This document shows positions 1 to 51,307 of a stretch of 51,307 nt of DNA, piece after piece. The DNA comes from an uncultured Mycoplasmatota bacterium (lineage in GTDB: Bacteria > Bacillota_I > Bacilli_A > RF39 > UBA660). Each line of letters begins with the position of its first letter. Within the stretch, counting starts at the first letter, position 1. The notes beneath the pieces were generated by a model. The model ran no database searches and had not been told where the DNA came from. It worked only from the letters and a program-made list of their open reading frames with translations. Where the stretch lies: assembly GCA_948434005.1 (NCBI GenBank), contig CAOJEH010000010.1, positions 1 to 51,307 of the forward strand. The letters are read 5' to 3'. Both the position numbers and the translations under genes were made by a program.

Positions 1-103
1 CATTATTTACTGATACTACAGCTATTGTTGATAGTATCCCTATTATTACTACTGCTGCTAGTAGTTCTGGTAATGTAAATCCTTTTTTATTTTTTATCTT
101 CAT
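1..103 (-). CDS. Prepilin-like N-methylation protein, N-terminal part only
   Basis: Only the first 34 codons are inside the window; the gene continues beyond position 1. The protein opens with a short basic leader (MKIKNKKG) followed by FTLPELLAAVVIIGIL, the type IV prepilin signature: cleavage would fall after the glycine, the phenylalanine would be methylated, and the glutamate at mature position 5 is present. A hydrophobic helix follows directly. The start is set by AGGTGAT seven bases upstream of ATG. Such proteins are exported, processed by a prepilin peptidase and built into pilus or pseudopilus (competence/secretion) fibres. The 5' sequence resembles that of the second prepilin-like gene at 1762-2190. 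Class is clear; the specific pilin type cannot be told. Confidence 0.75.
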   Translation of the reverse strand, partial: MKIKNKKGFTLPELLAAVVIIGILSTIAVVSVNN

Positions 104-145
104 ATTATCACCTATTTTAATTATACCATAAAATATTTATTTAAA

Positions 146-961
146 CTATTTAATTACTTTTTCTTTTTCTAATTCTTTTATAGACTTTTTAGGTGTTGGT
201 AAATCTTCAGGCATGATTCCTCCAAGTCTATTAATAGTATTTCTAACTTCTTGACCGACCTCATAATGAGTTTCTTTTACTTTACCATCGCCTTGTATAT
301 TATCTTTTTTTAATTTTTGTTCAGTTTGTGAAATTCTAAATAGATTAGCAATTAATTCATCACTACCCATATTGTCTAAAATATCTTCTCTATATCGAAG
401 TCCTTTTCTTTTAGCAATATCATCTGCTGTTTCACCATTGTATAATCCTTTATAACCAGCATTATGAAATTGATCAAAATTTTTAACACCTGCTTTTTTA
501 GCTGCTTGATTTAAGGAATAATTGCCTTTTTTAGTCAAACTCCTTTGATAAAATCTTTTTTCATCTTCAGTCAACATAGAATATTCTTTATCAGTTAACT
601 CTTGACGTCTTGTTTGTACTGCAAAGTAAGTTTGACCTAAAGCCACGACTTCTTTTCTAGGATTTGCATTTTGCACAATAAGATAACAAGCATATCTTGA
701 TAACTTATAATCTACAATACTTCTTGATGTTTTAGAACCTATATCAACCATTTTACCCACTTGGGTAATATGGTCATCTATTGTAAACTTACTTTGTTCA
801 CAAGCTACTTTTGCATTTTCTATTACATTTATAAACTTTTGCCATTTTTTATAATCTAAAGCAATTTGTAATTCTCTTGCTAACCAATACTCATTACCAT
901 ATTCATCGATATGTTTAATTTCTTCAAATGTAGTTTTACTATATTCCTTTGTTTTACTCAT
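146..961 (-). CDS. dinD: DinD-like DNA-damage-inducible protein
   Basis: A 271-residue soluble protein resembling E. coli DinD (about 274 aa). The N-terminal third matches the BRO-N-like fold of DinD (YWLARELQIALDYKKW around residue 25), followed by the family pattern of conserved Arg/Tyr residues (YKLSRYACYLIVQNANPRKEVVALGQTYFA). E. coli DinD is SOS-induced and inhibits RecA strand exchange; whether this homologue does so is inference. The start used is the ATG at 959-961, preceded by AGGAGGT; a longer TTG-initiated frame has no SD. It lies downstream of rubrerythrin but behind that gene's terminator, so it has its own promoter. I saw no Bacillus-type LexA box (CGAAC-N4-GTTCG) upstream. DinD genes are patchily distributed. 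Confidence 0.8.
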   Translation of the reverse strand: MSKTKEYSKTTFEEIKHIDEYGNEYWLARELQIALDYKKWQKFINVIENAKVACEQSKFTIDDHITQVGKMVDIGSKTSRSIVDYKLSRYACYLIVQNANPRKEVVALGQTYFAVQTRRQELTDKEYSMLTEDEKRFYQRSLTKKGNYSLNQAAKKAGVKNFDQFHNAGYKGLYNGETADDIAKRKGLRYREDILDNMGSDELIANLFRISQTEQKLKKDNIQGDGKVKETHYEVGQEVRNTINRLGGIMPEDLPTPKKSIKELEKEKVIK

Positions 962-1029
962 TAACTTACTACCTCCTTCTATTTTTAAATAATTTACTAT
1001 AGTCATTTGTCCTACACTTATTTTTATCC

Positions 1030-1062
1030 AAAACAAAAAAATAATTAAGCCTAGCTTAATTA
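1030..1062 (-). terminator. Rho-independent terminator after rubrerythrin
   Basis: A perfect 9-bp stem (TAATTAAGC / GCTTAATTA) with a CTA loop at 1042-1062. On the minus strand it is followed by a T-rich run (complement of 1029-1041). It lies just past the rubrerythrin stop. Confidence 0.75.
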
Positions 1063-1115
1063 CTTTCTTATTATTTATATATACTATTTAATATAGTCTT
1101 AGCATCCCAATAATT

Positions 1116-1661
1116 TTAATAATTTTCTGCTTTAACTTCAAAATATGCTTGTGGATGACTACATACTGGACATACTTCTGGAGCTTTTTTACCTACAACA
1201 ATGTGTCCACAGTTACGACATTTCCATATAGTATCTCCATCTTTAGAGAATACTAATCCATTATCCATATTCTCAATAAGTTTACGATATCTTTCTTCAT
1301 GTTCTTTTTCAATCTTTGCAACTTCTTCAAATAAATATGCAATACGATTGAATCCCTCTTCTTTTGCAGTCTTAGCAAACTCATCATACATATCAGTCCA
1401 TTCAAAGTTTTCGCCATCAGCAGCAGCATGTAGGTTATCAATAGTTGTTGGAACTTCTCCACCATTTAATTCTTTAAACCACATCTTTGCATGTTCTTTT
1501 TCATTATCTGCAGTTTCTAAAAAGATTGCAGCGATTTGTTCATATCCTTCTTTTTTAGCTTTACTAGCAAAATAAGTATACTTATTTCTAGCTTGTGACT
1601 CCCCTGCGAAAGCAGTCATTAAATTTTGTTCAGTTTTACTTCCTTTTAAGTCTTTTCCCAT
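1116..1661 (-). CDS. rbr: Rubrerythrin
   Basis: A 181-residue non-haem diiron peroxidase that reduces hydrogen peroxide in the cytoplasm of anaerobes, drawing electrons from rubredoxin-type donors. Residues 1-140 form the ferritin-like four-helix domain with paired iron ligands (E21, E54-KE-H57, and a second EKEH in the C-terminal helix pair). Residues about 147-170 form a rubredoxin-like Fe(SCys)4 domain (CRNCGH ... CPVC). Length and domain order are those of classical rubrerythrin. SD AGGAAGGAAG lies upstream of the ATG. It sits alone, with its own terminator and a PerR-like box upstream. Its presence points to an anaerobic or microaerobic lifestyle. Confidence 0.96.
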
Positions 1662-1715
1662 AATTATACTTCCTTCCTACTAATTTATTTATATTAAGAG
1701 GATTAATCTCCTAAT

Positions 1716-1730
1716 ATATCATTATTATAA
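1716..1730 (-). promoter_or_regulatory. Candidate PerR box upstream of rubrerythrin
   Basis: On the minus strand the sequence TTATAATAATGATAT matches the Bacillus PerR operator consensus TTATAATnATTATAA at 12 of 14 defined positions. It lies about 55-70 bp upstream of the rubrerythrin start. PerR control of rubrerythrin is known in clostridia; here it is inferred from the match only. Confidence 0.45.
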
Positions 1731-1761
1731 CATATTTATAGTTTATTTTCTATTCTATTTA

Positions 1762-2190
1762 TTAACAAGTAATTTCAGGTTTTTTCTCTTTTTGTAATTG
1801 CTTATTTGTATTATATATTTCATTTACTTTATTCTTACATATAACAACAGTATCATAAGTAATTGCTCCATAACTACCATTTCTTACACATACATATGAA
1901 GCACTACAATCTATTTTATTGTCTTCGAAAGATTCTATTAAACCAACCGTTTTTAACATATCATAATCTATTTTTTTTGTTCCTTCTTCTGTTTTTCCCC
2001 ATAAATCTTTTTTCTTTGAATCAACATAAAGTTTTGCGCCATTTTCCATTACTTTCTCGTAAGCTTTATATTTTTCATTTTCATTATCTGTTTTTAATTT
2101 ACTAATTGCAGGAAAAGCTATCATAGATATAATTCCTATTACTGCTATAGTTACAATCAATTCTGTTAAAGTAAATCCCTTATTATCCAT
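1762..2190 (-). CDS. Prepilin-like / pseudopilin protein
   Basis: A 142-residue protein with a very short leader (MDNKG) and the prepilin motif FTLTELIVTIAVIGIISMIAF. This predicts cleavage after Gly5, an N-methylated Phe and a conserved Glu5. The rest is a small hydrophilic head with four cysteines near the C terminus (CSASYVC, a later C, and a terminal C), suggesting disulfides outside the cell. The ATG has AGGTGAT upstream. It shares its leader sequence and signal with the partial gene at 1-103, but the two are separated by dinD and rbr. No assembly ATPase, prepilin peptidase or inner-membrane platform protein is in the window, so which fibre it joins is unknown. Confidence 0.75.
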   Translation of the reverse strand: MDNKGFTLTELIVTIAVIGIISMIAFPAISKLKTDNENEKYKAYEKVMENGAKLYVDSKKKDLWGKTEEGTKKIDYDMLKTVGLIESFEDNKIDCSASYVCVRNGSYGAITYDTVVICKNKVNEIYNTNKQLQKEKKPEITC

Positions 2191-2277
2191 ATTATCACCT
2201 ATTCATATTATACTACTTTTTTATTATAAAACAATATCATTTTATTAGGTAAAACATAAAATACTATAGGTGATACT

Positions 2278-2499
2278 ATGAAGTTTAGAAATCCAAGACA
2301 TAATTTCTTTTGTAATTGTAATGCTTGTAAGCAAAAAAGAAGAGGTAGCCTCTTTTACTTATCATTAATCCTCATTGTTCTAATAATAACATTTTATCAA
2401 GCATTAATTCTTATATTTATAACTACTAAATTTAATGCAATTATACTATTCATTGAATTCATCATTATATTCTTCCTCTTCTTCCTCATTTTCCTTTAA
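2278..2499 (+). CDS. Small Cys-containing membrane protein (hypothetical)
   Basis: A 73-residue frame with a well-placed SD (AGGTGAT, then ACT, then ATG). The N terminus is basic and carries a CNCNAC motif at about residues 12-17, followed by two strongly hydrophobic stretches that would span the membrane with a short linker. Its last 54 bases overlap the 3' end of the convergent gene at 2446-3357, so the C-terminal hydrophobic tail is partly read from that gene's acidic-tail codons in antisense. I do not recognise a family. The SD and sensible topology support expression; the overlap argues for caution. Confidence 0.45.
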   Translation: MKFRNPRHNFFCNCNACKQKRRGSLFYLSLILIVLIITFYQALILIFITTKFNAIILFIEFIIIFFLFFLIFL

Positions 2500-3357
2500 A
2501 ACAAAATCTCTAGTTTTTCCTACATATTTAATCATATTAGAAACTAATAAGCAATTATTATAATTATTACTTGTAAATATTATTTTTTCAGGTATAGATA
2601 TTAGAGCTAGAAATAATAATTTTTCATCCTTTGTATAATTAAATCTTGATTTATATATACTAAATAATGTAGTCATTTCTAAATCTATATAATCATGTTT
2701 ATAAAAGTATAAAAAATCATATATTGGAATATCCCTTCTATAGTTATTCCAACTTATTAGAGATTTTTCATTACCAACTAGAAAGTGATCAATACATGGT
2801 TTATTATGAAGAAGAACAATTCGTTCTTTTTTTTGTTTTATTTTATATTCATACCATTCGTCTAATTTCAATTTTGAATATCCTAAGGCAGAATATACCA
2901 TAGATAAATTTCTCATTAGTAAATACTCTGCTGGAGACATATATACTTTTTGTTCTATCATATCTTGCATATCATGATAATAATGATTTAAATATTTTAT
3001 TTCTTCTATCTTTTTTTCATATATTTCTTTTACTTTATCTATTGATACTTCCTTATAATAAGTTGTTTTATTATGTAATAGGCTTAGTATATATACTAGT
3101 TCTACTGCTTTTTCAGGTTTTGGTATATTTACTTCATTTATATATGGATATACTTCATAATCATTAAAATCTTCTTTTTCTAAAACATAGTTAAAGTTTC
3201 TATTTATTAAATATTCATATAAACCATTATCATAATTATTTTTATGTTTTATTACATATTTACCTTTATTTGTATTAACTATTTTTATATTATTTTTTTC
3301 TTCATAGCTTCTAATATTTAAATCATATTTATTTATAAATTCTTTTATGTTATTCAT
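2446..3357 (-). CDS. CotS/YsxE-like kinase-fold protein
   Basis: A 303-residue protein with the layout of the CotS/YsxE branch of the aminoglycoside-phosphotransferase fold. It has an N-lobe (IKIVNTNKGKYVIKHKN ... YEYLINRNF ... YEVYPYI), then a C-lobe with VLLHNKPCIDHFLVGNEKSLISWNNYRRDIPIYDFLYF. The last corresponds to the catalytic HxDxxxxN loop and downstream metal-binding Asp; here those residues read as HNKPCIDHFLV and ISWN, so catalysis is probably weakened or lost. In B. subtilis ysxE lies directly beside spoVID, and here the gene overlaps the SpoVID-like gene by 8 nt (ATGAATAA), so they are co-translated. The C terminus is a Glu-rich tail. Family assignment is by motif and neighbour; the role is inferred. 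Confidence 0.65.
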   Translation of the reverse strand: MNNIKEFINKYDLNIRSYEEKNNIKIVNTNKGKYVIKHKNNYDNGLYEYLINRNFNYVLEKEDFNDYEVYPYINEVNIPKPEKAVELVYILSLLHNKTTYYKEVSIDKVKEIYEKKIEEIKYLNHYYHDMQDMIEQKVYMSPAEYLLMRNLSMVYSALGYSKLKLDEWYEYKIKQKKERIVLLHNKPCIDHFLVGNEKSLISWNNYRRDIPIYDFLYFYKHDYIDLEMTTLFSIYKSRFNYTKDEKLLFLALISIPEKIIFTSNNYNNCLLVSNMIKYVGKTRDFVLKENEEEEEEYNDEFNE

Positions 3358-4099
3358 TTATAGATTGTGGTATTACTATTTTAGAACCTATTTCTATATT
3401 ACTTAAATCATTATAATTACTTAATTCTTCTTTAGTTACTTTATATTTATCCATAACACTTTCTATAGTATCTTCTTTTCTTAAAATATATACTGAATAA
3501 GTAGTAAATGTCTCTTCTGCATCATTTAATACTTCAAATAGTGATGAAATGTTTTTAGTATTAGCATCTTTCATCTTTTTATCTTCACTTACTTCTTCTG
3601 CATCTTGATCTTTCATTTCCTTTTTATCACCATCACATTCTCTTGTAAGTGACTCCATACTAGATTCTTCTACATCACTTATCTCAAATTCGTTTTCCTC
3701 TTCTACATTATCAATTTTAGGTAATTGTTCTATACTTTCTGTTACTTCTACAACATTTTCTTCTTCTAGTGTGATTTCTTCTACTGCATCTATTAAAATA
3801 TCTATATTACATTTTAATATATCATCATTTTTAATCTCATAATTAAAATCATTTATAGATATTTTAGCATCTTTATAATCTACTTTTTCAGTAAGTTCTA
3901 TGTCTACAGGTAAATCATAACTAAAATTTTCTTCTAGAGTAGATGCTTCCGTCATTTTATATGTACCAAATACTTTTAGACTACCATCTACACTACTTTC
4001 ATCAATAAATTTTAAAGAACTGTCTATAGAAATAGAAGAAATTTCTCCTATCATACTAGGAAAATCTATTTCCTTCTCAAAAGAAATAACTTTTTTCAT
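3350..4099 (-). CDS. SpoVID-like protein with C-terminal LysM domain
   Basis: About 249 residues. The N-terminal ~110 residues match the beta-rich SpoVID/SPOCS pattern (ISFEKEIDF ... ISSISIDSSL ... VDGSLKVFGTY ... FSYDLPVDIEL ... INDFNYEI). A long acidic, low-complexity linker follows, then a C-terminal LysM motif of about 45 residues (YSVYILRKEDTIESVMDKYKVTKEEL ... GSKIVIPQ). In B. subtilis SpoVID is a 575-aa spore-coat encasement protein with the same order of parts; this one is much shorter, mainly in the linker. The start is the internal ATG at 4097-4099 (MKKVIS), seven codons into a longer frame, because GAGGG lies at good distance only from it. It is in an operon with lon and the YsxE-like gene. 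Confidence 0.65.
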   Translation of the reverse strand: MKKVISFEKEIDFPSMIGEISSISIDSSLKFIDESSVDGSLKVFGTYKMTEASTLEENFSYDLPVDIELTEKVDYKDAKISINDFNYEIKNDDILKCNIDILIDAVEEITLEEENVVEVTESIEQLPKIDNVEEENEFEISDVEESSMESLTRECDGDKKEMKDQDAEEVSEDKKMKDANTKNISSLFEVLNDAEETFTTYSVYILRKEDTIESVMDKYKVTKEELSNYNDLSNIEIGSKIVIPQSINE

Positions 4100-4155
4100 A
4101 CTTTTTCCCTCACTTTTCATTTAATACTATGAAAAAAAAGAAAAAATATTCTCTT

Positions 4156-4845
4156 TTAGTTACTTTTATTAAAATTTGTAAGTGCTTTTTCTATAGATCT
4201 TACTTTTATCTTAGTAGTTATATTAGACTTTTTCCTAACTTTTTTCATTATATCTAAAGATCTATTTATATAATTACTATCACTCTGATATAACTCTTTA
4301 AAATCATCTAGCATATAGCAAGTTGATGCTAGAAAAAGATTTTCATCCATTGAATCTGTTTTATTCATATTAAGTAGTCCTATTGCAATACTATCATAGG
4401 CAATTGATCTTAACATTTCTTCTACTGTTTTAAATTTACAGCATCTACTTTCACTTTGTGCTAGGATATATTCTTCTTTAAATTCATCTGTTGAATTATT
4501 TCTAAGTATATTTAAGGAGTATGTAAGTTCATTACCTAATCTTATACTTTCATTATCAATGTCATGATTATATCTACCATAATTTATTATATATGAAATA
4601 TCATCTAGTGCATCTGTTAGGAAAGCTAAAAAGTCTGGGTCCTCATTTATTAATACTGAAACAAGTTCTAAAAATTGATTATACTTTTCTTTAGTATTGT
4701 ATATTTCTAATAAACCTTCTTTATCAACTATATATATTAGTTCTGTTTTAAAAATATATGCAGTTAACTTACTAACTACTTCATCAGGTGTATTTTCATC
4801 TATTCCGTACATTTCTCCTAAGGTCATTTCTTCACTAACACTCAT
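4156..4845 (-). CDS. Hypothetical protein between lon and spoVID-like gene
   Basis: A 229-residue, mostly helical, acidic cytoplasmic protein without signal peptide or membrane segment. Its start (ATG with AAAGGAG upstream) overlaps the end of lon by 11 bp, so it is translationally coupled to the protease. I do not recognise a domain. A pair of adjacent cysteines (SESRCCKF, near residue 137) and a second lone Cys stand out. Coupling to lon suggests an adaptor, substrate or a coat/sporulation-related function like its downstream neighbours, but there is no motif to support a choice. Confidence 0.7.
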   Translation of the reverse strand: MSVSEEMTLGEMYGIDENTPDEVVSKLTAYIFKTELIYIVDKEGLLEIYNTKEKYNQFLELVSVLINEDPDFLAFLTDALDDISYIINYGRYNHDIDNESIRLGNELTYSLNILRNNSTDEFKEEYILAQSESRCCKFKTVEEMLRSIAYDSIAIGLLNMNKTDSMDENLFLASTCYMLDDFKELYQSDSNYINRSLDIMKKVRKKSNITTKIKVRSIEKALTNFNKSN

Positions 4846-7153
4846 TTATTTTAACTCCTTTAAATAATTTCTTATATATATCTTTATAATCTGATATTAA
4901 ATAAAATTTTATTTCTTTTTTGATATCATCTGGTATTTCATCTAAGTCTTTTTCATTATCTTTTGGAATAAATATTTTTCTTACTCCTGCTCTATGGGCA
5001 CCAATAACTTTTTCTTTTAAACCACCTATTGATATAACATTACCTCTCAATGTTATTTCTCCTGTCATTGAAATATTATTATCTATAGAAACACCTGTGA
5101 ATAATGAAATTATTGCTGTTGTTAGAGCTATTCCTGCAGATGGGCCATCTTTTGGTATAGCTCCTTCTGGTAAGTGAATATGAATATCATTTTCTTCTAA
5201 TAATTTGTGGGTTATTTTGAATTTTCTTGAGTTAGCTTTTATATATGAAAATGCAATATGAGCTGACTCTTTCATAACATCTCCTAAAGATCCTGTAAGA
5301 ATTAACTTACCTTCTCCTTTATAAAAGGTTACTTCTATAGGTAGGATATCTCCACCAAAAACAGTATAAGCCATACCATTTACAACACCTATTTGTTTTT
5401 TACTTTTCTTTTCTTGATATAAATATTTCTTTTTACCAATAAATTCTTCTAAATTATCATTAGTTATATTTATACTAGCAATAGTCTTCTCTGTTAAGAA
5501 TTTCTTTACTACTTTTCTTAAAATACTAGCAATAATTCTTTCTAACTCACGTACTCCTGCTTCTTTAGTATAATTTCTAATTATTGTTAAAAGTACACTA
5601 TCAGTAAATGTTACTTCTAATTCAGTTAAACCATGCTCTTCTAATTCTTTTGGAAGTATATAGTCACGTGCTATATCTAATTTTTCATATTCTGTATAGC
5701 TTGATACTTCTATTATTTCCAATCTATCTTTTAATTCCATTGGAATTTGATCAATATAATTTGCAGTTGCAATAAACATTACTTTTGATAAATCAAATTC
5801 TTCTTCTATATAATGGTCTGAGAATTTATTATTTTGTTCTGGATCTAAGACTTCTAGTAAACTACTAGCAGGATCTCCTTTAATGTCTTTTCTCATCTTA
5901 TCGATTTCATCTATTATAAATACAGGATTACTAGAGCCAGCTTTTCTAATTCCTTGAATTATTCTTCCTGGATTTGCTCCTACATAGGTTCTTCTATGAC
6001 CAATGATTTCAGCTTCATCATTTATACCACCAACACTTATCTTTGCAACTTTTCTATTTAGACTTTTAGCAATTGATAGTGCTAGTGAAGTTTTACCTAC
6101 ACCTGGGGGACCTACTAAACATAGTATTGGACTACGTAAATTATTAGTATTTTGTTTTACTGCTAAATATTCAAGTATTCTATCTTTTACATCAGTTAAT
6201 GAATAGTGAGATGAATCTAGAGTACGTTTTACTTGTTCTAAATCAGATATATCTTTTGTTGATTTATTCCAAGGAAGGTTAAGCATCCATTCTAAATAGT
6301 CTCTAATCATACCTAATTCTGGTGAATTTGAATTAGTAGATTGATATCTGTTTATTTCCTTTTTAATTTTTTCTTTTATTTTATTATTACATTTCAATTT
6401 AGATAATTTATGTCTTAAAACTTCTATTTCATCATCTTTACTATTAACATCACCAAGTTCTTTTTGAATAGATTTTATCTTTTCTCTTAAATAAAATTCT
6501 TTTTGACTTTCTGATAATTCCTTTTCTACTTCACTTTCTAATTTTTGTTCTAACTCTATTACCTTTAAATCTTCATTCATATCTTTTATAAGCATTTTAG
6601 CTCTAGTTAGTTGATTTAATTCTGTAATATATTTTTTCTTTTTATAATAACTTACTGGTAAAAAACTACCTATTAAATCACATAAATCATTTAAATTATT
6701 AGTCACTGAAACCTTATTTACAATTGCATTACTCATATAAGGAACTAACGAAATATATTTTTCTAAAGATTTTACTAAAACATTTCTATAAGATTCCTCT
6801 TCATCATAAATATTAATAAGTATTTCTTTTACTACTGCTTTATATATTTTATCCTCTTCTACATAATCTTCTACTTCTACACGACTTTTACCTTTTAAAA
6901 CAATTCTTGTTTTACCATTAGGAACATCCATCTTTAACTTAATTTCTGCTAAAACACCAATCTTTGGTAGTGTAGTTATATCACTATCCTCTTCTATTAA
7001 AGGATTAACTACTAAAATAGATTTATCCCTAGATTTTTCTGCAAAAGAAATGATTTGCTTATCATTTGTATTATCACTTTCAATTCTTATTTCACTATTT
7101 GGAAATAAAACCATATCTTGTATTAATAAAACACCAAGTTTTTCCTTTTTCAT
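4835..7153 (-). CDS. lon: ATP-dependent protease Lon
   Basis: 772 residues, typical of LonA (B. subtilis LonA 774). Order: N-terminal substrate-binding LAN domain (about 1-200), a charged coiled coil (about 200-270), the AAA+ module with Walker A GPPGVGKT near residue 350 and Walker B VFIIDEIDK, and the C-terminal Ser-Lys protease domain with the catalytic serine in PKDGPSAGIA (about 670) and lysine in GLKEKVIGAHRAG (about 715). It degrades misfolded and regulatory cytosolic proteins. It heads a four-gene minus-strand operon with overlapping or tight junctions. In B. subtilis lonA also lies near tig and spoVID, supporting conserved local order. Confidence 0.98.
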   Translation of the reverse strand: MKKEKLGVLLIQDMVLFPNSEIRIESDNTNDKQIISFAEKSRDKSILVVNPLIEEDSDITTLPKIGVLAEIKLKMDVPNGKTRIVLKGKSRVEVEDYVEEDKIYKAVVKEILINIYDEEESYRNVLVKSLEKYISLVPYMSNAIVNKVSVTNNLNDLCDLIGSFLPVSYYKKKKYITELNQLTRAKMLIKDMNEDLKVIELEQKLESEVEKELSESQKEFYLREKIKSIQKELGDVNSKDDEIEVLRHKLSKLKCNNKIKEKIKKEINRYQSTNSNSPELGMIRDYLEWMLNLPWNKSTKDISDLEQVKRTLDSSHYSLTDVKDRILEYLAVKQNTNNLRSPILCLVGPPGVGKTSLALSIAKSLNRKVAKISVGGINDEAEIIGHRRTYVGANPGRIIQGIRKAGSSNPVFIIDEIDKMRKDIKGDPASSLLEVLDPEQNNKFSDHYIEEEFDLSKVMFIATANYIDQIPMELKDRLEIIEVSSYTEYEKLDIARDYILPKELEEHGLTELEVTFTDSVLLTIIRNYTKEAGVRELERIIASILRKVVKKFLTEKTIASINITNDNLEEFIGKKKYLYQEKKSKKQIGVVNGMAYTVFGGDILPIEVTFYKGEGKLILTGSLGDVMKESAHIAFSYIKANSRKFKITHKLLEENDIHIHLPEGAIPKDGPSAGIALTTAIISLFTGVSIDNNISMTGEITLRGNVISIGGLKEKVIGAHRAGVRKIFIPKDNEKDLDEIPDDIKKEIKFYLISDYKDIYKKLFKGVKINEC

Positions 7154-7250
7154 AGTTTGACCTCCAAAAATTAATACTGCTTACTATTATAATTAATTTA
7201 TAAAAAAAGTAAAGGAAAAACTATTAAAAAATAATATAAATATATAATAT

Positions 7251-7282
7251 AACCCCGTTTACTTAATTATAGAAACGGGGTT
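7251..7282 (-). terminator. GC-rich hairpin after the MMPL/partner operon
   Basis: A perfect 10-bp stem AACCCCGTTT / AAACGGGGTT with a 12-nt loop, just beyond the stop at 7297 and upstream of lon. It is unusually GC-rich for this sequence, though the following T-run is weak. Most likely a terminator for the operon at 7297-10920. Confidence 0.6.
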
Positions 7283-7296
7283 AATAATATTAATAT

Positions 7297-8853
7297 TTAT
7301 TTTATAGATTTTATTTTATAAATAAACTTAGTATTTTTACTATTTTTAGAAGTAAATCCATTATAATTTTTACTTAGTCTTTTTAATTCAGATACTATAT
7401 CAGAATAATCTTTATAACTATCTGCTAAATTCGAAATAGAATTAATTCCAGATTTATTTAGAGTATTTACTCCATCTTTTATTTTAATCGCTCCATCATT
7501 TACTTGAGATACTGCTTGATACATTGTTTGAAGTGATTCTATAGTTTGATTTTTGGCTTCATTTGCAGTTGATATAGAAACAGTCTTTGCAATATTACCA
7601 TATGATGATATTATCCCATTAAATACTTCATTAAAAGTTGGAATAATATATGCACTCATTGTGGATTCATTTTCTATATATACGTGATAATCAGTAGTAG
7701 ATAAAATACCACTTACTTGATATGAGATTAAACCAGCTAATTTTATATTATCTTCACTTGGAGTGCTACCACCTTGTGATATATGATAGTTTATTACTCC
7801 ATTAAGTCCTGTAGTTATTTCACTATAAGTTGGAATAATACAATTATTATAGTTATCTCCTGTTAGATTTGAACATGCTCCTACTTTAGTCTTTACAACA
7901 TTATATACAGTATTTTGAACTAGATTATATAGATTATTATTAAGCTCGTTTATTACACTATTTTTAGCAGTTTCACCTACTATATTATTATCAGAATTTT
8001 GTAAATTAGCTAGTTTGTTTCCTAACTCATTTTTTAATGTAGTTGTACCGTTTGCTAAAGCTTCACTACCCTTTTGTAATTCATCAGTTCCTTTTTGTAG
8101 TTCATCTACTTTTTCTAACTTATCATCCATTTTATTAAATATATCTAAATCTTTTTCATCTAATAATTTTGGAGTTGCGACAACATAGATATTTTCTTGA
8201 CTAAATTTATCTGTATGATATGTAAAACTTACTTCATCTAAATTTTTAATAGAATCTATTCTAATACTATCATATAAACCTGGTGATGCTAGAGCTACTA
8301 TCATACTTTTTGTACCAGTTTCTATAACTTTACCGTTTGTTACTTTAATATCAGTATTTTTAGTAGAATCCATCATTGTTCCTACGGTTACGGCAAACGG
8401 AGTATAAATAGTTTTACCATTATAAGTATGGGCCTCATTATTCTTAAAGTTCATAACTACTTTAATATCACCTTTTTTACCTTTTAATTTCTTAGGTTTT
8501 ATTTTTTTACCATTTAAGTAATATTTTATATCTACTTCTATTGGTAATTTCTTATCCGATTTTCCTTGATAAAAAATATCTTTCTTATCAGTCTTCCAAA
8601 TAATAGTTTCTCCATCTTTTTTATATTTTTCATTACCATTTATATTTAAAATATCTTTAAGTTCAGATTCATCTATAATTTCTTCTTCACCTTTATATTC
8701 TAATTTATTTACTACAGTAGATTGCTTGTTCTTACCTAAATAACTTAAATTTGTATAAATAGTTTCTTCTTTTTCTAAAGCAAATGTACTATTAGGAAGA
8801 ATTGTTACTGCTAATAAAATAAATCCTAATAATATTTTATTTATTCTTTTCAT
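7297..8853 (-). CDS. Secreted protein encoded with MMPL transporter (YhgE/heptad-repeat type)
   Basis: 518 residues with a Sec signal peptide (MKRINKILLGFILLAVTILPNSTFA, cleavage near residue 25). The N-terminal ~240 residues are beta-rich. After them comes a region of repeated LQKGTDELQKGSEALANGTTTLKNEL, the 'XXXLXXG heptad repeat' typical of YhgE/Pip-like proteins and of extracellular loops in MMPL/ABC exporters. No C-terminal membrane anchor is visible. It begins immediately after the stop of the MMPL gene, with its SD (AAGGAGAGG) inside that gene's last codons, so the two are translationally coupled. Probably an extracytoplasmic partner or adaptor of the exporter; the cargo is unknown. 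Confidence 0.75.
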   Translation of the reverse strand: MKRINKILLGFILLAVTILPNSTFALEKEETIYTNLSYLGKNKQSTVVNKLEYKGEEEIIDESELKDILNINGNEKYKKDGETIIWKTDKKDIFYQGKSDKKLPIEVDIKYYLNGKKIKPKKLKGKKGDIKVVMNFKNNEAHTYNGKTIYTPFAVTVGTMMDSTKNTDIKVTNGKVIETGTKSMIVALASPGLYDSIRIDSIKNLDEVSFTYHTDKFSQENIYVVATPKLLDEKDLDIFNKMDDKLEKVDELQKGTDELQKGSEALANGTTTLKNELGNKLANLQNSDNNIVGETAKNSVINELNNNLYNLVQNTVYNVVKTKVGACSNLTGDNYNNCIIPTYSEITTGLNGVINYHISQGGSTPSEDNIKLAGLISYQVSGILSTTDYHVYIENESTMSAYIIPTFNEVFNGIISSYGNIAKTVSISTANEAKNQTIESLQTMYQAVSQVNDGAIKIKDGVNTLNKSGINSISNLADSYKDYSDIVSELKRLSKNYNGFTSKNSKNTKFIYKIKSIK

Positions 8854-10920
8854 TTAAATCCTCTCCTTTTTAAGTTTAGTTGTTTTCATAATAAATTTAT
8901 CAAATGTTATTAACATAGAAGGTAGTAATGTAACAACTACTATCATTGATATAATGGCTCCTCTACATAATAGTTCACAAATAGAACCAATCATATCTAT
9001 TTTTGTATACATTGCAACTCCAAATGTTGCAGCAAAGAAACATAATGCTGATGTGATGATTGAAGGTATAGTAACTTTTAATGTGTTTTTCATAGCTTTT
9101 TCTTTATCTTTTATATTTCTTCTTTCTTCTAAATACTTAGTACTCATTAAAATTGCATAATCAATAGTTGCACCTAACTGAATTGTTCCTACAACAATTG
9201 ACGCTACAAAAGGTAGAGTTACACCAGTATAATAAGATATTGCCAAATTAATAAATATAGCAAATTCTATAGCACAAGTTAGAATTATAGGTAGACCAAA
9301 TGATTTTAAAGTTAAAATCATAATTATAAAGATAACTAAAAGAGATGTATAAGTAACCATATTAAAATCATGATCTGCAATAGTTACTAAATCTTTCATA
9401 AGAGCACCTTCTCCTGCAACTATTCCCTTTTTATCATAATTCTTTACAATCTTTTTCATATTATCTACTTGCTTATTTAATTTATTTGATGCAATCTCAT
9501 AATTTGATGATACAAGTAATAGTTGATATTTTTCATTATTAATTAAATCATTCAAATCTTTATCTAATATATCAGAAGGTATTCCTATTTCTTTTAGTTT
9601 AGATGGACTTGCTGCAAACTCTATTCCTTCTAAATTACTAATATCTTCTATCATATTATTAATATCTTTAGAATTAATATTTCTATCTACTATAATTATT
9701 TGCATAGAATTAATATTAAATTTTTCTTTTAGTTCTTTATTAGATTCATTATAAGGCATAGTAGATGGCATTGATTCATCGAGTTTATAATAAACTTTAT
9801 AATTTTTATATCCATATACAGATGGTATTAATAATATAATAAATACTATTAAAATTACCTTTCTATATTTAATTGAAGTATTTTGTAATTTTTTAAATTC
9901 TGGTAACAAAACTTTATGTTTAGTTTTTTCTAAGGCTTTATCAAATACAAGTAATAAAGCTGGAAATAATGTCATTACACATATTAATCCAAATAAAACT
10001 CCTTTTGCCATAACAATACCAATATCAGTACCTAAAGTTAAATCCATAGTACATAGTGCTAAAAATCCTGCAAAAGTTGTTAAGGAGCTTCCTATAACTG
10101 ATTTAAATGTCTCCTCTATTGCTTCTTCCATAGCTTTTCTATTATCTTTTTTAGATTTTTTTGCTTGTTCATATTTGTGATATAAAAATATTGAAAAATC
10201 TGTTGTTACACCTAATTGTAATACTGCTACTATTGCTTTTGTAATATATGATATTTGTCCTAAAAATACATTTGTACCTAAATTATATAAGATTGCAACA
10301 CCAATGTTTCCTAATAAGAAAATTGGTAATATATATGAATCAGTTGATACTAATAAAACTACAGTACATAGTATTACAGCAATAACAATATAAATTAGCA
10401 TTTCACTATTAGATAAGTCATTGGTATCTAATACTAGTGCAGACATTCCTGCTACTTTAGATGAATCACCTACTGTTTTACGTAAATCTCTAAAAGCTTC
10501 TAAAGTCTTATCATCACTTGTTCCATTTTTAAAGGTTACTAATAAGATAGTTTCATTATCTTTATATAGATTATCAACTACTTCATCTGGTAACATTTCT
10601 TTTGGAATAGTAGTACCAATGAAGTCATTAGCACCCATTACCATATTAATTCCGTCTATCTTTTTAATTTTACTTTCTAGGTTGGTAATCTCTTTATCAC
10701 TCATATTTTCTATCATAACAAAGCTATAGGCACCTAATCCAAAATCATTAGTTAAGATTTTTTCTCCCTTGATTGTTTCATTATTATTTGGTAAATATAC
10801 TAAAATATCATAATTGATTTTAGTCGACTTATAACCAATAACAGCAGGAATCATTAAAAGTACTGCTATCACAACAATCAATTTACTATGATTTGCTATG
10901 AATTTAGATAATTTTTTCAT
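8854..10920 (-). CDS. MMPL-family RND transporter
   Basis: 688 residues with the duplicated RND layout: TM1 at residues 15-35, a large extracytoplasmic loop, a cluster of about five TM helices (about 170-330), then a second TM, loop and five-helix cluster to the C terminus. Motifs such as LGVTTDFSIFLYHKYEQ and LGATIDYAILMSTKYLEE match the TM4 proton-relay (D-Y/F) signature of MMPL proteins in each half. This family exports lipids, hydrophobic compounds or peptides with proton-motive force. The gene has SD AAGGAGAGGAG and is divergent from a TetR gene that likely represses it. Substrate unknown. Confidence 0.92.
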   Translation of the reverse strand: MKKLSKFIANHSKLIVVIAVLLMIPAVIGYKSTKINYDILVYLPNNNETIKGEKILTNDFGLGAYSFVMIENMSDKEITNLESKIKKIDGINMVMGANDFIGTTIPKEMLPDEVVDNLYKDNETILLVTFKNGTSDDKTLEAFRDLRKTVGDSSKVAGMSALVLDTNDLSNSEMLIYIVIAVILCTVVLLVSTDSYILPIFLLGNIGVAILYNLGTNVFLGQISYITKAIVAVLQLGVTTDFSIFLYHKYEQAKKSKKDNRKAMEEAIEETFKSVIGSSLTTFAGFLALCTMDLTLGTDIGIVMAKGVLFGLICVMTLFPALLLVFDKALEKTKHKVLLPEFKKLQNTSIKYRKVILIVFIILLIPSVYGYKNYKVYYKLDESMPSTMPYNESNKELKEKFNINSMQIIIVDRNINSKDINNMIEDISNLEGIEFAASPSKLKEIGIPSDILDKDLNDLINNEKYQLLLVSSNYEIASNKLNKQVDNMKKIVKNYDKKGIVAGEGALMKDLVTIADHDFNMVTYTSLLVIFIIMILTLKSFGLPIILTCAIEFAIFINLAISYYTGVTLPFVASIVVGTIQLGATIDYAILMSTKYLEERRNIKDKEKAMKNTLKVTIPSIITSALCFFAATFGVAMYTKIDMIGSICELLCRGAIISMIVVVTLLPSMLITFDKFIMKTTKLKKERI

Positions 10921-10938
10921 AGTTTCTCCTCTCCTTCG

Positions 10939-11040
10939 TAGAATATTCTATTCTAAATTATTTAAAAAAGCACTTACACAATAAAAAATATGTATTATAT
11001 TAAACATTATTTTAAAAAGTGTATTAACAATATAATACAT
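10939..11040. promoter_or_regulatory. Palindromes between MMPL operon and tetR: candidate TetR operators
   Basis: The 177-bp divergent intergenic region holds a perfect 12-bp palindrome TAGAATATTCTA (10939-10950), close to the MMPL start. It also holds a pair of perfect 12-bp inverted arms, ATGTATTATATT (10990-11001) and AATATAATACAT (11029-11040), whose centres are 39 bp apart, close to four helical turns. TetR proteins bind palindromes of this kind in divergent promoters. Which palindrome is the operator cannot be decided from sequence. Confidence 0.5.
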
Positions 11041-11097
11041 AGTGTAGTTTATCTTTACAATTGATTATTAATTATTTATAATAATCTTGGTGATTTT

Positions 11098-11658
11098 ATG
11101 AAAAAGAAAACAGATTTAAGAATTATTAAAACTCATAAAGCCCTGTATAAGGCTTTAATCGATTTATTAAAAGAAATGGAATATGAAAAAATAAAGATAT
11201 CTGATTTATGTACTAAGGCTATGGTTAATAGGTCTACTTTTTATGCTCATTTTAATGATAAGTATGATTTATTTGATAGTTTCTTAAAAGATTTAAAACA
11301 AGGACTTATCGATGAGTTAGATGGAAGTAAAAAGATTGATAATGTTAGAGATTACTATTTAGAGTTAATAAAGGTGTTTATAAATCACATTGATATTAAT
11401 AAAGAAACTTATAAATCTATTATTGTTAATAATAGAAATAGTATTATTTTAGATATGCTTTATGATACTATTAAAATGGATTTTAAAAAGAAAAATGATA
11501 AGTTTTCCAAAACAAAAACAGACATACCAGAAGATATAATGTTAGAGTTTTATCTAGGTGGAATTATTAATTTAGGTATATATTTTATTAATAGTAATAA
11601 ATATAGTAAAGATGATATTATAAATGATTTATTAAAATTACTTCCTAAAGACATATAA
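11098..11658 (+). CDS. TetR/AcrR-family repressor
   Basis: 186 residues. The N-terminal ~50 form the TetR helix-turn-helix (ALYKALIDLLKEMEYEKIKISDLCTKAMVNRSTFYAHFNDKYDLF), with the family's S/R-TFY-HF-K/D-L block. The remainder is an all-helical ligand/dimerisation domain (C-terminal DUF-type seen in AcrR-like proteins). It is transcribed away from the MMPL operon and is followed by a bidirectional terminator. By analogy with AcrR/TtgR it probably represses the exporter and is released by a hydrophobic ligand; ligand unknown. Confidence 0.9.
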   Translation: MKKKTDLRIIKTHKALYKALIDLLKEMEYEKIKISDLCTKAMVNRSTFYAHFNDKYDLFDSFLKDLKQGLIDELDGSKKIDNVRDYYLELIKVFINHIDINKETYKSIIVNNRNSIILDMLYDTIKMDFKKKNDKFSKTKTDIPEDIMLEFYLGGIINLGIYFINSNKYSKDDIINDLLKLLPKDI

Positions 11659-11686
11659 AAAAGTCACAATTTAATGTGACTTTTTT
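11657..11686. terminator. Bidirectional terminator between tetR and tig
   Basis: AAAAAAGTCAC ... GTGACTTTTTT with an 8-nt loop lies between convergent gene ends. Poly-A and poly-T flanks make it functional for both strands. Confidence 0.85.
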
Positions 11687-12959
11687 ACTTATTTAATTCC
11701 TTTAGTGTCTCTATTGTCTTTCTCATTTCAAGATCATATTTAATCATATCTATGCTACCAAATTGAGCTAGGAATTCTTCTTTTTTCATATTATATTTTT
11801 CTGCTAGTTTATCTGCTTCTTGTTCTGCTTCTTTCATAGTTACTTCAATTTTTTCTAAAGTCATTATTTCTTCTAACATTAATCTATATAATACGTTTTG
11901 ATATCCTTCTTTTTCAAGTTGATTTCTTAAATCAGCTTCAGTTGATTTTGTAAATTGATAATATACATCTAGACTTATTCCTTGCATCTTCATTTGTTCT
12001 TCAAAACGATGCATTAGGCGATCAACTTCTTCTGCTACCATTTGTTCTGGAATATCTACTTCTACATTCTTTCCTACTGTTTCTAAGATATTATCAACAT
12101 ATTTATTTTCAGAATCCATCTCTTTTTGGGCTTTAATAGAATTTTCAATTTCTTTTTCAAGTTTTTCTTTAGTATCTACTCCCTCTAGGCCTAAATCTTC
12201 AAAGAAATCTTCATCTAATTCTCTAGCTTGTTTTTGTTTTACTTCATTTACTTTAACCTTGAATACTACAGGAGCGCCTTTTAAATCATCTACCCCATAA
12301 TCTTCTGGGAAAGTTAAATTAATATCTTTTTCTTCACCTGGTTTCATTCCAATTACTTGGTCTTCAAAACCTGGTATAAATGTATTAGAACCAATTTCTA
12401 GTGAATAATTTTCTCCTTTTCCACCTTCAAATGCCTCACCATCTTTAAATCCTTCAAAATCTATTATTGCAATATCTCCAGATTCTACTTTACCATCTTT
12501 AGTTACTAATTCTGTATATTTTTCTAAAACATGTGAAAGTTCATGTTCTATTTCTTCTTTAGTTACTTTTACTTTTTCTGGTTTAATATTTAGTCCTTTA
12601 TACTTCTTTATATTAACCTCTGGTTTTGTAATTATTTTAAAACTGAATTCAACTTTTTTATCATCAATACTTTTTAAATTGACATCTGGTTGTATTACTG
12701 GTACTAAATCTTTATCTTTCATAGCTTTATCATATGCATCTTGTAATACTATATCAGCGGCTGGTAAAAATAATGATTCAATTCCAAATTTCTTTATATA
12801 AACATCTTTTGGAACTTTTCCCTTTCTAAACCCATCTACTTTAGCATCTTTTTTCTTATCATTAAATGCTTTATCTAGAGCTTGTTGCCAAGCTTCACCA
12901 TTAATCTTAACTTCTACTTCATGTACGTTTTTATTTTTAGTTTCTTTTTTACTTGCCAT
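11685..12959 (-). CDS. tig: Trigger factor
   Basis: 424 residues, the usual length. The N-terminal ribosome-binding domain carries the signature GFRKGKVP (about residue 43-50) that docks to L23. The middle is an FKBP-type peptidyl-prolyl isomerase domain (GDIAIIDFEGFKDGEAFEGGKGENYSLEIGS ... F-IPGFEDQVIGM). The C-terminal helical chaperone arms follow. It folds nascent chains at the ribosome exit. Monocistronic here, with promoter between it and greA and a shared terminator with tetR. In Bacilli tig lies near clpX/lon; here lon is about 5 kb away. Confidence 0.97.
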   Translation of the reverse strand: MASKKETKNKNVHEVEVKINGEAWQQALDKAFNDKKKDAKVDGFRKGKVPKDVYIKKFGIESLFLPAADIVLQDAYDKAMKDKDLVPVIQPDVNLKSIDDKKVEFSFKIITKPEVNIKKYKGLNIKPEKVKVTKEEIEHELSHVLEKYTELVTKDGKVESGDIAIIDFEGFKDGEAFEGGKGENYSLEIGSNTFIPGFEDQVIGMKPGEEKDINLTFPEDYGVDDLKGAPVVFKVKVNEVKQKQARELDEDFFEDLGLEGVDTKEKLEKEIENSIKAQKEMDSENKYVDNILETVGKNVEVDIPEQMVAEEVDRLMHRFEEQMKMQGISLDVYYQFTKSTEADLRNQLEKEGYQNVLYRLMLEEIMTLEKIEVTMKEAEQEADKLAEKYNMKKEEFLAQFGSIDMIKYDLEMRKTIETLKELNK

Positions 12960-13040
12960 AATATTCCCTCCAACACGTTATATTATATCTTATAATATGT
13001 TATTTAACAACCAGTTTTTTTACTTTTTTTATTATTTTAC

Positions 13041-13071
13041 AAAAAAAAGAATAACTTCTAATTATTCTTTT
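13041..13071 (-). terminator. Terminator after greA
   Basis: A 10-bp stem AAAAGAATAA / TTATTCTTTT with a 7-nt loop, followed on the minus strand by a run of T (complement of 13041-13048), directly past the greA stop. Confidence 0.85.
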
Positions 13072-13079
13072 AAAACTAG

Positions 13080-13565
13080 TTAACTAATTGCTTTTATTTC
13101 TACTTGATATGAACCATTAGGGCTTTTTACTGTTACAATATCCCCTACCTTATGGTCAAGTAAAGCTTGTGCAATTGGAGACTCATTTGATATTTTGCTT
13201 TCAAATGGATCAGCTTCTTGACTACCAACAATCTTATACTCGTCTCCTTCGTCTTCATCATCATCGTCAACATATTTTATAGCAACTGTAGTACCAAGAG
13301 ATACTTTAGATGTATCAGATTTTGTTATAATTGAAACATTTTCTAACATTTTCTCAACAGTTTGGATTCTTGCTTCAATTTGGGCTTGTTCATCCCTTGC
13401 AGCATCATATTCAGCATTCTCTGATAAATCTCCTAATGCTCTCGCTTCTTTTATCGCAATTATATTCTCTGGTCTTCTTACATTTATTAAATTATCTAAT
13501 TCTTTTTTTAGTTCTTCTAAACCCTCTTGTGTTAAATATACTGTCTTTTGATTTTCCTTAGCCAT
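13080..13565 (-). CDS. greA: Transcription elongation factor GreA
   Basis: About 161 residues. An N-terminal antiparallel coiled coil (residues about 10-75) carries the tip acidic motif in GDLSENAEYDAARDEQ that reaches the RNA polymerase active site and triggers cleavage of backtracked RNA. A C-terminal FKBP-like domain follows (SPIAQALLDHKVGDIV). An unusual acidic insertion DDDDEDEGDE sits in the C-terminal domain. The start is the ATG at 13563-13565 with AGAGGTG spaced six bases; an apparent GTG three codons upstream lies within that SD. The position at the end of the trmR-trhP cluster matches B. subtilis. Confidence 0.96.
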   Translation of the reverse strand: MAKENQKTVYLTQEGLEELKKELDNLINVRRPENIIAIKEARALGDLSENAEYDAARDEQAQIEARIQTVEKMLENVSIITKSDTSKVSLGTTVAIKYVDDDDEDEGDEYKIVGSQEADPFESKISNESPIAQALLDHKVGDIVTVKSPNGSYQVEIKAIS

Positions 13566-13680
13566 TTTGTTCACCTCTTAATCATAACTGGTTAACATAA
13601 TACTATAAAAATAGTATTTTGTCAATCTCCAATTATCGCTTGGGATTGCATATTATATCATAAAATGTAAAAAATTGCAA

Positions 13681-14811
13681 CTATTTTTGGTATTTTTTGA
13701 TCTCATTTAAAAACATTTTATCTGTCATACCACTAATAAAATCAATTACTTTTCTTTTATCACTAGTATTAATATTATAATTAGTAGTTTGATCATTTAA
13801 AAATACTTTAAAAATAATATTTCTTTTATCATTTTTTTCTATAGCATCTAAATACACTTTATATAGTATTTCCATACCAGTTTTGTAATAATTATATTCA
13901 TCTTTAGTTAAAGATTTACTATAAATTTCTTTATGATTAAATTTTTTTAATTTTAATAAAGCTTCAAATACTTTATCACTCATTTTAATATATGGTTTAT
14001 TCATACTATTATTTATAATATCTAATACTATAGTATTAACTATTTCTTTATTATTATTTCCTAATATATTTGTTATATTTTTAGGAATACTCTCTCTTTT
14101 AAAAGTTCCTAGGTTTATAGCGTCTTCTATGTCTCTACCGATATAAGCAATTATATCAGATATTCTTACAATGCATCCTTCTAAAGTCATTGGTCTATAT
14201 TTTTTAGATGATTTTATATCTTTATAACTATCATTATATTGTTTTATAAACTCTTCTTTAGTTTTTTTCATTGGTTCATATTTGGAGCTTAGCATTTCTC
14301 CATTATGACATATAACACCGTCTAAAACTTGAATAGTTAGATTTATTCCTTTACCACAAGCATCTACATACATTAATTCTCTTACACTTTGAACATTATG
14401 GGAAAAGTATTCTCCTAATTCTTTTAAAGATATTTCATTAAGCATAGCTTCTCCTGAATGTCCTAAAGGAGTATGTCCAATATCATGAGCTAGTGCGATT
14501 GCTTCACATAAATCCTCATTCAAATTTAGAGCCCTTGCAATTGTTCTTGATATCTTAGATACCAATTGAACATGGATCATTCTTTTTGAGATATGGTCGT
14601 TATCTTTAAATGAATATACTTGTGTTTTACCAAGATATCTTGTATAACTTAATGAATGTATTATTCTATCTACATCTCTAAAATATGGAGTTCTAATATC
14701 ATTACTATTTTCTTTTTCTATTCTAATAGCATCACTACTTTTAGTAGCATAATCTGATAATAAGCTTTCTTTTTCTAAAAAATTATTCATTGCCTGTTCT
14801 ATATTTGTCAT
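13681..14811 (-). CDS. dGTPase-like HD-domain phosphohydrolase
   Basis: About 376 residues of the deoxyguanosinetriphosphate triphosphohydrolase-like family. Recognisable features are the N-terminal RTPYFRDVDRIIHSLSYTRYLGKTQVY, equivalent to the 'RT-FQRDRDRIIHS-AFRRL--KTQV' signature. The HD metal site follows (H in RMIHVQLVSKI; HD in ALAHDIGHTPLGH; a later Asp in ISDIIAYIGRDIEDA). These enzymes hydrolyse dNTPs to nucleosides and triphosphate and control dNTP pools. The start is the ATG at 14809-14811 (TAATATG after the trhP1 stop); an upstream TTG overlaps the SD AAGGAA. Co-transcribed with the U32 genes. Confidence 0.88.
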   Translation of the reverse strand: MTNIEQAMNNFLEKESLLSDYATKSSDAIRIEKENSNDIRTPYFRDVDRIIHSLSYTRYLGKTQVYSFKDNDHISKRMIHVQLVSKISRTIARALNLNEDLCEAIALAHDIGHTPLGHSGEAMLNEISLKELGEYFSHNVQSVRELMYVDACGKGINLTIQVLDGVICHNGEMLSSKYEPMKKTKEEFIKQYNDSYKDIKSSKKYRPMTLEGCIVRISDIIAYIGRDIEDAINLGTFKRESIPKNITNILGNNNKEIVNTIVLDIINNSMNKPYIKMSDKVFEALLKLKKFNHKEIYSKSLTKDEYNYYKTGMEILYKVYLDAIEKNDKRNIIFKVFLNDQTTNYNINTSDKRKVIDFISGMTDKMFLNEIKKYQK

Positions 14812-14812
14812 A

Positions 14813-16000
14813 TTATTCAACTTCCTTTACTAACCTTATCATTGAATATTCACATATATCTATATCTGTATCTAGATAAATATAATAAATATTATCTGGG
14901 TGTCTTGCAATATCTATTTTTTCTTTATCTTCATTAAATAGCTCTTCTACTATAAATAAAATCGTATCTTTATTTGGTGTAAATAGCTCTACTTTATCTC
15001 CTACTTTAAAATAATTTCTTTCATATATCTTTACTAATTTATTTTTTTTATCATAAGATATTACTTGTCCTAAATAATCTTGATTAGATGCCTCACTTCT
15101 ACCTGTATAATATTGGTCAGTATAATCTGCTTCTTTTGTTAAATAATGTGTAGAAGTTTCTCTATTGGCAACACGAGATAATATCATTTCTTGTTTGGAA
15201 ATAAACTCTTCTGTTAATTCATTATTATATATAGCATCAATTATTTTTCTATATGTTCCAATAACTGTTGCTAGATAGTAAATTGACCTCATTCTTCCTT
15301 CTACTTTTAGACTCTTAACATTAATATCAATTAGATCTTTTATATGTCTAGCTAAATTTAAATCTTTTGTAGCCATAGTAAAATCATTATTATCAGTCTT
15401 AAAACTAAATCTACATACTTGACTACATCCCCCTCTATTAGCATCTCTATTAGTTACATAATTAGATAATGCACACCTTCCAGACATACAAGTACACATC
15501 GCACCGTGAATAAACACTTCTATATCTATTTTAGTTTTGTCTATTATTTCTTTTATTTCTTCTTTTGATAGTTCTCTTGCAAGTACTATTCTATCAATAC
15601 CTTCATTTTTAAAGTACTTAACTGCTTCATAATTAGTAGTTGAATTTTGGGTAGATAAATGAACTTCTACATTTTTATGTTTTTCTTTTATATATGAAAT
15701 AATAAATGGATCACTTACTATAAATGCATCTATTCCTGCAGAAGTAACTTCATCTATATACTCTTCTACTCCTTCCATATCTTCATTATGAAAGACTATA
15801 TTTAAAGTTAAATATACTTTTTTATTAAGTTTGTGAGCAAAATCACATGCTTTTTTTATTTCTTCTTTTGAAAAATTAGTGGCATTAGCACGTAACCCAT
15901 ATTTATAACCACCAAAATAAACTGCATCTGCTCCATACAATAAATTAATTTTTAATCTTTCTAAATCTCCGGCTGGAGCTAGTAACTCAATTTTTTTCAT
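14813..16000 (-). CDS. trhP1: U32-family tRNA 5-hydroxyuridine synthesis protein (TrhP/YrrO-like)
   Basis: 395 residues of the peptidase-U32 family. It has the opening KIELLAPAGDLERLKINLLYGADAVYFGG and the family signature EVFIHGAMCTCMSGRCALSNYVTNRDANRGGCSQVCRFSF (about residues 160-200), whose cysteines bind an Fe-S cluster. A C-terminal beta domain follows (YTGRSEASNQDYLGQV ... VGDKVELFTPN). In B. subtilis YrrN/YrrO (TrhP) are needed for 5-hydroxyuridine at the tRNA wobble position from prephenate. The gene follows the YrrN-like gene by one base and is followed by the HD gene. The TrhP function is by homology and by its cluster with trmR and greA. Confidence 0.88.
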   Translation of the reverse strand: MKKIELLAPAGDLERLKINLLYGADAVYFGGYKYGLRANATNFSKEEIKKACDFAHKLNKKVYLTLNIVFHNEDMEGVEEYIDEVTSAGIDAFIVSDPFIISYIKEKHKNVEVHLSTQNSTTNYEAVKYFKNEGIDRIVLARELSKEEIKEIIDKTKIDIEVFIHGAMCTCMSGRCALSNYVTNRDANRGGCSQVCRFSFKTDNNDFTMATKDLNLARHIKDLIDINVKSLKVEGRMRSIYYLATVIGTYRKIIDAIYNNELTEEFISKQEMILSRVANRETSTHYLTKEADYTDQYYTGRSEASNQDYLGQVISYDKKNKLVKIYERNYFKVGDKVELFTPNKDTILFIVEELFNEDKEKIDIARHPDNIYYIYLDTDIDICEYSMIRLVKEVE

Positions 16001-16001
16001 A

Positions 16002-16880
16002 TTACTTCACCTTATAAATCGTTTTTCGATAAAAGAAATTAGTATTTCTTCCTAATAATTCATTTTGTTTATGTAACCAATTTTTATAATCATTATCATC
16101 CATAGTTTTATAATTTTTTAAATAATATTCAATATTTTTAATACATTCAATAAATATACTATGTTTTATCATATCTTCTTTTAGTAATATATAGTCTAAT
16201 TTAGTATTAGTTAATTCTCTTAATATCTTAGAACCATTCATAAGTTTATCTAAAATGAAACTAGTTCCAAACTCATTTTCTTTTAAATAATACTTTTGTT
16301 TAGATTTAGGTTCTATTATATTTATATCATCTTTTTTTTCTAATTTATAATTTATATAATAATTAGTTACTAAAGACCTTTTTGAAAAGGCAACTATTGG
16401 ATATGATATTAATTCTACTATAGGGACTATTTTTGTATTTCTTATAATTTCAATTATTTCACCTGTAGTTATTTCTTTAGATATAAGAGCATATTTTACT
16501 CCTTTTTTATAGTAATAATTACATGTTTTATAGTTAGTAACCATAAAAGTACTATCCCATACTAAATCAGTCTTTAGGCCAAGTTCTTTTTTTAAATTTA
16601 ATATAGCTAAGTCATAATAAAATATCCCTTTTATTTTTAAATCATCTATTTTTAATAGTGTCTCTTTTAATTTTTCTATATCACTATTAAAAATATTTTT
16701 ATTTATACTGATAAATATATTAATATTTTTATATTTATCAATTATTTTTATTATTTCATCTAAACTATAGTAATTAATAGATTCTACGGAATAATCTTTA
16801 AGTGGAAGTAAAAACGTATTAATACCATTTTCTATATAACTATCTAAATTGTTTATACTTGGTTTTACTATTATATTCAT
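16002..16880 (-). CDS. trhP2: U32-family protein, YrrN-like partner of TrhP1
   Basis: 292 residues with the U32 TIM-barrel pattern (NIIVKPSINNLDSYIENGINTFLLPL ... FYYDLAILNLKKELGLKTDLVWDSTFMVTNY ... KGVKYALISKEI). It lacks the cysteine-rich signature of its neighbour, as does B. subtilis YrrN (309 aa). It is stacked directly upstream of trhP1 with a one-base gap, matching yrrN-yrrO. Likely acts as partner in tRNA wobble-uridine hydroxylation. More divergent than trhP1, so the exact role is less sure. Confidence 0.75.
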   Translation of the reverse strand: MNIIVKPSINNLDSYIENGINTFLLPLKDYSVESINYYSLDEIIKIIDKYKNINIFISINKNIFNSDIEKLKETLLKIDDLKIKGIFYYDLAILNLKKELGLKTDLVWDSTFMVTNYKTCNYYYKKGVKYALISKEITTGEIIEIIRNTKIVPIVELISYPIVAFSKRSLVTNYYINYKLEKKDDINIIEPKSKQKYYLKENEFGTSFILDKLMNGSKILRELTNTKLDYILLKEDMIKHSIFIECIKNIEYYLKNYKTMDDNDYKNWLHKQNELLGRNTNFFYRKTIYKVK

Positions 16881-16911
16881 ACTACACCTCGAAATTATTA
16901 TATACTACCAT

Positions 16912-16947
16912 AAGAAAAAAATAAAGGTAAATAAATTTAACCTTTAT
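16912..16947 (-). terminator. Terminator after the NlpC/P60 gene
   Basis: An 8-bp stem ATAAAGGT (16921-16928) / ACCTTTAT (16940-16947) with a T-run on the minus strand (complement of 16914-16920). It overlaps the stop codon of the NlpC/P60 gene. Confidence 0.75.
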
Positions 16948-17863
16948 ATTTTATAATACGTTTTGCTTTTGATGGATGTCTATAATCATAACTAGTAATA
17001 ATTATTCCAACTTTTGGATTTGAGGCATGAATAACTTGCCCATTTCCTATATACAATGCGACATGATTAATTTTACTACCATTACTGTAAAATATTAAGT
17101 CTCCCGCTTGAATATTACTGAATTCTACATCCTGATAAGTAGAGTCTTCGGCTTGTTCAGCGGCAGTTCTTTTCAAACTATAACCATATTTTGCATATAC
17201 TTGTTTTGTAAAACAACTACAATCAATTCCCTTAGTTAGGCTACATCCACCAAGTACATAAGGATTTCCTTTAAATTTCTTAGCATATTTAACGACTTTT
17301 TTTCTTTTTTCTTTTATCTTTTTCGGTGCATTATCAGTTCCTGTTGGTATATTATCATTAGCTTCAGTTTCAGTTTGGTTTGTAGAGCTATTATTTGTAT
17401 TTCCTTCCCCTTCATCTTTATATGCATTTTTTCCACTTACCTTTCCATATTGATCACCAATTTTTTTTCTATTGTCATCAAATGGATCATATCCTTGGTC
17501 TTCTAACTCGCTCATTCTTGTATAAATATCTGTAGCTGATTCCCAACATCCTGGAATTGAAAATGAATTTGGTAATATTTGCATAGCTAAATCAACTATG
17601 AATGGGATAAAGAATACAATTACTGCTGCAATAAACTTATTTAGTAAAGATTTCATCTTCTTTCCTTGAGGATCATCGGGAGAAGTTACCATCTTAAATA
17701 ACTGAATTCCCGCCATAATAATCAAAAGTATAGGTACAGCGAATTGGATTATCTCCATAGCTTGTTTGATTACATATATATATGTAGCAATACCATAATC
17801 ACCACAACAACTATCTATATCTGATGAACACATCAGACCATCTAATATTTGAATATATCTCAT
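16937..17863 (-). CDS. NlpC/P60 endopeptidase fused to VirB2/TrbC-like membrane module
   Basis: 308 residues. Residues about 25-90 carry two hydrophobic helices separated by SPDDPQGKKMKSLLNK, the arrangement of TrbC/VirB2 pilin-like proteins and of the mycoplasma 'Mbov_0395' pilin-like group. A low-complexity linker (Asn/Thr/Glu-rich, residues about 140-175) leads to a C-terminal NlpC/P60 cysteine peptidase: catalytic Cys in GIDCSCFTKQVY, His in INHVALYIGNGQVIHA. The peptidase cuts peptidoglycan stem peptides. The protein would be membrane-anchored with the enzyme outside. It lies between the trmR and trhP genes of an otherwise Bacillus-like cluster. The domain fusion is unusual; a role beyond wall cleavage is unknown. 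Confidence 0.85.
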   Translation of the reverse strand: MRYIQILDGLMCSSDIDSCCGDYGIATYIYVIKQAMEIIQFAVPILLIIMAGIQLFKMVTSPDDPQGKKMKSLLNKFIAAVIVFFIPFIVDLAMQILPNSFSIPGCWESATDIYTRMSELEDQGYDPFDDNRKKIGDQYGKVSGKNAYKDEGEGNTNNSSTNQTETEANDNIPTGTDNAPKKIKEKRKKVVKYAKKFKGNPYVLGGCSLTKGIDCSCFTKQVYAKYGYSLKRTAAEQAEDSTYQDVEFSNIQAGDLIFYSNGSKINHVALYIGNGQVIHASNPKVGIIITSYDYRHPSKAKRIIKYKG

Positions 17864-17883
17864 TCTATCACCACTAACTTTAT

Positions 17884-18666
17884 TTAGTCTGCTTTTTTAA
17901 CAACTAATTCATAATTATTATCTTTAAAAAATTCTTCTTCATGATATTTAGAAACTGTAAAGAAATATTTAAACAATATAAGTGAATTATCCTTTACATA
18001 TAAACTTGTTCCATTTAAATAATTAGTATTTAATCCTCTATTTTTTAAAAAACAATTATAATCACATTCTTTTTCAGTATAATATTTTTTCTTTACTAAT
18101 TGTCTATAATAATCTTCAAATTTTGCTTGTACAAATTGTTTTAACTTAGATTTAGTTATATCATATTTTTCTAATAGTTCATCATCAGTTATAACATCAC
18201 CTGTTACTAAATCAACATTATATGTATCACAATATGTTATCATTTTAGTAATACCTTCTGGCATATATGAATACTTTACTGCTAATGATAAAATATTTTT
18301 TTGATCATTTATACTATAATCATAATTATATGTATACTCTCCTGAATTTGAGACATTACTGTAATTGGTCAATATTTTACTATTTATAGTATCTATTTTA
18401 GAATTGCTTATATTTATGGCAGGTATACTATTCTTTTCTCCATCTGATGTTATATTAACTTCTTTTTTTACTGTATATACATAATCTTTTTTAGCATTTT
18501 TCTTATCAATATAGGCAACTTCTTCTTTCTTATTTAACATTACAAAACAAATTATCATTGATGCTATTGCAACAATAATAAATACAATCATAAGAATAAG
18601 TGAATAGTCCATTCTTTTATTTTTATTAGCATCTAGATTTTTACTTAATTTAAAACTATGCCCCAT
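17884..18666 (-). CDS. Membrane-anchored extracytoplasmic protein (hypothetical)
   Basis: 260 residues: a basic cytoplasmic tail of about 20 residues, one TM helix (YSLILMIVFIIVAIASMIICFVML), then an outside domain of mixed alpha/beta character. Segments such as INDQKNILSLAVKYSYMPEGITKMITYCDTYNVDLVTGDVITDDELL resemble the DUF3298/DUF4163 (RsiV/PdaC C-terminal) fold, which has 'S..ilSl.....y..G.......t.n.DL.tGk.itl.dl'. This is a weak match. SD AAAGGGGAG precedes the ATG. It is directly upstream of the NlpC/P60 gene in the same direction, suggesting an envelope function. Confidence 0.7.
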   Translation of the reverse strand: MGHSFKLSKNLDANKNKRMDYSLILMIVFIIVAIASMIICFVMLNKKEEVAYIDKKNAKKDYVYTVKKEVNITSDGEKNSIPAINISNSKIDTINSKILTNYSNVSNSGEYTYNYDYSINDQKNILSLAVKYSYMPEGITKMITYCDTYNVDLVTGDVITDDELLEKYDITKSKLKQFVQAKFEDYYRQLVKKKYYTEKECDYNCFLKNRGLNTNYLNGTSLYVKDNSLILFKYFFTVSKYHEEEFFKDNNYELVVKKAD

Positions 18667-18700
18667 CTAAACATCTCCCCTTTTATATTATTAGTATAGC

Positions 18701-18729
18701 AAAAAAAAGCCTTAAATAAAAGCTTTTTA
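18701..18729 (-). terminator. Terminator after trmR
   Basis: AAAAAGC ... GCTTTTT hairpin with A/T-rich loop followed by a long T-run on the minus strand (complement of 18701-18708), immediately past the trmR stop. It separates the ireB-trmR operon from the two envelope genes. Confidence 0.7.
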
Positions 18730-18730
18730 A

Positions 18731-19339
18731 CTATATTTTACTTTTACTTACAGCAATACCATCACCTATATTATAAAACTCTGTATCATAGTTGTTATTT
18801 GTTTTTAAGAATTCATGATACTGTTTTATTTTTCTTATTAGTCCTCTTAAATTACGATTTTTTATATCTTCTTCTTTTTTATTTACATATCCATGAAATA
18901 ACATATTATCAGTAATAATATATCCATTTTTATTTAGGTTTTTAGAAAAACTATTAAAGAAGTTAATATTTTGTCCTTTAGCAGCATCTAAAAATACTAA
19001 ATCAAAATTATCATTTATTTTTAAATCTAGGGCATCTTTAAATATTAAAGTTACTCTATCTTCTAAATTAAATCTCTTTATATTTTTAACTGCTTCTAAA
19101 TATCTTTTTTCATCTCTTTCAACAGAAGTTATTTTAATACTATCATCTTGTAAAGCCATAATAATAGCAGAATATCCTATAGCTGTACCTATTTCTAGAA
19201 TAGATTTAATTTTATTTTTATGAATAAATGTAGTTAAGAACGAAATCCCTTCTTCTTGCATAATTGGAACATTATTTTCTTTGGCATACTCTTTCATTTT
19301 TTTAATTTCATCATTATATTTAGAAGTTACCATATCCAA
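18731..19339 (-). CDS. trmR: SAM-dependent O-methyltransferase, TrmR/YrrM-like
   Basis: 202 residues of the class I catechol-O-methyltransferase-like family. Motif I ILEIGTAIGYSAIIMA binds SAM, ITSVERDEKRYLEAVKNI contains the ribose-binding acid, and FDLVFLDAAKGQNINFF and GYIITDNMLFHG carry the metal-ligand Asp/Asn positions. B. subtilis YrrM (TrmR) methylates 5-hydroxyuridine to 5-methoxyuridine at the tRNA wobble base. Its presence beside mltG and near the two U32 genes reproduces the yrrL-yrrM-yrrN-yrrO order. The start overlaps the end of mltG by 13 bp. Confidence 0.88.
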   Translation of the reverse strand: MDMVTSKYNDEIKKMKEYAKENNVPIMQEEGISFLTTFIHKNKIKSILEIGTAIGYSAIIMALQDDSIKITSVERDEKRYLEAVKNIKRFNLEDRVTLIFKDALDLKINDNFDLVFLDAAKGQNINFFNSFSKNLNKNGYIITDNMLFHGYVNKKEEDIKNRNLRGLIRKIKQYHEFLKTNNNYDTEFYNIGDGIAVSKSKI

Positions 19340-20415
19340 TTTCCTGCTTCCTTTATATCACTTACTAAACTGTTATGTTCTGCTTCTGTTTTTGCATAAT
19401 AAATCTTACCTTTTTTATCTGCTACAAAGAATAAGTAATCATTATCTTTAGGATTAATACTACTATCTATTGATACAGCACTTGGATTACAAATCGGTCC
19501 TACTGGAAGTTTTCCTCCCATATTACTTGCTCTTGTATTGTATGGATTTATAGTAGCAAACTCTTTCTTAGTTAAATCCTTTTTCATCTCTTTTTGCAAA
19601 GCGTAATATGTTGTAACATCACTACCTAAATTCATATTACTATTTAGTCTATTATTAAATACTCCTGCAATCATACTTCTATCGTCTTTTTGTTTTCCTT
19701 CTAATTCTAACATTGATGCTAATGTTAATATTTGATGTGGAGTTCTTCCTGATGAATCTATTTTATCTTTATAACTATTTAATTCAGTTTCCATTCTATT
19801 TAACATAGTTTCTATAATTTTTTTAACGGTTACTTTTTTATTTGAAAATTCATATGTATCAGGAAAAAGATAACCTTCTAGTCCAAAATATAAATCAGTA
19901 TTTAGAATTTCATCTGTTAAAAACCAATATTTATTTATAAGTTCTTGTAAATAATTACGATCACTTACAGTATTAATAACATCTTCATATGTGTTATCTG
20001 TATATGTTTCTATTTCTATAGCATATTTTTTTAAAGCTTCTCCTTCTTTAAAAGTAATTCTAATTAAATCCGGATTATATCTACTGCCATTTGTAAGTAT
20101 ATCTATTATCTCATTTAAAGACATATTCCTTTGAAACTGGTATGTTGCAGCTTTTAGTGTTCTTCTACTATTTAATTTAGTTGCTATGGCAAAAACAGTC
20201 TCACTTCTAATCAGACCCCTATCTTTTAATAACCTAGCAATTTCTTTGGTACGCATACCACTTTTTATAGTTACTTCAATAGTTGCAGTTGAATCTTTAT
20301 CAACTGGTCTTGAAAGTAGTAAATAACTACTAGCAGAAATAATTAGAACTGAAGCTAAACCTATAATTGCTATTAATAGTATCTTTACTTTTAGTTTTAA
20401 TTTCCTTTTAACCAT
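19327..20415 (-). CDS. mltG: Endolytic murein transglycosylase MltG (YceG)
   Basis: 362 residues. A basic N terminus and one TM helix (residues about 9-33) are followed by a LysM-like subdomain (IEVTIKSGMRTKEIARLLKDRGLI) and the YceG catalytic domain, with the catalytic glutamate in LASMLELEGK (about residue 235). Conserved NPYNTR, LPVGPICNPSAVSI and DYLFFVADKKGKIYYAKT segments are present. It cleaves nascent glycan strands and acts as a terminator of peptidoglycan polymerisation at the membrane. SD GGAGG precedes the ATG. Same order as B. subtilis yrrL. Confidence 0.96.
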   Translation of the reverse strand: MVKRKLKLKVKILLIAIIGLASVLIISASSYLLLSRPVDKDSTATIEVTIKSGMRTKEIARLLKDRGLIRSETVFAIATKLNSRRTLKAATYQFQRNMSLNEIIDILTNGSRYNPDLIRITFKEGEALKKYAIEIETYTDNTYEDVINTVSDRNYLQELINKYWFLTDEILNTDLYFGLEGYLFPDTYEFSNKKVTVKKIIETMLNRMETELNSYKDKIDSSGRTPHQILTLASMLELEGKQKDDRSMIAGVFNNRLNSNMNLGSDVTTYYALQKEMKKDLTKKEFATINPYNTRASNMGGKLPVGPICNPSAVSIDSSINPKDNDYLFFVADKKGKIYYAKTEAEHNSLVSDIKEAGNWIW

Positions 20416-20432
20416 TTTAACCTCCAGAAAAA

Positions 20433-20455
20433 ATAAAGAGCCTATTGCTCATTAT
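20433..20455 (-). terminator. Hairpin between DUF1292 gene and mltG
   Basis: A 9-bp stem with one mismatch (ATAAAGAGC / GCTCATTAT) overlapping the DUF1292 stop and followed on the minus strand by T-rich sequence, just before the mltG SD. It would act as an attenuator or partial terminator inside the operon rather than an end point. Confidence 0.5.
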
Positions 20456-20735
20456 TCATTGAATCTTGTTTTTTCTTAATTTCTTCCTGAAGTGTTTCTA
20501 GTATTGTTTCAATTACTTTCCATTCTTTATCTGTTTCAATTGGTTCTAACTTAGAATTTGGATTTTCTGGATCATAAATTGAAGCATATACTTGAATATT
20601 TCCCTTATCATCTTTACTTTGATCTGTATAAACTATATAGTTTTTATTTGTTTCCTCACTTTCAAATGTGAATAGTACATCATATACTACCTCATTTCCA
20701 TTTTCATCTATTAGTGTGAATGTATTTTTTTTCAT
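20442..20735 (-). CDS. DUF1292 family protein (YrzB-like)
   Basis: 97 residues, acidic. It matches the DUF1292 pattern: FTLIDENGNEVVYDVLFTFESEETNKNYIVYTD near the start and VYASIYDPENPN in the middle, then a charged helical tail. Found next to ruvX and ireB across Firmicutes. Function not established. It starts two bases after the ruvX stop, so the operon is tight. Confidence 0.88.
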   Translation of the reverse strand: MKKNTFTLIDENGNEVVYDVLFTFESEETNKNYIVYTDQSKDDKGNIQVYASIYDPENPNSKLEPIETDKEWKVIETILETLQEEIKKKQDSMNNEQ

Positions 20736-20737
20736 AA

Positions 20738-21154
20738 TTAATTTCCTTTCTTATCTAAATATGACTGTAAGATAATTGTTGCTGCTAAAGAGTCAATAAC
20801 TTTCTTTCTTTTCTTTCTAGAAGTATCATTTTTTATTAAAACAGATTCGGCTTGTCTTGTAGTTAATCTTTCATCTTGTAAATATACTGGTATCTGTAAT
20901 TCTTTTTCTAATTTCTCTTTAAAAGAAATACTAAGTTCACCTTTTTTCCCAATAGTATTATCCATATTTTTGGGAAAACCTAATACTATAGCTTTAATAT
21001 CTTCTTCTTTTACTAAATTAACTATATCATTAATTAATTTATTATACTCTTCATTATGTCTAATAGTTTTATATGAAGTTGCTACTGTACAAGTTATATC
21101 CGATATAGATATTCCTAATGTCTTTGAACCTAAATCTAATCCTAAATATCTCAT
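20738..21154 (-). CDS. ruvX: YqgF/RuvX family Holliday-junction resolvase-like nuclease
   Basis: 138 residues with the RNase-H-like fold: MRYLGLDLGSKTLGIS (first catalytic Asp), AIVLGFPKNMDNTIG, VYLQDERLTTRQAE (Glu/Asp) and a C-terminal Asp in KKVIDSLAATIILQSYLD. YqgF proteins are implicated in pre-16S rRNA 5'-end maturation and in junction resolution. Its start shares a base with the ireB stop. Confidence 0.95.
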   Translation of the reverse strand: MRYLGLDLGSKTLGISISDITCTVATSYKTIRHNEEYNKLINDIVNLVKEEDIKAIVLGFPKNMDNTIGKKGELSISFKEKLEKELQIPVYLQDERLTTRQAESVLIKNDTSRKKRKKVIDSLAATIILQSYLDKKGN

Positions 21155-21402
21155 TATCTACCTTGAAAATTTTCTAATAGTACTTCTATAATTTTAGTTC
21201 TATCAATTGTTTGAATCTTTTTTCTTGCATCCTTATAGCTAGATATATATCCAGGATCACCACTTATTAGATATCCTACTAACTGATTAGTTGGATTATA
21301 TCCTCTTTCTTCTAAGGCATCATAAACTTCTTGCAATATTTCTTTTGTTTCTATTACATCGGTGTTAATTACTTTAAATAGGCTTGTCTTATCTACATCC
21401 AT
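21154..21402 (-). CDS. ireB: IreB family regulatory phosphoprotein (UPF0297)
   Basis: 82 residues with the family pattern VYDALEERGYNPTNQLVGYLISGDPGYISSYKDARKKI. In Enterococcus IreB is phosphorylated by the PASTA kinase IreK and affects cephalosporin resistance; N-terminal threonine/serine positions (DKTSLF) fit this. First gene of the ireB-ruvX-DUF1292-mltG-trmR operon, with GAGGTGAT as SD. Confidence 0.95.
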   Translation of the reverse strand: MDVDKTSLFKVINTDVIETKEILQEVYDALEERGYNPTNQLVGYLISGDPGYISSYKDARKKIQTIDRTKIIEVLLENFQGR

Positions 21403-21472
21403 ATTATCACCTCACTAGTCTATAACAATATCTTAACATTTATTATTTAGATAAGCAAATTTTTTGACACAA

Positions 21473-22627
21473 TTATACTACATATATAAATGCCATATAT
21501 ATTGAGAATGCTAAAAATATTAAAGATAATACCCAACCATTAATTTTTTCAAATGTAGAGCTTTTATATTTAACACCTAATGCCATAGTTATTAAAGCTC
21601 CTCCGATTAATCCTCCAATATGGGCAAAATTATCTATACCACTAGAGATAAAACCTATAAATAAATTAAGAATTATTACTGGTATTATCTGACTTTTTAT
21701 AACATTACCTAGATATACTCTATAATGATATCCGAAGTATACTAAAGATCCCATTATTCCAAATATAGCTCCACTTGCTCCAATAGATGCAGCACCTTTA
21801 CTAAATATAATTGAAAATAATGCTCCTGTTAAGCCACTAAATAAATAGATAAATAGGTATTTTATTTTACCCATAAAGCTTTCTAATTGAGTCCCTAATA
21901 TATAGAGTGCATAACAGTTAAAGGCTAAATGTAAGATATTAGCATGTAAAAATATTCCTGTAAGTAGTCTATATATCTCACCACTTCTAACCGCATCACC
22001 ATATATACAAAAATCATTTATAAGCATATCATAATTATTAATTACTATTGGTATAAAATATAATAATACATTTATCGCAATTAATATATAAGTAATATAT
22101 GGTATTTTCATCTTAAATACTTCATTTACTTTTTCGGCATCTGTCTTATTATGATTATTTATATCATTAGTAATTTTAACAAATAATTGAACTCCTTCTT
22201 CACTAAATTTAAGTTTTTTAGATAAATCAGGAAATATATCTTTAATAATATTACTCTTTTTTAAATCCTCTTCTTCATTTACCATTATACAATCAACATT
22301 TTTTGTTGATGATAAGTTAACATTATCACCTAAAGATAAAAAGATAGATAAAGTATTCATATTAAAAGACAGTGTTTTTTTCTTAATCTTTTTTACTATT
22401 CTTTTTGTCTTGAACATATCAAAATCAAACTGCTCATTATTATGAATATAATTAGATACAATACGGACAATCTTATAATCTCCATCCATATTTTCAAGCC
22501 ATATTTCATTTTCTGCACCTTGTAAAATTATAGGATTATAATTCTTCTCTGTTATAAAATAATGAAGCAATTTCATCACAATTAAATTCTTATCATCTAA
22601 TTCTACATTCATAACACCTTGTTCCAT
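21473..22627 (-). CDS. Rhomboid-family intramembrane serine protease with N-terminal cytoplasmic domain
   Basis: About 384 residues. Residues 1-~175 are soluble (IWLENMDGDYKIVRIVSNYIHNNEQFDFD), as in B. subtilis GluP (YqgP). The membrane part has about seven TM helices with the catalytic serine in GASGAIFGIMGS, histidine in NFAHIGGLIGG, and the HANILHLAFNCYALYILG oxyanion/His-Asn region. It cleaves single-pass membrane proteins within the bilayer. The start is the ATG at 22625-22627 (MEQGVM), which has AAAGGAG at good spacing; a longer frame to 22669 has none. Confidence 0.93.
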   Translation of the reverse strand: MEQGVMNVELDDKNLIVMKLLHYFITEKNYNPIILQGAENEIWLENMDGDYKIVRIVSNYIHNNEQFDFDMFKTKRIVKKIKKKTLSFNMNTLSIFLSLGDNVNLSSTKNVDCIMVNEEEDLKKSNIIKDIFPDLSKKLKFSEEGVQLFVKITNDINNHNKTDAEKVNEVFKMKIPYITYILIAINVLLYFIPIVINNYDMLINDFCIYGDAVRSGEIYRLLTGIFLHANILHLAFNCYALYILGTQLESFMGKIKYLFIYLFSGLTGALFSIIFSKGAASIGASGAIFGIMGSLVYFGYHYRVYLGNVIKSQIIPVIILNLFIGFISSGIDNFAHIGGLIGGALITMALGVKYKSSTFEKINGWVLSLIFLAFSIYMAFIYVV

Positions 22628-22698
22628 AAATATGCTCCTTTCAAAAACATTAATATTATTATATATCAAATCATAAAATATTTAAAGAGGTGATTATT

Positions 22699-23157
22699 AT
22701 TAAAAACATTTTTATTTATATTTTATGTCTAGTTCCTTGGTTTTTAACGGCTATTATACCTGTTGATTATAGTTTTTATGATACTATAAATCTACCTTTT
22801 TTTGCACCACCTAATTTATTTTATGCAATAGCTTGGACAATTACTTATATTTGTATTGCTATTAGTATATATAAGGTTATTACTATTTACAAGTGGAATA
22901 ATCTACCAAAAAGATATAAAAGAATACTTCTAATAAATTATTTATTTAACCAATCATTTACAATAGTATTTTTTATTCTTCATAATCTTTTCTTAGGATT
23001 TGTATCTTGTTTAGGAACTTTTGTATCAACTTTATATTTATATGAAGAAACAAACTCTTTAGATGAAAAAAGTACAAAGTATTTAAACCCTTATGTACTT
23101 CTTAGTCTATTTGCTACTATTTTAAGTGTAACTATTTATATAATAAATACTAGATAA
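22699..23157 (+). CDS. TspO/MBR-family membrane protein
   Basis: About 152 residues, five TM helices. TspO signature elements are LPFFAPPNLFYAIAWTITYICIAISIYKV (the P-P-W-ITY block in helix 2) and NYLFNQSFTIVFFILHNLFLGFV (W/N-x-x-F block of helix 3-4). TspO proteins bind porphyrins/hydrophobic ligands and act in stress responses. The start is unusual. The only standard codon, GTG at 22690, lies inside the SD AAAGAGGTGAT; the codon at proper spacing is ATT (22699-22701). Transcribed divergently from the rhomboid gene and convergent with the histidine kinase gene, whose stop is adjacent. Confidence 0.8.
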   Translation: MKNIFIYILCLVPWFLTAIIPVDYSFYDTINLPFFAPPNLFYAIAWTITYICIAISIYKVITIYKWNNLPKRYKRILLINYLFNQSFTIVFFILHNLFLGFVSCLGTFVSTLYLYEETNSLDEKSTKYLNPYVLLSLFATILSVTIYIINTR

Positions 23158-25464
23158 TTACATTTCTATATATTTATTAGAGATATCTATCATTTTATCT
23201 AATTCTTTTACTAAATCATTGTAATTATCTTTTACATATTTTAAATCATTTTCCTTACTTTTAGTTTCATGTTCAAAAGCTATACCTGCTAAAGAAGTAA
23301 AACCTAAGTATTTAGAATCACTTTTTAAGGAATGTACTTCTATACTATAATTATCCATATCATTTGTTTTTATATACTCATCTAATTTAGTTTTTCTTTT
23401 AGAACTATTATCTATAAATTCTTTTAATGTATCATTATAAATATCAATATCACCTAGTAGTTCTATTGCCTTATCTATATCAATATGATTTTCTTTTAGA
23501 TAATCTATAGGAGATTTTTCATTATCTTCTTTTTTTAGTTCTTCTACTTCTTCTTCATTACTATTTTCTTCATTAGTTGTAGGTTGTGCTATATCTATTT
23601 CATCATTATTTCCTATTTCATATATTTCTTTTGGTAAATCTCCAAAATCTATAGTTCTGTCTTGATCAATTAGATATCTAACTAATACTTTTAACAATTC
23701 ATCTTTATTTATAGGTTTAGCTAAATAATTATCAAAACCTTCACTTAAATATTTTTCTCTCATACCAGTTATAGCATTAGCAGTTAAAACAACTACGGGA
23801 GTATTAAAGTTTGGTATTTCTTTTAGTTTTTTTAAAGTTTCTACTCCACTCATTTTAGGCATCATATCATCAAGTAAAATAAGATCGTATTTATTACCAG
23901 ACTTAATTTTATCTATACAGGAAAAACCACTATCTGCAGTATCTATTATAGCATTATATTTATCAATTAATTTAGTTGCCACTTTTAGATTTAGACTATT
24001 ATCATCAACTATTAATATATTTTTATTGGTTAGGTCTATATTCTCATCTATTTCAGTTTTCTTTTCTTTTACCTCTACTTTTTCTATTCTTTGATCTAGA
24101 ATAATTGTAAATTTAGAACCACTTCCATAAACACTTTGTACTATAACTTTTCCACCCATTAATTCTACAATTTGCTTAGTAATTGCAAGTCCTAACCCAG
24201 TACCTTCAATAGTAGTATTTTTATCTTCAGAAAGTCTTTGGAATTTAGTAAATAATTTATCGATATTTTCTTTTTTTATGCCCCTACCAGAATCTTCTAC
24301 AGAAATAATAATTCTAGATACATTTTGATTATTAATACATCTAACTTCATACTTTACAAAGCCTTGTTCTGTATACTTATATGCATTGCTCAAAATATTA
24401 GTTATAACTTTCTTAATATTAGAATGATCTCCATATAAAGTAGTTGGTATATCTTCGGCAATTTCTATTTGAAAGTCAAGTGCTTTCTCATTCATTTTAG
24501 GTTTCATTAAATTAGCAACTTCATTAAATAAATCTTTTGAATTATAAGGAGAGTTTATTATTTCTAATTTACCTGCTTCTATTTTAGATATATCTAAAAT
24601 TCCATTTACAATTTCGAGTAAAGTTTTAGAAGCCTTTATAACATCATCTGCATCTTCATGAATTTCATCTAAATTATCACTTTCTTTTATCATTTCAGAA
24701 AATCCTACTATAGCATTTAGAGGGGTTCTAATCTCATGAGACATACTAGATAAAAAATCACTCTTAGCACGATTAGCTTTATCTGCTTCATTCTTAGCAA
24801 GTTCCATTTTCTCAAGCATCTTAACATCAGGGTTTTCTATTGTGAAATACATAACTAATAAAGCAAAAGAAACACAATAAGTCTCTGTAATAATCTCTGG
24901 ATAATAAAACCTTAGAATAAAAGCAATAACAAAAAGTAAAGTTAAAATAATAAATGGTAAATTTTTCTTATGATTTTTATTATGTATAAAATAATGTATA
25001 TTTGAAATAACAATTCCAGCAAAGTAAAGTAAAATACCTATCATAGCAACTTGATAGGATATTCCTCCAACATCTAAAATTTCCCCATAATTAATAACCT
25101 TCACAGGGCATAATAAAACAAAGCAAATAATTATTATAGTAATTATTCTAACTATTTTTATACTCCTGGCATATTTGGATTTCATATCGTTAATAATAGA
25201 TAGCATATAACAAAATAGGCAAGCCGCGATAACTACTAATAATGACAAATGAAATTTTTGTATAACTGCTATCAAATCACGTATTCCTATAGTTTTGGAA
25301 AGAATATAACCAATAAGAGCATTAATAGAAAACAAAAAATTAATTATTAATATATAAGAATATATATTTACTTCATGAGAATCTATACGCTTTTTTGAAA
25401 AGAATGCTCCAATTAGTAATAGACTTATTGTTAGAGCTGAACCTGGTAACCATATTCCACTCAT
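23158..25464 (-). CDS. Hybrid sensor histidine kinase with receiver and Hpt domains
   Basis: 768 residues. About seven TM helices occupy residues 1-215. Then come HisKA (phospho-His in SSMSHEIRTPLNAIVGF, about 244), HATPase with N box (NILSNAYKYTEQG), G1 (VEDSGRGIKKENI) and G2 (GTGLGLAITK), a receiver with phospho-Asp in LILLDDMMPKMSG (about 485-600), an acidic linker, and an Hpt domain (HSLKSDSKYLG) at the C terminus. All four steps of a phosphorelay except the output regulator are in one protein, so it must pass phosphate to a separate response regulator, and none is adjacent. SD AGAGGTGG. Signal unknown. Confidence 0.95.
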   Translation of the reverse strand: MSGIWLPGSALTISLLLIGAFFSKKRIDSHEVNIYSYILIINFLFSINALIGYILSKTIGIRDLIAVIQKFHLSLLVVIAACLFCYMLSIINDMKSKYARSIKIVRIITIIIICFVLLCPVKVINYGEILDVGGISYQVAMIGILLYFAGIVISNIHYFIHNKNHKKNLPFIILTLLFVIAFILRFYYPEIITETYCVSFALLVMYFTIENPDVKMLEKMELAKNEADKANRAKSDFLSSMSHEIRTPLNAIVGFSEMIKESDNLDEIHEDADDVIKASKTLLEIVNGILDISKIEAGKLEIINSPYNSKDLFNEVANLMKPKMNEKALDFQIEIAEDIPTTLYGDHSNIKKVITNILSNAYKYTEQGFVKYEVRCINNQNVSRIIISVEDSGRGIKKENIDKLFTKFQRLSEDKNTTIEGTGLGLAITKQIVELMGGKVIVQSVYGSGSKFTIILDQRIEKVEVKEKKTEIDENIDLTNKNILIVDDNSLNLKVATKLIDKYNAIIDTADSGFSCIDKIKSGNKYDLILLDDMMPKMSGVETLKKLKEIPNFNTPVVVLTANAITGMREKYLSEGFDNYLAKPINKDELLKVLVRYLIDQDRTIDFGDLPKEIYEIGNNDEIDIAQPTTNEENSNEEEVEELKKEDNEKSPIDYLKENHIDIDKAIELLGDIDIYNDTLKEFIDNSSKRKTKLDEYIKTNDMDNYSIEVHSLKSDSKYLGFTSLAGIAFEHETKSKENDLKYVKDNYNDLVKELDKMIDISNKYIEM

Positions 25465-25497
25465 CTATACCACCTCTACAATAAAAATAACATTTTA

Positions 25498-26502
25498 TTA
25501 CTTTTTTTTCAACATTTTATTATTTATTTGTTGATAGTGATATATATCTTTTGCCATAAAAGCATTAGCTCGGCTTAAATTTATTTTATTAAGATAAGAA
25601 AATACCTCATCTGGTTTTTCTATTTTATTCTTTTCTTGATATTTACTTCTATCAATCTCTTCAATTGTGTAGCCATTTTCAGTATCCCTCATAATAGAAT
25701 CTATAAATAATTCTCTTGCTTCATTCCAATCATTAGGCAAGGATGAACGTTTTGCATTTCCGTATTTTTCCCATATTTCCCATTTTAAGTCAGCCATTTT
25801 CCATCTCAAAATCTCTGAAAGTTCCTCTTTATCTTTTAAATCACAACCGGTAAAATTAATATTTTTCCCTATATTTACGTAATAATTTCTTAATAATCTA
25901 GGTCGATATTGTTCTATTCCTACTGGAATAATATCTGCTCCTGTTTTTATAGACATTTCTATAACCCCTGGAAATAGTTTCATAACAGGATATACTGGAT
26001 CTAAATTCCATGCTCCCTCGGGGAATATTAAAATATTACCACCTTGTTGTAGGAGTTTAATACAATCTTGCTTTGCAATATGCCTATCTAATTTAAATTT
26101 TCTATCGGTATCAAAATAAATTGGACCAAGCATATCCATAATAATACCATTAAAATCTAAGTATACGTCTCCTGGATCACCCATTAAAACCCAAGTACTT
26201 TCGCCTGATTTTTCTAAAATACTTTCTTGATCATACCTGCCAATATGTGTACAAGCATAGATTTTAGGATTATTAGTTTTAATACGTTGATCTCCTATTA
26301 ACTTTGTAGTTCTTAGTGAAAGTATCTTATCTAATTTTAATAATTTCTGAACAATTGGATATATTTTTATTCGATTTTCAATTCCTTCAATTGGCATATC
26401 TTGCTCAAAACGATATTTTCTATAATCTCTATAATATTTTTCTACTTCCTCTAATGGAAGTTTTTTTAACTCTTTTTTGCTTTTAAACTCAAAACAACTC
26501 AT
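25498..26502 (-). CDS. Lysophospholipid/1-acylglycerol-3-phosphate acyltransferase family protein
   Basis: 334 residues of the PlsC superfamily. The catalytic HX4D box is read as THIGRYDQES (about residue 83), and FPEGAW (about 164) is the glycerol-phosphate-binding EG motif. PVGIEQYRP is the downstream block. No clear TM helix is present; association would be peripheral. The N- and C-terminal extensions are longer than in minimal PlsC (about 240 aa), so the acceptor could be another lipid or glycolipid. Monocistronic between the kinase and an unknown gene. Confidence 0.85.
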   Translation of the reverse strand: MSCFEFKSKKELKKLPLEEVEKYYRDYRKYRFEQDMPIEGIENRIKIYPIVQKLLKLDKILSLRTTKLIGDQRIKTNNPKIYACTHIGRYDQESILEKSGESTWVLMGDPGDVYLDFNGIIMDMLGPIYFDTDRKFKLDRHIAKQDCIKLLQQGGNILIFPEGAWNLDPVYPVMKLFPGVIEMSIKTGADIIPVGIEQYRPRLLRNYYVNIGKNINFTGCDLKDKEELSEILRWKMADLKWEIWEKYGNAKRSSLPNDWNEARELFIDSIMRDTENGYTIEEIDRSKYQEKNKIEKPDEVFSYLNKINLSRANAFMAKDIYHYQQINNKMLKKK

Positions 26503-26603
26503 AATTATACCCTTTCTTTAATAACTTTGTAAATTATATCATATTTTTTTACAATATGTAAACATTTCTAATATTTAAGTTCCCCATATATTTTAAATAA
26601 AAA

Positions 26604-26634
26604 ATTGCTGTTACATATTATTTACTACAGCAAT
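26604..26634 (-). terminator. Terminator after gene 26647-27222
   Basis: A perfect 8-bp stem ATTGCTGT (26604-26611) / ACAGCAAT (26627-26634), followed on the minus strand by a T-rich tract (complement of 26596-26603), just past the stop at 26647. Confidence 0.75.
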
Positions 26635-26646
26635 CTTATTTTTATA

Positions 26647-27222
26647 TTATTTTTTTTTAGCTTGTTTTGGTGAATCAGAATTTTCCTTTTTAGGATTGAG
26701 TCTATCAATCCAATCCAATTTTTCAAATTCATATCCAGTCTCTTCAAATGCTGATTTATTTCTTTCCTCTTGTGTTTTAAATTCGCGATCTACTTTTTTA
26801 CCAGACTCATTTGTATATTCATATCCAAAAGATATAACATAAGGACTAGCGCTATGATAAAAGTTAGCAGCAAGAACAGCTTGGTTTAATTTATCAAGTG
26901 AACAAAATTCACCATAACTAGCAACCTTTTCACATATATCAGCCCCTTCTTCATAAGAATATACATCATAACTTGTTTGAATAACTGATAATGAAATACC
27001 TCCTACTGTTAGCGGAATTTGTTCATACATAGCAAGTTCCCTTCCTGAATGTGAGACCATTACATCTTCATAATCTTCTGCTTTTTTACCATATATTGGT
27101 ATATCACCCATTCCAATTTCTTTACTAGGTTCATATTCTATAATTGGATATACAGGTTTTAATTCCTCTTTTTCATAGTATTTTCTAGTAAGAATTACTG
27201 TAAATTTCATATCTTTTACCAT
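26647..27222 (-). CDS. Hypothetical protein
   Basis: 191 residues, soluble, with a Lys-rich C-terminal tail (KENSDSPKQAKKK). AAGGAG lies nine bases before the ATG. I recognise no family. Visible features are a beta-rich first half (FTVILTRKYY ... GMGDIPIYGKKAEDYEDV) and an aromatic stretch (NFYHSASPYVISFGYEYTNESGKKVDREFKTQEERNKSAFEETGYEFEKLDWIDRL). It is flanked by terminators on its downstream side and sits alone between the acyltransferase and rluD. Confidence 0.75.
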   Translation of the reverse strand: MVKDMKFTVILTRKYYEKEELKPVYPIIEYEPSKEIGMGDIPIYGKKAEDYEDVMVSHSGRELAMYEQIPLTVGGISLSVIQTSYDVYSYEEGADICEKVASYGEFCSLDKLNQAVLAANFYHSASPYVISFGYEYTNESGKKVDREFKTQEERNKSAFEETGYEFEKLDWIDRLNPKKENSDSPKQAKKK

Positions 27223-27303
27223 AATATATTTCTCCTTTTTTTCGCTTATTATATACTAAACTGTACGAATTGTCAATTAAATCAATTAAAACCAATTACA
27301 ATA

Positions 27304-28182
27304 TTAGCTTAATTCTCCTAATTTTTCTAAAAACTCTTTTGGAGGTTCTACTTCAAATGATAGTTTCTTATTTGTTATTGGATGATGAAACTCTATACTT
27401 TTAGAATGTAGCATTTGACCGAAATCATCACTTTTTTTCTTATTATATATTGGATCATTTACTACAGGATGATTAATATATTTCATATGAACCCTTATTT
27501 GATGAGTTCTACCAGTTTCTAATATACATTCTACTAGAGTTTTATCATCATATTTTTTTAATACTTTAAAATGAGTAACTGCATCTTTACTATTTATATC
27601 TGTTACAGCCATTTTTTGTCTATCATAAATATCTCTTCCAATAGGAGCATCTATAGTTCCCGTTTCATGATTAATTAATCCATCTACTAAAGCAAGGTAA
27701 CATCTTTTTACCTTTTTTTCTTTTATCATAGTAGCTAATATATCATGAATTTTTTCAGTTTTAGCAACTAGCATAAGTCCACTTGTATCTTTATCTAATC
27801 TATGAACAATTCCTGGTCTTATACTATCCCCTTCTAAATCAAATTTATATAAAAGAGCATTTACTAAAGTTCCAGTATAATGTCCTGGAGCTGGATGCAC
27901 TACCATTCCACTTGCTTTATTTATAACTAATAAATATTCATCTTCATAAACTATATTAATTGGTATATCTTCTTTTTTTATATCAATAGAAAAATCTAAG
28001 TCATCATTTACTTCTATTTCATCATTTAATTTTACTTTATAGTTTGCCCCTGTTGGTTTACCATTTACTAAAACCTTATCTTCCTCAATTAACTTTTGTA
28101 TTTTACTACGAGATATATCTAATTTTTCTGATAAATATTTATCTATTCTAGTTTTTGTACTTTCTTCAACTATCAAATTCAT
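27304..28182 (-). CDS. rluD: Ribosomal large-subunit pseudouridine synthase, RluD-like
   Basis: About 292 residues. An N-terminal S4 RNA-binding domain (RIDKYLSEKLDISRSKIQKLIEEDKVLVNG, residues about 12-45) precedes the RluA-type catalytic domain with the active-site aspartate in GIVHRLDKDTSGLMLVAKT, followed by KRCYLALVDG and ETGRTHQIRVHMKYINHPVVND. It converts specific uridines of 23S rRNA to pseudouridine. The ATG directly abuts the SD AATAGGTG; a TTG two codons on would have better spacing, so the true start may be six bases downstream. In many Firmicutes rluD sits beside lspA; here they are separated by a LysR gene and a PgeF-like gene. Confidence 0.92.
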   Translation of the reverse strand: MNLIVEESTKTRIDKYLSEKLDISRSKIQKLIEEDKVLVNGKPTGANYKVKLNDEIEVNDDLDFSIDIKKEDIPINIVYEDEYLLVINKASGMVVHPAPGHYTGTLVNALLYKFDLEGDSIRPGIVHRLDKDTSGLMLVAKTEKIHDILATMIKEKKVKRCYLALVDGLINHETGTIDAPIGRDIYDRQKMAVTDINSKDAVTHFKVLKKYDDKTLVECILETGRTHQIRVHMKYINHPVVNDPIYNKKKSDDFGQMLHSKSIEFHHPITNKKLSFEVEPPKEFLEKLGELS

Positions 28183-28210
28183 CACCTATTTCATTTTAAC
28201 ATATAAACAC

Positions 28211-28237
28211 ATAAAAAAGAAAGGTTACTTCCTTTCT
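28211..28237 (-). terminator. Terminator after the PgeF-like gene
   Basis: A 7-bp stem AGAAAGG / CCTTTCT with a 6-nt loop (28218-28237), followed by a T-run on the minus strand. Its position right after 28250 supports the view that the gene originally ended at 28250, not at the earlier stop at 28414. Confidence 0.75.
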
Positions 28238-28249
28238 AAATGTATATAA

Positions 28250-29100
28250 TTATCTTGTTTTTTGATAAATTGCACCTACAAATTGACGACCATATTTTTT
28301 CTGATTTCCTTTTGAAGACTCAGAATTTGAATAATATTCTCTATCAAGAATTGTATCAACAGAACTATAAATAATATGACTACTATCAATATTTCTTTCA
28401 GCTAACTGATTTGTTATAGCTTTTGTAGATTTATTTTAAATTTATCATCGTTTTCAATAATTGCACCTGTTTTAAGCCAAAAATCATAATCATGTGCCCA
28501 TTTAGGTGGGTTATCTGTATAAGTCCAGTTTGGTCCAGCCATAGGTCCTACTGCTACACGAATATCTTCATCTTTTGTTTGATAAGCATCATTTAAAGAA
28601 TCTGCCATCATCATAGGTAATCTACTATCTATAAGTTCTCCACTACAATGTGCTACTGCAGTAACACCTTTTGCTATATCTTCCATTATAATAACAGGAC
28701 AATCTGCAACTGGATAACCTATTGCTACATCTGGAACTTTTGTAATTAAAATATCTTCTGCAATATCTGTCCAACCCTTTGGATTAGCTTCTACATAGTC
28801 CTCAGTTATTTCAAAATAACTTCCTCTTTTACCAGATAATTTTAAATTTTGATCCATCATAAACATTTTGTTGTAATCAAAACCATTAGCTTCTGCAAAG
28901 TTTCTTCTATGATTTGCAAAGATTTGCGATTTATCATTTTTATCAAATTGATGATTTTCAAGTTCACTAATACTTAAATCATATTTCCACATAATCATCT
29001 CTTTATCAACTGAAGTAATATTTGATAAACATATACTCCCACTATTCATAGTTCCAAAAATATTTTTTGAATCTAATAATTTCAATCTTACATTTTCCAT
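28250..29100 (-). pseudogene. PgeF/YfiH-like (laccase-domain) protein with an apparent frameshift
   Basis: The main reading frame (start ATG 29098-29100, SD GGGGGA) runs to a stop at 28414. It contains the YfiH/PgeF pattern in altered form: PVADCPVI and AVAHCSGE replace the usual TADC-P and HAGW-G metal/active-site blocks. After the stop, the adjacent frame from about 28430 to 28250 encodes KSTKAITNQLAERNIDSSHI ... DTILDREYYSNSESSKGNQKKYGRQFVGAIYQ, which is clearly the missing C-terminal domain of this family. One base lost in an A-run near 28430-28436 would explain it. Family enzymes remove misincorporated amino acids from peptidoglycan precursors or act as purine nucleoside phosphorylases. 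Either a real disruption or a sequencing error. Confidence 0.75.
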
Positions 29101-29183
29101 TATAAATCCCCCATTCATTGAAAATATGCCTGTATTATAACATATTTTCATCATATTGTAAAATATATATTTTTTATATTACC

Positions 29184-29198
29184 ATAACTTATAGTTAT
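29184..29198. promoter_or_regulatory. Candidate LysR-type binding box (ATA-N9-TAT)
   Basis: A perfect dyad ATAACT-TAT-AGTTAT with the ATA-N9-TAT / T-N11-A form of LysR-family boxes. It lies between the LysR gene stop and the PgeF-like gene, about 85 bp upstream of the latter's start, a position suited to control of that gene. Confidence 0.45.
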
Positions 29199-29208
29199 AT
29201 CTATTTTT

Positions 29209-30108
29209 TTATACATCGCTTAATTTCAAATCTTCTTCAATCATTTTAATAAATTCCTGTAAAGCAACTCTAGAATTATCTTCGTTATAACACATACCCA
29301 AATACTTTTCAGTTAAAGGAATATTAATATCAAGTTTAAATAGTTTTCCACTTTTTAACTCTTCTTTTATATGTTCTTCATCAAGCATTCCTATACCAAA
29401 TCCATTTAAAGTAAACTCTTTTACTACAGAATTACTTCCAAATTCCATTTTTGGATTGATTTGTATATCTTTGTTGCTGCAATAATCTTCAATTCTAGTT
29501 CTATTAACAGTTCCTTTATTTAATAATAGTAATGGTAACTTTTCTAAATCTGTAGCCTTTAATTCTTTATTTTTATATTCATTATAATTTTCGTTTGCTG
29601 CAAAACAATTATTAAGTGTTATTAATTTTACAAATTTACAATTATTAGGAATTTCTGCTGGCATATTTGTAAATATTATATCTACTAGTCCTAACTTATA
29701 CTCTTCTAATACGTTTGTATTCTCAGTTAATATTTTTATATCAATTTTTGGATATTTATTTTTAAATTTTACAATATATGGCATTAAAAACTCATCAATT
29801 ATTACTTTAGAAGCTCCTATTCTTAATGTTCCAATTTCCATATTTAATAATGATTCAACATCTTTTTCTGCAGACTCTATTAAAAACATAGCATTTTCTA
29901 TTCTTTTATAAATAAGTATACCTGTTTCTGTTAATTCTACTCCATTATTAGTTCTTTCAAATAGTTTTGAGTTCATCTCATTTTCAAGTGTTTTTATTGA
30001 TTTACTAACAGCAGGTTGAGAAATCATTAATTCTTTAGCTGCTTTAGTAACACTTTTATTTTTAGCAACAAAGTAAAACACTTTATATAAATCAAGGCTA
30101 ATATTCAT
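29209..30108 (-). CDS. LysR-family transcriptional regulator
   Basis: About 299 residues. The N-terminal winged HTH reads NISLDLYKVFYFVAKNKSVTKAAKELMISQPAVSKSIKTLENEMNSKLFERTNNGVELTETG. The rest is a periplasmic-binding-protein-like effector domain (GTLRIGASKVIIDEFLMPYIVKFKNKYPKIDIKI). The start is the ATG at 30106-30108, with GAGGAG well spaced; the ATG five codons upstream is part of that SD. Its gene points to the PgeF-like gene and ends just before an ATA-N9-TAT box, suggesting that this is its target. Effector unknown. Confidence 0.93.
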   Translation of the reverse strand: MNISLDLYKVFYFVAKNKSVTKAAKELMISQPAVSKSIKTLENEMNSKLFERTNNGVELTETGILIYKRIENAMFLIESAEKDVESLLNMEIGTLRIGASKVIIDEFLMPYIVKFKNKYPKIDIKILTENTNVLEEYKLGLVDIIFTNMPAEIPNNCKFVKLITLNNCFAANENYNEYKNKELKATDLEKLPLLLLNKGTVNRTRIEDYCSNKDIQINPKMEFGSNSVVKEFTLNGFGIGMLDEEHIKEELKSGKLFKLDINIPLTEKYLGMCYNEDNSRVALQEFIKMIEEDLKLSDV

Positions 30109-30165
30109 TCTACCACTCCTCATAAAACTTAGTTAATTATATAATAAATTTATATATTAAGAATT

Positions 30166-30624
30166 CTATTTATTTTTTTCTCTAATCATATTAATTAATA
30201 ATATTACTATTCCTACTACAATACCTATATCTGCTAAATTAAATATGGCAAATTTATAACCAAATATTATAAATGATAAGTAATCTATTACTGCACTATA
30301 AAGCAATCTATCTATTAAATTACCTACGAGTCCTCCCATAATCATACCTAAAGATATAATTTCTAGTTTTCTAGTTATTTTATTTTTCTTAATATAATCA
30401 ACTAATACAAAAAATACTATAATTGATATTAAAATAAGTAAATATCTTTTACCAGAAAATGAAGAGAACGCTGCCCCGGTATTTTCAACATAATATATTC
30501 TAAAAAAATTAGGTATTATAGTTATTATACTATTTAATTTCATCTTCATTGTTATTAATAGTTTTATAATTTGATCTATAATTATCCACCAAACACAAAT
30601 TGTATATATTTTATCTTTTTTCAT
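30166..30624 (-). CDS. lspA: Lipoprotein signal peptidase II
   Basis: About 152 residues, four TM helices. The conserved blocks are present: IIIDQIIK (D near TM1), VENTGAAFS, GGLVGNLIDRL (catalytic Asp), and FAIFNLADIGI (second catalytic Asp). It cleaves the signal peptide from diacylglyceryl-prolipoproteins in the membrane. The start is the ATG at 30622-30624, with GGAG six bases away, inside the last codons of dnaE (14-nt overlap); an ATG four codons earlier has no SD. Co-transcribed with dnaE. Confidence 0.93.
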   Translation of the reverse strand: MKKDKIYTICVWWIIIDQIIKLLITMKMKLNSIITIIPNFFRIYYVENTGAAFSSFSGKRYLLILISIIVFFVLVDYIKKNKITRKLEIISLGMIMGGLVGNLIDRLLYSAVIDYLSFIIFGYKFAIFNLADIGIVVGIVILLINMIREKNK

Positions 30625-33592
30625 CTGTTTCTCCATTTAATTTTTCTATTTTATTTCCAACCATTTGCCATTCATCTAATCTTCTTTCTACAATACCTCT
30701 AACTTTTAGTATATCTCCTCTTCCTATATCAGGATACATTCTAAGGATTTTAGGAAATAAAGTAAAATCCATCATTCCAGTTTCATCACTTCCAGTTACA
30801 AAAGCCATTCTTTCTCCTTTTTTAGTTTTAATATATTTTATTTTTTCAACTAAAATTAATATATGAATTTGTTTCATAAAATAGTTTTTAATATCATTTA
30901 ATCTAATACAATCTTTATTATCTCTATAATAATTAGTAGTTGGATGATGCGATAAATATAACCCAAATACATTTTTTTCTTGTTCTAATAATTCATCATC
31001 ACTAAATTCATTATATATTTCGATTTCTGGTTTCATTACTAATGATGGATCTAGGTCTTTAGTAAGATCTGCATAATTAATCAAACTATCTAAATTTTCA
31101 ATTAAAGTCTTTTTATTATAACCAAATTTTGAAAATGCATCACTATATATCAAGCACTCTATTGTTTTAGTTTGAACTTTTTCTATAACTAATCTGCTAA
31201 ATGCATCATATATATCAATAAATTCATTATCTCCTCTAGCCTTTAAAATTGCTTTAGCAGAAACTGATCCTACTGATTTTAAATTTGAAAATGGATATAT
31301 TATTTTACCATTAGATATAATATATCTATCTGTACTAATATTAATATCTGGTTTTTCTACTACTAGATTATTAGCTTTAGCTTCTTCAATATATTCCTTT
31401 GTTTTAGCTTCACTTCCAATAACACTAGTAAGTAAGTTAGCAAAGAATTCATTTTTATAATGTGATTTTAAATAAGCCATTTTATACGCTATTATAGAGT
31501 ATGCAACTGAATGTGACTTATTAAACCCAAATCCTGCAAATTCAAGAATTAATTGAAACATTCTCTTAGCTGTTTCTAAATCTCTTTTCATGTCTAATGA
31601 TTTTTTAATAAACTTTTCTTCTTCAGCTTTTAGTAAATCAAACTTTTTCTTACTCATTGCACGTCTTAGGACATCTGCTTCTCCTAATGTATAACCTGCA
31701 TAGATATTAGCAGCTTGTATAATTTGTTCCTGATATATCATAATTCCATAAGTATTTTTTAGGATTGGTTCTAGAGAAGGATCTAAGTAAGTTACCTCTT
31801 CTAAACCTTTTTTTCTTTTAATATAAGTATCAATATTACCTGCAGGGCCTGGTCTAAAAAGTGCTATTGCAGCTGATATATCTTCAAAATTGTCTGGTTC
31901 TAATTTCTTTAAAAAGTTTCTCATTCCATTTGATTCAAATTGAAATATACCTGACGTGTTAGCTGTTTTAAATATATTTATTGCATCTTTATCATCTAGA
32001 GGTATATTTAAAAAATCAATATTTTTATTATAATTAGTATTTATATCATTTATAATATTATTTATTAGTGATAGGTTTTTAAGTCCTAAAAAGTCCATTT
32101 TTAAAAGACCTAATTCTTCTAAATATTCCATAGAATAACTACTTAAATAATTACCATCAGAATATGTTAGTGGTATTACTTCATCAAGTGGTGCTTCACT
32201 CATAACTATGCCTGCTGCATGAGATGAAGTATGCCTTGGGAATCCTTCTATTCTTTTGGCAATATCATACATTTTAGTTAAGTCTTTATCACTAGTAATT
32301 CTTGCTTTAAAGGCTTCGTTATTATTATAGTAATCGACTAAACTTTCTTTAGTAAAATTAGGTATAAATTTAGATAATGAATCGACTTTATAAATTGGTA
32401 TTCCAAGCATTCTAGAAGTATCTCTTATAACCTGTTTAATACCTAGTGTACCAAATGTAATAATTCCTGCTACATTCTTAGAACCATACTTTTTAGTAAC
32501 ATATTCTATTACATCATCTCTTTTATCATCTGGGAAATCTGTATCAATATCCGGCATCGTTTGTCTTTCTGGATTTAAAAATCTTTCAAATAGTAAATCA
32601 TATTTTAGGGGATCTATATCTGTAATCCCTAATGCGTATGATACTAAAGAACCAGCTGCACTACCCCTACCTGGACCTACTAGTATATTATTTTTTTTAG
32701 CATATTTTATAAAATCATATACTACTAAAAAGTAATTACAAAATCCCATTTTATTTATAATGTTTAACTCATATGATAATCTATTTTTATATTCATCTGA
32801 GATAGTATTACCAAGTCTTTTAGAAAGTCCTTTTTTTGTTAATTCAAATAAATAATTACTAGGTGATTCTCCCATAGTGTCTTTATAAATAGGAAGTAAT
32901 AACTCCGGTTTAGGAAACTCTACATTACACTTTTCTGCTATTTCAAAAGTTTTAGATAAACCATCTGGAGATGATAAGGTTTCTATATTATTATCTTCTA
33001 ATTCATGATTATTTATATCATAGTCTACTTCATCATGAATAGTTTTAGAGTCCCTTATTAAATATAAATATTTTAAAATAGTAGAATCTTTTTTAGTTAG
33101 ATATAATGACTCTTTAAAAAATACTGCCTGCTTAGTTATTAATCTAGATAATCTTTCTTCTGCCAAGGTAGAATAACCAATATATATATCATTATAAATA
33201 GTGGATAATTTGTTATATGTATCATTGTTATCATCTTTTATACTACTATATGGAATAACTAATAATAAATCTTTGTTATACTCACCTAAATCATCTATAG
33301 TTATTTTTCTTTCACTATTAATAGTAGATAACTTTATAAGAGATTTATAGCCTATATATGTTTTTGCAAATAAAACTAGTTCTTTATCATCTAATTTAAT
33401 GGCTATAGAAATGATTGGTTTTAAGTTATTTTTTTCACATTTTTTTATAAATTCCATAGTACCATACATAGAAGTATCATTTATAACACAAAAAGGAAGG
33501 TTTTTATCAATACTATTTTTAATAATATCATCTATTTTTAAAACACTAGATAATAATGAATAGTTACTTTTTACATATAATGGTATATACAT
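30611..33592 (-). CDS. dnaE: DNA polymerase III alpha subunit DnaE
   Basis: 993 residues, the short DnaE type. The N-terminal PHP domain has lost its two leading histidines (YVKSNYSLL instead of HxHSxYS), so it is unlikely to be a working metal nuclease. The palm contains GPGRGSAAGSLVSYALGITDIDPL and the catalytic acids in MPDIDTDFPDDKRD. Later come YQEQIIQAANIYAGYTLGEADVLRRAMSKK and FGFNKSHSVAYSIIAY, the helix-hairpin-helix region, and a C-terminal OB fold (IKYIKTKKGERMAFVTGSDETGMMDFTLFP). In Firmicutes DnaE extends primers before PolC takes over. Whether PolC also exists is not shown by this window. SD AAGGAGGG. Confidence 0.97.
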   Translation of the reverse strand: MYIPLYVKSNYSLLSSVLKIDDIIKNSIDKNLPFCVINDTSMYGTMEFIKKCEKNNLKPIISIAIKLDDKELVLFAKTYIGYKSLIKLSTINSERKITIDDLGEYNKDLLLVIPYSSIKDDNNDTYNKLSTIYNDIYIGYSTLAEERLSRLITKQAVFFKESLYLTKKDSTILKYLYLIRDSKTIHDEVDYDINNHELEDNNIETLSSPDGLSKTFEIAEKCNVEFPKPELLLPIYKDTMGESPSNYLFELTKKGLSKRLGNTISDEYKNRLSYELNIINKMGFCNYFLVVYDFIKYAKKNNILVGPGRGSAAGSLVSYALGITDIDPLKYDLLFERFLNPERQTMPDIDTDFPDDKRDDVIEYVTKKYGSKNVAGIITFGTLGIKQVIRDTSRMLGIPIYKVDSLSKFIPNFTKESLVDYYNNNEAFKARITSDKDLTKMYDIAKRIEGFPRHTSSHAAGIVMSEAPLDEVIPLTYSDGNYLSSYSMEYLEELGLLKMDFLGLKNLSLINNIINDINTNYNKNIDFLNIPLDDKDAINIFKTANTSGIFQFESNGMRNFLKKLEPDNFEDISAAIALFRPGPAGNIDTYIKRKKGLEEVTYLDPSLEPILKNTYGIMIYQEQIIQAANIYAGYTLGEADVLRRAMSKKKFDLLKAEEEKFIKKSLDMKRDLETAKRMFQLILEFAGFGFNKSHSVAYSIIAYKMAYLKSHYKNEFFANLLTSVIGSEAKTKEYIEEAKANNLVVEKPDINISTDRYIISNGKIIYPFSNLKSVGSVSAKAILKARGDNEFIDIYDAFSRLVIEKVQTKTIECLIYSDAFSKFGYNKKTLIENLDSLINYADLTKDLDPSLVMKPEIEIYNEFSDDELLEQEKNVFGLYLSHHPTTNYYRDNKDCIRLNDIKNYFMKQIHILILVEKIKYIKTKKGERMAFVTGSDETGMMDFTLFPKILRMYPDIGRGDILKVRGIVERRLDEWQMVGNKIEKLNGETDEKR

Positions 33593-33718
33593 AAATATCC
33601 CTCCTTTTTAGTATTATTTTACCATAAATAACATAAAATATATAGGTTTTATTTGACTTTCTATCTATTATATGATAAAGTTATAAAGCGAAGACGAAGA
33701 GCTAAAGGAGGAATTACA

Positions 33719-33892
33719 ATGCCAAAAAATTTATCATGTAAAAAACCAAACTCTGCTAATAAGAGATCTCATGCTTGTAATAGTACTAAAAAACAACAAA
33801 AACCAAACTTACAGGTAGTTAGACTTGAGGATGGAACTAGAGTTAGAATCTCTGCTAAAGAAAAGAAAACTATAATGAAAGAAGCTGCTTAA
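33719..33892 (+). CDS. rpmB: 50S ribosomal protein L28
   Basis: 57 residues, slightly shorter than the usual 60-63. The family core is clear: SANKRSHACNSTKKQQKPNLQVVRLEDGTRVRIS. The start is the ATG at 33719, preceded by AAAGGAGG; the 22 codons ahead of it in the longer frame are non-coding. It is the only plus-strand housekeeping gene in this stretch, divergent from dnaE, and followed by a strong terminator. Confidence 0.93.
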   Translation: MPKNLSCKKPNSANKRSHACNSTKKQQKPNLQVVRLEDGTRVRISAKEKKTIMKEAA

Positions 33893-33907
33893 TTGCAGTT
33901 TTTTTTT
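33882..33907 (+). terminator. Terminator of rpmB
   Basis: AAGCTGC / GCAGTTT stem with a 6-nt loop, followed by eight to nine T residues; overlaps the last codons and stop of rpmB. Confidence 0.85.
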
Positions 33908-33910
33908 GAA

Positions 33911-33935
33911 AAAAATAAGTACTAATGTACTTATT
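33911..33935 (-). terminator. Terminator of the convergent gene 33931-34557
   Basis: A perfect 9-bp stem AATAAGTAC / GTACTTATT with a TAAT loop; on the minus strand it is followed by a T-run and includes the stop codon. Confidence 0.8.
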
Positions 33936-34557
33936 CACATAGAATATCACCACTATGGGCTATTTTTTGTTTTACAGATTTTGATGGTTCATCTAGAGTA
34001 TATATTACTTCTACTTTATTATTAGCTGGTATTTTTGTAACATCAAGTTTTCCTAAATTAACATTTATAGTTACTACTAGTTTATTATTATTTAAATTTT
34101 GGGTTGTTTTAATTCCTTCTATATTTACTAATTTTGCTAAATCATCTGTATATTGACCATTTATAACTCTTACATTAGTTGGGCCTATATCACTATATTC
34201 CATAGGTTCTATAGTTCTAGTCTCTGTTATATTTTTTAGTTTTTTATTCTTAAATGTATATGTATATTCTGTCTTTGTATTTAAACCCAAGACCTCATTC
34301 TCTTCTTTTTTAACACAAGTTAAAATATTATCATCTTTTATAACAGTCTCTTTATTATCTTTATTTAAGATTTCATCTATAGCACCTACTATATTATTAT
34401 AAAAGATTCCTATAGCCATAAGGATTGCCCCTATTATCATTAATATTATTGGAAGTATTAAATTCTTTTTTTGTTTTTCATCTTCCTGAATTTCCTCTTG
34501 TTCTTCTCCTAATGATAGTAACTCTTTATCGCTTTCTTTTTTTATCATCTGTGCCAT
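33931..34557 (-). CDS. Single-pass membrane protein (hypothetical)
   Basis: 208 residues: an acidic cytoplasmic N terminus (about 30 residues, EEQEEIQEDEKQKK), one TM helix (LILPIILMIIGAILMAIGIFY), then an external domain of mainly beta character with two cysteines (DDNILTCVKKEE and a C-terminal CE) that could pair. The pattern of 'YTYTFKNKKLKNITETRTIE' resembles small DUF1307-like lipoprotein domains, but the match is weak. SD GGTAGGGG. Lies downstream of typA with a terminator between them. Confidence 0.7.
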   Translation of the reverse strand: MAQMIKKESDKELLSLGEEQEEIQEDEKQKKNLILPIILMIIGAILMAIGIFYNNIVGAIDEILNKDNKETVIKDDNILTCVKKEENEVLGLNTKTEYTYTFKNKKLKNITETRTIEPMEYSDIGPTNVRVINGQYTDDLAKLVNIEGIKTTQNLNNNKLVVTINVNLGKLDVTKIPANNKVEVIYTLDEPSKSVKQKIAHSGDILCE

Positions 34558-34587
34558 ATTACCCCTACCTTTTTTTTATTATAACAT

Positions 34588-34623
34588 AAAAAAAGAAAAA
34601 TGGCGTCGAATTAGCTATTTTTC
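34588..34623 (-). terminator. Terminator of typA
   Basis: A 10-bp stem with one G-T pair (GAAAAATGGC / GCTATTTTTC) and a 9-nt loop, overlapping the typA stop; T-run on the minus strand from 34594 down to 34588. Confidence 0.75.
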
Positions 34624-36428
34624 TTTTTAGCATCAAATTTTTTACGTGCTTCTGTTTCTAAAATTCTTTTTCTTACACGAATAAAGTTAGGTGTAACTTC
34701 TACTAGTTCGTCTGAATTTATATAATCAAGTGCATACTCTAAAGAAATTGGTCTAGGTCTTTTTAAAACAACGGTATGATCACTTCCTGCGGCACGAACA
34801 TTAGTAAGATTTTTACCCTTTGTTACATTTACAGCAAGATCATTATCACGATTACATTCACCTATTACCATACCTTCATATACATCAACACCTGGTTCAA
34901 TAAACATTATTCCTCTATCTTCTAAGTTTCCAATTGAATATGCGGTAGATGCTCCATCATCAACTGATACTAATACACCTAGTTTTCTTTCTCCGATATC
35001 TACTGATTCAACAGGTGCATATTCTTTAAAGGTATGATTCATTATTCCGTAACCTTTAGTTAAAGTCATAAAGTCTGTTGAAAAACCAATTAAGCCACGT
35101 GATGGGATAGTATAATTAAGTCTAACTTGATTTTCAAAATTTGTCATATTTTCCATTTTAGCACCACGTAGTCCTAACTGTTCTATGACACTTCCAACAC
35201 TATCCTCTGGGACTTCAATTTGTAAATCCTCATATGGTTCCATTTTTATCCCATCTATTTCTTTTATAATTACATTAGGTTTAGATACTTCTAATTCAAA
35301 ACCTTCACGTCTCATATTTTCAATTAAAATACCTAGATGAAGTTCACCACGTCCTGAAACTAAAAATGATTCATTAGTTGCAGGTTCTACTTTTAAGCTT
35401 ACATCTTTTTGAGTTTCTCTAAATAAGCGCTCTTCTATTTTTCTAGCAGTTACAATTTTACCGTCTCTTCCAACAAATGGTGAAGAATTTGCACCAAATG
35501 TCATTTGAAGAGTTGGTTCATCAATATGTAAAACTGGTAGAGGTACAATATTTACAATATCGCAAACAGTTTCTCCAACAGAGATATCAGCAAGTCCTGC
35601 TATTGCTATGACATCTCCTGCTGAAGCTTCTTCTATTTCTATTCTTTTATACCCATAAAATCCAAATAATTTTTGAATTCTAAATTGCTTAGTAGAACCG
35701 TCTAGTCTACAACAAGTTACCATTTCTCCAGTTTTGATTTTTCCGTTATGAACTCTACCAATTCCAATTCTTCCTACAAACTCATTATAGTCAAGTAAAG
35801 CTGGTTGAAATTGTAGAGGTTCTTCTTCACTTCCACTAGGTTCTGGAATTTCTTCTAAAATAGTATCTAGTATTTCTGAAAATCCTTCAGTTTGTGTAGA
35901 TAAATCGTCACTAAATGAACAAGTTCCATTTAATGCACTAGCATATATAACTTTAAAATCTAGTTGAGTATCGTCTGCGCCTAACTCTATAAATAAATCT
36001 AAGATTTCATCTAAAACTTTGTCACATCTAGCACTTGGTTTATCTACTTTATTTATAACAACAATTGGTTTTGCTCCTGCTTCAAAAGCTTTCTTTAATA
36101 CAAATCTAGTCTGTGGCATAGCACCTTCATAAGCATCTACAACTAATAAAACTCCATCGACCATATTCATAATACGCTCTACTTCTCCACCAAAATCAGC
36201 ATGTCCTGGTGTATCTAAGATATTAATTCTTGTATCTTTATAGTCTAGAGCAGTAGTTTTCGCTAAAATAGTAATACCACGTTCACGCTCTAAATCATTA
36301 GAATCCATTGAAACATTGGATGTATCCTCATTATCACGAAACATACCAGAATGTTTTAAAATACCATCTACTAATGTAGTTTTTCCATGGTCTACGTGCG
36401 CTATAATGGCTACATTTCTTTTTTTCAT
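34611..36428 (-). CDS. typA: Ribosome-associated translational GTPase TypA/BipA
   Basis: About 605 residues, the family's usual length. G1 is [10 protein letters not shown], the switch region has [12 protein letters not shown]3 is DTPGHADF, and G4 is NKVDKPSAR. Domain II, EF-G-like domains III and V and the unique C-terminal domain ([22 protein letters not shown]) follow. It binds 70S ribosomes and aids 50S assembly and stress growth. The start is the ATG at 36426-36428 ([11 protein letters not shown]), with GAAGGAAG upstream; the longer frame to 36452 lacks an SD. Confidence 0.97.
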
Positions 36429-36472
36429 ATTTAACACTTCCTTCAAACCCAAATGATTATATCATATATATA

Positions 36473-36502
36473 AAAAAAATACTAGTATTTCATAGTATTT
36501 TT
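36473..36502 (-). terminator. Terminator of nagZ
   Basis: A perfect 9-bp stem AAAAATACT / AGTATTTTT with a 10-nt loop at the nagZ stop, followed by T residues on the minus strand. Confidence 0.75.
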
Positions 36503-37889
36503 ACTTATTATTAAACATTAAACCTTTGTAATATTTCCAAGCTAATACTCTAAATGCTAATCTATCTATTAGACTTTCACTTACAGTACCATTTGATATA
36601 GCATCTTTAATAGATGTGAAACTTCCATCATAGTCAGTTGTAATTAATAAATCATTTCCTGCTAAAACTGCTTTTACAGCATTATCTTTTATCGACGAAA
36701 CTGCCCCCATTGCTAAATCATCTGTAATTATAACACCTGTAAATCCTAATTCATTTCTTAATAAGTTATGAACACTTGGAGAAAGTGATGCTGCATTAGA
36801 AGAATCTATACTATTTACAGTATTATGACTGACTAAAACTGCTTCTGCACCTTTATCGATTCCTGCCTTAAATGGAGGTAGGTCATTATTTTTAATATCA
36901 TCTAAACTTCTATTATCAGTAGCAGCATTATTATGTGTATCAGCATTATTTCCATAACCTGGGAAATGTTTTAAAGTATATGACACTCCTTTACCTTTAC
37001 TTGCTTCTATTACAGTTTCTGCAAATTTAGAAGTAGTAGCAGTATCTTCTCCTAGTGCTCTATTATACATATAATCAGTTGAATTTGTAGAAACATCAAC
37101 AACTGGAGCTAGATTAACATTAAGACCTAAACTATTTAGTAAATCACTCTTTTCAATTGTATCTTCTTTAATTCTATTTAAACCACCTGCTTGATATAGT
37201 TCTTTAGAAGATTTAAATTTTTCACTTCTTAAATTAGGATTACTACTAACTCTAACAACAGCTCCACCCTCTTCATCTACTGCAGTAAGAATTGGTATTT
37301 TAGAAACTTCTTGTAATTCTTTCATCATATTAATAACTTGATCTTTAGTTTTATCTTTAAAATCTCTTGCAAAAAATACATATCCACCAAATTGTTTATC
37401 TCTTAATATCTCTTTACCATTTGAATCAGGGTATCTAACTAATAGTAATTGATTAATTTTTTCATCTAATGACATTTTCTTTAATTTATTATGTGCCAAA
37501 ATATAGTAATCACTAAAAATACCGTTATCTAAATAATCTTTTGGAATGCCATTTTCGTCTGTTACAACATGTTTTACTTTATAGCTTATAACCTTATTTG
37601 CTTGTTTACATTTATTTTTATCTAATACCCCTGTATATTCAATTACAACATTGTCTCCTACAGATGCATCAATTTCTTTTTTGTTAAATTTATAGATAAC
37701 ACTATTGCCATCTAGTACTGTAACATTATCATCATCTAATGACATAACAGTTGCGCTCATCTTCTTTGTATTTTTAGTTTTTATAGTTTCTTTATTATTA
37801 AACAATACTACTGATACAATACTCATAATTACTAAGATAGCTGAGAATACTGTAATAATTACATTTTTCTTCATATTTTTATTTTTCAT
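36501..37889 (-). CDS. nagZ: Glycoside hydrolase family 3 beta-N-acetylhexosaminidase (NagZ-like), membrane-anchored
   Basis: About 462 residues. An N-terminal TM anchor (VIITVFSAILVIMSIVSVVLF) and a small beta domain of about 100 residues precede the GH3 barrel. Diagnostic elements are AVDEEGGAVVRV, VNLAPVVDVSTN, the general acid/base dyad motif KHFPGYGNNADTHN (Asp-His), and the nucleophile in GVIITDDLAMGA. It removes GlcNAc from muropeptides or wall glycans outside the membrane. The start is the ATG at 37887-37889, with AGAGGTGG upstream; a TTG six codons earlier overlaps that SD. Confidence 0.93.
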   Translation of the reverse strand: MKNKNMKKNVIITVFSAILVIMSIVSVVLFNNKETIKTKNTKKMSATVMSLDDDNVTVLDGNSVIYKFNKKEIDASVGDNVVIEYTGVLDKNKCKQANKVISYKVKHVVTDENGIPKDYLDNGIFSDYYILAHNKLKKMSLDEKINQLLLVRYPDSNGKEILRDKQFGGYVFFARDFKDKTKDQVINMMKELQEVSKIPILTAVDEEGGAVVRVSSNPNLRSEKFKSSKELYQAGGLNRIKEDTIEKSDLLNSLGLNVNLAPVVDVSTNSTDYMYNRALGEDTATTSKFAETVIEASKGKGVSYTLKHFPGYGNNADTHNNAATDNRSLDDIKNNDLPPFKAGIDKGAEAVLVSHNTVNSIDSSNAASLSPSVHNLLRNELGFTGVIITDDLAMGAVSSIKDNAVKAVLAGNDLLITTDYDGSFTSIKDAISNGTVSESLIDRLAFRVLAWKYYKGLMFNNK

Positions 37890-37950
37890 ATATCCACCTC
37901 TATACAATTATACTATTTATTATTTATTAATATGTTTATATTAATAAAAT

Positions 37951-38553
37951 TTAATTCTTTTTTACATATTTATTTTTAATTTTTTTATAAAAATAACTAA
38001 TTATAAGTACTGCTAGTAAAATTCTTATGGGAATTTTTAGTTTTCCTGTGTATTTATTCATTATAGTCCAACCATTGCCAAGCGTGTATCCTACATATAC
38101 GAATATAAATGTCCATGGAATACTTCCAATTATGGTATAGATTAAAAACTTAGTAAACGACAACCTCATAATACCAATAGGTAGTGATATTAGTGTTCTT
38201 ATAATAGGAAAGTTTCTGCCTATTAATGCACTCATCATACCATACTTATTAAACCAAGAGTCACTTTTATCTAAGTCTTCTTCTTTCATAAAAAAGTATT
38301 TACCATATTTTTTTATAAATGGTCTCCCTCCAAAATAGCCCATAAAATATATTACTATTGCACAAAAAACACTTCCTATTAAACCAACTAGAAATGCTCC
38401 CCATAGTGTAAATATTTTTTTAGCGGCTAAAATACCCCCAGTTGCTAGTATAGCTTCACTTGGTATAATTATAATAACTGCTTCTAATACCATTCCAAGA
38501 AACATTCCAAAATAGCCATAGTCGTTAATTAGATTTAAAATAAAATCTACCAT
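37951..38553 (-). CDS. DedA-family membrane protein
   Basis: 200 residues with four to five hydrophobic segments. The family motifs are present: an early acidic E in VLEAVIIIIPSEAILATGG, the GRNFPIIRTLISLPIGIMRLSFTKF block (basic residues essential in DedA/VTT proteins) and GSIPWTFIFVYVGYTLGNGW. DedA proteins of the SNARE-associated/VTT superfamily recycle undecaprenyl phosphate or phosphatidylethanolamine across the membrane (known for UptA/PetA); which lipid here is unknown. SD AGGTGAT. Confidence 0.93.
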   Translation of the reverse strand: MVDFILNLINDYGYFGMFLGMVLEAVIIIIPSEAILATGGILAAKKIFTLWGAFLVGLIGSVFCAIVIYFMGYFGGRPFIKKYGKYFFMKEEDLDKSDSWFNKYGMMSALIGRNFPIIRTLISLPIGIMRLSFTKFLIYTIIGSIPWTFIFVYVGYTLGNGWTIMNKYTGKLKIPIRILLAVLIISYFYKKIKNKYVKKN

Positions 38554-38586
38554 ATAATCACCTAAGTAATTATATGAAAAAAGAAA

Positions 38587-39273
38587 TCAGATTAGTTCTT
38601 CAATATAATCTTTTAAAGTATCATAATTTTTATTTGGAAGTTGATTGAGCTCTTTTTCATGTCTAGACATAATACCACCTTGATAATACTCTATCATAGA
38701 AATATCATTAACTGCATCACCAATTGTATAAATATTATCTTTTATTCCTATAATATTAATAAGATATTTTAATGATTCTAATTTATTAACACTCTTATTT
38801 ACTATATTAATATTATTATCACTAAGATAACTATAAGTATTAGTTGAATTTATGATTTCAGATAATGTTTTTTCTGGATTTTTAACTGTATTTCTATATA
38901 AGAATATACATACTAATTTAGTAATATCTACATCCATATTTTCTATATAATTGTAACCATCATCTAAAATGTATTTATAATTATTTTTATTAATCATATC
39001 GATAATAGTTAATACATCTTCTTTATTAAGGTATGTTGATTTGATTACATTATCATCGGAATCAAATATCATTGCCCCATTTTCACAAATTAAATAGTCA
39101 TATGATATATTATATTTTAGAAGTTCATTCTTTATATTTGCCATACCTCTTCCAGTAATGATTACAAATATGTTTTTCTTTTCTCTAAATCTATTTACAG
39201 CATCAATGTTTTCCTTAAAGATACGTTCATCTTTAACAAATAAAGTATTATCAAAATCACTTGCTAGAATCAT
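38587..39273 (-). CDS. HAD-superfamily (Cof-type) phosphatase
   Basis: 228 residues. Motif I is ASDFDNTLF (nucleophile and acid Asp), motif II is FVIITGRG, motif III is the Lys region KLESLKYLI, and motif IV is YTIGDAVNDISMIEYY. The cap is the IIB type between motifs II and III (ICENGAMIFDSDD). Substrates of this group are sugar phosphates or cofactors; the specific one is unknown. Last minus-strand gene before the tRNA and the mobile element. Confidence 0.93.
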   Translation of the reverse strand: MILASDFDNTLFVKDERIFKENIDAVNRFREKKNIFVIITGRGMANIKNELLKYNISYDYLICENGAMIFDSDDNVIKSTYLNKEDVLTIIDMINKNNYKYILDDGYNYIENMDVDITKLVCIFLYRNTVKNPEKTLSEIINSTNTYSYLSDNNINIVNKSVNKLESLKYLINIIGIKDNIYTIGDAVNDISMIEYYQGGIMSRHEKELNQLPNKNYDTLKDYIEELI

Positions 39274-39331
39274 ATAATCACATCCTAATTAAATTATATA
39301 ATATAAATATGCTTTTTTCCACAGAAAACTG

Positions 39332-39359
39332 TTGACAAAATATGAATTTCTAGTATAAT
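39332..39359 (+). promoter_or_regulatory. Sigma-A-type promoter of tRNA-Gly
   Basis: Consensus TTGACA (39332-39337) and TATAAT (39354-39359) separated by 16 bp, about 50 bp upstream of the tRNA. Both hexamers are perfect, as expected for a stable-RNA promoter. Confidence 0.9.
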
Positions 39360-39409
39360 TGAAGATGTCTACTTGATTAGTCGAGCGTTTTGTTCGATTA
39401 TCTATGTAT

Positions 39410-39483
39410 GCGGATGTAGTTTAATGGTAGAACCTTAGCCTTCCAAGCTAACTACGGGAGTTCGATTCTCCTCATCCGCTCCA
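39410..39483 (+). tRNA. trnG: tRNA-Gly (anticodon TCC)
   Basis: 74 nt including an encoded CCA. Acceptor stem GCGGATG / CATCCGC, D-arm with TTTAATGGTAGAAC, anticodon stem TTAGC / GCTAA with loop CTTCCAA (anticodon TCC, reading GGA/GGG), T-arm GGGAG TTCGATT CTCCT. It marks the left edge of the accessory region, and its 3' end is partly repeated at the right end of the window (51295-51307). Confidence 0.96.
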
Positions 39484-39495
39484 TTGAGTATTTAG

Positions 39496-39523
39496 TTGCT
39501 AACCCTATGGTTAGCAATTTTTT
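39496..39523 (+). terminator. Terminator of tRNA-Gly
   Basis: A perfect 9-bp stem TTGCTAACC / GGTTAGCAA with CTAT loop, followed by six T residues. Confidence 0.9.
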
Positions 39524-39546
39524 CATTTATAGATATAGAAAAGTTG

Positions 39547-39580
39547 AATACTTCCTTTCAAATTAACGAAAGGAGGTATT
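39547..39580 (+). promoter_or_regulatory. Hairpin that buries the ribosome-binding site of gene 39584-39880
   Basis: Arms AATACTTCCTTTC (39547-39559) and GAAAGGAGGTATT (39568-39580) pair over 13 bp with one G-T pair and an 8-nt loop. The 3' arm contains the whole SD (AGGAGG, 39571-39576) of the gene starting at 39584. The hairpin is followed by T5 and so could also stop transcription. Translation would be off unless the structure opens. Confidence 0.6.
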
Positions 39581-39583
39581 TTT

Positions 39584-39880
39584 ATGTGTAAAACTTCTAC
39601 CCTTACTATTTTGGAAGATGATAGAAAACTTACTAAATTTATTTTAGAAAACTTTAAAGATTCTGATATTAAATCTACAAATGGTAGTGAAATGCTTATT
39701 TCTATTACTAATATCAAAAAAGTAAATCCTATCATTTATAAGGTTAAATCAAATAAAACAACACTTACTATTCTCTATTTTAAATGTAGTGATATAAAGG
39801 ATAAAAAATATTATATTCCAAAATTAAGACAAGACTTTAATTTATCAGAACTAAAAGATTATTTGAAAGGAGCTTTATAA
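39584..39880 (+). CDS. Hypothetical protein, first gene of the accessory element
   Basis: 98 residues, soluble, basic/acidic mixture, no recognised domain. Predicted helix-strand alternation with a short hydrophobic beta stretch (TTLTILYFKCSDI). Very strong SD AAAGGAGG, but located in a stable hairpin. Its stop is immediately followed by the ATG of the next gene, so the two are one translational unit. Confidence 0.75.
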   Translation: MCKTSTLTILEDDRKLTKFILENFKDSDIKSTNGSEMLISITNIKKVNPIIYKVKSNKTTLTILYFKCSDIKDKKYYIPKLRQDFNLSELKDYLKGAL

Positions 39881-40099
39881 ATGAAGAATTTTGAAAGATA
39901 TTTTATTATCAAGGTTATGTCTGAATTATTTGCTTACGAAATCTATTATATTTATAAAATGGATAAAAATGATATTAACAATCTAGAATATATTTACAAT
40001 GCACTATCTTCGCATTTAATATTTAATCCATATAAAAGTGAAATAATGGAATTAGGAAAATTAATTGCAAAAGTAGTTTATCAAATTCCTATACAGTAA
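39881..40099 (+). CDS. Small helical hypothetical protein
   Basis: 72 residues, probably all-helical (RYFIIKVMSELFAYEIYYIYKMDKND ... LEYIYNALSSHLIF). SD GAAAGGAG. Begins at the base after the preceding stop. I do not recognise a family. The pairing of two short co-translated genes recalls toxin-antitoxin organisation, but no toxin or DNA-binding motif is visible. Confidence 0.7.
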   Translation: MKNFERYFIIKVMSELFAYEIYYIYKMDKNDINNLEYIYNALSSHLIFNPYKSEIMELGKLIAKVVYQIPIQ

Positions 40100-40446
40100 T
40101 CTAAAGAATAATATAACTAAAAATTTGAAAAAACTCTTGACTCTAAATTATTATAGAGTTAGGATAATAGGCAATTAATTATTTAGGGGTCAAAGTTATA
40201 CCCATTCTTGTACGGTTAAAAGATGAACCTTAAAAATCTTTAAGACTATTATTATAGCTACAATGATATTGCTAATTCGGAAATTATTTAGGGAATCTAG
40301 AAATGGAATATAAAAATAAAAGTAATTTCAATTTAAGAAAATAAGCAAGGTACTAACCGAGGAGGGATTGTAAAGTTTGTAAGCATCTTTAAAAACTTAC
40401 AAAAGTTATATTGTTCTTTGAAAATTAAATATTGGAGGTGCTATAC
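40100..40446 (+). promoter_or_regulatory. Structured leader upstream of the recombinase operon
   Basis: A 347-bp stretch without a standard gene. It holds a promoter (TTGACT 40137-40142, 17-bp spacer, TAGGAT 40160-40165) whose spacer is an inverted repeat ACTCTA-N8-TAGAGT (40140-40159). It also holds two copies of AATTATTTAGGG (40177-40188 and 40282-40293) that bracket a run of small hairpins (GGGT/ACCC, GGTT/AACC 40214-40229, CTTAAA/TTTAAG 40229-40244, TAGC..AAT/ATT..GCTA 40255-40274). Further on are a possible 13-codon leader ORF (ATG 40303, stop 40342-40344, AGGG upstream), an 8-bp hairpin TTTGTAAG / CTTACAAA (40376-40403), and a boxA-like TTGTTCTTTGAAAA (40411-40424). The layout suggests transcription attenuation or antitermination control of the recombinase. 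Confidence 0.55.
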
Positions 40447-40827
40447 TTGAACGACGAAATCAAGGATTATATTGATTCGAAGTTCAGTGAAGTAAATAAA
40501 AAGTTGGATAATCTATTATCTCTATTTGAAAGAATTAGAAATAATGAGATTAGAACTCTGATGTACTCTCAATTATGTGCTAGACAATTAAATGAATTTT
40601 TCTTTGTTGATTGGTTAAGAAATCAGTCTCTTACTGGTTGTAAACCTTTCTATGAACAAGTAAAGAATAATCCACAATTTAAGGAAGCTCATCCCATTAC
40701 TAAAATGTGTGCAGAAGATTTAAAGGATTTAGTTGTTAAGAAAAGTAAAGGTAGAAAAGACCTAATAGAAGATGAATTTACTAAAAGTTTAGCATTTATT
40801 GGAGGTATAGAGGATACTCTTCTCTAA
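40447..40827 (+). CDS. Hypothetical protein preceding the recombinase
   Basis: About 126 residues starting at TTG (40447), which is six bases after GGAGGTG; an earlier in-frame TTG lies within that SD. N-terminal helix likely forms a coiled coil (IDSKFSEVNKKLDNLLSLFERIRNNEI). The remainder is helical, with W-L-R and KPFYEQVKNNPQF segments and no recognised fold. Ends ten bases before the recombinase ATG, so it is co-transcribed and may be a directionality factor or accessory DNA-binding protein; that is inference from position only. Confidence 0.7.
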   Translation: MNDEIKDYIDSKFSEVNKKLDNLLSLFERIRNNEIRTLMYSQLCARQLNEFFFVDWLRNQSLTGCKPFYEQVKNNPQFKEAHPITKMCAEDLKDLVVKKSKGRKDLIEDEFTKSLAFIGGIEDTLL

Positions 40828-40836
40828 AGGAGTAAA

Positions 40837-42567
40837 ATGGGCTTAAAAGCGGCGATTTATACTAGAGTATCAACAGAAGAACAAAGAGATTATGGTTATT
40901 CAATAGATGGTCAACTTCGTGAACTGAAAGATTATTGTAAAAAGAAAAAATATGATGTTGTAGATATTTATAACGATGCTGGATTTTCTGGAAAAAATAT
41001 GAATAGACCTGAACTAGAAAGACTATTAAAAGATATTAAAAATGGTCTTATTGATGTCATCGTTGCTATCAAAGTTGATAGACTTACTCGTGATGGTTAT
41101 GATGGACAATGGTTATTAAAAGAATGCAATAAATATGATGTAATGCTAGATTTACTTTATGAACAATACGATATTAATACAGTCAATGGCGAAATGATGT
41201 ATGGAATGAATTTACTATTTGCCCAAAGAGAAAGAAAAGAAATAGGAAATCGTACCAAAAGAGGTTTAGAAGAAGCAGTTAGACAAGGAAAATATCCTAC
41301 TCAAGTACCACTAGGATATTTTAGAGATGAAGAAGGATTTTTAACTATTGATCCAGTATCATCCCTTGTTATCAAAGATATATTTGAGTTATATGCTAAT
41401 GGTATGAGTATGAATGCTATTGCCGAAAAGTTTGAAAAAGAAAAACGATTTAATAAGAAAAATGCAAGATGGCGAGAAGATAAAATTTTGAAGATAATTT
41501 CTAATCCTATTTATAAAGGAGAAATTCATTGGCGAAGAACCACCTCAAAAGGAAAACAAAATCCTATAATTATTATCCCAAACCATTCTCCTAAAATCGT
41601 ATCTGAAGAACTATATGATAAGTGTCAGGAACAAGTAGAAAAAAATAAACATGGTGGATATGGAGAACATATTCATATCTTTCATTCTCTTGTGAAATGT
41701 CCTTATTGCAATAAACCTATGAGCAACTATTTCACTATCAAAAAAAGAGCTAGTGGAGATAAAGAATTCTATTATGTTATTTGTAAAAATCAATCTTGTA
41801 CAGGTAAAGGTAAAATCTATAATACTGAAAAAATAGAAAATGGTTTGATGAAATTATTAAATGCAATAACTACTGATTATAAACAAGATAAACATTCACT
41901 AATATTTGCTTATCAAGAAAAAAATACTGAACTAATTTCTATCAATAAAGCTCTTGATAAACTAAAAAAGGATGAACAACGATTATTAGATTTATATTTA
42001 GAAAGTTCCATTAATATTGAAATTATTAATAAAAAAAATGAGATGATTCAAAATGAAATTTCCAAGTTAGAAAGTAAAAAGTCTAAATTAGAGAAAAATA
42101 ATATTGAGGTAGAAAATCATTCTTTAAAAGAAATATTTGAAAGTAAGAGTAAAAATAAATTACTTGGAATAAAAAATATTTGGAATATATTAAATCGTAA
42201 TGATAAGAAAAAAATTCTAAATAGGTACATCAAATCAATAGAAATTACTATCGATGATAAATATAATATCGCAATTAAAAATGTAATATTTAATAATGAA
42301 TTTATAAATTATGGTATCAATAATCTAATGGATATTGCACTTGACTGTATCAAAGAAAGTAATGAAAATCTAACGATCCATAAACCAATCATTGATACAA
42401 AGATAACTGATGATTATACTCTTTCTCTACTTGAAGAATTTGAAGATAACAAAAATAATTTTCAACAGTTTTGGCAAAATATTATCAAAGAAAATTCAAC
42501 TCTTTATCCTATTTATGATTTAAGTAATGTATTAACAGACATAAAAGTTAAAGTAATTCCTGCATAA
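40837..42567 (+). CDS. Large serine recombinase (integrase/resolvase family)
   Basis: 576 residues. The N-terminal catalytic domain carries AAIYTRVSTEEQ with nucleophile Ser at about residue 12, SIDGQLRELKDYCK, IVAIKVDRLTRD, and the second catalytic Arg block. The 'recombinase' domain follows (VPLGYFRDEEGFLTIDP ... IYKGEIHWRR), then a zinc ribbon (CPYCNKPM ... CKNQSCTGKGK, about residues 285-330), a long coiled coil (KLKKDEQRLLDLYLE ... KSKLEKNN) and a C-terminal tail. Such enzymes integrate and excise elements at short att sites, without the tRNA preference of tyrosine integrases. SD AAAGGAG. It is the best candidate for moving this element. Confidence 0.95.
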   Translation: MGLKAAIYTRVSTEEQRDYGYSIDGQLRELKDYCKKKKYDVVDIYNDAGFSGKNMNRPELERLLKDIKNGLIDVIVAIKVDRLTRDGYDGQWLLKECNKYDVMLDLLYEQYDINTVNGEMMYGMNLLFAQRERKEIGNRTKRGLEEAVRQGKYPTQVPLGYFRDEEGFLTIDPVSSLVIKDIFELYANGMSMNAIAEKFEKEKRFNKKNARWREDKILKIISNPIYKGEIHWRRTTSKGKQNPIIIIPNHSPKIVSEELYDKCQEQVEKNKHGGYGEHIHIFHSLVKCPYCNKPMSNYFTIKKRASGDKEFYYVICKNQSCTGKGKIYNTEKIENGLMKLLNAITTDYKQDKHSLIFAYQEKNTELISINKALDKLKKDEQRLLDLYLESSINIEIINKKNEMIQNEISKLESKKSKLEKNNIEVENHSLKEIFESKSKNKLLGIKNIWNILNRNDKKKILNRYIKSIEITIDDKYNIAIKNVIFNNEFINYGINNLMDIALDCIKESNENLTIHKPIIDTKITDDYTLSLLEEFEDNKNNFQQFWQNIIKENSTLYPIYDLSNVLTDIKVKVIPA

Positions 42568-42587
42568 CAATTGTTATACAAAGTTAG

Positions 42588-42624
42588 AAGAATAGCATTT
42601 AAGATAATACTTGCTATTCTTTTG
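42588..42624 (+). terminator. Terminator after the recombinase
   Basis: A perfect 10-bp stem AAGAATAGCA (42588-42597) / TGCTATTCTT (42612-42621) with a 14-nt loop and trailing Ts. Confidence 0.75.
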
Positions 42625-42627
42625 ATT

Positions 42628-42690
42628 GTATTGAAAATACTGGGTAAAATCGCCACTGGCGATTTGTGGTAATACCCTCTTAACCTGATA
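42628..42690 (+). other. Nested hairpins next to relaxosome genes: candidate oriT
   Basis: GTATT/AATAC (42628-42640) is followed by a nested structure. The outer arms are GGGTA (42642-42646) / TACCC (42673-42677), and the inner perfect 8-bp stem is AAATCGCC / GGCGATTT with an ACT loop (42647-42665). The core CGCCACTGGCG is GC-rich against an AT-rich background. It lies just upstream of the ribbon-helix-helix and relaxase genes, the usual place of an origin of transfer. The nick site cannot be assigned. Confidence 0.5.
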
Positions 42691-42711
42691 AAATCTAAAG
42701 GAGGAATGATT

Positions 42712-43074
42712 ATAGATAAAAATCAAGAAATGATAACAATTAAAGTTGATAAAACTTTTAAAGAAAGAATAATAAAACAATCTAGTATGGAAGATAAATC
42801 AGTATCAGAATTTATTAGAAATTTAATAAATAATGAACTAACTCGTAATGATATTTCTAAAAATCAAAGTTATTTATCTGAAATATTAGAGATTATCATT
42901 AAAAATATAATAGATGAAAAATTAAATACAATTAATAAAATACTTGAATCACTTTATTTAAAACAAGAGTTAATTATCTATCTACTAAAAACTTTTGATA
43001 AAGATAATTTTGAAGAGCAAATCAAAGAATTTACAACAACATATTTAGAGGATAATCTACGAACAATATTGTAA
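42712..43074 (+). CDS. Ribbon-helix-helix relaxosome accessory protein (MobC-like)
   Basis: About 120 residues. The N-terminal 45 form a ribbon-helix-helix DNA-binding fold (EMITIKVDKTFKERIIKQSSMEDKSVSEFIRNLINNEL). The rest is a helical/coiled-coil segment likely to oligomerise. Small RHH proteins next to a relaxase bind oriT and recruit the relaxase. Start choice: the ATG at 42706 is one base from GGAGG, too close; ATA at 42712 sits seven bases away and gives MDKNQEM. Either way the protein is nearly the same. The gene overlaps the relaxase start by 16 bases. Confidence 0.75.
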   Translation: MDKNQEMITIKVDKTFKERIIKQSSMEDKSVSEFIRNLINNELTRNDISKNQSYLSEILEIIIKNIIDEKLNTINKILESLYLKQELIIYLLKTFDKDNFEEQIKEFTTTYLEDNLRTIL

Positions 43075-44495
43075 TAGCAGGAGTCCAATATGAACAAAAT
43101 AGTAGTGTCCTATCTAGTCTTAAAGGTTGGATAGGATACACTACTAAAGAAGAAAAAATTGATAAGACTTCACTAAATAGTGAGTACAATAATAAATTAA
43201 GTTTATTAAAAGGAATATCAGAAACTGATTTTAGTTTAATAGAACACGATATAGGTATTTGGAATAGTAATGGAGATATTGATCCACTACAAGAATTAAA
43301 AGATATAAATTTTAAAGATTATAGTGGCTTTACTTGGAATGGATATATTTCGATTAAAAAGGAAGATACCTATAAACTAGGATTACTTACTAAAAAAGAT
43401 TACTACGAATATTCAAAAGCAATCGTTCCTAAATTAATTATGGATAGTGGTTTTGATATTCATAATGTAAAATGGTATGCTTGTCTGCATTTAGATAGTA
43501 AGAAAAACTATAATTTTCACTTCTTCTTTATGGAAGTGAAGAAAACAAAATATAAACATTCTGATCGATTGCTTCCTAAAAGTGCAATTAAGAAATTTAA
43601 AAGTAATGCTCTAAATTATTTAATTAATCGTGATGATATTTTAAAACTTAAAGATGAATTATTTATGGGAATAATAAAAGATGTTAAGATTAATAATCTT
43701 ACAAATTTAAAAAATGATAAATTATTTAAAACTAGCATAGAAAAGAAATTAAATAAGTTATATAAACAACTTCCAAAAGAACATCGACTACAATATAATT
43801 CTCCTAATCTAAATGAAGTAAGACCATTAGTGGATTCTATCATTAGTGATATTTTAAACCATCAAAATATAGTTAATAGTTATTATAAATATATTGAAAA
43901 ATTACACGATATTGATTTTCAAAATAAACAATATTATGGTTATTCAAAAGATGATAACTATGTTAACAATCAAATTAAGAAACTATATTCTAGAATTGGA
44001 AATGATATTCTATCTCACTATAAAGGTTATAAATCAGAAATATTTTTAAATAATCAAAAAGAATTCTTATCAAAAAATATCTTTAAATTAAATTTAAAAA
44101 CAAATAACAATATAACTGATAATAAAAAAATAGATTTAGGAGTATCACTTTATAAAATAGCAACTTATTATAATTTAAATAAAAATCAAACTAGAAAATT
44201 AATTCAAAAGTGGTACAACAAATCTAAATTTAATAGTAGTTTTGATAATTACTATAATGACTTATTATTAAAAATGAATAGTAATTTTAATCCATTAACT
44301 ATAACTGAATTTTACAAAACATTAAATGATATGAATATAAGTAATTCTAATTATCATAACTTAAAACAAAATTATTATATAAAGAAGTTTGTATATCATA
44401 AAATGATGTATAATGCTTTAAATCATATCAAATATGAAAATGAAAGAATAGAAAAAGAAATCATTGAAAGTATGAAAGATGAACTCAATTACTGA
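43059..44495 (+). CDS. Relaxase-like mobilization protein with ACG start and altered HUH motif
   Basis: 478 residues if initiated at ACG 43059-43061, which is seven bases after AGAGG. The frame is closed by TAA only two codons upstream, and the reading frame from there is continuous; annotating from the first ATG (43440) would lose 127 residues. The N terminus (NNIVIAGVQYEQNSSVLSSL ... IGYTTKEE) and TWNGYISIKKEDTYKLGL ... HNVKWYACLHLDSKKNYNFHFFFMEV fit the MobP/MobL-type relaxase layout. The metal site normally written NxHIHxxxxE here is N152-F-H154-F-F156-F-M-E159, with the second histidine replaced by Phe. A long helical C-terminal part follows. It would nick oriT if active. Confidence 0.7.
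   Translation, partial: TNNIVIAGVQYEQNSSVLSSLKGWIGYTTKEEKIDKTSLNSEYNNKLSLLKGISETDFSLIEHDIGIWNSNGDIDPLQELKDINFKDYSGFTWNGYISIKKEDTYKLGLLTKKDYYEYSKAIVPKLIMDSGFDIHNVKWYACLHLDSKKNYNFHFFFMEVKKTKYKHSDRLLPKSAIKKFKSNALNYLINRDDILKLKDELFMGIIKDVKINNLTNLKNDKLFKTSIEKKLNKLYKQLPKEHRLQYNSPNLNEVRPLVDSIISDILNHQNIVNSYYKYIEKLHDIDFQNKQYYGYSKDDNYVNNQIKKLYSRIGNDILSHYKGYKSEIFLNNQKEFLSKNIFKLNLKTNNNITDNKKIDLGVSLYKIATYYNLNKNQTRKLIQKWYNKSKFNSSFDNYYNDLLLKMNSNFNPLTITEFYKTLNDMNISNSNYHNLKQNYYIKKFVYHKMMYNALNHIKYENERIEKEIIESMKDELNY
43100..43146 (+). repeat. Long inverted repeat near the relaxase start
   Basis: Arms TAGTAGTGT-CCTATC (43100-43114) and GATAGG-AT-ACACTACTA (43130-43146) form a 15-bp stem with a 2-nt bulge and a 15-nt loop. 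It lies inside the relaxase coding sequence (codons about 14-30). Such a stem could regulate translation, act as relaxase recognition hairpin, or be part of oriT. Confidence 0.7.
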
Positions 44496-44540
44496 TGATT
44501 TCTTTTTCTATTATATATATTTTATGCCTCTAATAAACAA

Positions 44541-44581
44541 AGAAAATGCTAATCGAAAATTTTAGTTGATTTTTTTAGCAT
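44541..44581 (-). terminator. Terminator after the sortase gene
   Basis: Stem ATGCTAA (44546-44552) / TTAGCAT (44575-44581), long loop, with TTTTCTTTG on the minus strand afterwards; overlaps the sortase stop region. Confidence 0.55.
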
Positions 44582-45299
44582 GAAGAACAATACGATACCT
44601 ATCATCTACATCACAAGTAGATAACGTTAATATTCTATCTTCTTTTGTTACTTTTATATTATAATTATAATTACTTCTTAATTTCATATTTTTTATAAAT
44701 CTTTCATATTCTTTGTCATTTATAAAACTTGACTTGATATAGTAGTTTTCTTCTTTTATTCTGTATGTAGAAAAAACTTGATATTTACTAATTTCATTTT
44801 CAGTAACAAATATGATTTTCAAATTGTCTTCATTATTTTGCCATTCACTTGATAATGTCTTCTTTAAAGTACCAAACATACTACCATCAATTCTTGCATG
44901 AGCAAATAATGATATATTTTTATCAGTTCCATCAAATCTATTTAGATAATTTGCAAAAACCCAACCTGCTTTATTTTTTTGTTTATAAAAATTATGATTA
45001 AGATAAAATTCATTATTACTAGATTTTACTATTGGATATTCTATATTAGTATTACATACTTTAATCCATGCAACTATATCAGAATTTTTACTCTTTAATT
45101 CTTCGAAATCAATTTTATAAATATCCTTACTTTCATCTACTTCTATACTATTTTCTATAATATCTCGTACTTCGTTATTTTCCTTATTTTCAGAATACCA
45201 TATATATATTTTTACAACTGATACAATTATTAAAAAAAGAAAAATAATTTCATTTATATAAATCCAAACAATTCTCTTTAATTTATATTTTTTATTCAT
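44562..45299 (-). CDS. srtB: Class B sortase
   Basis: About 245 residues. N-terminal TM anchor (WIYINEIIFLFLIIVSVVKIYIWY), then a sortase beta-barrel with class B features: NSDIVAWIKVCNTNIEYPIVKSSNNEFYLNHNFYKQKNKAGWVF, catalytic His in SLFAHARIDGSMFG, catalytic Cys in LTLSTCD and Arg in DRYRIVLHAKK. It would cut the sorting motif of a surface protein and attach it to peptidoglycan or a pilus. The gene lies directly downstream of a protein with an NPRTS motif, its likely substrate. The start is the ATG at 45297-45299, with GGGTG upstream; the upstream ATG has no SD. Confidence 0.92.
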   Translation of the reverse strand: MNKKYKLKRIVWIYINEIIFLFLIIVSVVKIYIWYSENKENNEVRDIIENSIEVDESKDIYKIDFEELKSKNSDIVAWIKVCNTNIEYPIVKSSNNEFYLNHNFYKQKNKAGWVFANYLNRFDGTDKNISLFAHARIDGSMFGTLKKTLSSEWQNNEDNLKIIFVTENEISKYQVFSTYRIKEENYYIKSSFINDKEYERFIKNMKLRSNYNYNIKVTKEDRILTLSTCDVDDRYRIVLHAKKIN

Positions 45300-45334
45300 A
45301 TGAACACCCATCAGAAATTAACACTTAATTTATA

Positions 45335-46483
45335 TTAGTTGATTTTTAATCTTCTTTTCTTTATAAAGATTACAATAATAAGACCTGTAATACTTAATAC
45401 TAATGTCATTATATAAATAAATATATTATCACTTGTTCTAGGATTTATTACATTTGCACTATTAGTATTTGAAGTAGGACTTAATCCATTATTAATAGTA
45501 GTTTTTTCCGTATTGTTACTTATGGCTGTACATTCAATATTGATAGTAACATCACTTTTTGGCATCACAAATGAATTATCTTGTAAGATTAATTCATTAC
45601 CATCACTATCAGCTACATAAATACTATCAATTTTATAACCATCATCAATATCAATTGAATAAAAAACAATATTGCCTGGTAATTCACTAGAATTCACATT
45701 TATAGTGCCATTATTAATATTAGTACTTATATTATATTTGAATAACTTTTTTGAAATCTCTATTACTGGTCTGATACCGGCAGTAGATTCATCAGTATAA
45801 CCTTCAACTATTTGACCACCTGATACTATTTTCCATGCATTATCTTTATTGGTAGAAGCTGTACTAGTCCAATAAGCAGAAGTAACAGTACTATTATTTA
45901 GACATCCAAAATTTACACATGAACTACTAGTTCTATCGTATAACCATCCAAAATTATATGATGTTGGAATTTCAGTCGTTTTTGTATCAAAATAATACCT
46001 CATATGATTCCAATTATCTTTACCAGTTATCTTATTTATTTCAGAAGCAGTAATAATTCTAGCAGTATAATCAGAATAATCAAGAGCATATGTATAATAT
46101 CCACTTTGAGTTACATTAAATTTTTGACTAACTTTTGTTTTCCAAGTAGCAGTATCTAATTTTAATTGCCTTAACAACTCCGTTGGTGATTGACCCATGC
46201 TATTACACCAATAACTATTTTTTGTAGTATTGTGATCTAGAATGGCATTAAAATTATCATTATCAATGCTATCATTAAAGATATACCATTTCATACATCC
46301 TGTTTTTGTTCCTATATCACTATTTACCTCTTCTTTATTACATAGTTGGTAGGTTTCTGGATTAAAATAAATTTCGCTTCCATTACTAACAGTACCATTA
46401 GTTGTAGATAAAGCTTTAGCATTGCAATTAAATAAAAAACAAAAGCTTATCATAAAAAAAATTACTATCTTTTTATAATTCAT
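45335..46483 (-). CDS. Secreted surface protein with sortase-B-type sorting signal (NPRTS)
   Basis: 382 residues. Signal peptide (KIVIFFMISFCFLFNCNAKA, cleavage near 24). A large body of about 240 residues contains WYIFND, SAYWTSTASTNKDNAWKIV and AGIRPVIEI blocks, as in C-type-lectin-like/FISUMP or DUF6273 surface domains. Next comes one InlB-type B-repeat-like module (NISTNINNGTINV ... FVMPKSDVTINIEC), then a Thr/Asn linker. The C-terminal sorting signal is NPRTSD, a hydrophobic helix (IFIYIMTLVLSITGLIIVIFI) and a KKRR tail. NPxT[S/N/G] is the class B sortase motif. Encoded just upstream of srtB. Ligand unknown; probably adhesion. Confidence 0.88.
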   Translation of the reverse strand: MNYKKIVIFFMISFCFLFNCNAKALSTTNGTVSNGSEIYFNPETYQLCNKEEVNSDIGTKTGCMKWYIFNDSIDNDNFNAILDHNTTKNSYWCNSMGQSPTELLRQLKLDTATWKTKVSQKFNVTQSGYYTYALDYSDYTARIITASEINKITGKDNWNHMRYYFDTKTTEIPTSYNFGWLYDRTSSSCVNFGCLNNSTVTSAYWTSTASTNKDNAWKIVSGGQIVEGYTDESTAGIRPVIEISKKLFKYNISTNINNGTINVNSSELPGNIVFYSIDIDDGYKIDSIYVADSDGNELILQDNSFVMPKSDVTINIECTAISNNTEKTTINNGLSPTSNTNSANVINPRTSDNIFIYIMTLVLSITGLIIVIFIKKRRLKIN

Positions 46484-46515
46484 AATATCACCTCATACTT
46501 AAAATAAACTTACTA

Positions 46516-46617
46516 TTACTTGCATATTATTCTCACTAAAAATACAATGACTGCTATTGGCCAACAAAGCAGAAGTAACAGTGAATATGCAACTATTTTT
46601 AATATAAACCTCATCAT
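46516..46617 (-). CDS. 33-residue membrane peptide leading the sortase operon
   Basis: A short frame of 33 codons: MMRFILKIVAYSLLLLLCW followed by PIAVIVFLVRIICK, a single hydrophobic helix with basic ends. AGGAG is correctly spaced before the ATG, and the operon promoter lies 20-50 bp upstream, making this the first gene of the sortase/surface-protein transcript. Function unknown; a small membrane protein or toxin-like peptide is possible. Confidence 0.5.
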   Translation of the reverse strand: MMRFILKIVAYSLLLLLCWPIAVIVFLVRIICK

Positions 46618-46638
46618 ATATCATCTCCTAATGAATTC

Positions 46639-46668
46639 ATTATAGCAAAGTTATCCTAACTTTGTAAA
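46639..46668 (-). promoter_or_regulatory. Promoter with operator for the sortase operon
   Basis: On the minus strand TTTACA (46663-46668) and TATAAT (46639-46644) are separated by 18 bp. The spacer and hexamer edge form a perfect palindrome CAAAGTTA-TCC-TAACTTTG (46646-46664), so a repressor bound there would exclude RNA polymerase. The divergent XRE protein is the obvious candidate. Confidence 0.65.
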
Positions 46669-46674
46669 TATTTT

Positions 46675-46716
46675 ACTGATATTTTATCAGTATATAATCA
46701 ATACTAATTTTAGTGA
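46675..46716. promoter_or_regulatory. Further palindromes in the XRE/sortase intergenic region
   Basis: A perfect 7-3-7 palindrome ACTGATA-TTT-TATCAGT (46675-46691) has the same spacing as the operator in the sortase promoter but a different sequence. A smaller dyad ACTAA-TT-TTAGT lies near 46705-46716. They may be additional sites for the divergent regulator or its autoregulation. Confidence 0.4.
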
Positions 46717-46769
46717 TAATAGTTCATAATATAGTATAGAAAATATCTATTAAATAAATGGAGGTTTCT

Positions 46770-47075
46770 ATGCGAGTAAAGCAAACCGAAGAAGAAAAAC
46801 TAATATTAAAAACAATTGGTAATAATATAAAGTTTTATAGAATTAATAATAATTGTTCGGATAAAGATACTGATGATTTTGGAAGAATAAGTCAAGAAAA
46901 ACTTGCGGAATTATCTGGAACAAGTCCATCTATGATTGCTAATTTAGAGGCGACTAATGTTGTACAAACAGTTAGTATAGTTCTTTTGAATAAAATCTCA
47001 AAAGCAGTTAATATTCCTTTATATGCATTTTTTTTGGAAAAGCCTATTAAAAATCCCCCTAAAACTATTAAATAA
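46770..47075 (+). CDS. XRE-family transcriptional regulator
   Basis: About 101 residues. N-terminal helices lead into an XRE helix-turn-helix: KTIGNNIKFYRINNNC ... ISQEKLAELSGTSPSMIANLEA ... VSIVLLNKISKAVNIPLYAFF. The HTH is split by an unusual acidic insertion (SDKDTDDFGR) between helix 1 and the recognition unit. The start is the ATG at 46770, with TGGAGG spaced five bases; an ATG four codons earlier overlaps that SD. Divergent from the sortase operon, with palindromes between, so probably a repressor of both directions. Confidence 0.88.
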   Translation: MRVKQTEEEKLILKTIGNNIKFYRINNNCSDKDTDDFGRISQEKLAELSGTSPSMIANLEATNVVQTVSIVLLNKISKAVNIPLYAFFLEKPIKNPPKTIK

Positions 47076-47107
47076 AATAGTTATGATTTTTCATAGCTAT
47101 TTTTTTA
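47074..47107 (+). terminator. Terminator after the XRE gene
   Basis: A 13-bp stem with one G-T pair (AAAATAGTTATGA / TCATAGCTATTTT), TTTT loop and a run of T, beginning at the stop codon. Confidence 0.9.
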
Positions 47108-47294
47108 TCAAAAGATAATAAAACTATTTTTCTAATTCACACAAAAAATTACTATATTGATGAACTTTTTTTATAATTGGCTGTATAATTTATCAAATAA
47201 ATGAATTTAAATGCAAAAACAGAAAATTAATACTCATATTACAATTTCTACATAACTATTATATGTTATAATAAATGAAAGGAAGCGATTATGT

Positions 47295-49214
47295 ATGAAA
47301 TTACAATTTTACAAAGAAAACTATAATAATAATATAAGATATTTTATTGCTATTATTAGTAAGTATAAAAACCAGAATATCCTACCTATTGAATTTAACA
47401 TTTTTTCTTGTAATCAATTATTAGATGAAGTCATTTTAGAATGCAAAAGTAATAAATTAATGAATAAAACAAATAATGATTTAATAAACAAAAAAATTGA
47501 TTTCTTAATAAAAGAAGATTATTTATTAAATAAATATCAGATTAATAATTTGAATCATCTAAAAGAAAAAATTTATCAAAAAAATTCAAGTTTAGTATAT
47601 ATATTATGTTTAGAAATCAAAAAACAATTTCATAATAGAAAATACTTCAATTATTTAGTGGATCAATTAATATTATTTTTAAAAGAAGATGAAAATGATA
47701 ATTCAATTTATATAAAAAATATAGTAGATAATATTTATATGGAATTATTATGCAAAGGTTACTCCATAAAAAAAATATCAGAAATGATAGAAAAACTATT
47801 TTCTAAATCAGAATACGATGAATCATCAAACCTTAAATTTCCAAACAGTTCATTTCCTATTGAATTTATTATTGGACTAAAAAAGCCTAAGGAAATTAAT
47901 GATTTTATTAATAATTTATCAATTTATGAAAGAATAAATTACATAAAAAATTATTATACTTTAAGGATAAAAAATTATTATTTGATAGTTCCAATTAGTG
48001 GAATTACACTCACAAATAAAATTTTAAATTGTAATAGAGATATTAATTTATATAATCCTGAATATATAGATCCATATTCATTACAATCTGAAAATCCAGA
48101 TATTAGAGAGGATAAATTTAGAGTTGATTATAAAAATTGTGCTAATGCCCGTGTAAAAATAAATGCATTAAATAGTGAAGCAGCTTATAAATCAGGAATA
48201 AAAAAATTGGACAATTATATTAATATCCTCAAATTAATATCTCCTGCTAATAATTTAGATATCATTAGCAATGATAAAATTTTACTAGATAATAAAAAAA
48301 GAATAGCAGCACTACATTTGTCAGCATATGATAATGAATATAGTAAAAGGAAATTTGAAAGAAATATTTGTCCCATAAATGAGGATGAAATATTTGGTGA
48401 TACAACTATTAAAAAGATTAATAATAAAATAACTAATTTAATTTGTTCCAATGAAGATAAAAAAAATAACACTGAAATTATTTTACTTAATTCAGTTAAG
48501 AAATATTCAGAGGCATTAGACAATACCAATGAGCAAGAAGCAATATTAAAATACTGGGCATCAATTGAAAGTTTATTTGATAAAAATTTAAAAATTGAGA
48601 ATATTAACAATAAATTTGAATTAATAAAAGAAATTATTTCAACATATATGACATATTCTTTGAGATATGCGTCTTTGCATGAACTATACCATGAATTAGA
48701 GATTGCAACAGGATTACGCCATGATAATAAAAATAGAAAAAAATATAGTATGTTTAATTTACCAGTAAAACTGCTAAAAAAAGTAAATTTATATGAAGTA
48801 TCAAATAAATCATTTTCCCTATATCCTCTTATAAAGTACAATAGCGAAATAAAAAAATATATTGATGATTACTATTATTTTCAAAAAGTAGATTATGTTG
48901 ATAAATACTTTAATGATATAGATTTTTCTAAAAAGGAAATAAAAAGGATTAAAAATGATTATGATACAAGTATAATTATAATCTATAGACTTAGAAATCA
49001 AATAATTCATAATGCTTTAAGCAACGATATAACTGCAGAGTTTTATTTACCCTTATTAAAAAAAATATCAAACTTCTTTATAAATGAAGTATTAGATGAA
49101 TATCTTAATAACGAAGATTTAACAATTAATGAAATAATACTTAAAATTTACACAAAATCAACTTTATTCATAAAAAATTCAGAAAATTGTACGTTGAAAT
49201 CCTTGCTTTTTTAA
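47295..49214 (+). CDS. Large HEPN-motif protein, candidate defence RNase
   Basis: 639 residues, Lys/Asn/Ile-rich, soluble. No domain is recognised in the first 370 residues. The C-terminal half has the look of a large HEPN protein. NEQEAILKYWASIESLFDKNLKIENI is the helix found at the start of ApeA-like HEPN domains (W-x-x-IE-LF). Near the C terminus IIYRLRNQIIHNAL contains the R-x4-H motif (RNQIIH) that forms the RNase site in HEPN enzymes. Such proteins cleave RNA in abortive phage defence. SD GGAAG near an ATG at 47295; another ATG at 47291 opens a frame of only 11 codons. Preceded by a 219-bp gap with a likely -10 (TATAAT near 47268-47275). Convergent with the nuclease-like gene. Confidence 0.65.
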   Translation: MKLQFYKENYNNNIRYFIAIISKYKNQNILPIEFNIFSCNQLLDEVILECKSNKLMNKTNNDLINKKIDFLIKEDYLLNKYQINNLNHLKEKIYQKNSSLVYILCLEIKKQFHNRKYFNYLVDQLILFLKEDENDNSIYIKNIVDNIYMELLCKGYSIKKISEMIEKLFSKSEYDESSNLKFPNSSFPIEFIIGLKKPKEINDFINNLSIYERINYIKNYYTLRIKNYYLIVPISGITLTNKILNCNRDINLYNPEYIDPYSLQSENPDIREDKFRVDYKNCANARVKINALNSEAAYKSGIKKLDNYINILKLISPANNLDIISNDKILLDNKKRIAALHLSAYDNEYSKRKFERNICPINEDEIFGDTTIKKINNKITNLICSNEDKKNNTEIILLNSVKKYSEALDNTNEQEAILKYWASIESLFDKNLKIENINNKFELIKEIISTYMTYSLRYASLHELYHELEIATGLRHDNKNRKKYSMFNLPVKLLKKVNLYEVSNKSFSLYPLIKYNSEIKKYIDDYYYFQKVDYVDKYFNDIDFSKKEIKRIKNDYDTSIIIIYRLRNQIIHNALSNDITAEFYLPLLKKISNFFINEVLDEYLNNEDLTINEIILKIYTKSTLFIKNSENCTLKSLLF

Positions 49215-49440
49215 TAAATAATACTGTCATTACGTTATCATATTATTATAAAAATTTTACTGTTAATAGTATCTAGATTGAAGTTTATAAATTATCAATA
49301 TAGGTTTCACTTTTAGTCCAAACACACCTTGTGTAGTATAAACTATTACTACATGAATAAATTATAAGAACTCTTTTATCCAAGTAATTCTTTTTTAAAA
49401 AGATAGCTATCTGGTAGATTATAATTATGTAATTTATCAT
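49215..49440. other. Intergenic gap between convergent cargo genes
   Basis: 226 bp without a credible gene. The only structure seen is a weak hairpin around 49368-49399 (AAGAACT ... AGTAATTCTT followed by T6), which could terminate the HEPN gene. Nothing else supported. Confidence 0.4.
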
Positions 49441-51186
49441 TTAATTATTAAAAAAATATGAGATAGGATAAGAAAGATAAATTTGTTTCTCTTCCTCATT
49501 CAATTTAGAAAATAAAAGATTTGCTTCTTTTAAATTACCAATTAGTAGATTAGCAGATATTTTATAAAAGTTCTCTTCATTTTTGTCCCTAATTTCAATT
49601 AATGTTTCAATCATTTTTTCGGTCAGTTTTCCTTTTCTTTTATATATTTGCGCCCTATTTATAAAAACAATATCCTTAAATTCTTCAAATTTTTCTATTT
49701 TAAGTAATAAGTATTCTGCATAATTTAATAATTCTTCTTTTTTTGTAAAATCATATGCTTTAATTACTTCTAACACTTGAAAATTTAATAAATTTTCTTC
49801 ATCTGGACTTAATTTATAATCCTCAAACTTTTTTTTCATTTCTTCAATATTAACATCATCAGAAATATAAGCTTCTTTATTCAATATAGAAAAGAAATTT
49901 TGAGTTGTAATTTTATTTTTATCTTCCACATAAGTAAATTCATATTTTTTCATAGAGTCTGAATTCCAAATGCTATAAACATCAAATCCATCATCAGGAC
50001 GCTTACTTGCAAAAATAGAAAATTTAAGATCATTGATTCTTATAGAACCAATGGTCGACATATCAAACTCCTTTATTCTTATGGGCTTGTGTTGGTCTAT
50101 TGCATCTATCCAAATTAAAAAGTCATTTATATCTTTAGAATTCCAATTATTTAAATTCAAATCTTTTTTTATTTTATGCGTATTTAAAAATTTTTTCATT
50201 CTATTATATAAAGCACATTGTATAAAAAATCGTTTTTTATCTTGTTCAGTGACCGCAAGATTTAAAAAGCTCTCGTTAATTATAAATCCTTTATCATTAA
50301 TCAAACTTTCAATAAATTTCAATTGATTAATTCTTTCCTCTAGTGTTCCCTGAATTTCTATATTAAATTTGCGATTTTTGAAGTCCAATTCAAATGCTTT
50401 ACCAAATAAAATTTTACTACTTTCTGAAGTTATACTATGATTAGCAGTAGAATAAAATACCTCTCTATTCTTGTTTGTAATACTAATTTTTAATGATTCC
50501 TCAATTGCAAATATAGTAGCATAATCAATATTGATTATATTATTTTTATCATCATATTGATATATATACTTTTTTTCTCCTAATAATCCAAAAACAGATT
50601 CATCAGGGGTTCTCCAGTCATAAAACCTAACTTCTGAAACTTGGTTATTAATTAATAAGTTTTCTTGATTAAATATATTTTCACTTATCTTTTTTTGCTC
50701 TTTTTTATTAATCGAAAAATTTCTTACTATTCTTTCTAATTGATTTGAATTTTTAATCTCTTTCAATTTGATTTTAACTTGATTTTTTGAATTTGGTCTT
50801 TCTTTTAAAAGTTTTCTCAAAATATATGGTAACAATTCTGCACAATATACTTTATAATCTCCATCTTTTTTTAAAAGTACTTCGAAAAAAATTGTCCCAT
50901 CTACTTTGATATAATTTTCTAAATCCCTTTTATCTATATAAAAAATACGTTTTTCTTGTAATCTTTTTGAGGGTGTTGTTCTTCCTTTAATTTGGATACT
51001 TATTGTGTCATCAAAATTTTCCTTTTTATCAATATTACCATGGTATAATTTTATAAATCCATCCCAAGAAATTCCCTTATCATCATCATTAAAATCATGA
51101 TCAATATAATCTCTTTCATCTATTAATTTCTTAATAATATCAACTGCTCTTTTTTCTATCTTTTTGTTTCCTCTGTCTCCAGCCAT
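49441..51186 (-). CDS. DUF4365-like nuclease-domain protein with C-terminal helical repeats
   Basis: 581 residues. Residues about 10-130 resemble the DUF4365 nuclease-like domain. EKRAVDIIKKLIDERDYIDHDFN is followed by KGISWDGFIKLYHG (Asp) and DDTISIQIKGRT (the Q/E-x-K element of the PD-(D/E)xK fold), and FFEVLLKKDGDYKVYCAELL. The middle is unrecognised. The last ~120 residues are TPR-like helices (VLEVIKAYDFTKKEELLNYAEYLLLKIEKFEEFKDIVFINRAQIYKRKGKLTEKMIETLIEIRDKN). SD TTTGGAGG. Proteins with this N-terminal domain are common in defence islands, where they are thought to cut invading DNA; this link is inferred. Confidence 0.65.
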   Translation of the reverse strand: MAGDRGNKKIEKRAVDIIKKLIDERDYIDHDFNDDDKGISWDGFIKLYHGNIDKKENFDDTISIQIKGRTTPSKRLQEKRIFYIDKRDLENYIKVDGTIFFEVLLKKDGDYKVYCAELLPYILRKLLKERPNSKNQVKIKLKEIKNSNQLERIVRNFSINKKEQKKISENIFNQENLLINNQVSEVRFYDWRTPDESVFGLLGEKKYIYQYDDKNNIINIDYATIFAIEESLKISITNKNREVFYSTANHSITSESSKILFGKAFELDFKNRKFNIEIQGTLEERINQLKFIESLINDKGFIINESFLNLAVTEQDKKRFFIQCALYNRMKKFLNTHKIKKDLNLNNWNSKDINDFLIWIDAIDQHKPIRIKEFDMSTIGSIRINDLKFSIFASKRPDDGFDVYSIWNSDSMKKYEFTYVEDKNKITTQNFFSILNKEAYISDDVNIEEMKKKFEDYKLSPDEENLLNFQVLEVIKAYDFTKKEELLNYAEYLLLKIEKFEEFKDIVFINRAQIYKRKGKLTEKMIETLIEIRDKNEENFYKISANLLIGNLKEANLLFSKLNEEEKQIYLSYPISYFFNN

Positions 51187-51236
51187 TTAATTACCTCCAA
51201 AAGAATAATTTCTATTAATATTATATCATAGATGGT

Positions 51237-51255
51237 TGCTATTTTCTCAATAGCA
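51237..51255. repeat. Short hairpin near the right end
   Basis: A perfect 7-bp stem TGCTATT / AATAGCA with a 5-nt loop, upstream of the final direct-repeat-like sequence. It may be part of a recombinase-binding site or the end of an outside transcript; no T-run makes a terminator likely. Confidence 0.3.
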
Positions 51256-51294
51256 TGGTAATATCGTTATAGAAAGGGAGTTAGCAACTTCCAA

Positions 51295-51307
51295 CTAATT
51301 CGCTCCA
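51295..51307. repeat. Partial copy of the tRNA-Gly 3' end: possible right attachment site
   Basis: CTAATTCGCTCCA matches the tRNA end CTCATCCGCTCCA (39471-39483) at 11 of 13 positions, with the last seven identical. GGGAGTT, the 5' part of the T-arm, also occurs 19 bp earlier (51277-51283). The window stops exactly at this repeat. Short and imperfect, so only suggestive. Confidence 0.4.

Follow-up and report, generated by a model that had tools for sequence, protein, structure and literature searches.

A DREN/DUF4365 nuclease with a TPR-like tail, candidate defence cargo of an integrative element in tRNA-Gly, beside a possible HEPN-type protein

The window, i.e., the whole stretch of 51,307 nucleotides analysed here, ends in an 11.8-kb integrative element (39484–51307) of a gut bacterium, the cargo tail of which consists of the genes for a 639-aa and a 581-aa protein. 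The integration target is a tRNA-Gly (TCC) gene (39410..39483, + strand; predicted by ARAGORN), whose 3' end provides the left attachment site: the attL core CGCTCCA (39477..39483, +) comprises the last seven bases of the tRNA and is repeated as the attR core (51301..51307, +) in the final seven bases of the contig, which ends there, this heptamer having three occurrences on the + strand within 51 kb. DNA similarity to congeners extends to or near the 3' end of tRNA-Gly and halts there in most of them, and in one congener locus (L115), where a related recombinase lies at the same tRNA, CGCTCCA stands between two tandem elements. A recombinase, a break of synteny and a tRNA 3' end that is directly repeated on either side, i.e., the features that define a serine-recombinase integrative element, are thus all found, and the element is apparently complete. 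A sequence-only reading of this DNA had assigned the two large genes to the right end of an element, which is borne out by the synteny break and by CGCTCCA at both ends. The last 121 bases of the contig matched no second contig when searched against its own genome. A gene located downstream of tRNA-Gly in G002 was rejected as a marker of the right flank, since its two copies within the G000 contigs make it unable to place that flank.

Proceeding from the tRNA, the element encodes a large serine recombinase of 576 aa (40837..42567, +), the predicted integrase (Pfam Resolvase 7.1e-37; Recombinase 4.7e-21), a small RHH/Arc-like regulator of 122 aa (42706..43074, +), with weak matches to RHH_1 and to an Arc-like repressor PHROG, and a 351-aa protein (43440..44495, +) devoid of significant family match in Pfam, PADLOC and PHROGs. 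These are followed by a sortase of 249 aa carried as cargo (44562..45311, − strand; Pfam Sortase 4.8e-12) and by a 382-aa protein (45335..46483, −) without significant Pfam match, which is probably surface cargo, judging from the signal-like N-terminus and the membrane-anchor-like C-terminus read in its sequence. An XRE-type HTH regulator of 105 aa (46758..47075, +; Pfam HTH_3 4.3e-05; PADLOC HTH_VI 1.6e-8) lies 219 bp upstream of the 639-aa protein gene and on the same strand.

The two large open reading frames exist exactly as first described, each with an ATG start and a purine-rich ribosome-binding site: the gene of the 639-aa protein occupies 47295..49214 on the + strand and that of the 581-aa protein 49441..51186 on the − strand. 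Codon statistics yield a coding signal of 0.276 and 0.424 bits/codon, respectively, in the annotated frame, the other five frames being all negative. The genes are convergent, with a gap of 226 bp, and therefore do not form one operon; a promoter scan gave nothing above chance, and a search for a terminator was negative.

The 639-aa protein stands alone in all the collections searched. No homologue was recovered in several hundred genomes (relatives, class, phylum and family), in plasmids or phages (tblastn), in genome contigs, or in IMG/VR with the whole, N-terminal or C-terminal query, and a PDB sequence search returned nothing. Four weak matches were judged to be due to chance: one inside a serine recombinase (L007), one beside a tilS-type gene (L096), one at a mutS-type gene (L097) and one in a VirB4-like ATPase (L098). 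When compared by phmmer to all ORFs of the loci harbouring the nuclease family of the 581-aa protein, it retrieved only itself. The proposal that the pair is one system, made of a toxin with a sensor or of a toxin with an inhibitor, draws on the two genes adjoining at the end of the element, but the nuclease family lacks a 639-aa neighbour in every other locus examined and has no constant partner gene among them; we consider it very improbable. Given the convergent orientation, and given that the nuclease is unaccompanied by the 639-aa protein at all other loci examined, the pair is not a single conserved module, and the joint toxin-and-sensor module, one of the options initially envisaged, is not supported.

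What the 639-aa protein might do hinges on a short motif near its C-terminus, R567-N-Q-I-I-H572 (48993..49010, +). Across the HEPN superfamily, conservation is highest in R-x4-6-H with a polar residue after the arginine (PMC3710099), a pattern that R567, N568 and H572 reproduce, and the R-N-x3-H form is shared with ApeA and other HEPN defence RNases. The HEPN-type motif of the sequence-only reading is therefore really there as a string, but profiles and pairwise tests lent it no support. No HEPN profile from Pfam, NCBIfam, PADLOC or PHROGs reached significance against the protein, and divergent HEPN domains are often missed; HEPN_Apea (PF18739) matched neither the protein or its parts nor anything else in its own genome; and pairwise scores with four ApeA-like/MauJ-like HEPN-type proteins fell within the range of shuffles. 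Moreover, RNxxxH occurs in 1.7% of shuffles of the protein, which makes the motif weak evidence by itself, while a single-sequence model of residues 372–639 had a pLDDT of 36.5, too low for use. For comparison, the N-terminal domains of ApeA are described as mainly β-strand (PMC3710099). That the protein is not a HEPN RNase, its R-x4-H being a chance string in some other cargo protein, is thus a serious alternative, to which we would give somewhat less than an even chance; against it count the asparagine after the arginine, typical of the superfamily (PMC3710099), the high divergence of HEPN families and a sub-threshold MauJ match (E 0.05) covering the helix-like segment KYWASIESLF upstream of the motif. 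The 639-aa protein is encoded by a separate gene and is possibly a HEPN-type RNase effector.

The 581-aa protein, in contrast, belongs to a family. It matches phrog_9827 (PHROGs v4) over its full length (residues 7–579 of 581 vs. 5–579 of 584; E 1.6e-61, 209.8 bits) and is a member of this same family, to which the library assigns no described function. PADLOC-DB 2.0.0 contains no match to either large protein, their parts yielding a chance-level match alone. With the DUF4365 profile of Pfam (PF14280), the 581-aa protein of the window falls below the cut-off, whereas a homologue 38–39% identical to it (L003) passes (E 1.1e-6; 29.2 bits vs. a cut-off of 24.3). According to its structure model (mean pLDDT 90.7), the protein has three parts: residues 1–165 (50692..51186, −) form an N-terminal DREN (DUF4365) PD-(D/E)xK nuclease domain with invariant E11, D42, Q65 and K67, residues 166–455 (49822..50691, −) a β-rich middle domain barely covered by structure matches, and residues 456–581 (49444..49821, −) a TPR-like helical repeat at the C-terminus, with conserved D479, N510, Q513 and R517. 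Across 66 aligned homologues, E11, D36, D42, G43, I45, Q65, K67 and Q513 are invariant (66/66), and the nuclease domain is the most conserved part (mean entropy 2.25 bits), followed by the TPR part (2.54) and the middle (2.88).

When the model was searched with Foldseek, SPARDA chains occupied ranks 1–7, and SPARDA entries ranks 1–5 with VIA (Z 11.1–13.7), residues 2–166 superposing on five SPARDA entries with an rmsd of 2.5–3.6 Å across 131–144 residues. SPARDA (NbaSPARDA, TmuRE-Ago), which combines a DREN/DUF4365-APAZ protein with a short pAgo, thus offers the closest solved fold and shares the N-terminal nuclease domain along with the catalytic D and Q-x-K: D42, Q65 and K67 match, in order and motif, the catalytic residues D41/Q60/K62 of NbaDREN (PMC12205087) and Q62/K64 of TmuRE (PMC10810196). 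The SPARDA protein is about 442 aa long and continues with APAZ, whereas the 581-aa protein carries some 415 residues of middle part and TPR-like tail, without recognised APAZ; the middle fell outside the structural alignment to SPARDA chains, and none of the nine proteins of the element matched Piwi/Argonaute (Pfam, E up to 1). As for the tail, the model displays eight helices and TPR structures match it, so that the TPR-like repeats first read in the sequence hold, as do the DUF4365-like assignment, by fold and catalytic residues, and the D...QxK core, now D42...Q65-x-K67 and invariant in 66 homologues. A DUF4365/DREN PD-(D/E)xK nuclease with a TPR-like C-terminus is therefore supported. A PDB sequence search with the family profile gave a sole match at chance level (E 0.13), and the viral structure library contained small DUF4365 proteins only, no full-length match being found.

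The family is scattered, with about 80 genomic loci from several phyla recovered in one scan, yet homologues in 5/98 relatives and, inside a single bacterial family, in two lineages distant from each other. Among the genes beside its members are those for type III methylases, MmeI-type enzymes, YhcG/DUF1016, GmrSD, Dcm/Eco47II, Fic and TIR, as well as relaxases and integrases. The cargo position and defence-type context suggested for the protein are consistent with this company of restriction systems and mobility genes. The mobility genes also fit a nuclease serving the mobile element itself, in Holliday-junction or end processing, and many homologues do adjoin integrases and relaxases. Archaeal Hjc and Bacillus RecU, two Holliday-junction resolvases of the same PD-(D/E)xK fold class, are the next structural matches (residues 7–163; Z 7.6–8.7), but they are weaker than SPARDA DREN and concern small, single-domain proteins devoid of a middle or TPR part. 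Furthermore, the gene seems dispensable for integration, because congener elements at the same tRNA (L114 and L115) show no 581-aa match in the stretches read. Hence, we regard an element-serving role as improbable.

Our preferred explanation, to which we grant about an even chance, is that of two separate cargo genes, the 581-aa protein being a one-gene anti-invader nuclease and the 639-aa protein possibly a HEPN-type RNase. For the former, we infer a defence role, a DNA substrate and a sensor in the middle/TPR part that activates it. The β-rich middle, which evolves fast, would together with the TPR-like tail replace the APAZ–Argonaute sensor found in SPARDA; the two would perceive a signal of infection, perhaps through a change of oligomeric state, after which the DREN domain (D42/Q65/K67) would cut DNA. 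By analogy, the TPR tail would be the sensor. A restriction-like enzyme, whose middle would itself read foreign or modified DNA for DREN to cut, without abortive infection or protein signal, would also account for a PD-(D/E)xK nuclease with a large variable domain near methylases and restriction enzymes. Nevertheless, a cognate methylase is not a constant neighbour, a tail of TPR type points to a ligand that is a protein or peptide and not DNA, and in SPARDA, DREN acts as a non-specific collateral nuclease (PMC12205087), so that we deem this enzyme unlikely, though worth keeping in mind.

Returning to the anti-invader nuclease, its C-terminal repeat superposes on RRNPP-type TPR receptors (PlcR, RapH, Rap of pLS20) with Z values of 7.9–9.4, which are common for helical repeats, and these receptors lack a nuclease. 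One could imagine DREN as a plug-in combined with at least two unrelated sensors, the family being one-protein immune effectors with a built-in RRNPP-shaped receptor for a phage peptide or protein, and the 639-aa protein the first of a new HEPN family; as a whole, this bolder scenario has a small chance in our view. In the open-access papers found, the SPARDA nuclease is described with Argonaute partners only. If the 581-aa family carries its own putative sensor, DREN would be a reusable effector, and the protein a compact model for studying the activation of collateral nucleases. The family is a one-gene candidate for defence catalogues, in which it is so far missing, and the function-less phrog_9827 becomes a testable nuclease family, homologues of which were also found in plasmids, phages and IMG/VR loci.

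The two genes face each other across 226 bp, at positions 47295–49214 (+; 639 aa) and 49441–51186 (−; 581 aa), as the sequence-only reading had described, and both ORFs show the codon signal expected of genuine genes, confined to the annotated frame. We consider the 581-aa protein to be a DREN nuclease, i.e., a known domain, with its own putative sensor part as the new feature. Its single significant library match, over its full length, is phrog_9827 (unknown function; E 1.6e-61), and a homologue with 38–39% identity (locus L003), directly preceding a C5 methylase and an Eco47II-type restriction enzyme, scores above the Pfam DUF4365 cut-off. The DUF4365-like D...QxK core proposed earlier is borne out by the invariance of D42, Q65 and K67 across a 66-sequence family alignment, in which E11, D36, G43, I45 and Q513 are also invariant. 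According to mean entropy in the family alignment, the nuclease is the best conserved domain (2.25 bits), followed by the TPR part (2.54) and the middle (2.88).

A structural model built with the same alignment (mean pLDDT 90.7) places residues 2–166 closest to the DREN domain of five entries of SPARDA, an Argonaute-linked immune system (Z 11.1–13.7; rmsd 2.5–3.6 Å over 131–144 residues), the next matches of the nuclease domain being Hjc/RecU resolvases (Z 7.6–8.7). The TPR-like repeats read from the sequence are recovered at residues 456–581, where the model resembles TPR-type repeats, among them those of PlcR and Rap proteins (Z <= 9.4; helical repeats commonly score in this range), and the middle of the model is scarcely covered by any structure match. 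D42, Q65 and K67 follow the same pattern as the catalytic residues D41, Q60 and K62 of NbaSPARDA, where D41 and Q60 hold Mg2+ and DREN tetramerisation is needed for activity (PMC12205087), and as Q62 and K64 of TmuRE, which were chosen by alignment and changed to alanine for an inactive protein (PMC10810196). By inference, the DREN domain would be kept inactive until an infection signal meets the middle/TPR part, which would switch it on, perhaps via self-association; the activated domain would then degrade DNA, leading to the death of the cell or of the invader. A rival explanation is that the protein restricts foreign DNA directly. PADLOC 2.0.0 has no model for this protein, and in the open literature (subscription papers and preprints fall mostly outside this scope), where ten papers mention DUF4365, those casting it as a defence nuclease pair it with Argonaute; we found there no account of a DREN–TPR defence system, though one may have been published elsewhere.

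A genome-contig scan confirmed 97 candidates, the best 80 of which gave family loci in Bacillota, Mycoplasmatota, Bacteroidota, Elusimicrobiota and other groups; more members were found in plasmids, one C. difficile phage record and IMG/VR contigs. Around 88 family loci, neighbour clusters, named by sequence reading in agreement with Pfam, include tyrosine integrases at 10 loci, relaxases and serine recombinases at 8 each, and mobilisation proteins at 7; 150 near neighbours include type III and type IIG methylases, MmeI, YhcG/DUF1016, GmrSD, Fic and TIR proteins. These restriction and mobility genes are company rather than a measured enrichment, and no gene is constant as a partner across the 88 loci. 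In the family tree, the window protein belongs to a clade of 11 rows, mainly from Bacilli and including one Clostridium bin, a homologue from the same bacterial family (L004) is placed in a clostridial clade, and the gene occurs in 5/98 relatives, including its own genome; this patchy distribution fits horizontal spread, without proving it. Other architectures exist, with DREN-domain relatives in far longer proteins (L094 7980–11621, 1213 aa; L090 3744–6299, >850 aa). Four related clostridial loci (L033, L034, L036 and L040) carry a conserved protein of ~180 aa or more upstream of the DREN–TPR gene, deaminase- or NUDIX-like by eye. On Priestia megaterium plasmid p6, according to annotation only, a homologue has two DndB genes on one side and, on the other, an AAA ATPase/UvrD-helicase pair resembling Gabija.

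The 639-aa protein had been read as carrying a C-terminal HEPN motif, and the motif itself is present: R-x4-H at 567–572, with N following R, in agreement with the HEPN definition (PMC3710099). A sub-threshold MauJ match (E 0.05) covers a stretch with KYWASIESLF upstream of it, and in a MauJ-like protein (L103) a similar helix can be seen by eye, as can an R-N-x3-H motif. Statistical comparison with this protein and three ApeA-like proteins gave no support, and fold prediction no usable model; HEPN identity is a reasonable lead from sequence, still unproven. Four genome searches (1,176 draws from overlapping samples, i.e., several hundred different genomes) returned no homologue, and none was present among plasmids, phages, viral contigs and genome contigs, where the contig scans used short exact peptide patterns and could thus detect close relatives only; weak matches, read individually, were due to chance. 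A joint module of both genes, one of the options suggested earlier, is disfavoured by their convergence and by phmmer, which retrieved only the 639-aa protein itself among all ORFs of the loci compared, including those of the nuclease family. The 639-aa gene has a G+C of 20% vs. 27% in sampled core genes, and an XRE-type regulator upstream on the same strand (46758–47075, +) may control it. In L103, the MauJ-like gene adjoins one for an FRG-domain-looking protein (by eye; 1054–2220 and 2248–3339), possibly forming a HEPN defence pair.

Spanning 51,307 bp, the window is one whole contig (C10) from an assembly of 1.45 Mb. Similarity to congener DNA reaches the 3' end of tRNA-Gly(TCC) (39410–39483, +) and stops there in most congeners; a large serine recombinase (576 aa) comes next, and CGCTCCA forms the final seven bases of both the tRNA gene and the contig. 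Together with congener elements and contig breaks at the same site, this makes 39484–51307 the most likely span of an integrative element, with the two genes as its final cargo. Their claimed position at the right end holds for this likely span, the end itself (attR) being putatively placed by the 7-bp repeat, where the contig stops at 51307. After the same tRNA-Gly, congener G003 has two tandem serine-recombinase elements (L115 1727–10180) separated by CGCTCCA; each of the two encodes a recombinase and carries different cargo. G008 (L114) has yet another element, again with different cargo. The site seems empty in G002 (L116), and the contigs of G001, G005 and G007 also end at or near it, which is what a variable integration site would give; the tRNA-Gly is an integration hotspot among congeners. 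That the 581-aa protein might work in the element's own DNA processing is weakened because the sister elements at this site (L114, L115) show no match to its gene in the stretches compared. An inverted repeat lies directly inside the left end of each element (window 39484–39523, TTGCTAACCCTATGGTTAGCAA; L115 1801–1840), and part of it recurs near the right end (GTTAGCAA in the window, 51250–51307; TTCGTAAG in G003); these repeats may be arms bound by the recombinase, or else a terminator for the tRNA. Further cargo includes a sortase and a putative cell-surface protein in the window element (44562–46483) and, in that of G008, a helicase-like protein of 1035 aa whose Walker-type motif lies close to the N-terminus (L114 1002–4106), possibly a further defence gene.
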